DNA of 40,800 nucleotides, from NCBI GenBank assembly GCA_009926405.1, contig RFOZ01000003.1:1-40800 (forward strand). The letters run 5' to 3'. Within the stretch, counting starts at the first letter, position 1; every line of letters starts with the position of its first letter. The notes beneath the pieces were generated by a model. The model was not told the origin of the DNA and made no database searches. It worked only from the letters and a program-made list of their open reading frames with translations. Below, one piece after another: positions 1-40,800 of this stretch. Both the position numbers and the translations under genes were made by a program. Origin of the DNA: Cytophagia bacterium. Lineage in GTDB: Bacteria; Bacteroidota; Bacteroidia; UBA7662.

Positions 1-810
1 GTTGACCTCTCCGCCCCCGCTTTGGAAAAGGCGATCAACACCATTGCCCGCAATTTGGACCGGGTGGTTGCCAAAGGCAGCCTGGATCAAGAGAGCAGGG
101 ACGCCGCCCTGGCCCGCATTCATACCGGTACCAGCCTGGCCGCGGCAGCCCAAACAGCAGATTTGGTCGTAGAGGCAGCCACCGAAAACCGGCAAATCAA
201 GCTGGAGCTGTTCCGGCAACTGGATCAATTATGCCCGCCACCCTGTATTCTGGCGACCAACACCTCTTCCATCTCCATCACGGATATAGCAGGAGCAACC
301 GGGCGCCCAAGCAAGGTGATTGGCATGCACTTCATGAACCCGGTCCCGGTCATGAAATTGGTTGAAATTATCAAAGGTTATAACACGGACCCCGGCGTGA
401 CCGCTACCATCGTCGAGGTAAGCCGTCGCCTTGGAAAAATACCGGTAGAAGCCAACGATTATCCCGGTTTTGTTGCCAATCGAATTTTGATGCCCATGAT
501 CAACGAAGCGGTGCATACCCTCTTTGAGGGCGTGGCCGGTGTTGCCGAAATTGATACGGTCATGAAGCTGGGAATGGCTCACCCCATGGGGCCCTTGCAA
601 TTAGCCGACTTCATTGGCTTGGATGTCTGCCTTGCTATTCTGCGCGTCCTCCACGAAGGCTTTGGCCAACCAAAATATGCACCCTGTCCACTCTTGGTCA
701 AGATGGTTTCCTCCGGAAATCTCGGGGTCAAAACCGGCAAAGGATTCTATGCCTACCAAGCCGGTTCCAAAGACCTGGTGGTGGCCCCTGAATTTAGCGG
801 GAGCGTTTGA
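1..810 (+). CDS. 3-hydroxybutyryl-CoA (3-hydroxyacyl-CoA) dehydrogenase, 5'-truncated by window edge
   Basis: Frame is open from base 1 (VDLSAPALEKAINTIARNL...); motifs LATNTSSISITDIA, GMHFMNPVPVMKLVEII, PGFVANRILMPMINEA, MGPLQLADFIGLD typical of 3HCDH; stop TGA 808-810. Confidence 0.93.
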   Translation, partial: VDLSAPALEKAINTIARNLDRVVAKGSLDQESRDAALARIHTGTSLAAAAQTADLVVEAATENRQIKLELFRQLDQLCPPPCILATNTSSISITDIAGATGRPSKVIGMHFMNPVPVMKLVEIIKGYNTDPGVTATIVEVSRRLGKIPVEANDYPGFVANRILMPMINEAVHTLFEGVAGVAEIDTVMKLGMAHPMGPLQLADFIGLDVCLAILRVLHEGFGQPKYAPCPLLVKMVSSGNLGVKTGKGFYAYQAGSKDLVVAPEFSGSV

Positions 811-2436
811 TCAACCCTGAAACGGGTAAGGGTACGTGGTCGGGGGGCATAGGTTCTCTTTGATGGTGCGAGCCGAAACCCAGCGCAACAAATTGAGGGA
901 AGAACCGGCTTTGTCGTTCGTGCCGCTGGCTCTGGCTCCGCCAAAGGGTTGTTGTCCAACCACGGCCCCGGTTGGTTTGTCGTTCAGGTAAAAATTACCC
1001 GCTGCATGGCGCAATTTGGTGGTAGCCAAATCAAGGGCATAGCGGTCCGAGGCCAAAACGGCACCGGTCAACGCATAGGGCGAGGTGTTGTTGCATAAAT
1101 CCAATACCTCCTCGTAACGGTCTGCAGGATAAACATAAACGGTGAGGACCGGCCCAAAAAGCTCCTCGCACATCGTCCTGTATTTGGGATTGGTTGTTTG
1201 TATCAACGTAGGTTGTACAAAATATCCTTGGGACTTGTCACATCCGCCCCCGATCAGGACTTCGCAATCAGGATGATGTTTGGCCTCTTCGATAGCTGCA
1301 TGCAATTTATCAAAGGACTTTTCGTCAATCACAGCGTTGATGAAGTTACTAAAATCTTCGACACCGCCCATTTTCATGTGTTGCAAATCAGCCCGGACCC
1401 TTTCCAATACCTCAGGCCATAACACATCCGGAACATAGGCTCTGGAGGCTGCGGAACATTTTTGACCCTGGTACTCAAAGGCTCCCCGTGACAATGCGGT
1501 GGCTACCACATCGGCAGAGGCCGAAGCATGGGCTACAACAAAGTCCTTGCCACCGGTCTCCCCCACAATGCGCGGGTAGGACTTGTACAATCCGATGTTA
1601 CGACCAATTTGTTCCCAAATTTGATTGAAGACACCGGAGGAGCCCGTGAAGTGTATCCCTGCAAAATCAGGATGTTTGAAGATCACATCCCCGGCAATCG
1701 GCCCGGGAACTGGAACCATGTTAATCACACCGTCCGGTAGACCTGCCTCTTTAAACAAACGCATGAGCCAATAAGCAGAATAAACCTGGGTATTGGCCGG
1801 CTTCCAAACAACCGTATTACCCATTAAAGCCGCCGCGCAGGGAAGGTTGGCGGCAATGGAGGTAAAATTGAAGGGAGTCAGGGCAAAAACAAAGCCCTCC
1901 AAGGGGCGGTACTCCACCCGGTTCCAAGAGCCCGGCAAACTCTCGGGCTGTTGGCGATAAATCTCGGTCATGAACCGCACGTTGAAGCGGAAGAAATCAA
2001 TCAATTCGCAAGCCGCATCAATCTCGGCCTGGTAGGGATTTTTGCTTTGCCCTAACATGGTGGCCGCATTAATCAAATCCCGGTAGGGACCCGCGAGCAA
2101 ATCCGCCATTCTCAAGAAAACAGCCGCCCGTTGTTCCCAAGGCAAAGCCTCCCATGCTGGCTTGGCCGCAAGAGCCGCATCAATCGCCTCTTCGACGTGT
2201 TCAGCAGAACCCTCGTGAAAATAGCCCAAGGTATGGGCATGGTCGTGGGGTGGTGCCATGCGCCGGGTTTGTTTGCTATGCACCTCCAGACCCCCGATGA
2301 ACATGGGGACTTCCACCGTACGCGATCGCAGGTCCCGCAATGCATTCTGCAAAGACAAGGCCTCCGGTGAACCGGGGGCGTAGGAGCGAACTTTTTCGTT
2401 AACAGCGGGGGGTACCGAGAAGATTCCAAAAGACAT
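811..2436 (-). CDS. pruA: delta-1-pyrroline-5-carboxylate dehydrogenase
   Basis: 541 aa; ALDH motifs (FALTPFNFTSIAANLPCAAALMGNTVVWKPA, GETGGKDFVVAHASA, GAFEYQGQKCSAASRAYV, CEELFGPVLTVYVY) typical of P5C dehydrogenase; ATG start. Confidence 0.95.
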   Translation of the reverse strand: MSFGIFSVPPAVNEKVRSYAPGSPEALSLQNALRDLRSRTVEVPMFIGGLEVHSKQTRRMAPPHDHAHTLGYFHEGSAEHVEEAIDAALAAKPAWEALPWEQRAAVFLRMADLLAGPYRDLINAATMLGQSKNPYQAEIDAACELIDFFRFNVRFMTEIYRQQPESLPGSWNRVEYRPLEGFVFALTPFNFTSIAANLPCAAALMGNTVVWKPANTQVYSAYWLMRLFKEAGLPDGVINMVPVPGPIAGDVIFKHPDFAGIHFTGSSGVFNQIWEQIGRNIGLYKSYPRIVGETGGKDFVVAHASASADVVATALSRGAFEYQGQKCSAASRAYVPDVLWPEVLERVRADLQHMKMGGVEDFSNFINAVIDEKSFDKLHAAIEEAKHHPDCEVLIGGGCDKSQGYFVQPTLIQTTNPKYRTMCEELFGPVLTVYVYPADRYEEVLDLCNNTSPYALTGAVLASDRYALDLATTKLRHAAGNFYLNDKPTGAVVGQQPFGGARASGTNDKAGSSLNLLRWVSARTIKENLCPPTTYPYPFQG

Positions 2437-2453
2437 ACACGATATTTAGACCC

Positions 2454-2461
2454 CAAAGGTA
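2454..2461 (-). promoter_or_regulatory. putative Bacteroidota -7 box (TACCTTTG) for pruA
   Basis: Minus strand reads TACCTTTG (TAnnTTTG consensus) about 17 nt before the pruA ATG; -33 element not convincing. Confidence 0.4.
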
Positions 2462-2473
2462 CGAATCCACCCC

Positions 2474-2830
2474 ATGAACCTTGAAAGCCTGCGCGATCTT
2501 TGCCTCGGCCTGCCTGATAGCACCGAGGACCTCCCTTTTGACGAAAACACCTTGGTCTTCAGGGTAATGGGCAAAATATTTGTGCTGACCGATTTAGTGA
2601 AATCCGATCGATTCAACGCCAAATGCGACCCAAACTGGGCGCTTGAATTAAGGGAACGCTATCCCAGCGACATTCTGCCCGGGTACCACATGAACAAAAA
2701 GCATTGGAACACCGTCCTCATGGAGGGACGAATACCCCACCCTTTGTTAGAAGCCATGGTACGGCACGCCCATGCCTTGGTTCATCCGGACTATCGAAAA
2801 AGGTCCGGGGATTTTATCCAGGAACCATGA
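2474..2830 (+). CDS. MmcQ/YjbR family protein
   Basis: 118 aa; MNLESLRDLCLGLPDSTEDLPFDENTLVFRVMGKIFVL...GYHMNKKHWNTVLMEG pattern of the YjbR/MmcQ (CyaY-fold) family. Confidence 0.88.
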   Translation: MNLESLRDLCLGLPDSTEDLPFDENTLVFRVMGKIFVLTDLVKSDRFNAKCDPNWALELRERYPSDILPGYHMNKKHWNTVLMEGRIPHPLLEAMVRHAHALVHPDYRKRSGDFIQEP

Positions 2831-3609
2831 ACCAACCGACCACCTCCAACACCGAACCCCTCAACTCCCTGAGTCTTATCGTCCCGGTGTACAACGAAGC
2901 CGGGCGAGTGAAGGCCCTTTTGGAAGCCTTGGACAGGGTTCCTTGGCCCGCCAGCCTTCAACAAATTGAATACCTCCTGGTGGACGATGGTTCCACCGAC
3001 GAAACCCCCGCGATCTTGCAGGCTTGGTGTCAGGAGCACCCATCGTACCGATTGCTTCGCCAAGAACACAACCGGGGCAAGGGTGCAGCCATCCACCTGG
3101 GTTTGCGTGTTGCGGTGGGCCAAGCCGTGGGTATCCAAGATGCTGACATGGAATTGCTTCCCTCGGATTGGCCTTCCATGCTGCAGGCTCTGGCCCTGCC
3201 AGGCATAGGAATGGTCAATGGATCTCGCTATTTACCAGGCCTGTACAGGCCCCTGCACAGCTATCGTCGTTACATTGCCAACAAATTGTTCAGCTGGTTG
3301 ACCTCCCTGCTCATTGATATCCGCATAACAGACATGGCATGCGGCCACAAATTGTTACAAAGGGATTTGATGATGAGCCTTGATCTGCGCGAAGAACGTT
3401 TTGGGGTCGAATCCGAAATTCTAATCAAATGTGCCCGCATTCGGCGAAACCATATCGTTGAAATTCCGGTGCATTACTTTGCTCGACACCAGGGCGAAGG
3501 CAAAAAATTCCGCACCGTGGATGGCTTGGGAATTCTTTGGAAAATTATTCGTTACAGCCTGGCGCCCCTGCCCCCATCGGCTCAGCACTACCGTCCCCAA
3601 GGAAACTAG
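2827..3609 (+). CDS. glycosyltransferase family 2 (dolichyl/polyprenyl-phosphate sugar synthase-like)
   Basis: LSLIVPVYNEAGRVKALLEAL...LLVDDGSTDETPAIL...NRGKGAAIHLGLRVAVG..QDADMELLPSDWP; start set at ATG 2827, overlapping the yjbR stop (ATGA); the listed 2704 start is N-extended. Confidence 0.9.
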   Translation: MNQPTTSNTEPLNSLSLIVPVYNEAGRVKALLEALDRVPWPASLQQIEYLLVDDGSTDETPAILQAWCQEHPSYRLLRQEHNRGKGAAIHLGLRVAVGQAVGIQDADMELLPSDWPSMLQALALPGIGMVNGSRYLPGLYRPLHSYRRYIANKLFSWLTSLLIDIRITDMACGHKLLQRDLMMSLDLREERFGVESEILIKCARIRRNHIVEIPVHYFARHQGEGKKFRTVDGLGILWKIIRYSLAPLPPSAQHYRPQGN

Positions 3610-5089
3610 GCAACCAAATTTCGGCACTACGACCCCGGCCCTGGCGGGCAAGCTCCGCGTTGGGATGCACGGCCATTTGATCCAAGTCCTTGGGAAAGGA
3701 ACTTTGCCACCACACCGCGTGGTACCAATCCTTGCTGGTCGAATCCCAATGAAGAAGGGCGATGCGATACTGCCAGCTTTGGTGGTATTGAAGGACTACC
3801 GTGTAACCCAAAAAGAAGAACAAAGCAAGGCCTGCCAACCAGCAGCGAAGGCCATCCAAAAACGGATTTAAACCAGGCAACGAACGGTGTATCCAACCCA
3901 ACATGCGACCAAAAACCCCCAGACCGGCCGGAATCAACGCCGGGTACCATTCCACCAGGGCCCTGCCACCCAAAGAGCCTCCAAACCACCAAGACCACCA
4001 GGAAGCATAAACATAAATCACCAAAGGAAGGAACCAAACGAGGGCAGTAGCCAACGGAAAGGGGTCCTGAGATTGGCCCTTGGTTCCCCAGGTTCTAACG
4101 GCACGAACTACGGCCCAAACCCATGCCAGGACGACCAGGACCATCACGGGATTGTACAACAACCACCCTTTGCGATAACTCAACAAAAACTCTGCAATTC
4201 GGGGATCCCCCCAAAAGAAACGCTCACCTTGATAGGAATAAAAAAGGTAATGTCCCGTAACATATTTCCAATAAAGGGTCTGCAAAATCCATGGCATCAA
4301 AAAAACAAAAAGCAAGAGGAACAGGTCAACTGCATGGCGGGTTAGGCGAAGCCACCACCAGCGGAGGCCCGACCAACCTGAATAAGCCAGCGGCAAAAGA
4401 CCGGCCATCAGCATGGTCGGACGTATCAAAACCAACATACCCAAGGACAGAGCAACGCCGACTTCGGGAAGCACCGACGAACCGGTGCCTTTCATGGCTC
4501 GATGCGTGCACCATAACAAAACCGACATCCAAAAAAACGAAAAACTATGCGACATGGCCGGTTCATAGACCAGGTAATTCCACAAATTGGTAGCACCCAC
4601 CAAGACCCATAGGGCCAAACCCACCGTCCAGGGACCCCAAAAAAACCTTAACCAAGAACGAAGAACCCACAAGCCCAGGCAACCCCAAACAAAACCAGCC
4701 AAAGCCACGGCGACTTGGTAGGGTCGGCTAAACCCATCGGGCTCGTAGCCCAAAACAGGGGCCAAAAAATGCGCCGCCCCAAAAAAAGGAGAAATCATCA
4801 GGGCCACCCCCATCGTTGTCTTGATTACCTTGGCCCCATCCGCCGTTGATTCAGGCCAATAACGATGCCTATGCAAGTGGACATCCGCTCGGCTTGGGTC
4901 CCCAACAAACGTTAGCTTGAGGTCTCCCTCAACAAAGAGGGCCGGCAAATAAGCATAATACGAAAGCACATCCCAGTAAATGGGACGAAGGTTCGGCTTG
5001 GATTCCCCGGATCGGTCCAGCCGGACCCCTTCAAAACACAAAAGAAACTGCAACCCCAACAACAGCCAGAAGGAGGGGTCACGCTTCAT
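3545..5089 (-). CDS. polytopic membrane protein, GT-C/glycosyltransferase-39-like
   Basis: ~514 aa with many hydrophobic segments; N-terminal first-loop acidic region after TM1 (YWDVLSYYAYLPALF) resembling GT-C proteins; ATG at 5089 overlaps upstream parC stop as TGATG. Confidence 0.6.
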   Translation of the reverse strand: MKRDPSFWLLLGLQFLLCFEGVRLDRSGESKPNLRPIYWDVLSYYAYLPALFVEGDLKLTFVGDPSRADVHLHRHRYWPESTADGAKVIKTTMGVALMISPFFGAAHFLAPVLGYEPDGFSRPYQVAVALAGFVWGCLGLWVLRSWLRFFWGPWTVGLALWVLVGATNLWNYLVYEPAMSHSFSFFWMSVLLWCTHRAMKGTGSSVLPEVGVALSLGMLVLIRPTMLMAGLLPLAYSGWSGLRWWWLRLTRHAVDLFLLLFVFLMPWILQTLYWKYVTGHYLFYSYQGERFFWGDPRIAEFLLSYRKGWLLYNPVMVLVVLAWVWAVVRAVRTWGTKGQSQDPFPLATALVWFLPLVIYVYASWWSWWFGGSLGGRALVEWYPALIPAGLGVFGRMLGWIHRSLPGLNPFLDGLRCWLAGLALFFFLGYTVVLQYHQSWQYRIALLHWDSTSKDWYHAVWWQSSFPKDLDQMAVHPNAELARQGRGRSAEIWLPSFLGDGSAEPMGAGAPGCNE

Positions 5090-7773
5090 CAAAACAACTT
5101 TTGCTGTTCTCCCCCGCTTCCGGATCCGCCTTTGCTACCAGAATTGCCTTTGCCGGTGGCACCGGCCTTCCGGCCTTTGGGGGGTGGCGGGCCTACCTTT
5201 TCTTCGGTCCAAATATCCTGACGATTCTTTTCGACCATGGTTTTCTCGTCCTCGGTGAGGTCCTCCACACCGATCGGATTCAACAATTCGGCACCCAGCA
5301 AAGGCAGCGGTGTCAGGCGATTTCCCAAGGCCTTCCAGCCTTTGACTTCAATGAACTGATCCAATTCCAGAACCTTGCGGTCTTTCTTCCGGGTTGTTCC
5401 CCATTCAAAGGCCACGCGCGGTGCAGGATGCTGCCAGGCAAAAGCCGCTTTAGCCCCTTTGCCTTCGCTTACGAAGCCAAATCGTTTTCCCTGGGTTGAT
5501 GTCTCAATCAAAAAACGCTTGATATACCAAGCCTTGGAAGCCGGAACGTAGTGACAAGCATTCAACGGCGTTTCGGGCAACCATTTGTTTAACAAAAGAA
5601 GCTCGGACGTTTCAAAACGTCGCTGCAACGAGGGCTCCAAGATTTCGTAAGTCCCTTCCTCGTACACCGCTAACATCAAATCCCCCGTATTAAAATGCCC
5701 CATAAAAACACCGCGACCGTCCTGGTTCAGTCGTCCAACCGGCGGATCAAACCAAAAAGGTCTTCCACCCAAATCCGAACTGCCTTTTTCTTTGAAGGTC
5801 ACCTTTTTGATGGGGTACTTGGTCACCAAATTTCCCAAAGCTGAACGGTTTTTGATCGTCAATTCTGCAAAATCAAAATCAAATAGTTTGTTATGGGCTC
5901 GACACCCCGGATGCAACTGAATTTGAACCCGTTCTGATTCAGCGTTGGGATTGCAGGACAAATACTGAACACGGGTATGCGGTGTTCCCTTGGTCAAGTC
6001 GTATTCCTTATCCCGAATAATCCCGCCAATCTGAAAACGCTTCACCAAACTATGCCCGGATTCCCCATCGGTATAAATCATGTTATAAGCGGTACGATCG
6101 TCTTGTCGGCGATAAAGATCGACCCATAGAATATCCTTCCCCACATAGGCCTTCTCCGAGACTTTGGTCACCACGCACTTCCCGTCCCGGCGTATCACCA
6201 CGATTTCATCCAAGCTAGAACATTCCCCAACCAATTCTTCTTTTTTGAGCCCGGTCCCTACAAATCCGGTCGCCCGGTTCACATACAGTTTTTCACTCGC
6301 CAAGGCAACCTGAGAGGCTTGAATGGTATCAAAGGTCCGAATTTCGGTTTTGCGTTCCCGGCCTTTGCCAAAATCTTTGAGGAGACGCTGGTAAAAATCG
6401 ATGGTATAAGCGGTTAGGTTGGACAAATGAAGCTCCGTTTCCTTCATTTGGTCCTGCAGGGCTTTGAGTTGCTCGGTTGCTTTGAAGCTATCGTATCGGC
6501 TGATGCGCTTAATTTTAATTTCGGTCAATCGCACCAAATCATCGCGGGTAATTTCCCTGCGAAAACGTTTGCGAAAGGGCTGCAAGCCCTTGTCAATGGC
6601 GTCCAGCACCGCCTCCCAAGTTTCACATTCCTCAATTTTACGGTAAATCCGTTCTTCAATAAAAATCTGCTCCAGGGACCCGGCATGCCATTGTTCCGCT
6701 AAGTCAGCTTTGCGAAGCAAGAGTTCTTGCTCCAACAGCGACATGGTTTGGGCTGTGTTGGCACGAAGAATATCCGATACCCCTCGAAATGCAGGGGTCT
6801 TGCCTTCAATAACACAAGCATTGGGCGAAATCGAAACCTCGCAATCCGTAAAGGCATAAAGCGCATCCACGGTCTGATCCACCGAAACGCCTGCGGGCAA
6901 TTGAATTTCAATTTCAACGCGTTCAGCTGTATTATCCACAACTTTCCGGATCTTGATTTTGCCGCTTTCGTTGGCCTTGAGAATCGAATCAATAATTCCC
7001 CCCGTTGTGGTCCCAAAGGGAATTTCCCGAATCAGCAGGGCTTTCTTGTCGTTCTCTTCAATGCGAGCCCGGCAACGAATTTTGCCTCCGCGGCTACCAT
7101 CCTGGTATTGACTTACATCCATCAACCCGCCGGTCGGAAAATCCGGAAGCAAAACAAAAGGCTGCTTGCGCAAAATTCGAATCGATGCCTCGATGAGTTC
7201 CACAAAATTATGGGGCAAAATGCGGGTCGCCAGACCCACTGCGATTCCCTCGACCCCCTGTGCCAGCAACAAGGGAAACTTAGCTGGCAAGGTCACGGGT
7301 TCCCTTTTGCGACCATCGTAGGTCATTTGCCAGAGGGTGGTCCGGGGGTTGAACAAAACAACTTTGGCAAATTTGGACAAACGCGCCTCGATGTACCGAG
7401 AAGCGGCGGCCGAATCCCCGGTACGAACATCGCCCCAATTACCCTGCGTATCAATCAAAAGATCTTTTTGGCCCAAACCCACCAAGGCATCCCCGATGGC
7501 TGCATCTCCGTGTGGATGATACTGCATCGTTTGTCCGATTAAATTAGCCACCTTGTTAAAGCGACCATCATCAATCACCTCCATGGCGTGTAATATTCTG
7601 CGCTGGACGGGCTTGAGACCATCCTCCAAAGCGGGGACCGCTCGTTCTAATATAACATAAGATGCATAATCCAGGAACCAGTCCTCGTAGAGGCCGGCAA
7701 CGGGCTTGTGCACCACTTCGCTGACAGAATCCGGCACAAAGGGTGGCGGAGTAGGAGACTTTTTACGAGCCAA
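5089..7773 (-). CDS. parC: DNA gyrase/topoisomerase IV subunit A (Bacteroidota ParC type)
   Basis: YASYVILERAVPALEDGLKPVQRRILHAM, YHPHGDAAIGDALVGLGQKDLLIDTQGNWGD, catalytic Tyr in DSAAASRYIEARLS, LPAKFPLLLAQGVEGIAVG; low-complexity Gly/Ser/Lys C-tail. Start inferred as TTG 7773 (MARKKSPTPPPF), overlapping the symporter stop; the listed 7896 start is also TTG and lies deep in the symporter gene. Confidence 0.9.
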   Translation of the reverse strand: MARKKSPTPPPFVPDSVSEVVHKPVAGLYEDWFLDYASYVILERAVPALEDGLKPVQRRILHAMEVIDDGRFNKVANLIGQTMQYHPHGDAAIGDALVGLGQKDLLIDTQGNWGDVRTGDSAAASRYIEARLSKFAKVVLFNPRTTLWQMTYDGRKREPVTLPAKFPLLLAQGVEGIAVGLATRILPHNFVELIEASIRILRKQPFVLLPDFPTGGLMDVSQYQDGSRGGKIRCRARIEENDKKALLIREIPFGTTTGGIIDSILKANESGKIKIRKVVDNTAERVEIEIQLPAGVSVDQTVDALYAFTDCEVSISPNACVIEGKTPAFRGVSDILRANTAQTMSLLEQELLLRKADLAEQWHAGSLEQIFIEERIYRKIEECETWEAVLDAIDKGLQPFRKRFRREITRDDLVRLTEIKIKRISRYDSFKATEQLKALQDQMKETELHLSNLTAYTIDFYQRLLKDFGKGRERKTEIRTFDTIQASQVALASEKLYVNRATGFVGTGLKKEELVGECSSLDEIVVIRRDGKCVVTKVSEKAYVGKDILWVDLYRRQDDRTAYNMIYTDGESGHSLVKRFQIGGIIRDKEYDLTKGTPHTRVQYLSCNPNAESERVQIQLHPGCRAHNKLFDFDFAELTIKNRSALGNLVTKYPIKKVTFKEKGSSDLGGRPFWFDPPVGRLNQDGRGVFMGHFNTGDLMLAVYEEGTYEILEPSLQRRFETSELLLLNKWLPETPLNACHYVPASKAWYIKRFLIETSTQGKRFGFVSEGKGAKAAFAWQHPAPRVAFEWGTTRKKDRKVLELDQFIEVKGWKALGNRLTPLPLLGAELLNPIGVEDLTEDEKTMVEKNRQDIWTEEKVGPPPPKGRKAGATGKGNSGSKGGSGSGGEQQKLF

Positions 7774-9442
7774 GGGTCGGGGTTTTGGGCGAATGCGAAG
7801 ATAATCCCACAATCCAAGGTTGCACAATCCAACCCAGCAGGGGAACAGCGAGTGCACCAACCGCGTTAAGCCATAGGTACGGAATCTGCACACCAAAATA
7901 AAGCAGGAGTACCAATCCCTCGGTCAGCAATGCGGCGAACAAAACCGAAGGTGCTTTTAGTCCTTTGGTAAAAAAGGCACTCAGAAAAATTCCCAGAATG
8001 GTTCCGTAAACCAAAGACCCCAGCACATTGACGGCCTCGATCAGGGTCCCCATTCGATCCGCAATCAAAGCAAAACCAACGGCATAGAGCCCCCATCCCA
8101 ACGTAAAGAGGCGACCCATGGCCAATGCCTGGGGGCCCTCCGGTGATTGCCCGGTCCAACGAGCATAAAAATCAACCAAGGTGGTGGTCGATAACGCACT
8201 TAATTCGGCCGAGGTCGACGACATGGATGCGCAGAATACCATCGAAATCAACAAACCCACCAAGCCTACCGGCAGAAAATCCAAGACATAGCGTATGAAA
8301 ATAAAATTGGTGTCCGGACCGTCATCGGCCGCTGCGTTGGACTTGTTGCGTTCACGAACCGCCCACCGAATGGAGTCCAAGCGCGATGCGCTTCGTTTGA
8401 ATTCCAAACCCAAACGTTCCTTGTCTTGGGGCAAGGTCGCGGCCCGCCAGGCCTCGGCCGTCTCCCTGCGATGCAAGGCTTCGCGTTCAAAGGGAACGCG
8501 ATCCACCGCTGCAACGCGATCTGGATGTTTGAAATTCAAAGGGGGCGTTTCAAATACATAAAAAACATACATCAAAACTCCCAAGCCTAGAATCATCAAT
8601 TGCATGGGAAGCTTGAAGAACGCGTTCAACATTAAACCTTGACGGCTTTGATCCAAGGATTGTCCCCCCAAGTAACGTTGGACCTGGCTTTGATCCGTCC
8701 CAAAATAGGACAACATCAAAAAACCTCCCCCAACCAGCCCGGTCCACAAGCTGTATCGATCGTTCCAGTCCAGACGAAGGACCAAAGCCTGGGTTTTCCC
8801 AGCCAAGGCCGATAGTTCCAAAGCGTCTGATCCGCTCCAATCCGTAGGCAAGCTGCGAAACATCCACCAACCAGCCAAAACCATGCCCAACAGAATTACC
8901 GACATTTGGAGAAGTTGGGTTCGGGCAACGGCCCTTGACCCCCCGCTTAGGGTATACGCCAAAACCACGGAACCCGTCAGGAGGTTGGTCCATAACAAAT
9001 CCCAACCGAGGGCCGTACTCAAGATCAAAGCCGGTGCGTAGATGGTCAATCCGGCGGCCAGCCCTCGCTGTGTCAAAAACAAAAAGGCCGCCAAACTGCG
9101 AACACGACCGTCAAAGCGGGTCTCGAGGTATTCATAGGCGGTATAAACATTCAGCCGGTAGTAGATCGGCAGGGCAACGACCGAAAGAATCACCATGGCC
9201 AACGGCAAGCCCAAATAAAATTGAACAAAACCCAGGCCCTCATCGTAGGCCAACCCCGGCGCTGACAAAAAGGTAATTGCACTGGCCTGGGTGGCCATGA
9301 TGCTGAGTCCAACCATCCAACCGCTTTGGGAACGGGATCGTAGGTAGGATTCGGCTTGACCCTTGCGGCTAATTGACCACAACCCATAGGCCAGAATGAG
9401 GCCTTGGCTACCCAAGAAAACCAGCCAATCCAAGGAGCTCAT
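7763..9442 (-). CDS. sodium:solute symporter (SSS family)
   Basis: MSSLDWLVFLGSQGLILAYGLW...WMVGLSIMATQASAITFLSAPGLAYDEGLGFVQFYLGLPLAMV...YEYLETRFDGRVR; start ATG 9442 shares ATGA with the upstream 48-aa ORF. Confidence 0.92.
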   Translation of the reverse strand: MSSLDWLVFLGSQGLILAYGLWSISRKGQAESYLRSRSQSGWMVGLSIMATQASAITFLSAPGLAYDEGLGFVQFYLGLPLAMVILSVVALPIYYRLNVYTAYEYLETRFDGRVRSLAAFLFLTQRGLAAGLTIYAPALILSTALGWDLLWTNLLTGSVVLAYTLSGGSRAVARTQLLQMSVILLGMVLAGWWMFRSLPTDWSGSDALELSALAGKTQALVLRLDWNDRYSLWTGLVGGGFLMLSYFGTDQSQVQRYLGGQSLDQSRQGLMLNAFFKLPMQLMILGLGVLMYVFYVFETPPLNFKHPDRVAAVDRVPFEREALHRRETAEAWRAATLPQDKERLGLEFKRSASRLDSIRWAVRERNKSNAAADDGPDTNFIFIRYVLDFLPVGLVGLLISMVFCASMSSTSAELSALSTTTLVDFYARWTGQSPEGPQALAMGRLFTLGWGLYAVGFALIADRMGTLIEAVNVLGSLVYGTILGIFLSAFFTKGLKAPSVLFAALLTEGLVLLLYFGVQIPYLWLNAVGALAVPLLGWIVQPWIVGLSSHSPKTPTLGS

Positions 9443-9585
9443 GAACCAAGTCGGGTCAAAAACGTCAGAATGCCCACAAAGGCTAACCAAAACAGGGCCA
9501 AGGCCAGGTACCATCGAAGCCATGGACGCTGGCCTTTGGTTGTTTTAGGACTCACATCCGACACCTTTTCCGCCTCAGGGCGCAT
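9439..9585 (-). CDS. small single-pass membrane protein (48 aa), overlapping PIG-L and symporter genes
   Basis: MRPEAEKVSDVSPKTTKGQRPWLRWYLALALFWLAFVGILTFLTRLGS; one strong hydrophobic segment; ATG lies within the PIG-L 3' end (ATGCGCCCTGA) and its TGA overlaps the symporter ATG (ATGA). The ORF track lists only an N-extended 95-aa version. Confidence 0.6.
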   Translation of the reverse strand: MRPEAEKVSDVSPKTTKGQRPWLRWYLALALFWLAFVGILTFLTRLGS

Positions 9586-12268
9586 ACTCCACCAGGTTTT
9601 GCAACAAACGATACGCACCCGGTACCCCCTGGGGGCATTGACGAAACAAAGACAAGGCGCAATAAATGACCGAACCTTTTCCATAAGGACCAACCAACAG
9701 GGAGCCTTTTTGATTTTCTTCCCCACGGTCGTTCATACCCAGCAGCGGTGTCCAAGCCGAATCCCATTGTTGCGCAAAATACAGCCCTCTCTCTTGGACC
9801 CAACCATCAAAATCGCTAGCAACCAATTGATTGGGACGATTCAAAAGCGAATGTTCAGGGACCAAAAAGCGAACCTCTGCCTGCTCTTCGGTGACCCGCG
9901 AGCGACCCAATTGCAAGGGAATCGGCGTCCATTGTTTCAACAACAAATTAGACGTTGTTTGGTACTGAACCAGAAGATGACCGCCCTGATAAACGTATTC
10001 CGTCAGCAAGGGCTGAATTCTGGATAGATGCCGACATGTGTTGTAAAATCGTACACCCAACACAACACTTTGACAAGTCTTGAGCAAAGCCAACGTTGCG
10101 GTGGCCGGATCCAGCTCCACCACCCGGTAACCCATCTGAGCCAAAGCGGTCATGATCTCATCTCCTGCCCCCCGCAGATAGCCTACCACCGCTCGGGATG
10201 TTTTTTGATGCAATCGAAAGACTGTCGCCTCCACAGGGACCACCCGGGTCTGAATCGGAATATGCCCGTATTCAATTCGTACCAAAGAACCTAATTCCTG
10301 GGGAACCCAACGGCCCTGAATCGAACGATACAAAGCAGGGGTCACGGTACCCCCCTGCCCAGCATCCCGACCGCTTTTGGTCAGAACGGCATCCCAAGTG
10401 TACAATGTATCGGAGCGCGGGTTCAAAAGAACGGGAGGCTCCGAAACCAAACGCCAACCTTCAGGCCAACCGGCCAGACCCCAACGAAGGGTATCCGTCC
10501 TGTTTGGAGCCGACAGGCCTCCCTGGATACGCAGCGTTAGTCGGAATCGCAAATCACGCACCCCATCGGGAACAACCAATCGGCTGGGCTCCAAACCAAC
10601 CTGCCACCCAGGCACGACCTCCATGGGACGATACCGTTCACCCAACACGGGGTCTACCCATTTGTAGAGCAACGGTGTACGAAGTGTTATCGGAACTTTC
10701 AAATCACCGTGCGAACACAGCCACTGCGATTCAACCACCAAAACAGGAGGCGACTCGGGGCGATGGGACCCAAAATCCGGAACGGAATAATGCGCGGAAC
10801 GTGGACCTTCCGCCTTCCAAAAAGGACCTGACTTGGGCAAGTTGATGGGCAAAGGCGCTTTGAATGGATAACGATGCAGGGAGTCCTCCAAGGAATGGGC
10901 GGATTGGGCGGGGGTTCCTTCCCAGATAGCCTCTTCGGAGCCATCCGTTCGCAGGCCCAGGAGCCTCAAACGCTGGGCCTGCATTTTTAGGGAAGGATCA
11001 TGATTGCGTCGCAAAACCTGCCATTCCCAAGACAAGGAATCTCCGGGTACCACCGTCGGTTGAGCGGCCGTGGCCTCTTCCCAAACACCGCTTATTTCGG
11101 CCAAAAGACGGTTGACTTTTTCCTTGCGTTCACCAGCCAAGAGACGATCTTCGTCGGAGCGTGAGGGGTCTTGAAGAATCTTATCCAACAAAGGGCGCAG
11201 AGGCATCAAAGCAGCGAACCAAGCACCGGTGTTTTCGGTTTCAATCAAAGCATACAAGCCACGGACAGCCCCATGCCATTCTTCCCAACCCGGCGTAGCC
11301 TTTGCGTCCAAGACGGAACGCTCCAATCCTTCCAAGGGATCGGTCGTTGCAGAGTCCCCGGCCAGCCACTGAAAATATTCCAGTTCACGACCCCGTTGGC
11401 GGGCCGCCCCAAAACCCTGGCTTTGGTGCATCGAACGACTTTCTGCGGCAATTTCACCGTAGGAACGTCCCAACCTCGGGTTGTAGGTCCCTACATCAAG
11501 GCTGAGCAAACCGGTTTTGTCGTAATCCGGACGACCATAAAACCACCAGCTGGTATTCCACACCAACCGGGTTGGTTTCCAAATACTTACCCTAGCCAAT
11601 TGTTCCGGAAAACGGGTGCTGTCCCCGGCTGCAAAAAAAGCCTCCACGGCCAGTTGAGCCGAAGCGGTATGGTGTCCGTGGGTTGCAGCCGGTAAAGGAC
11701 TAAATCGCGTGACCAGGAGGCGGGGCTTAAAAAGCCTGATGACCCATACCACATCCGCGAGGACCTTTTCACGGTCCCAATGTTGCCAGGTTTCGTCCGG
11801 ATTTTTTGAGAACCCAAAATCATTGGCCCTGGTGAAAAATTGTTCAGCCCCGTCCACACGCCGGGCCGCCAACAATTCCTGGGTACGGATAATCCCCAAA
11901 TCGTATTCGGTATGGTCCCCGATTAGATTTTGCCCTCCATCCCCCCTTGTCAAAGACAGGTACCCGGTTCTCCAACGCTTTTGACGCGCCATAAAAGCCA
12001 AGAATCGGGTGTTTTCATCATCGGGATGGGCCGCGATATACAACACCGAGCCATCCACCCCCAATCCCCGAATTTCTTCGCGTATCTGATCGCGCGTCCA
12101 TCCGGGGCGATAGCCGAATCCACCCTGCGCCCATCCCCACAATGGGAGCCCTAGAATACACACTAGAAGCAACCCAATCAGGGCCCTGTGCCGACTCCAA
12201 AAATCCGGGGCCGAATCGCGCCTCAAAGACTTTGTCAAATGCTTTTGATTACTTGCGCTTCTTTCCAC
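9575..12268 (-). CDS. PIG-L family deacetylase (large, exported/membrane-anchored)
   Basis: 897 aa; hydrophobic N-terminus (ALIGLLLVCILGLPLWGWAQ) then YIAAHPDDENTRFLAFMA (LmbE/PIG-L AHPDDE motif) and ATHGHHTASAQLAVEAF. Confidence 0.9.
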   Translation of the reverse strand: MERSASNQKHLTKSLRRDSAPDFWSRHRALIGLLLVCILGLPLWGWAQGGFGYRPGWTRDQIREEIRGLGVDGSVLYIAAHPDDENTRFLAFMARQKRWRTGYLSLTRGDGGQNLIGDHTEYDLGIIRTQELLAARRVDGAEQFFTRANDFGFSKNPDETWQHWDREKVLADVVWVIRLFKPRLLVTRFSPLPAATHGHHTASAQLAVEAFFAAGDSTRFPEQLARVSIWKPTRLVWNTSWWFYGRPDYDKTGLLSLDVGTYNPRLGRSYGEIAAESRSMHQSQGFGAARQRGRELEYFQWLAGDSATTDPLEGLERSVLDAKATPGWEEWHGAVRGLYALIETENTGAWFAALMPLRPLLDKILQDPSRSDEDRLLAGERKEKVNRLLAEISGVWEEATAAQPTVVPGDSLSWEWQVLRRNHDPSLKMQAQRLRLLGLRTDGSEEAIWEGTPAQSAHSLEDSLHRYPFKAPLPINLPKSGPFWKAEGPRSAHYSVPDFGSHRPESPPVLVVESQWLCSHGDLKVPITLRTPLLYKWVDPVLGERYRPMEVVPGWQVGLEPSRLVVPDGVRDLRFRLTLRIQGGLSAPNRTDTLRWGLAGWPEGWRLVSEPPVLLNPRSDTLYTWDAVLTKSGRDAGQGGTVTPALYRSIQGRWVPQELGSLVRIEYGHIPIQTRVVPVEATVFRLHQKTSRAVVGYLRGAGDEIMTALAQMGYRVVELDPATATLALLKTCQSVVLGVRFYNTCRHLSRIQPLLTEYVYQGGHLLVQYQTTSNLLLKQWTPIPLQLGRSRVTEEQAEVRFLVPEHSLLNRPNQLVASDFDGWVQERGLYFAQQWDSAWTPLLGMNDRGEENQKGSLLVGPYGKGSVIYCALSLFRQCPQGVPGAYRLLQNLVEYAP

Positions 12269-13166
12269 CAGCAGGCGTCTGAGGACCAGCCGCTTCGCTC
12301 CAAGCTTTCATGTTCTTGGCTATATCGGCGGCATAACCCTGGTACCAATCCGAATTCTCAGCTTCGCCCTTGATCCTGGCCTGTTCAGCCTGCTCTGCAG
12401 CCAGTCGGAATTCAGCCCTAGCGGCATGTACCCTGGCCAAAATCCATCGGGGATAAAAATGTTCTCCGTTCAGACGTACCGACTTCTGGGCCAATTCGAG
12501 AGCATAGGCCGGATCGTTGCCATTTTCCAAAACAAAGGCCGCTGCATTGGCACAGGGGTACCAATCTCCCGGACGATCCACCATGAACTTGCGGATATTG
12601 GCCATGCCCAAGCTCTTGGCATCGGCTTGGATGGGAAGTGTCCAAGTCAATTGCCCCCAATGCATACGCAATTGGGCCGATGACATACCGACGTATTCCA
12701 AGTTGTATTGCAAGCGCTCGGCAAAGGACGGAGCTTGCGTTGTTGCAACTTCGGTGCGGAGGATATCAAGACTCTCTTTGAAATTGGTTGATCCCCATTG
12801 GCCTTCGTTGCTGTTGAGCGCCAAAATCCAAGGTTTGTCTGCCCGTGGAATCAGATACAAGGCATACTTACCGGCCTTGAGGGTTTGTCCCCCCACCTGA
12901 ACCTCGGTGCTAAAGGAAATCCAGGTTGCCGAATTGGCTCCGCTTCTCCAAATCTCATTGTAGGGCACCAAGGCGCCCCACAAGGCACGCCCATTTACAC
13001 CGGGCGATCCGTAATCCACTTCGATATCCGTTACTCCCATCGTGAGACGGGCACCGCAACGGGGGGAAGGCTGGGGCAAAGCCAATTGGGCGGAAGCTGG
13101 CAAAATCATGGCCTGCCCAAGGGTTAGCAGGAGGAAACCAGATAAGGCGGTTAAGAATTTCTTCAT
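12249..13166 (-). CDS. DUF2911 domain-containing exported protein
   Basis: Signal peptide MKKFLTALSGFLLLTLGQAMILPASAQ; LPQPSPRCGARLTMGVTDIEVDYGSPGVNGRALWGALVPYNEIWRSGANSATWISFSTEVQVGGQTLKAGKYALYLIP is DUF2911-like. Start set to ATG 13166 rather than the listed 13343. Confidence 0.85.
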   Translation of the reverse strand: MKKFLTALSGFLLLTLGQAMILPASAQLALPQPSPRCGARLTMGVTDIEVDYGSPGVNGRALWGALVPYNEIWRSGANSATWISFSTEVQVGGQTLKAGKYALYLIPRADKPWILALNSNEGQWGSTNFKESLDILRTEVATTQAPSFAERLQYNLEYVGMSSAQLRMHWGQLTWTLPIQADAKSLGMANIRKFMVDRPGDWYPCANAAAFVLENGNDPAYALELAQKSVRLNGEHFYPRWILARVHAARAEFRLAAEQAEQARIKGEAENSDWYQGYAADIAKNMKAWSEAAGPQTPAGGKKRK

Positions 13167-13180
13167 GGTTGTTTTTTTTT

Positions 13181-13188
13181 CAAAACTA
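13181..13188 (-). promoter_or_regulatory. putative -7 box (TAGTTTTG) upstream of the DUF2911 gene
   Basis: Matches TAnnTTTG on the minus strand, 14 nt before ATG; no clear -33 element. Confidence 0.3.
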
Positions 13189-13244
13189 AGGCAAAGCAGG
13201 GCACCTTCGGGGTCGGTCCCCTCCCTTGCTTTTATTTTAGGGCC

Positions 13245-14024
13245 ATGAAAAATGAACTGGTCCTGGTGGACACCCAAATCCGACCCGGTGTCGCCCTGTT
13301 GCGCCTCAACCGGCCCAAAGAACTCAACGCCCTCAACCTCCAATTGATGGCCGAATTACGGGATGCCCTCGCCGCTCTGGACAAGGATGAGAACGTACGA
13401 GTCATGGTCTTGACAGGGAACGAAAAAGCCTTTGCCGCGGGGGCCGATATCCACCAAATGTCCGGAAAAGGAGCCATTGACATGCTGTTAATTGATCAAT
13501 TTTCCACCTGGGAACAAATTCGCCGGCTTAAGAAGCCGTTGATTGCGGCGGTTTCGGGCTTTGTTTTAGGTGGAGGTAACGAGCTGGTCATGCACTGCGA
13601 TTTGGTAATTGCCTCTGAAAGCGCCCGCTTTGGGCAACCGGAAATTCTCCTCGGTATTATGCCCGGTGCCGGCGGAACCCAACGTCTCACCCGGCAAATT
13701 GGCAAAGTGAACGCTATGGAAATGGTCTTGACCGGGCAACCTGTTTCGGCCAAGCAAGCCTTGGCATGGGGATTGGTGAACCGGGTTGTTCCCGTTGAGG
13801 TTTATTTGGACGAAGCCCTACGGTTGGCGTCGGAAATAGCCCTTCGGGCCCCTTTGGCGGTTCGACTTGCCAAAGAAGCCGTCCTCAAAGCTCAGGATAG
13901 CAACCTCAGCGAAGGTTTGGAATTTGAGCGCAAGAATTTCTACATGCTATTTGCAAGCGCAGACCAAAAGGAGGGAATGGAAGCCTTCGTAAACAAAAGG
14001 CCGCCCCAATTTACCGGATCCTAG
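13245..14024 (+). CDS. enoyl-CoA hydratase/isomerase family protein
   Basis: LNRPKELNALNLQLMAELRDAL, GNEKAFAAGADIHQM, GGNELVMHCDLVIASESARFGQPEILLGIMPGAGGTQRLTRQIG. Confidence 0.95.
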   Translation: MKNELVLVDTQIRPGVALLRLNRPKELNALNLQLMAELRDALAALDKDENVRVMVLTGNEKAFAAGADIHQMSGKGAIDMLLIDQFSTWEQIRRLKKPLIAAVSGFVLGGGNELVMHCDLVIASESARFGQPEILLGIMPGAGGTQRLTRQIGKVNAMEMVLTGQPVSAKQALAWGLVNRVVPVEVYLDEALRLASEIALRAPLAVRLAKEAVLKAQDSNLSEGLEFERKNFYMLFASADQKEGMEAFVNKRPPQFTGS

Positions 14025-14728
14025 GGCCGGAAGGCAACCAATCCCAAAATCAGAATGAGGAAATAGACCATCATCCAAAGGGCATAAAAACCGGCGGCTC
14101 GGTGCAAGGAGGCCCGACTTCCTGTAACACCCCCCCAGGCCATTCCTCGTAACATCAAAAAAGCAATGACCCACCATGCCAGGTAATTTTGGAGGGGAGC
14201 TACCACCAAAGACCCAACCCAACCTTGCATCGCTGGTTTCTGATCCCAGACCCAAAAACCCAACCGCGTCGCGCCGGGTTCAATCAAAAGATCCATCCCC
14301 ATCACCAAGACCCCACCCAGTAAATCCCTTAACCAGGCTTCCATTCCACCCTTTGTTTTGGACGGCAACCACCCACGTACTGCCCAAACCAGAATCACCC
14401 AATTCAAACCAATAAGCGGAGGCACCCCCTGCCATCGTGGCCCCAGCCATGGTCCATAATGATAAGCCCCAAATACCAAGCCTGTTTTCACACCCAACCA
14501 TTCCATGCTCCAACCAAAAACGTAACACAAAAAAACAACCAACCAATCCCGTGGCTGGATGGCTTCGCGATCAGACCACCAAACCCAAAGCGCACCCAAG
14601 CTTAGAACAGGAAACGTGGTCCTAACAAAAAACCAATCAAAAGGCGTAAAAGCCGTACCCAAGGCCCCGCACCCAAAAATGAGAGGCCACCACCAACGAT
14701 AACGCCACGGGCTGTTAAGCAACCTCAC
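14021..14728 (-). CDS. carotenoid biosynthesis membrane protein (CruF-like carotenoid hydratase family)
   Basis: 235 aa polytopic; YVFGWSMEWLGVKTGLVFGAYHYGPWLGPRWQGVPPLIGLNWVIL and GMDLLIEPGATRLGFWVW typical of CruF-like carotenoid proteins; GTG start; position next to CrtD/CrtB/CrtI. Confidence 0.82.
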   Translation of the reverse strand: MRLLNSPWRYRWWWPLIFGCGALGTAFTPFDWFFVRTTFPVLSLGALWVWWSDREAIQPRDWLVVFLCYVFGWSMEWLGVKTGLVFGAYHYGPWLGPRWQGVPPLIGLNWVILVWAVRGWLPSKTKGGMEAWLRDLLGGVLVMGMDLLIEPGATRLGFWVWDQKPAMQGWVGSLVVAPLQNYLAWWVIAFLMLRGMAWGGVTGSRASLHRAAGFYALWMMVYFLILILGLVAFRP

Positions 14729-14743
14729 TGCCTGCGTGCAGCC

Positions 14744-16300
14744 TTATTCCGATGAATGAGAACGATGTTTGCCTTTGGATTTATGCAAACCATCGATTAA
14801 CCAACGCGTTGCAATTTGTGCCGAATGCAAACAAATTGGAATTCCGCCTCCTGGATGCACCGATCCGCTGCAAAAATACAAACCATGTATCCGTGGGTGC
14901 TTGTTTGGGTATCGACGAAAGGCCGAAAAAATAGAATTCGAATGGGGGCCGTAAAGGGCGCCTGCGTAGCTATGGGTTGCTTTCTCGAAGGTTAGAGGCG
15001 TCATGACATTTTCATCCACAATCAAATCCTCCACATTCACGTCGAGCTCAGAAGACAAGCGGGCAAGAATTCTCTTTCGGGTGATATTGGAAATCTTTTC
15101 CCAATCCTGTTTTTGATCACAAGGCATGTTCACCATAACAAACCAGTTTTCGTGACCTTCCGGGGCATCGGTCTTATTCATTTTGGAGCTAACATAGAGG
15201 TATGCCGTGATATCTTGAGGAACCTGTTTGCTGCTCAGCGCTTCAAATTCTTTGCGGTATTTACGAGAAAAAAACAAATTGTGCAAATCCAACTGCGGAA
15301 AGGTTCCCTTGATACCCCATTGAAAAACCATGGCAGACATTCCCAAATCCTTGGTTTTCATCTTGGGTTCCAACAAATCCCGAGAAAAAAGGTATTCCTT
15401 GGCATAAGCAATATCCACGGCCGAAACCACCCGATCAAAAGAAATTCGTTCCCCATCCACTTTGACACCCATAATACGGTTTTGGAACACTTGAAAACGT
15501 TCCACCTTGGTTCCCAAGCGGACCTCCACCCCCAATTCTTCCACGAGTTTTTGCAAAGCATCCCGAATAGCGATCATCCCACCCCGCGGATAATAGGCAC
15601 CCAAGCCGTATTCCACATGGTTAATGAGCGACAAGGTTCCCGGGGCTTTGTAGGGGTCGGAACCGTTGTAGGTCGCCACCCGGGAAAACAACTGAGCCGT
15701 ACGTTCCTTGTCGAAGAAGGACCGATTAAACTGATACAAACTCTGGAAAGCCCCAACGAAAGGAAGGGCGAATAGTTTAATGAAATTTGAAAAAGTCCAA
15801 AGTTCTGAGCGGCGGTGGATTGATTTTTGCAAAAAAACAGGGGCGGTCAGGTTGTACAACCATTCGATTTTCTTGAAATACTTCCGCACCTTTTCGGGAT
15901 CTTCGTTGAATTTATCGTAGAGTTCAACCCCTAATTTTTCTTGATCTGCCCAGGCATCGACGAAATTTCCCTTCCCGTAATGGTAACGGGTTATCAACTC
16001 GAGTTTGTCGTATTGGAGGTAATCCCTCAAATCCTTGCCACAATCACGAAACAATTCCTCCAAGGTTTCCGGCAGGGTAAACAACGAGGGACCGCAATCA
16101 AAGCGAAAACCGGCGCTGTGGCGGTCGTTCAACTTACCCCCAAGGGTATTGTTGGCCTCAAAAAGAACCACCTGGCAACCCGCTGCCGCCAAACGGGCGG
16201 CCGATGCCATCCCTGCAATTCCACCCCCTACAACAGCAACGCGGGCTTGAATTTTACGATGCCGATGGGAGCTTGTGGACTTTTCGGAGATAGGGGACAT
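14744..16300 (-). CDS. phytoene desaturase-family FAD oxidoreductase, CrtD-like (1-hydroxycarotenoid 3,4-desaturase)
   Basis: VAVVGGGIAGMASAARLAAAGCQVVLFEANNTLGGKLNDRHSAGFRFDCGPSLFTLPETLEEL; C-terminal LYFCSGSVHPGGGIPICLHSAQIAT; start set to ATG 16300 rather than the listed 16501. Confidence 0.85.
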   Translation of the reverse strand: MSPISEKSTSSHRHRKIQARVAVVGGGIAGMASAARLAAAGCQVVLFEANNTLGGKLNDRHSAGFRFDCGPSLFTLPETLEELFRDCGKDLRDYLQYDKLELITRYHYGKGNFVDAWADQEKLGVELYDKFNEDPEKVRKYFKKIEWLYNLTAPVFLQKSIHRRSELWTFSNFIKLFALPFVGAFQSLYQFNRSFFDKERTAQLFSRVATYNGSDPYKAPGTLSLINHVEYGLGAYYPRGGMIAIRDALQKLVEELGVEVRLGTKVERFQVFQNRIMGVKVDGERISFDRVVSAVDIAYAKEYLFSRDLLEPKMKTKDLGMSAMVFQWGIKGTFPQLDLHNLFFSRKYRKEFEALSSKQVPQDITAYLYVSSKMNKTDAPEGHENWFVMVNMPCDQKQDWEKISNITRKRILARLSSELDVNVEDLIVDENVMTPLTFEKATHSYAGALYGPHSNSIFSAFRRYPNKHPRIHGLYFCSGSVHPGGGIPICLHSAQIATRWLIDGLHKSKGKHRSHSSE

Positions 16301-16346
16301 TTTATGAAGGATTCTATTCCCCGAAAATAATGGGTATTCCGAAGGT

Positions 16347-16886
16347 TTATTGGACTTTATCGAAAAAAAACACCCAATCCAAATCCCCCTTGGGACCCGC
16401 ATTTCGAATTTGTTCCAAACGAAGGGCCGAACGAGCCCGGTCCAAAAACGCCTTATCCTCCTTGGTGTGCTCGGATAGCCCCAACCAAGAAGGAATTTCA
16501 CGTTCCATCAACCAACGCAACAAACGCCAACGAGGGTTGACCGGATCCTCCAAAACGGCTTGATTCAGATCTTCCATCGCTGCCTTGGCCCCGTTAAGTT
16601 TTTGAAATGCCCCTGTCATCTTACGGACTGCCAAACCCCGGTAGGCACCACGGTAAGCCGTTGGCACCCGGCTCGATCCCCCTGCTTTAGCCACCAAAGT
16701 AGCGAAATCCTTCTCCCCAAAGCCGGACGCTGCGCTTTCAAAATAACAAAACAACGTCCAGGCTTGCCTGTCCTGGCAACCCGGATTTACCCCTGATCGG
16801 GATGGATGTGGCGCCAAAAGGAGTAAGAAACCAATGACGCCACCAACAAAAATTAACTTAAGCGATGCTCGAGCACCGAATAGCAT
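16347..16886 (-). CDS. uncharacterised exported protein embedded in the carotenoid operon
   Basis: 179 aa, N-terminal signal/TM (LIFVGGVIGFLLLLAPHPSRS) and helical TPR-like body with LRWLMEREIPSWLGLSEHTKEDKAFLDRA; overlaps the crtB 3' end by 34 nt. Confidence 0.75.
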   Translation of the reverse strand: MLFGARASLKLIFVGGVIGFLLLLAPHPSRSGVNPGCQDRQAWTLFCYFESAASGFGEKDFATLVAKAGGSSRVPTAYRGAYRGLAVRKMTGAFQKLNGAKAAMEDLNQAVLEDPVNPRWRLLRWLMEREIPSWLGLSEHTKEDKAFLDRARSALRLEQIRNAGPKGDLDWVFFFDKVQ

Positions 16887-17686
16887 AGGAGGGCTGCTTT
16901 CTCGGCATTGGATATCCGAATTCTCTCTTGTAAAATTTGTTCGGAACTGGATCGCTGTATTTTTCGAAAAAGGTTGCGGTAAAAACGATAGGCCGTGAGA
17001 ACGCCAATGCGGGCGCCTTTGGGTAAACGACGGATGGCATCGTAAGCGCAGCGAAAATCCTCTTCAATGTCCTCTTCGATTTCACGTTTGGACCGTTCAT
17101 CCAATTGGAGTCCCAGGTTTAGATTCGGAAAATACGTTCTTCCGCGATTTTGGTAATCATCCTTGAGATCACGGAGGAAATTAACTTTTTGGAAGGCAGC
17201 GCCCAAAGCCCGGGCCCCCTCTTTGAGCTCATCGTAAAGGCCTGGTTTTTCGGCACAAAAAACCCGCAAACACATCAAACCCACCACCTCGGCCGAACCG
17301 TAAATATAGGTTTGGTACGATTCCTTGGCATAGGTGACTTGGTCGAGGTCCATGGCCATGCTGTCCAAAAAGGCATCAATTAGATCCCGCTCGATACCAA
17401 ACCGGCTCACCGTTTGAACAAAACAATCCAAAACAGGGTTGAGGCTGATTCCTCTTTCGAGGGCCAAATAAGTATCCCGTCGGAATTCCTCCAAAAGGGT
17501 TGATTTATCGTATTCGTGGAAGGTATCCACGATTTCATCGGCATACCGGACAAAGCCATAGATAGAATAAATCGGAGCCCTAAAGGAGGGCTGAAAAGCC
17601 AAGATACCCAGCGAAAAAGAAGTGCTGTATTGACGGGTAATCAGCCTTGAGATAGCGAAATTCGTTTCGCGGTACAATTCCATCAT
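16853..17686 (-). CDS. crtB: phytoene synthase (squalene/phytoene synthase family)
   Basis: YSTSFSLGILAFQPSFRAPIYSIYGFVRYADEIVDTFHEYD, GSAEVVGLMCLRVF, ALGAAFQKVNFLRDLKDDYQNRGRTYFPN. Confidence 0.95.
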   Translation of the reverse strand: MMELYRETNFAISRLITRQYSTSFSLGILAFQPSFRAPIYSIYGFVRYADEIVDTFHEYDKSTLLEEFRRDTYLALERGISLNPVLDCFVQTVSRFGIERDLIDAFLDSMAMDLDQVTYAKESYQTYIYGSAEVVGLMCLRVFCAEKPGLYDELKEGARALGAAFQKVNFLRDLKDDYQNRGRTYFPNLNLGLQLDERSKREIEEDIEEDFRCAYDAIRRLPKGARIGVLTAYRFYRNLFRKIQRSSSEQILQERIRISNAEKAALLCYSVLEHRLS

Positions 17687-17779
17687 AACGGTAATTTGTT
17701 TGTAAGCTAGGGCATTTCGGGGCTCTTGCGTCGTTTTGGTTTATTTTCGTAAAACAACTGAAAGGACCGATGGTTTGGG

Positions 17780-19279
17780 TTAACCCCTGAGGGGATGCTC
17801 TTTGATGAGTTCACCGGCCACCACCTGACCCGAAATCAACGAAGGAGGAACACCGGGACCGGGCACGGTTAACTGCCCACAGAAATACAAATTGGAGAGT
17901 GATTTGTGCTTGAGGGATGGTTTGAGCAGGGCCGTCTGGGTCAGTGTATTGGCCAGCCCGTAGGCGTTGCCCTTGAACGAATGATAATCCTTGACAAAGT
18001 CCCGATGAGCGTAGGATTTGCGGTAGATGACGTGGCTACGGATGGATTGTCCAGTCAATCGCTCAAAGCGATCCATGATCAGGTGGTAGTACTTTTCCCT
18101 CAATTCCTCGGTGTCTTCCAACCCCGGAGCCAGTGGCACCAAGATTACCAGGTTTTCCATTCCTTCGGGAGCAACCCCTGGATCGGTTTTGGAGGCAAGG
18201 GACGTATAAAAAAGAGGCTTGCTGGGCCATTGAGGATGCGTATAAATTTCCTCGGCATGCAATCCAAAATCTTCATCAAAAAACAAAGTATGATGGGTTA
18301 ACCCTTCCAACGGTTTGGAGAGCCCAATATAAAACAACAGACTGGAGGGTGCCAGGACCCTTCGATCCCAATAGGTGGAAGAATAATTCCTGTGTTCGGC
18401 CGGCAAAACCTCCTGGTCAAAGTGATGGTAATCAGCCCCGACAACCACGGCATCCGCTTGGTATTCTTTATCCAATGTGCAGACGGAACGAATTCGCCCC
18501 CCTTGCGCTTTAATGGTTTTAACCTCTTGATTATAAACGATTTCTACCCCCATTTCTTCGGCTAGCGAGACCATTCCGTCCACTATTTTGCCCATACCGC
18601 CCATGGGATACCAGGTGCCAAGACCCAGATCCGCATAATTCATCAGGCTGTACAAAGCTGGTGTGTTACGGGGCGTAGCTCCCAAAAAAAGAACAGGGAA
18701 TTCCATCATCTGAACGAGGTGCGGGTGTTTGAAATGAGCCCGAACGTGGGATGCCATCGACTTGAAAACATCCATTCGCAACACATCCCATATCAAGCGT
18801 GGGCTTAGAAATTCACCCAGGCTACGACCCGGCTTGAAAACCAAATCCCGGATGCCCACTTCGTATTTGTAGGCGGCCTGTTTCAAAAAGGATCGCAACT
18901 TCAAACCCGCTCCTTTTTCGTAAGATTCAAAAAGTGCCTCCAAGGCCTCGGCCTGCGCAGGGACCACCAAGCGCTGATCCGGTCCATACACAATTGTATA
19001 AGCTGGATCCAAACGAACCAACTCGTAATAATCGGAAACCTTGCGTCCAAAAAGGCCAAAATATTGTTCAAAAACATCCGGCATCCAATACCAAGAAGGG
19101 CCCATGTCAAAGCGAAAACCAGCTTCGTTCAGAACACGGGCTCGGCCTCCGGGCTCATGGTTCTTTTCGAGAAGCTGCACACGGTAGCCCTTGGAAGCGA
19201 GGACGGTAGCCGCCGATAACCCGGCGAATCCCGATCCCACCACCAGGACCTTTGAAGGTTTTGATGACGAATTACTCAT
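17780..19279 (-). CDS. crtI: phytoene desaturase
   Basis: VLVVGSGFAGLSAATVLASKGYRVQLLEKNHEPGGRARVLNEAGFRFDMGPSWYWMPDVFEQYF; C-terminal NLYFCGQLTVPGPGVPPSLISGQVVAGEL. Confidence 0.95.
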   Translation of the reverse strand: MSNSSSKPSKVLVVGSGFAGLSAATVLASKGYRVQLLEKNHEPGGRARVLNEAGFRFDMGPSWYWMPDVFEQYFGLFGRKVSDYYELVRLDPAYTIVYGPDQRLVVPAQAEALEALFESYEKGAGLKLRSFLKQAAYKYEVGIRDLVFKPGRSLGEFLSPRLIWDVLRMDVFKSMASHVRAHFKHPHLVQMMEFPVLFLGATPRNTPALYSLMNYADLGLGTWYPMGGMGKIVDGMVSLAEEMGVEIVYNQEVKTIKAQGGRIRSVCTLDKEYQADAVVVGADYHHFDQEVLPAEHRNYSSTYWDRRVLAPSSLLFYIGLSKPLEGLTHHTLFFDEDFGLHAEEIYTHPQWPSKPLFYTSLASKTDPGVAPEGMENLVILVPLAPGLEDTEELREKYYHLIMDRFERLTGQSIRSHVIYRKSYAHRDFVKDYHSFKGNAYGLANTLTQTALLKPSLKHKSLSNLYFCGQLTVPGPGVPPSLISGQVVAGELIKEHPLRG

Positions 19280-19357
19280 GAACTAATAACAACACAGAGG
19301 CCAAATGGCTTGCGTTGTTGAAAAAAAAGAAACGGGGGAGGCCAATCGGCCGAAGTC

Positions 19358-19882
19358 CTAGGCGGCGTTTAAGCCATATTGGTCTCCGTAGACCGATAGT
19401 TTACGCTTCAAGACCTTGCGAGCCAAGTGAATACGGGTTTTTACCGTCCCAATCGGAATCCCAAAGCGGTCCGCAATATCTTGGTATTTATGGCCCTTGA
19501 AATTGAGCATAAATGCTTCCCTTAATTCATAGGGCAGCAAGGCAATGGCCTTGTTAAGGTCGTCCATCACCATTTTGGATTCAGCCTGGTTGGGAATCCG
19601 CTGACTGGGCTGGTTGATGTAGTAATCCTGATCGGTTTGGTCGCTGAACGTATTCCGCTTGACTTTTCGGCGGTAATTATTAATGAAGGTATTCTTCATG
19701 ATGGTGTACAACCAGCCTTTGAGGTTGGTATCCGGTGCAAAACGATCCCGGTTTGAGAAGGCTTTGAGATACGTTTCTTGGAGTAAATCGTGGGCTTCTT
19801 CTTTGTTTTGGGTTAAAAACAAGGCATACCCTTTGAGGGCGAGGGCGTGGGTAGCGACCTGATCGGTAAAGTTGGCGTCCAT
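19358..19882 (-). CDS. ECF-type sigma-70 family RNA polymerase sigma factor
   Basis: 174 aa; EEAHDLLQETYLKAFSNRDRF (region 2), GWLYTIMKNTFINNYRR, LPYELREAFMLNFKGHKYQDIADRFGIPIGTVKTRIHLARKVLKRKL (region 4). Confidence 0.95.
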   Translation of the reverse strand: MDANFTDQVATHALALKGYALFLTQNKEEAHDLLQETYLKAFSNRDRFAPDTNLKGWLYTIMKNTFINNYRRKVKRNTFSDQTDQDYYINQPSQRIPNQAESKMVMDDLNKAIALLPYELREAFMLNFKGHKYQDIADRFGIPIGTVKTRIHLARKVLKRKLSVYGDQYGLNAA

Positions 19883-19911
19883 TTGTTTAACCTTTTAGGA
19901 TATTTGTTAAA

Positions 19912-19940
19912 CAAACTTACGAGAAATTTTCAAAATTCAA
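19912..19940 (-). promoter_or_regulatory. putative Bacteroidota promoter of the sigma/carotenoid operon
   Basis: Minus strand: TTG - 18 nt - TAAGTTTG (-7 box TAnnTTTG at 19912-19919; -33 TTG at 19938-19940), 29 nt before the sigma ATG. Confidence 0.5.
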
Positions 19941-20017
19941 GCGTTTGTTGAATTTTTTTTGAAAAAAGTTGAACAAAATGAGGAATCCGCCTCCCAGCTT
20001 CCAAAATCAAGGATTTG

Positions 20018-21202
20018 CTACATGCCTGAACCCATCATGGCTTCCATGCTGGTCCAAGGCAAACCGAATTTTTCACCCAGATAACGTTGGGTCAATCGAC
20101 CCTGATGGCAATAAACCCCTGCCCGCAGGCCGGGTTCCAACCACAAACAGGTCTCCATCCCCCCTCGCTGACCGGCTTCCAAAAGGATAGGAGTCATGAT
20201 ATTGCTGAGGGACTCCGATGCGGTCTGCGAAACTCGAGAAGGAATGTTGGGTACCCCGTAATGAATGACACCGTATTGTTCAAAAACAGGTTGCGTATGG
20301 TTTGTAAGCCTGGAAGTTTCAAAACAACCCCCATGGTCTATGCTGACATCTACAATCACCGAACCGGTCTTCATTCCACGAACCATGTCCTCGGTTACAA
20401 CCATGGGAGTACGACCATTACGAGCTCCCATCGCCCCTACGGCGACATCCGCCATGGCCAATTGCTCGGTTAACAAACGAGGGTGCAGAACCGAGGTATA
20501 AACCGGGCGACCTACCAACGCCTGCAAGCGACGAAGCCTGCGCAATGAATTATCAAAGACCACCACTTCACTGCCCAATCCCAGAGCCGCACGGGTGGCT
20601 TGCTCTGCAACGGTTCCAGCCCCCAAAATCAAAACCCGGGTTGGAGGAACACCGCTGACCGAACCCAACAAGCGACCACGGCCTTGGTATTGGTTGCTCA
20701 TGTATTCCGAAGCAATCAAAATCGCCATAGTTCCTGCAATTTCACTCATGGAACGGACCACCGGCAGGTAACCGCTGCGATCGGTGAGATGCTCGTAGGC
20801 AATTCCAGTGATGCGCTTGGCAATCGTTTCTTTGAGATTCGCAGCCACCATACCAGGTAAATGCAAAGCCGAAAAAACCGTTTGCCCGGACCGCAAATAA
20901 GGCAATTCTTCGGTTGGCACCGGCCCCACCTTCACCACCACCGGGCAGGCATAGATTTCGGCCGGGCCATCGGCCAATTGGGCCCCGGCATCGGCATAAT
21001 CCTGATCGCTAAAAAAACTAGGGACACCGGCATCCCGCTCCACCACCACTTGGTGCCCATTTTGAACCAGAAGGGCGACACCCTGAGGGGTTATCGCCAC
21101 CCTGTTTTCTTGAAATCCCCGTTCACAAGGAATCCCAATTCGAAGGCCAACCTGTCGCGTTGAGGTCGTAACAGGGGCCTGCAAGGTTTCGGGTGCATTC
21201 AT
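20018..21202 (-). CDS. ald: alanine dehydrogenase
   Basis: RIGIPCERGFQENRVAITPQGVALLVQNGHQVVVERDAG...VLILGAGTVAEQATRAALGLGSEVVVFDNSLRRLRRLQ...VIVDVSIDHGGCFETSRLTNHTQPVF..YGVPNIPSRVSQTAS. Confidence 0.93.
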   Translation of the reverse strand: MNAPETLQAPVTTSTRQVGLRIGIPCERGFQENRVAITPQGVALLVQNGHQVVVERDAGVPSFFSDQDYADAGAQLADGPAEIYACPVVVKVGPVPTEELPYLRSGQTVFSALHLPGMVAANLKETIAKRITGIAYEHLTDRSGYLPVVRSMSEIAGTMAILIASEYMSNQYQGRGRLLGSVSGVPPTRVLILGAGTVAEQATRAALGLGSEVVVFDNSLRRLRRLQALVGRPVYTSVLHPRLLTEQLAMADVAVGAMGARNGRTPMVVTEDMVRGMKTGSVIVDVSIDHGGCFETSRLTNHTQPVFEQYGVIHYGVPNIPSRVSQTASESLSNIMTPILLEAGQRGGMETCLWLEPGLRAGVYCHQGRLTQRYLGEKFGLPWTSMEAMMGSGM

Positions 21203-21222
21203 GGTTGGCTACGAATTTAGAT

Positions 21223-21717
21223 TCAAAGGGGGGCCGGACCATCCACGCTAGTCAATCTTCGCCGATTTTCATACTCCGCTGGTAGCCGCTCCCCTTCTAG
21301 TACTTCCGGGGACGTTCCAAAAGTTTCCAGCTTATAAAACAAGGTTTGCTCGGGCAAAGCGGGCCCCGCTCTTTCAGGCCACTCCAGCCAAACCCAATCA
21401 GCTTGGTTCAAAAAATGCGCTGGGTCCAAGGCCAGCCACTCTTCTGGGCCTCGAAGACGGTAGAGGTCCGCATGAAGGACCACCCCTCCTTCCTCGGTGC
21501 GATACTCCTGGATCAGGGAATAGGTCGGCGATGTCGGCAAGGGATCACAACCCAGGCAGGTGCCCATCGCACGAAACAAAGTCGTTTTGCCAGCACCCAT
21601 TTCGCCGATCAAGGCCAAGACCACAGGCAAAGAACCGATACGACGACGATGGGCATGGTCCAACAAGGCTTGAGCAACCCCATCCAAATCGGATAGGCCA
21701 AAAACCCTGTCTAACAT
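21223..21717 (-). CDS. tsaE: tRNA threonylcarbamoyladenosine biosynthesis ATPase TsaE
   Basis: LALIGEMGAGKTTLFRAMGTCLGCDPLPTSPTYSLIQEYRTEEGGVVLHADLYRLRGPEEW; ATG 21717 chosen over the listed GTG 21744. Confidence 0.93.
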   Translation of the reverse strand: MLDRVFGLSDLDGVAQALLDHAHRRRIGSLPVVLALIGEMGAGKTTLFRAMGTCLGCDPLPTSPTYSLIQEYRTEEGGVVLHADLYRLRGPEEWLALDPAHFLNQADWVWLEWPERAGPALPEQTLFYKLETFGTSPEVLEGERLPAEYENRRRLTSVDGPAPL

Positions 21718-21768
21718 AAACTCATCGGATAACCTACCGTCCACCGTGCAGGTCAGGTGCCAAAGGAA

Positions 21769-22647
21769 TCAACCGGCCAGGGCCGCTGCCCCGCCAACAA
21801 TCTCGGTAATTTCGGTGGTAATGGCTGCCTGTCGGGCCCGGTTGTATTGCAGTCGCAATTCCCGTAACAAATCTCCCGCATTCTCGGTTGCCTTATCCAT
21901 CGCTGTCATCCGGGCTCCGTGCTCGGAGGCTTGGGTGTCCAACATGGCTTTGTGCAATTCTATGGCAAGGTAGAATGGCAACAAATCTTTAACTATAGCC
22001 TCACGACCCGGTTCGTACAAATAATCAGCCCCAGCAGCCCCAGCAGCCAGGGTCGTTGAGGATTCTGCCTGCAAAGGCAACCAAGGCATTGCTTTAAAAT
22101 ACTGAACGGCCGGGTTTTTGAATTCGCTGTAAACAACCACCACTTGATCGTAGTTCCCTTCCGTAAAAGCTTTGCTTAGTTCGGCAGCCATTTCGGCAGT
22201 CGCTTGATAACGGATTTTGAGCATCAAATCCTTGAAGCGCAAATCCACCGTCAAACCAGATCGCTTGAAGAAATCAGCCCCTTTGCGTCCGACAGGAATC
22301 AAGGTAACCTGCTGATCGGAAGGCAATTCCTCCATGAACCGTCGGGCTGTTTTGATGAGGTTGCTGTTAAAACCGCCACACAAGCCTTTGTCTGATGTTA
22401 ACAAAACAACGCCCACCCGTTTAATTTCCCTGACAGCAGTCAAGGGCATCTCGGCTGTTGAACCTTCGAGTCCCGATACCAAACGACCAACCATGTTTTG
22501 GAGTCCCTCGGCATAAGGACGAATTTGTTGAATCGCGCCTTGGGCTCTCCGCAGTTTGGAGGCCGAGACCATTTTCATGGCTTTGGTAATCTGCTGGGTT
22601 GATACAACCGAAGCGATGCGGACCCTGACTTCTTTGAGATTGGCCAT
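21769..22647 (-). CDS. atpG: ATP synthase F1 subunit gamma
   Basis: MANLKEVRVRIASVVSTQQITKAMKMVSASKLRRAQ ... ARMTAMDKATENAGDLLRELRLQYNRARQAAITTEITEIVGGAAAL. Confidence 0.98.
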   Translation of the reverse strand: MANLKEVRVRIASVVSTQQITKAMKMVSASKLRRAQGAIQQIRPYAEGLQNMVGRLVSGLEGSTAEMPLTAVREIKRVGVVLLTSDKGLCGGFNSNLIKTARRFMEELPSDQQVTLIPVGRKGADFFKRSGLTVDLRFKDLMLKIRYQATAEMAAELSKAFTEGNYDQVVVVYSEFKNPAVQYFKAMPWLPLQAESSTTLAAGAAGADYLYEPGREAIVKDLLPFYLAIELHKAMLDTQASEHGARMTAMDKATENAGDLLRELRLQYNRARQAAITTEITEIVGGAAALAG

Positions 22648-22668
22648 CTTTGGTTTTGATTACCTTTC

Positions 22669-24249
22669 TTAGGCTTTGTAGCGGGCGACCAATTGTTTGG
22701 CCGTGGCTGATAACACATCCGTTAAACTGTCTTCGAATTTGCCAGCTTTGAGGGCCTCCAGGACTTGAGGGTGATTGGCCCGCATGGTAGCCAGAAAATC
22801 TGCCTCAAATTCCCGAACCTTGACCATGGGTACATCCATCAAGAGACCCTTGGTTCCCAAATAAATAATGGCAATCTGATCCTCTACCCGGAATGGTGAG
22901 TATTGAGGCTGCTTAAGAATTTCAACATTGCGGGCACCTTTGTCCAAAACAGCCTTGGTAGAGGCGTCCAGGTCGGAACCAAATTTGGAAAAAGCCTCCA
23001 ATTCCCGGTACTGTGCTTGGTCCAATTTGAGGGTACCGGCCACTTTCTTCATGGACTTGATCTGCGCGTTGCCGCCGACCCTGGAAACCGAGATACCAAC
23101 GTTGATAGCAGGCCGTACACCGGCATTAAAGAGGTTGGACTCCAAGAAAATCTGACCGTCTGTGATGGAGATCACGTTGGTAGGAATGTAAGCCGAAACA
23201 TCACCAGCCTGGGTTTCAATGATGGGAAGCGCCGTTAGCGAGCCCCCACCTTTGACTTTGCCTTTGAGTGATTCCGGCAAATCGTTCATCTGCGCAATAA
23301 TCTCATCGTTGTAATTCAATTTGCAGGCTCTTTCGAGAAGGCGTGAGTGCAGATAAAAAACATCCCCAGGATAGGCTTCGCGTCCGGGGGGTCGACGCAA
23401 CAAGAGAGAAACCTCCCTATAGGCCACCGCCTGTTTGGACAAATCGTCGTACACAATCAGGGCTGGATTCCCAAGATCCCGGAAATACTCCCCGATCGCC
23501 GCACCGGCCATCGGCGCATAGAACTGGAGCGGTGCAGGGTCCGAAGCAAAGGCCGCCACAACAATGGTATACGGCATGGCCCCGTTTTCTTCGAGGGTTT
23601 TGACGATGTTCGCTACAGTCGAAGCTTTTTGACCCACCGCAACATAGATACAATAAACCGGCTTGCCGGCCTCGTAAAATTCTTTTTGGTTGAGGATGGT
23701 ATCAATGGCAATCGCAGTTTTGCCGGTCTGACGGTCACCGATAATCAATTCACGTTGTCCACGACCGACGGGAATCATGGAGTCGATCGCCTTGATTCCG
23801 GTCTGCATGGGCTCGTGAACCGGCTGACGGAAAATGACACCGGGGGCCTTTCGCTCAATGGGCATTTCAAAGGTCTCACCTTGCAAGGGACCCTTCCCAT
23901 CAATGGGTTGACCCAACGTATTGACAACGCGGCCCAACATTCCGTGCCCGGCTTTGATGGATGCAATCAGACCCGTTCGCTTCGCGGTATCCCCTTCTTT
24001 AATGCCCTCGGAACTTCCCAAAAGAACAGCACCCACATTGTCTTCTTCCAGGTTGAGAACAACGGCCCTCGTACCATTCCCGAATTCGATTAGTTCCCCG
24101 GCCTGTACACGGGTCAAACCGTAGAGGCGGGCAATTCCATCCCCCACCTGAAGGACCGTTCCGGTTTCTTCAAGTTGGGCTTGGGAATGATGGCCCGCAA
24201 GTTGTTCCCGTAGGATTGCGGAAATTTCGTCCGGCTGTAAATGTGCCAT
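22669..24249 (-). CDS. atpA: ATP synthase F1 subunit alpha
   Basis: [84 protein letters not shown]. Confidence 0.99.
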
Positions 24250-24252
24250 AAT

Positions 24253-24810
24253 TTAGAATTTTTGAATGTAGGGGTTGTCGGAAAATTGCCGACGAAGTTG
24301 TTGTAAATCCCGGCGCAGCGAGGCATCCACGCGCAGGTCACCGCTTTGCATGACATAACCCCCCAAGAGGTCGGGATCCAAAGCGTAGGCGAATTCAACG
24401 CCATCACCTAAGGCGGTACGCAATCGTTGTTCCAAATCCTTCCGGTTACCCTCGTCCATGGATTGGGCGGAACGGACCCGAACCCGAACGGTTCCCTTCT
24501 GTTGTTCAAACAATTCAACAAGGGCTTGGGCCATCCCTCCGGTTTCGGCTTCGCGGTGTTTGCGTACCACCAGTTCCAAAAAGGACATGGTGAGGGGGTC
24601 AAAATTTCCGGCGAACAAGGCTCGAAGCGTTCGATTCTTGGCATCCGCTTTGATAAGGGGCGAACGAAACATCCGATCCAAATCCCGGTTGCTGTGCACA
24701 GCCGCTGACAAAACCTTCATGTTCTCGTAAACGCGCTCCGCACATCCCCGCTCGGTGGCCAAGCGAAGCAACGAAACAGCGTAGCGTTTAGCAATGCGTG
24801 GGTTGTTCAT
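24253..24810 (-). CDS. atpH: ATP synthase F1 subunit delta
   Basis: MNNPRIAKRYAVSLLRLA...; C-terminal DPDLLGGYVMQSGDLRVDASLRRDLQQLRRQF. Confidence 0.95.
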   Translation of the reverse strand: MNNPRIAKRYAVSLLRLATERGCAERVYENMKVLSAAVHSNRDLDRMFRSPLIKADAKNRTLRALFAGNFDPLTMSFLELVVRKHREAETGGMAQALVELFEQQKGTVRVRVRSAQSMDEGNRKDLEQRLRTALGDGVEFAYALDPDLLGGYVMQSGDLRVDASLRRDLQQLRRQFSDNPYIQKF

Positions 24811-24855
24811 GGAAGGGAATTGTTACGGGACTTAAGCGAAGGATGGTAGTTTTGA

Positions 24856-25356
24856 TTAGCGGGCAGGAATATTTAGCTCACGGAGTTGCTGTTGCAGGTA
24901 GGCTTCTTGGGCCTCGTCTTTGTGAAGCTCCTTGCGGAGTAGTTTTTCGGCAACATCCACCGATAGCGTTGCAACGAGGTTGCGCACCTCCGTAAAGGTG
25001 GCCTTGCGCTCGTTTTCGATTTCTTGACGTGCCAAATCCAAAAGCCGTTTTCCTTCTTCTTCGGCTTTGGAACGGGCCTCCGAGAGAAGATGATCCCTGG
25101 TCTTCTTGGCTTCGGTCAATAATTGATCTCGCTCGGCACGCGCCTGTGCCATTAGTTGTTCGTTATCAGCCTGCAAACGCACCATGGCTTCACGGGCATC
25201 TTTGGCTGCATCCAGGGCCTGTCTGATTTGGGCATCCCTTTCGTTTACCGAATCCAAAATAGGCTTCCACGCAAACTTGCGGAGAACCAAAAGAAGGAGT
25301 AAAAACGATAGGGCAGGCCAGACCAGCAGACCCAGTTGAGGGGTTACCAAGTCCAT
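24856..25356 (-). CDS. atpF: ATP synthase Fo subunit b
   Basis: MDLVTPQLGLLVWPALSFLLLLLVLRKFAWKPILDSVNERDAQIRQALDAAKDAREAM. Confidence 0.96.
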   Translation of the reverse strand: MDLVTPQLGLLVWPALSFLLLLLVLRKFAWKPILDSVNERDAQIRQALDAAKDAREAMVRLQADNEQLMAQARAERDQLLTEAKKTRDHLLSEARSKAEEEGKRLLDLARQEIENERKATFTEVRNLVATLSVDVAEKLLRKELHKDEAQEAYLQQQLRELNIPAR

Positions 25357-25360
25357 GGAG

Positions 25361-25366
25361 ACCTCC

Positions 25367-25368
<2 letters not shown>
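25361..25368 (-). promoter_or_regulatory. strong Shine-Dalgarno-like sequence (AAGGAGGT) before atpF
   Basis: Minus strand CTAAGGAGGTCTCCATGGAC; AAGGAGGT overlaps the atpE stop codon, 4 nt before the atpF ATG. Confidence 0.6.
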
Positions 25369-25627
<259 letters not shown>

Positions 25628-25632
25628 TCAAA

Positions 25633-26736
25633 TCAATGGTGTTCATTGGGCTCTGGTTCGGCTGTTGCTAAACCGATAAACAAAGCACTGAGAAGGGTAA
25701 AAACATAAGCCTGTAAGACTGCTACCAGCATTTCGAGGCACTCCATAAAAAGCACAAAAGCCAAAGAAACCGGCGCCATGGCCATGCTTTTGAAGATAAA
25801 AATCAGGGAGATAAGACTGAGAATAATGATGTGCCCTGCCGTGATGTTCGCAAACAAACGTATGGTTAACGCGATAGGCTTGGAGATAATGCCCACCAAT
25901 TCTACAGGAACCATGATGGGATACAACCAAAGGGGTACATGGGGTTTGAAAATATGCCCCCAATAATGTTTGTTACCACTCCAATTGGTGATGACCATCG
26001 TAAAGACCGCAAGCACCAGAGATACGGCAATATTGCCGGTCAAATTGGCCCCTGTCGGAAGCAAGCCCAACAAATTGTTAATCCAAATGAAGAAAAAAGC
26101 CGTTAACAAATACGGCATGTAGCGCTGATAGCGATGTTCGCCAATGTTGGGTCTGGCGATATCATCCCTCACAAAGAGGATAATAGGTTCCAAAAATCGA
26201 GCCATTCCACCGGGGAGGCGTTGTTCGGAGCGGGTGTAGGAACGAGCAACGGACCCAAAAATCAATACCAGCAGGACGACGCTGATAAGCATGGAGGCCA
26301 CATTTTTGGTGATAGAAAAATCCAGTACCCGAAGACCGGAAGCCTCCGAAATATGTCCATGCTCGTCCATTTGAAAGGTTAGACCCTTGGAAACAGGGCG
26401 GGCATGGCCATGATCAAAGGCCGATGACATCATCGTGTGAAGGGTGCCTTGGCACCACAAAAGAACAGGAAGCGGAATCGAAACCGGATGGATCATCCCC
26501 TCCGCATCGGTGTGATCGTACAGATGCCAATCGTGGGCGTCGGCGATGTGATGCAGAATGACTTTGGAGGGATCAAACGTTTGTTCTTCGGCGGTATCCA
26601 CGGATGTATGCCCACCCATGTTTTGGGGTTCAACAGGGGTACCGGCCCATGCAGGACGAGGACCCGAGGTTACCAACCACAAGCCCAGGATACTCAGGCA
26701 AAGGGAAAAACCGCGGACTACTGAACAATGACGCAT
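25633..26736 (-). CDS. atpB: ATP synthase Fo subunit a with signal peptide and long extracytoplasmic N-terminal region
   Basis: IWINNLLGLLPTGANLTGNIAVSLVLAV...SKPIALTIRLFANITAGHIIILSLISLIF; start set to MRHCSVVRGFSLCLSILGLWLV (ATG 26736). Confidence 0.95.
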   Translation of the reverse strand: MRHCSVVRGFSLCLSILGLWLVTSGPRPAWAGTPVEPQNMGGHTSVDTAEEQTFDPSKVILHHIADAHDWHLYDHTDAEGMIHPVSIPLPVLLWCQGTLHTMMSSAFDHGHARPVSKGLTFQMDEHGHISEASGLRVLDFSITKNVASMLISVVLLVLIFGSVARSYTRSEQRLPGGMARFLEPIILFVRDDIARPNIGEHRYQRYMPYLLTAFFFIWINNLLGLLPTGANLTGNIAVSLVLAVFTMVITNWSGNKHYWGHIFKPHVPLWLYPIMVPVELVGIISKPIALTIRLFANITAGHIIILSLISLIFIFKSMAMAPVSLAFVLFMECLEMLVAVLQAYVFTLLSALFIGLATAEPEPNEHH

Positions 26737-26793
26737 GGAAGTTGGTGCAATAAAGGGCCTTTGGGCATGAATCAAGGCCGATTTGACCTGATT

Positions 26794-27174
26794 TCAATGC
26801 GGGCGCAAGATAGAGACCAAGGCCCGATTTACAAAAGCCAAATCAAGCAGAATCAAGGCGACCAAAACCAAGGCATCGGGTTTGGATTCCAACACACCCA
26901 AGGATCGAGCCACCAGGATAGCCAAAAGGTTCAAAAGCAGATGAACAAAAGGCAATGGGAAGGCCCACGCCGGGTTCTTTGAAGAACGAAGGGAAAGAGC
27001 GTAAATGCAGAGGAGATACAAAGCATTGACAAAACTCATGAGGGTCCACGTCGTCCACCAGGTTCGCAATCCGGTTTCGCCACAAAAACCTACCAAGGGA
27101 TAAGCAGCGGCCAGCACACTGTGCAGGGCCACAAATCCTAGAAACCAGGACCAAAAAACCGAAAAACGTGCCAA
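26794..27174 (-). CDS. small polytopic membrane protein, AtpI-like by position
   Basis: 126 aa, about four hydrophobic segments; TTG start directly abutting the AtpZ-like stop (TGA|TTG); between AtpZ-like gene and atpB. Confidence 0.6.
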   Translation of the reverse strand: MARFSVFWSWFLGFVALHSVLAAAYPLVGFCGETGLRTWWTTWTLMSFVNALYLLCIYALSLRSSKNPAWAFPLPFVHLLLNLLAILVARSLGVLESKPDALVLVALILLDLAFVNRALVSILRPH

Positions 27175-27375
27175 TCAACGGTCTTTAAGACGGGACCAAA
27201 CCCCTGCAAAGGCCATCACGAGGCCTAGCAACAGCCCCAAAAGAGTCCAATAAGGTTTGGCACTCCCCTGTCGATGGTCCATTCGAGAGCCCAGCCAGGC
27301 CCCTATTGCGATTGGCAAGGCCATTTGTACGGCCAATCCTCCGTAACGGGCCAGGCCTTCAAGCCGTTTTGGCAT
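27175..27375 (-). CDS. AtpZ/AtpI family protein
   Basis: MPKRLEGLARYGGLAVQMALPIAIGAWLGSRMDHRQGSAKPYWTLLGLLLGLVMAFAGVW; two TMs; start ATG 27375 inside the bactofilin 3' end. Confidence 0.8.
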   Translation of the reverse strand: MPKRLEGLARYGGLAVQMALPIAIGAWLGSRMDHRQGSAKPYWTLLGLLLGLVMAFAGVWSRLKDR

Positions 27376-27757
27376 GAGCATCACCGGCATAGACCGGACG
27401 CAAGGCCTGCATCGTGCAGCGCCCGGACAACTGAGCCCCTTCCTCAACCACCAACTTGGGAGCAGAAATGTCCCCGGTCACCTGGGCTGTTGCTGACAAC
27501 AAAATGGATTCGGTTGCCTCTATCGGACCGTTAACCTTGCCCAAAACATGAACATTTTGACAACGCACCGGCCCATGGATGGAACCTTGGGCCCCGATAA
27601 CCAGCCGGCCTTCGATTTTTACTTCCCCTTGAACGGTTCCATCCAAACGCAGGTCTCCTTTGCAGGACAAATTGCCTTCCAAAACAGCCCCTTCGGCCAT
27701 GGCATTCATGACAACGCCGGTTGCACGGCCTAGTTTAAGCGGTAATTGCATGTTCAT
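27359..27757 (-). CDS. bactofilin (polymer-forming cytoskeletal protein)
   Basis: AEGAVLEGNLSCKGDLRLDGTVQGEVKIEGRLVIGAQGSIHGPVRCQNVHVLGKVNGPIEATESILLSATAQVTGDISAPKLVVEEGAQLSGRCTM, repeated beta-helical pattern. Confidence 0.95.
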   Translation of the reverse strand: MNMQLPLKLGRATGVVMNAMAEGAVLEGNLSCKGDLRLDGTVQGEVKIEGRLVIGAQGSIHGPVRCQNVHVLGKVNGPIEATESILLSATAQVTGDISAPKLVVEEGAQLSGRCTMQALRPVYAGDAHAKTA

Positions 27758-27772
27758 TGAGCAAATTTAAGG

Positions 27773-28264
27773 TTAACCCCTGGCCTTTCGGTTGGCAAAT
27801 TCCTTTTCAACTTCCAAGCGAAGCAAGGAATCAGCCCATCCACTGGGATCCAGCAAGCTATCTGGGTGATAATTCTGTCCCACCGTCGGTAGCGGTAGGT
27901 CTTGGTACAGCAAAGAATCTTCACCCAACCACTCCATTCTCAAAACAGACCATTGGTTCCGACTGGTTTGGAGATGCTCTTCGAGCGAATCGAGGCGTCG
28001 GGTCTGTTCCACGACTTGTCGCTGCCAATCCCGGTTCGCAGAACCCGGCATATAACCCCCCAACGGCGTGTACAAAAGGAGGGCCCCAAAAAAAAGCCAG
28101 CCCAGGACTAATACGGTGCTAAGCAGGAAAAACCAATTGAGCGGTCGAAGCCGAATATTCACTATGGCATCCAATTCGCCTTCGGTGCGAACAATAATCC
28201 GGTAATCCAAGCGCATTTTTCGCCAGAAACGGAGGAAGCGAGGACCGAAACGCAGGAATTTCAT
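27773..28264 (-). CDS. membrane protein resembling the N-terminal half of Bacteroidota M23 metallopeptidases but lacking the peptidase domain
   Basis: 163 aa: basic cytoplasmic N-terminus (LDYRIIVRTEGELDAIVNIRLRPLNWF), one TM, PLGGYMPGSANRDWQRQVVEQTRRLDSLEEHL coiled-coil-like region, ends ...DSLLRLEVEKEFANRKARG*; no HxxxD/HxH M23 motifs. Confidence 0.75.
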   Translation of the reverse strand: MKFLRFGPRFLRFWRKMRLDYRIIVRTEGELDAIVNIRLRPLNWFFLLSTVLVLGWLFFGALLLYTPLGGYMPGSANRDWQRQVVEQTRRLDSLEEHLQTSRNQWSVLRMEWLGEDSLLYQDLPLPTVGQNYHPDSLLDPSGWADSLLRLEVEKEFANRKARG

Positions 28265-28289
28265 GAGTTTGGCCGCAATTTATAACTTT

Positions 28290-28307
28290 ACCTCCGTTAT
28301 TGGAGGT
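28290..28307. promoter_or_regulatory. inverted repeat ACCTCC-GTTATT-GGAGGT upstream of the TPR gene
   Basis: Perfect 6-bp stem with a 6-nt loop, ending 11 nt before ATG 28319; the right arm is SD-like. Confidence 0.4.
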
Positions 28308-28318
28308 TATCCGATTTC

Positions 28319-31042
28319 ATGCGCCACCCGGACCCCCGCTCGTTGATCTCCTCCCCGCCTCCGCGGGTCTTTATCGGTATGGTGTATCGATTTGGATGCA
28401 GCATTGTGGGGGCTGGACGTTGGCAGGCGTTAGGAATCATGGTCTTGGTCGCAACCCTGTGCGTTGGAAAACCCGCCCAAGCGCAGAGTTGGGCCAAACG
28501 CCAATACCAAAACCTAACAGCCCGATTCAATGGCTTGTACTACGCCCGCTTGCGTTACGATGAAGCAATGCAAGAAATCCATCGAAACCACAAAGACGAT
28601 TATGCCCAATGGCTCCCGGTCTTTGTCGAATCCTTGGATGCCTCGGTTGCTTCAGGAAATTCAGCCTTTGAAGAATCCATCAAAAAATGTTCCAACCTGA
28701 TTCAACGCAAGGAACACAGCCGCTGGGTGGACGATGGATTCTTGCTTATCGGGCAATGTTATTATTTGAGGCGAGAATATTTCGACGCCATCGAGACCTT
28801 TCAATATGTTATCAAACGCTACAAGGGCCAACCCAACGCGGACCATGCCGCCGCTTGGTTGGTTCGATCGTATACCGCATCCGGTCAATACGGGCCAGCC
28901 CAGGGCGTCTTTGAAAGGGCCCTTGAAAACCCCAAGGCGGGGGCCCGCAGCCGAGCGATGCTCTACTTGGCGGCAGCCGAATGCCAATTGGCCCAAAAAC
29001 GCCCGGTCAAAGCGGCCGAATACCTCGAAGACGCTCTGCAATACCCCATGGCAGCCGCCCAACGCCGAAGAACGCATTTTTTGTTAGGGCAGATTTATCT
29101 ACAGATTGAAAGCCGCAAAGCCCCGATCCATTTTCAAAAAGCACTGCGTGGACGACCCGATCCCGAACTCCGTTTCCAATGCAAAATCAAATCCGTCACG
29201 GCTTTCACCGATGCTCGCAGCGGGGCCCGCAATGCCCGACGCATCCTTAACAACTTAATCAATTCCAAAAAGTACTTTGCCTACCGCGATGTCCTTTATT
29301 TTGAATTAGCCCTGCTTGACCGAGCCGACAAAAAAAAGCTAGATGCCGAAAAAAACCTTCGACAATCACTAGCTTATTCCTTGGAAATCAACGCCCAACG
29401 CAAAAAAACATGGCTGGCCCTGGCCGATGCCTGCTTTGAGCAAAAACGATACGAAGAGGCCCGGATTTTTTACGATAGTTTGAGCTCCAATATTGACAAA
29501 GAATACCCCCGCTTCAAAGAAATCCGTAACAAACAAGCTTACCTAGGCGAAATGGTTCGCCACTTAAATACCATCGAGGTTCAGGATTCATTGTTGGAAC
29601 TGGGTGCCTTACCCGAAAATAAATTAACCACGCGGCTTACCAAAATTCTGGACGAGGAGCGCAAGGAGGCCGCCCGTATCAAAGCCAAAGCCGAAGATTC
29701 AGCCAAAACAGCTCGCTCCGCCTCCAACACCAACCAGTGGGTCGATCCACTCCTACTTCAGCGTACCATGAACAATTCAACGGTAGCATCAGCGGGTGGG
29801 GATTGGCATTTTTACAACAACCAACTAATAGGCAGCGATTACAACCAGTTTTTGCAAATCTGGGGCAAACGGGCCAACGCCGATCATTGGAGGCGATCCG
29901 CCGGAAACCAAAACACGATGGAAGAAGGTCCGATAGGAATCAACCCTGCTTCGGTCGATTCCGAGGAGGACCCCCTAATGGACTCCCTCAACAAACTCCC
30001 ACGGACGGTCGAAAACCTGATGTTACGAATACCCCGGGACGAGGCCTCACGAAACAAGGCTTTGGCCGCCATCCGCAAGGCCCACCTAGCCCTTGCCCGC
30101 CTCTACAAAGATCGCTTTGGTGACTACCGAGCTGCGCTCCCCTGGGTGGAAAATCACCTGGAACGCTTTCCGGGCAGTTCGACGGAACCCGAAGTTTTGT
30201 ACCAAGCTTTTCGTTGTTACGAAGGCCTGGATCGCCGTGATCGTCGGGATCAAAGCGCCCGCCTCCTGGATAGCTTATACCCTGAATCACCCTTCACGGC
30301 CATGATTCATGGCAAAAGCCCTGCAAACTCCGATTCAATGCGCATGGCCGCTGAAACCCATTACCGTCGTTGTTACCAACTCTACAGGGCGGGCCGCTAC
30401 GACTCGGTGGTCTACGAATGCAAATGGGCCAAATCCCGCTTTGGCTCCGATACTTTGATGCCTTACTTTGGGTTTTTGGAAAGTGTTTCTGCTTCCCGCA
30501 AAGACAGCACCCTGCTCTTCCAAAGTTTGGAGTCCTATGCCAGCCAAACAGCCCAGCCATCCATTGCCTACGCTGCCCAATCCATGCTGGATGCCTTGTT
30601 CCCTCAAAAATCCAAGGCAAGAGCCGGGAGTGGCCAGGCCGATGAAACAGGCCGGGTCAAAGACCGCTACGAATTCAAAGGGGATACCATGCAACCTCAC
30701 TACCTTGTGTTACGAATGAACGCTTCTGTTTACCAAAAAAACATAGAGATTGGGGTCAAATTGAGCCGCTTCGCCGAAAAAAATTATCGTCGGCTTGGTG
30801 TCAAAATCTCCTACCCCATCTACCGGGAAGTGGAGCAATTGGTCCTCGTGAAAGAAGCTCCCGACCGTCTCATCGCGCTTCAATTCTGGCAACAAGCCAA
30901 AAACGATTCCGAACTTTTCAGGGATCTCCCTGCCGGTTCCTACGATTGGTTCTATGTTGCTCGCGATGATTTTAACAAGCTATACAAAAACCTATCGCTC
31001 AACGATTACTTGATCTTGTTCCAACGGGAACACCAACCCTGA
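28319..31042 (+). CDS. large TPR protein, probable PorW/SprE-like type IX secretion/gliding component
   Basis: 907 aa; ARFNGLYYARLRYDEAMQEIHRNHKDDYAQWLPVF...SIKKCSNLIQRKEHSRWVDDGFLLIGQCYYLRREYFDAIETFQYVIKRYKGQP: TPR pattern like PorW/SprE; genomic context (bactofilin/atp neighbours). Confidence 0.65.
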   Translation: MRHPDPRSLISSPPPRVFIGMVYRFGCSIVGAGRWQALGIMVLVATLCVGKPAQAQSWAKRQYQNLTARFNGLYYARLRYDEAMQEIHRNHKDDYAQWLPVFVESLDASVASGNSAFEESIKKCSNLIQRKEHSRWVDDGFLLIGQCYYLRREYFDAIETFQYVIKRYKGQPNADHAAAWLVRSYTASGQYGPAQGVFERALENPKAGARSRAMLYLAAAECQLAQKRPVKAAEYLEDALQYPMAAAQRRRTHFLLGQIYLQIESRKAPIHFQKALRGRPDPELRFQCKIKSVTAFTDARSGARNARRILNNLINSKKYFAYRDVLYFELALLDRADKKKLDAEKNLRQSLAYSLEINAQRKKTWLALADACFEQKRYEEARIFYDSLSSNIDKEYPRFKEIRNKQAYLGEMVRHLNTIEVQDSLLELGALPENKLTTRLTKILDEERKEAARIKAKAEDSAKTARSASNTNQWVDPLLLQRTMNNSTVASAGGDWHFYNNQLIGSDYNQFLQIWGKRANADHWRRSAGNQNTMEEGPIGINPASVDSEEDPLMDSLNKLPRTVENLMLRIPRDEASRNKALAAIRKAHLALARLYKDRFGDYRAALPWVENHLERFPGSSTEPEVLYQAFRCYEGLDRRDRRDQSARLLDSLYPESPFTAMIHGKSPANSDSMRMAAETHYRRCYQLYRAGRYDSVVYECKWAKSRFGSDTLMPYFGFLESVSASRKDSTLLFQSLESYASQTAQPSIAYAAQSMLDALFPQKSKARAGSGQADETGRVKDRYEFKGDTMQPHYLVLRMNASVYQKNIEIGVKLSRFAEKNYRRLGVKISYPIYREVEQLVLVKEAPDRLIALQFWQQAKNDSELFRDLPAGSYDWFYVARDDFNKLYKNLSLNDYLILFQREHQP

Positions 31043-31046
31043 GCCT

Positions 31047-33269
31047 ATGCCTTCGCCAACGCCCATCGAAAAAACCCCCAACCAAACCCCGTCCTGGACC
31101 CGCAAAGTATGGGGAATTTACCTTGCTTTGTTGGCCATCGGCTTTGGGATTTTGTTCCTGACGGCAGCCGGCGGACTGGGGGAAATGCCCTCCTTTGAGG
31201 ATCTCGAAAACCCCAAAAGCAATCTTGCGACCGAAATTATTGCTTCCGATGGGCAAGTCATCGGTAAATTTTATCTTCAAAACCGATCCTACACCAAGTT
31301 TCATGAAATATCACCGCATGTGATTCATGCGTTGTTGGCGACGGAAGATGTTCGCTTCTATCGACATTCGGGGATTGACCTTCGGGCCCTCTTACGGGCG
31401 GTGGTTTTTATGGGGCGCGAAGGTGGTGCATCCACCATCACCCAACAATTAGCCCTCAATCTTTTTAACGGACAGCGTGCTCGTTCCAAGCCGGCCCGTC
31501 TACTCCAAAAGGTCAAGGAATGGATCATTGCCGTCCAACTCGAAAAGCGTTATACCAAACAAGAAATCCTGGCCATGTACCTCAACACGGTGGAATTTGG
31601 TTACAACTCCTTTGGAATCAGCGCAGCATCGCGCACCTACTTTGATAAAGATGTGAGCTCGTTGGATGTCCACGAGGCTTCGCTTTTGGTGGGCCTGCTC
31701 AAAGGCATCACTTTTTATTCTCCGGTTCGCCATCCGGATCGATGCATCAACCGCCGAAACACCGTCATCGGGCAAATGGTCAAATACCGTTTCCTGGACC
31801 AAGAGGTCGGGGATCGCTACAGCGCCATGCCCCTGTCCTTGAGGCTCCGACCCCAATCGCATGCTGCTGGCACCGCCACGTATTTCAGGGAATACCTGCG
31901 TCAAGAACTCAGTGAATGGATCAAAACCCAAGTCAATCCAGAGGGAGAACCTTACAACCTGTACCGGGACGGTCTCAAAATTTACACCACCTTGGATTCC
32001 CGAATGCAATCCTACGCCGAAGAAGCGGTGCGAACCCAAATGAAATCCTTGCAAGCCCTGTTTGACGAGCATTGGAAAGGCCAGGACCCCTGGGGCGAGT
32101 TCACCGATATCCTGGACCAGGGAATGCGTCGCTCCAAACGATACCGAAGGCTCAAGGATCTGGATTGGTCGGAGTCGGCCATCCGCAGGCACTTTGACGA
32201 ACCCACGGATATCAGGCTCTTTACCTGGAAAGGTTTTGTGGATACCTTGATGACACCGATGGATTCCATTCGATACGCCAAAAAATTCCTGCATACCGGA
32301 TTTATGGCGATGGATCCCCACAACGGCCATATCAAAGCCTGGGTAGGTGGCATCGATATGGATTTCAGTCAATACGACCATGTCAACACCCAGGCGAAAA
32401 GACAAGTCGGATCTGCTTTCAAGCCCTTGGTATATACGGTGGCCGTGGACAATGGTTTTGATCCCTGCTTACCCATTCCCAACCTACCTGTCACCTTCGA
32501 AGCCTTTGAAAATTGGACCCCTAAGAATTACGACGGCAAGATTGGCGGTTCCATGAGCATGTTCCGGGGGCTTGCTCTTTCGATTAACAACATCGTGGCC
32601 TATCTGATGAAGCAAGTGGGGCCCGAACCGGTCCTCGAACTGAGCCGCAAAATGGGCATCACATCGCCCATGGAGCCCTATCCCAGCCTATGCTTGGGGA
32701 GTTTTGATATGAGTGTCTATGAAATGGTTGGGGCCTACGCCACCTATCCCAACCAGGGTGTTTGGACCAAACCCATGATGATTACACGCATCACCGACCG
32801 GCAGGGCAATGTTCTGATGGAGAATTTTCCCGAAACCAAGGATGTCTTGAGTGAAGAGACCGCCTATGTCATGACTAAACTTTTACAAAAAGTCGTGGAC
32901 GGGGGAACAGCCTCTCGCCTTCGGTACCGTTACAACTTAACAGGAGATTTGGCAGGCAAAACCGGTACCACCCAAAACAATTCAGACGGCTGGTTCATCG
33001 GCTTTCATCCGAATTTGGTTGCCGGCGCGTGGGTGGGAGCGGATGATCGAGCGGTGCATTTTCGGAGCACCAGCTTGGGCGGTGGAGCCAATACCGCTTT
33101 GCCCATTTTTGGGCTTTTTATGCAAAAGGTTTACGGGGACAGCCGTTTGGGTATCAAACCGGCAAGCTTCAAAGCACCTGATGGAGGAATCTCCATCAAC
33201 ATGGATTGCTCGGGGTATGCGTACGAAAAAGCCCAGGACGAAGATACCTGGGGCGATGCCGCCGACTAG
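31047..33269 (+). CDS. penicillin-binding protein 1A (transglycosylase/transpeptidase)
   Basis: ATEDVRFYRHSGIDLRALLRA, GGASTITQQLALNLF, KRYTKQEILAMYLNTVEFGYNSFGI, RQVGSAFKPLVYTVAVDNG, LAGKTGTTQNNSDGWFIGFHP. Confidence 0.97.
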   Translation: MPSPTPIEKTPNQTPSWTRKVWGIYLALLAIGFGILFLTAAGGLGEMPSFEDLENPKSNLATEIIASDGQVIGKFYLQNRSYTKFHEISPHVIHALLATEDVRFYRHSGIDLRALLRAVVFMGREGGASTITQQLALNLFNGQRARSKPARLLQKVKEWIIAVQLEKRYTKQEILAMYLNTVEFGYNSFGISAASRTYFDKDVSSLDVHEASLLVGLLKGITFYSPVRHPDRCINRRNTVIGQMVKYRFLDQEVGDRYSAMPLSLRLRPQSHAAGTATYFREYLRQELSEWIKTQVNPEGEPYNLYRDGLKIYTTLDSRMQSYAEEAVRTQMKSLQALFDEHWKGQDPWGEFTDILDQGMRRSKRYRRLKDLDWSESAIRRHFDEPTDIRLFTWKGFVDTLMTPMDSIRYAKKFLHTGFMAMDPHNGHIKAWVGGIDMDFSQYDHVNTQAKRQVGSAFKPLVYTVAVDNGFDPCLPIPNLPVTFEAFENWTPKNYDGKIGGSMSMFRGLALSINNIVAYLMKQVGPEPVLELSRKMGITSPMEPYPSLCLGSFDMSVYEMVGAYATYPNQGVWTKPMMITRITDRQGNVLMENFPETKDVLSEETAYVMTKLLQKVVDGGTASRLRYRYNLTGDLAGKTGTTQNNSDGWFIGFHPNLVAGAWVGADDRAVHFRSTSLGGGANTALPIFGLFMQKVYGDSRLGIKPASFKAPDGGISINMDCSGYAYEKAQDEDTWGDAAD

Positions 33270-33529
33270 GAATCCTCTCCTAGGCCAGGGCTGAGGACAA
33301 TGACTTTGTTTTGCAGAACTTCCACCACACCGCCCAGAAGACGGAAGCGGATTGGTTGACCTTGATCGTTCTTGACTTCCAAGGTGCCTGGATTCTGCAA
33401 GGAGGCTATAATCGGCGCGTGATCGCGCAATACCTCAAAGGGGCCGTCGTTACCGGGGACTTTGACAGAGACCACCGAGCCCTCAAAAACTGTTTTCTCA
33501 GGGGTTAGAACCTTCAATTCAAGGGCCAT
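33266..33529 (-). CDS. atpC: ATP synthase F1 subunit epsilon
   Basis: 87 aa; MALELKVLTPEKTVFEGSVVSVKVPGNDGPFEVLRDHAPIIASL. Confidence 0.95.
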   Translation of the reverse strand: MALELKVLTPEKTVFEGSVVSVKVPGNDGPFEVLRDHAPIIASLQNPGTLEVKNDQGQPIRFRLLGGVVEVLQNKVIVLSPGLGEDS

Positions 33530-33532
33530 GGC

Positions 33533-37639
<4,107 letters not shown>

Positions 37640-37650
37640 GTCGGAGGATT

Positions 37651-37658
37651 TACCTTTG
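37651..37658 (+). promoter_or_regulatory. putative -7 box (TACCTTTG) upstream of kynureninase
   Basis: Matches TAnnTTTG; only 8 nt before ATG 37667 but 35 nt before the in-frame ATG 37694. Confidence 0.35.
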
Positions 37659-37693
37659 AACGGCCTATGCACCTTCAAAAAGTTCCTAAACCC

Positions 37694-38951
37694 ATGAACC
37701 CAAACGACGCTAGCCTCGTGGATCGGGGCGATGACCTGGCGACTTTTCGTTCCGAATTTGCTTTCCCTGTCCGAACGGATGGAACACCGTGGGTTTATCT
37801 CTGCGGAAATTCCCTGGGGTTGATGCCTCTGGCCGTACCCGCTGCCATGCAAGTGGAATTGGATTCATGGGCCCGCTACGGGGTCGAAGGGCATTTTGAA
37901 GGACCCCATCCTTGGATGCCCTACCACCGCAGGCTTACAGCCCCGTTAGCCCGGTTAATGGGTGCTTTGGAATCCGAAGTCGTTTCGGCCCATACGTTAA
38001 CGGTGAATCTGCATTTGCTCATGGCCGGCTTCTACCGTCCCCAAGGGCAGCGCACCAAGATTTTGGTAGAGGCCGGGGCCTTTCCTTCGGACCAATACGC
38101 CGTGGATAGCCAACTCAAACACCACGGCATCGATCCCGCCAAGGGCCTGATCGAAGTGGATACTATCGTAGAGCGCTCGGCAGACCCCACCATACCCCTG
38201 GTGGAAGCCATCCGTCAAGCGGGGGACCACTTAGCGATGGTCCTGTTGGGAGGCGTTCAATACTACAGCGGGGCCTTCTACGATATCCCGACGGTGGTCC
38301 GCGAGGCCCACAAAGTCGGTGCTTTGGTAGGCCTGGACCTGGCCCATGCGGCCGGAAATGTCCCGCTATATCTTCACGATTGGGGGGTGGACTTTGCTTG
38401 CTGGTGCTCTTATAAATACCTCAATTCCGGGCCGGGTGGTCCTGGCGAACTTTTTGTGCACGAGCGGCATCACCAACGCCGGGACCTGGGCCGCTTCGAA
38501 GGTTGGTGGGGGCACGAGGAAAAAAGTCGTTTTGAAATGCCAAGGCATACCCGCTTCGGGCGCCGAAGCTTGGCAACTTAGCAATGCTCAGGTGATGGCC
38601 ATGGCCCCCCATGCGGTGGCTTTGGAGATCCACGACCGGGCCGGCATGGAACGACTGCGAGACAAGTCCCTGCGTTTAACCTCCTTTTTGGAACAACTTC
38701 TGCAAGACTTTCTAGACCAACATCCCGAACTTGAAGGCCGACTGCTGACGCCATCGAATCCCGAACGCCGTGGTTGTCAACTCTCTCTCAACCTAAGTCA
38801 TCGGGGCCGGGATGTTTTTGATCACCTTCACCAACATGGTATTCTGGCCGATTGGCGTAACCCGGATACGATTCGGATGGCCCCTGTTCCCCTTTACAAT
38901 TCTTTTGCTGATTTGGAACGCGTTCGAACTGTGTTACTATCTTTTGTATGA
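37694..38951 (+). pseudogene. kynU: kynureninase interrupted by a frameshift near 38540
   Basis: N-terminal frame (to stop 38579-38581): WVYLCGNSLGLMP...LVGLDLAHAAGNVPLYLHDWGVDFACWCSYKYLNSGPGGPGELFVHERHH..RFEGWWGHEEKSRFEM; C-terminal frame: GIPASGAEAWQLSNAQVMAMAPHAVALEI...GCQLSLNLS...DWRNPDTIRMAPVPLYNSFADL to stop 38951. The two halves join only by changing frame between 38539 and 38544. Confidence 0.85.
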
Positions 38952-40800
38952 GAATCAATCCATTCCATTGGACCTGCCTACGGAGTCTTTTTTGGATTTT
39001 CCTGCTATCGACCGCCGCCACAGCCCAGGTCCGTCGGCATACCATCAGCGGTTATGTCAAAGATTCCCATACCGGTGAAATGCTGGTGGGCGCCAGTCTC
39101 TGGTTGCCAGAAATCCAAAGCGGTACCTCCACCAATGCCTACGGATTTTATTCCATCACCCTCACCCAGGGTTCCTACAACCTCCAGGTTAGTTATGTGG
39201 GTTTCCAGACCAAAACATTGCATGTGGACCTTGATAGCAGCCGAAGTTTGAATTTTGAATTACTGCCTCTCAACGATTTGCAGGAAATACAGGTGATGGA
39301 TGATCGAATAAGCCGTCAGGCCAGGGAGGTTCAGATGAGCAAAATTGAACTGACCCCCCAACAAATTCAGCAAATCCCCATGTTGTTTGGAGAAAAGGAT
39401 TTGCTCAAAACCTTTCAATTAATGCCGGGCGTCCAAAAAGGCAACGAAGGCAGTTCGGGTATTTATGTGCGGGGTGGCGGTCCGGATCAAAACCTCATTC
39501 TATTGGACGAAGCGACGGTGTACAATGCCTCGCATTTGTTCGGTTTTTTTTCGGTCTTTAACGGAAATGCCATCAAAAATGCGAGCCTGACGAAGGGAGG
39601 ATTTCCCGCCCGCTACGGTGGTAGGCTTTCCAGTGTTCTCGACATTACCATGAAGGACGGCAACAGCAGGGACTGGTGTACCGAAGGCAGTGTGGGGAAT
39701 ATTTCTGCAAATTTCACCGTGGAAGGTCCCCTCGACAAAGACAAGGCCTCCATGATTATCTCGGGGCGTCGCACCTATTTTGATTTATTGACGGCACCCC
39801 TGCTTCTAAGCGGAGGGGAGGGTCTGGGGGGCTATTATTTTCAGGACCTCAACGCCAAATTCAATTACCAATTGGATGACCGTAATCGCCTCTACTTGAG
39901 CGGTTACCTTGGCCAGGATAAATTTTACGCGACGACCTTTGGCTCCAGCCCCCTCGAAAGAACCACCGCCTCCCTAGGATGGGGCAACAAAACGGGAACC
40001 CTGCGCTGGAATCATCAAGCGAACAGCCGAACCTTTGTAAACAGCAGTCTTATCCTAAGCGATTATACGTTTCTGGTGCAACTGAAATCCAACGAAGGCA
40101 ACGAGGTTTTTGATCTCCGCTACAATTCAACCATCCGGGATATCGGCGTCAAGGTGGACTTGGATTGGCTTCCTGTTCCGGAACACAAAATAAAAGCAGG
40201 CTTCCAATCCATTCGCCACACCTTTATTCCAACCGCCTTTGTACTCAAGAATTCTTTGGCACCGGATTTCAATTTTGATAGAGTGGCCCGTGAATATTCC
40301 CTTGAAAGCGGACTTTATGTTGAAGATGAATGGAGGTTGAGCGATCGATGGCTGCTGCACCCCGGTCTGCGCGTTTCCACCTTTACGGCCGGAACCAAAA
40401 CCTACGCCCGTCCCGAACCACGGATAGCCGCCCGTTATCTTTTGGGAGAGAATCAATCGATCAAGGCTGCCTATACCGAAATGAACCAGTACCTGCACTT
40501 GCTTTCCAATTCGGGTACCGGCCTTCCGACGGACCTGTGGGTACCGGCCAACGAAAAAGTAGGCCCTCAATTTTCAAGACAAATTGCCTTGGGCTATTCC
40601 CTGGACCTGCCCCAAAAATCCTGGAGTCTATCCACCGAAGCTTATTTTAAAAAGACCAACGGTAACATTGCTTACCGACCCGGGGCTAGTTTTTTGTTGG
40701 TTGATTTCGAAGAAATTTTTGACGAAAGCGGAATTCCCAAAATTCAATGGGAACAGCAAGTCATCAGTGGATTCATGGAATCGGTTGGATTGGAAATTCT
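38948..40800 (+). CDS. TonB-dependent receptor with carboxypeptidase regulatory-like domain (3' cut by window edge)
   Basis: Not in the ORF track (no stop in window). ATG 38948 overlaps the kynureninase stop (ATGA). MRINPFHWTCLRSLFWIFLLSTAATAQVRRHTISGYVKDSHTGEMLVGASLWLPEIQSGTSTNAYGFYSITLTQGSYNLQVSYVGFQTK; plug EKDLLKTFQLMPGVQKGNEGSSGIYVRGGGPDQNLILLDEATVYNASHLFGFFSVFNGNAIKNASLTKGGFPARYGGRLSSVLDITMKDGN. Confidence 0.93.
   Translation, partial: MRINPFHWTCLRSLFWIFLLSTAATAQVRRHTISGYVKDSHTGEMLVGASLWLPEIQSGTSTNAYGFYSITLTQGSYNLQVSYVGFQTKTLHVDLDSSRSLNFELLPLNDLQEIQVMDDRISRQAREVQMSKIELTPQQIQQIPMLFGEKDLLKTFQLMPGVQKGNEGSSGIYVRGGGPDQNLILLDEATVYNASHLFGFFSVFNGNAIKNASLTKGGFPARYGGRLSSVLDITMKDGNSRDWCTEGSVGNISANFTVEGPLDKDKASMIISGRRTYFDLLTAPLLLSGGEGLGGYYFQDLNAKFNYQLDDRNRLYLSGYLGQDKFYATTFGSSPLERTTASLGWGNKTGTLRWNHQANSRTFVNSSLILSDYTFLVQLKSNEGNEVFDLRYNSTIRDIGVKVDLDWLPVPEHKIKAGFQSIRHTFIPTAFVLKNSLAPDFNFDRVAREYSLESGLYVEDEWRLSDRWLLHPGLRVSTFTAGTKTYARPEPRIAARYLLGENQSIKAAYTEMNQYLHLLSNSGTGLPTDLWVPANEKVGPQFSRQIALGYSLDLPQKSWSLSTEAYFKKTNGNIAYRPGASFLLVDFEEIFDESGIPKIQWEQQVISGFMESVGLEI

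Follow-up and report, generated by a model that had tools for sequence, protein, structure and literature searches.

The window, that is, the whole 40,800-nucleotide stretch analysed here, corresponds to contig C19 in a draft genome of 1.24 Mb, 78% complete. On its minus strand an open reading frame (ORF; 27773..28264) encodes a 163-aa membrane protein that, on the evidence of the ORF itself, homology, a structural model and dN/dS, we describe as peptidase-less and LmdC-like. It is followed on the same strand, 15 nt after its stop, by a gene for a 132-aa bactofilin (27359..27757; PF04519, E = 1.1e-28, 99.8 bits against a cut-off of 27.9). The coordinates confirm the preliminary description, which had paired the two genes and held that no hidden peptidase remnant separates them: the 15 nt between the stop and the bactofilin start leave no room for an M23 remnant. 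Downstream on the minus strand lie a 90-aa ORF of the AtpZ-like F0F1 ATPase gene 1 type (27175..27447; PF09527, E = 3.9e-14), whose likely start near 27375 would make it overlap the bactofilin stop, a 126-aa membrane-protein ORF (26794..27174) between atpZ and atpB, with a counterpart at the equivalent place in genome G019 and weak ones in G014, G015 and G016, and, by sequence reading, atpB for ATP synthase subunit a (25633..26775) and the remaining atp genes. The divergent neighbour on the plus strand encodes the type IX secretion lipoprotein PorW/SprE (28319..31042; NF052312, 448 bits, cut-off 250), and a divergent porW beside the M23 or short gene is conserved in several families. Beyond it lies a penicillin-binding protein 1A (PBP1A)-type synthase gene (31047..33269, plus strand), identified by reading the sequence only; the order porW then PBP1A-type gene is common to the window and two loci of family f5. 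A literature search pairing bactofilin with PorW found nothing. Both in the window (25367-28264) and at loci L164-L174, the M23 or short gene and the bactofilin gene head the atp operon, and bactofilin lies near atpB in other classes too, a conserved association between genes of the cytoskeleton and of ATP synthase.

In what follows, g1 denotes the window's genus, g2, g3 and g4 other genera of its family, and f2 and f3 families of the same order. In profile and pairwise searches all 163 residues aligned with the N-terminal half of M23 proteins, 283-314 aa long, that sister genera encode at this locus, with 208 bits (E = 4.7e-62) against an N-terminal profile of which the window protein is itself part, and with an independent pairwise E of 2.6e-16 against an M23-bearing relative. 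Homologues were found in 15 of the 21 searched genomes of the window's order: all six from g1 are short (open frames of 168-180 aa), and those of g2, g3, g4 and f3 measure 283-314 aa and match PF01551 in their C-terminal part. All 16 invariant columns of the alignment (Y21, R22, L39, S49, T66, P67, L68, Y71, P73, G74, D92, S93, E95, D145, S146 and L148) lie in the half that the window protein has in common with its M23-bearing relatives, and the protein carries the conserved YR-L-TPLxxYxPG-DSLE pattern. It is therefore an M23 protein minus its M23 domain, which bears out the earlier proposal that the ORF stops where the peptidase domain would begin. The caveat that a frameshift or assembly deletion might have removed a real M23 domain is ruled out by the five other g1 genomes holding the locus, each of which carries the short form of the gene in this position, adjoining bactofilin.

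The protein consists of a possibly hairpin-like cytoplasmic segment, YRIIVRTEGELDAIVNIRLRP (residues ~1-40), a transmembrane (TM) stretch (~41-65), the motif TPLGGYMPG (66-74), a periplasmic helix (~76-112) and a tail ending DSLLRLEVEKEF. The most constant motif of the family, TPLxxYxPG, lies in the periplasm immediately next to the TM. The AlphaFold model (pTM 0.28) has helices at 41-65 and 76-112, i.e. a single TM and a helical periplasmic linker, and shows the cytoplasmic segment as a weak, low-confidence hairpin of two short strands (23-24 and 34-35; pLDDT about 55). The 163-aa protein matched no Pfam or NCBIfam model, PF01551 included, and neither collection yielded a family when searched over 52 members of the N-terminal family; the N-terminal half is a conserved domain for which they hold no model. 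Among solved structures, the search returned no relative, only chance coiled-coil matches.

The five catalytic positions (H, D, H and HxH) were placed on a profile alignment of the M23 domains in which a few rows are one contig duplicated under another name. The pentad reads HDHHH in 104 rows from other families, a count that describes these rows and is no test of them, as they also seeded the profile. In the window's order the catalytic positions are broken in all nine M23-bearing relatives, with all five replaced in g2 (SEKTS), g3 (YGQQE, QGGQE or VGQQE) and g4 (KGRNE), and four of the five in f3 (FDNKR). Outside this order, broken pentads occur only in the Flavobacterium genomes G104 and G310 (FKNTR) and in the f14 genome G258 (PNHQH). 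Purifying selection still acts on these dead domains (dN/dS about 0.04-0.13). Because the pentad is gone in all nine relatives, hydrolysis ended in this order before the M23 domain was deleted; the orthologous loci, suggested earlier as a means of dating the loss, place catalytic death ahead of deletion, and the domain would have passed stepwise from active to dead to absent.

The N-terminal profile, run against 297 Bacteroidota genomes, detected a homologue in 114. Short forms occur in g1, in f5 wherever a homologue exists (129-145 aa) and in the majority of g11 (165-192 aa), and they persist across whole families; truncation points differ, the f5 proteins stopping before the position reached in g1 and g11. 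Judged from these distributions, loss of the M23 domain is not a one-off, as it also affected f5 and Flavobacterium: F. saliperosum (L229) and F. enshiense (L240), both with the short form, group within the g11 clade (SH-aLRT 100), and two Flavobacterium species retain the dead-M23 intermediate. (The G150 contig is from Zeaxanthinibacter enoshimensis, and family f7 is therefore Flavobacteriaceae.) Since g1 and g11 are each nested among M23-bearing members of their families and f5 is a third family, the peptidase-less form arose independently at least three times, in g1, f5 and Flavobacterium. The gene tree requires four changes for the label 'lost'; as its placement of g1 beside distant outgroups is probably long-branch attraction, the g1 loss was counted from taxonomy and not from the tree. 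An intact M23 protein is the ancestral form across Bacteroidota; outgroup classes encode it next to bactofilin and the atp operon.

How closely is the N-terminal protein tied to bactofilin? The order M23-bactofilin-atpB is likely to be the ancestral arrangement, since other classes of the phylum have it too (L164-L174). Bactofilin is present in 109 of the 114 carriers of the N-terminal protein versus 79 of the 183 non-carriers (Fisher 8e-23, a value that ignores relatedness), and in f2 both are absent and porW is present, a real co-absence. An apparent co-loss of bactofilin and short gene in G012, G013 and G018 was withdrawn as an assembly gap in which the whole atp locus is missing, since atpB is gone as well and, in G018, the contig breaks off within porW. 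Exceptions exist: two f5 genomes that are 100% complete, G146 and G170 (L134 and L139), keep the short gene, bactofilin being absent from both the locus and the genome search; G198, G250 and G258 have the long form, and bactofilin was not found in them; and in Flavobacteriaceae the two genes lie apart. The preliminary description had cast the 163-aa protein as a possible dedicated, non-hydrolytic bactofilin partner. A non-hydrolytic partner is still its most likely role, but exclusive dedication to bactofilin is weakened by G146 and G170 and by Flavobacterium, where the genes are not adjacent. The g1 bactofilin itself starts with MNMxLPLKLGR (27700-27757 in the window) in place of the MF-x-K-like start common at other Bacteroidota loci, and its membrane-targeting peptide may have changed; we rejected such a change as a general cause of the losses, as f5 short-form genomes keep the usual MF-x-K.

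The pairing of bactofilin with an M23 protein is usually explained as a scaffold targeting a hydrolase. In LmdC, a bactofilin-linked M23 endopeptidase studied in Hyphomonas neptunium and Rhodospirillum rubrum, residues 1-38 bind the bactofilin BacA with a KD of ~15 μM, and residues 1-80 (hairpin plus TM) are recruited by bactofilin, the hairpin being required (PMC10945521). LmdC and the 163-aa protein are alike in having a gene directly upstream of bactofilin, a short cytoplasmic segment, one TM and a helical periplasmic linker; LmdC has an M23 domain and catalysis, whereas the 163-aa protein has neither. By analogy with LmdC, residues 1-45 may bind bactofilin. The retained part is equivalent to the bactofilin-binding LmdC segment in topology, but no connection emerges at the level of sequence profiles: alphaproteobacterial LmdC-like proteins encoded upstream of bactofilin have a similar-looking segment, QRLFLKSDKTTRFLRLRP, before the TM, and hhalign of the cytoplasmic segment against five such sequences gave a probability of 0.85%, no better than controls. 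The M23 protein of the Bacteroidota bactofilin/atp locus (283-353 aa) is homologous along all 163 residues and has the same locus and neighbours, but keeps the M23 domain, intact in most families and dead in the window's order, two Flavobacterium species and one f14 genome. In Helicobacter pylori, Csd2 (an inactive relative of the hydrolase Csd1), Csd5 and Csd7 are non-enzymatic partners in the shape complex of the bactofilin CcmA (PMC9507126). We liken the 163-aa protein to them in its proposed role, as non-enzymatic membrane proteins around a bactofilin, Csd2 differing in that it retains an M23-like domain. Non-enzymatic bactofilin partners are thus already known; the variant described here, a bactofilin-M23 pair that lacks the peptidase, is conserved and has evolved repeatedly. 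Finally, PbpC, a Caulobacter relative of PBP1A, is a client of the bactofilin BacA, and its membrane anchor in excess can substitute for the bactofilin membrane-targeting peptide (PMC12448750). PbpC is bitopic, binds bactofilin through a cytoplasmic tail and can help membrane retention, a role the 163-aa protein might play likewise; PbpC has a large periplasmic synthase, and the 163-aa protein only a short helical stub.

As the best explanation, the gene descends from one for an LmdC-like, membrane-anchored M23 peptidase, which much of Bacteroidota encodes beside bactofilin where the atp operon begins. Within the window's order its M23 domain first lost the catalytic residues, yielding a pseudopeptidase on which purifying selection still acts; in g1 the dead domain was then deleted, leaving the hairpin-like cytoplasmic segment, one TM helix, the TPLxxYxPG motif and the short periplasmic helix. 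The cytoplasmic segment would bind the bactofilin polymer and the TM hold it at the inner membrane; the periplasmic stub might provide a contact point for further envelope proteins. We give this explanation as a whole a probability of about 0.65. That the short protein is most likely a bitopic bactofilin partner or anchor we infer from its keeping the LmdC-equivalent part and from the ability of membrane-bound clients to help hold bactofilin. Homology, catalytic decay, selection on the dead domains and on the short gene, repeated losses, the M23-bactofilin-atp order, co-occurrence, co-absence in f2 and the LmdC and PbpC literature count in favour of a bactofilin partner; G146 and G170, the separation in Flavobacteriaceae, the hhalign result, the weak hairpin, the disregard of phylogeny in the co-occurrence and the assembly gap in G012, G013 and G018 count against it.

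Progressive loss of parts could also mark a vestigial gene nearing disappearance. This is very improbable and contradicted by the selection data: within g1, the measurable pairs give a dN/dS of 0.04-0.16 for the short gene, with a single exception at 0.198 where dS is close to saturation, the gene is maintained, the reading frame is kept in six genomes of the genus, and short forms run through whole families. Nor is it at all probable that, as the preliminary description had considered, the M23 domain moved to another gene and now acts in trans with the short protein. Several M23 proteins do exist in g1, but, judged by protein size, their classes are also present in the sister genera, where the dead M23 occurs in addition, and searching g1 for M23 revealed no obvious extra stand-alone class; with the domain dead in nine of nine relatives, and so before its loss, we rejected the move as unnecessary. 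The incomplete draft genome of the window itself encodes two M23 proteins on one further contig, a 412-aa protein in which HxH reads HLC (L001, G000:C17, ORF 1399-2634, minus strand) and a 434-aa EnvC-like protein whose motif is degenerate (L002, ORF 1480-2781, minus strand), neither of which looks intact.

A more serious, if still unlikely, contender is that the conserved function of the retained half is something other than bactofilin binding: it would serve the neighbouring PorW/PBP1A, or some other wall complex, as a scaffold in the membrane or periplasm, bactofilin being a frequent but dispensable neighbour. This would accommodate the short gene persisting without bactofilin in G146 and G170, its distance from bactofilin in Flavobacteriaceae, the periplasmic position of the most constant motif, the divergent porW of several families and the PBP1A gene that follows porW both in the window and at two loci of f5; it fits poorly with bactofilin in 109 of the 114 carriers, with a shared gene order conserved even in other classes and with the LmdC precedent for the cytoplasmic segment. 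Selection on the dead M23 domains, the DSLLR-E tail kept in g1 and the non-enzymatic M23 homologue Csd2 in the bactofilin-linked complex of H. pylori (PMC9507126) could instead point to a pseudopeptidase regulator, with an ancestral dead M23 domain that activated or recruited another wall enzyme, in the manner of EnvC or Csd2, and a short form that keeps the recruiting linker (the periplasmic helix and DSLLRxEVE tail). We consider this distinctly improbable: the f5 short forms end earlier and lack the DSLLR tail, which is therefore not generally required.

Returning to the bactofilin partner, the non-enzymatic half has been retained repeatedly after the enzyme was inactivated, which suggests that it has a function of its own, probably that of holding bactofilin at the membrane. 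One could go further and speculate, tentatively, that the enzyme half was repeatedly switched off and discarded to leave a minimal transmembrane bactofilin clamp, which in g1 may replace membrane attachment through MF-x-K. Flavobacterium can be cultured and genetic tools exist for it; since this genus carries the natural separation-of-function form, the question is open to genetic testing. As a minor observation, one public metagenome-assembled genome of g1 (L175, VHBD01000060.1) is titled Sphingomonadales; its contig carries porW and this bactofilin locus, both of Bacteroidota type, and the genome is probably mislabelled.
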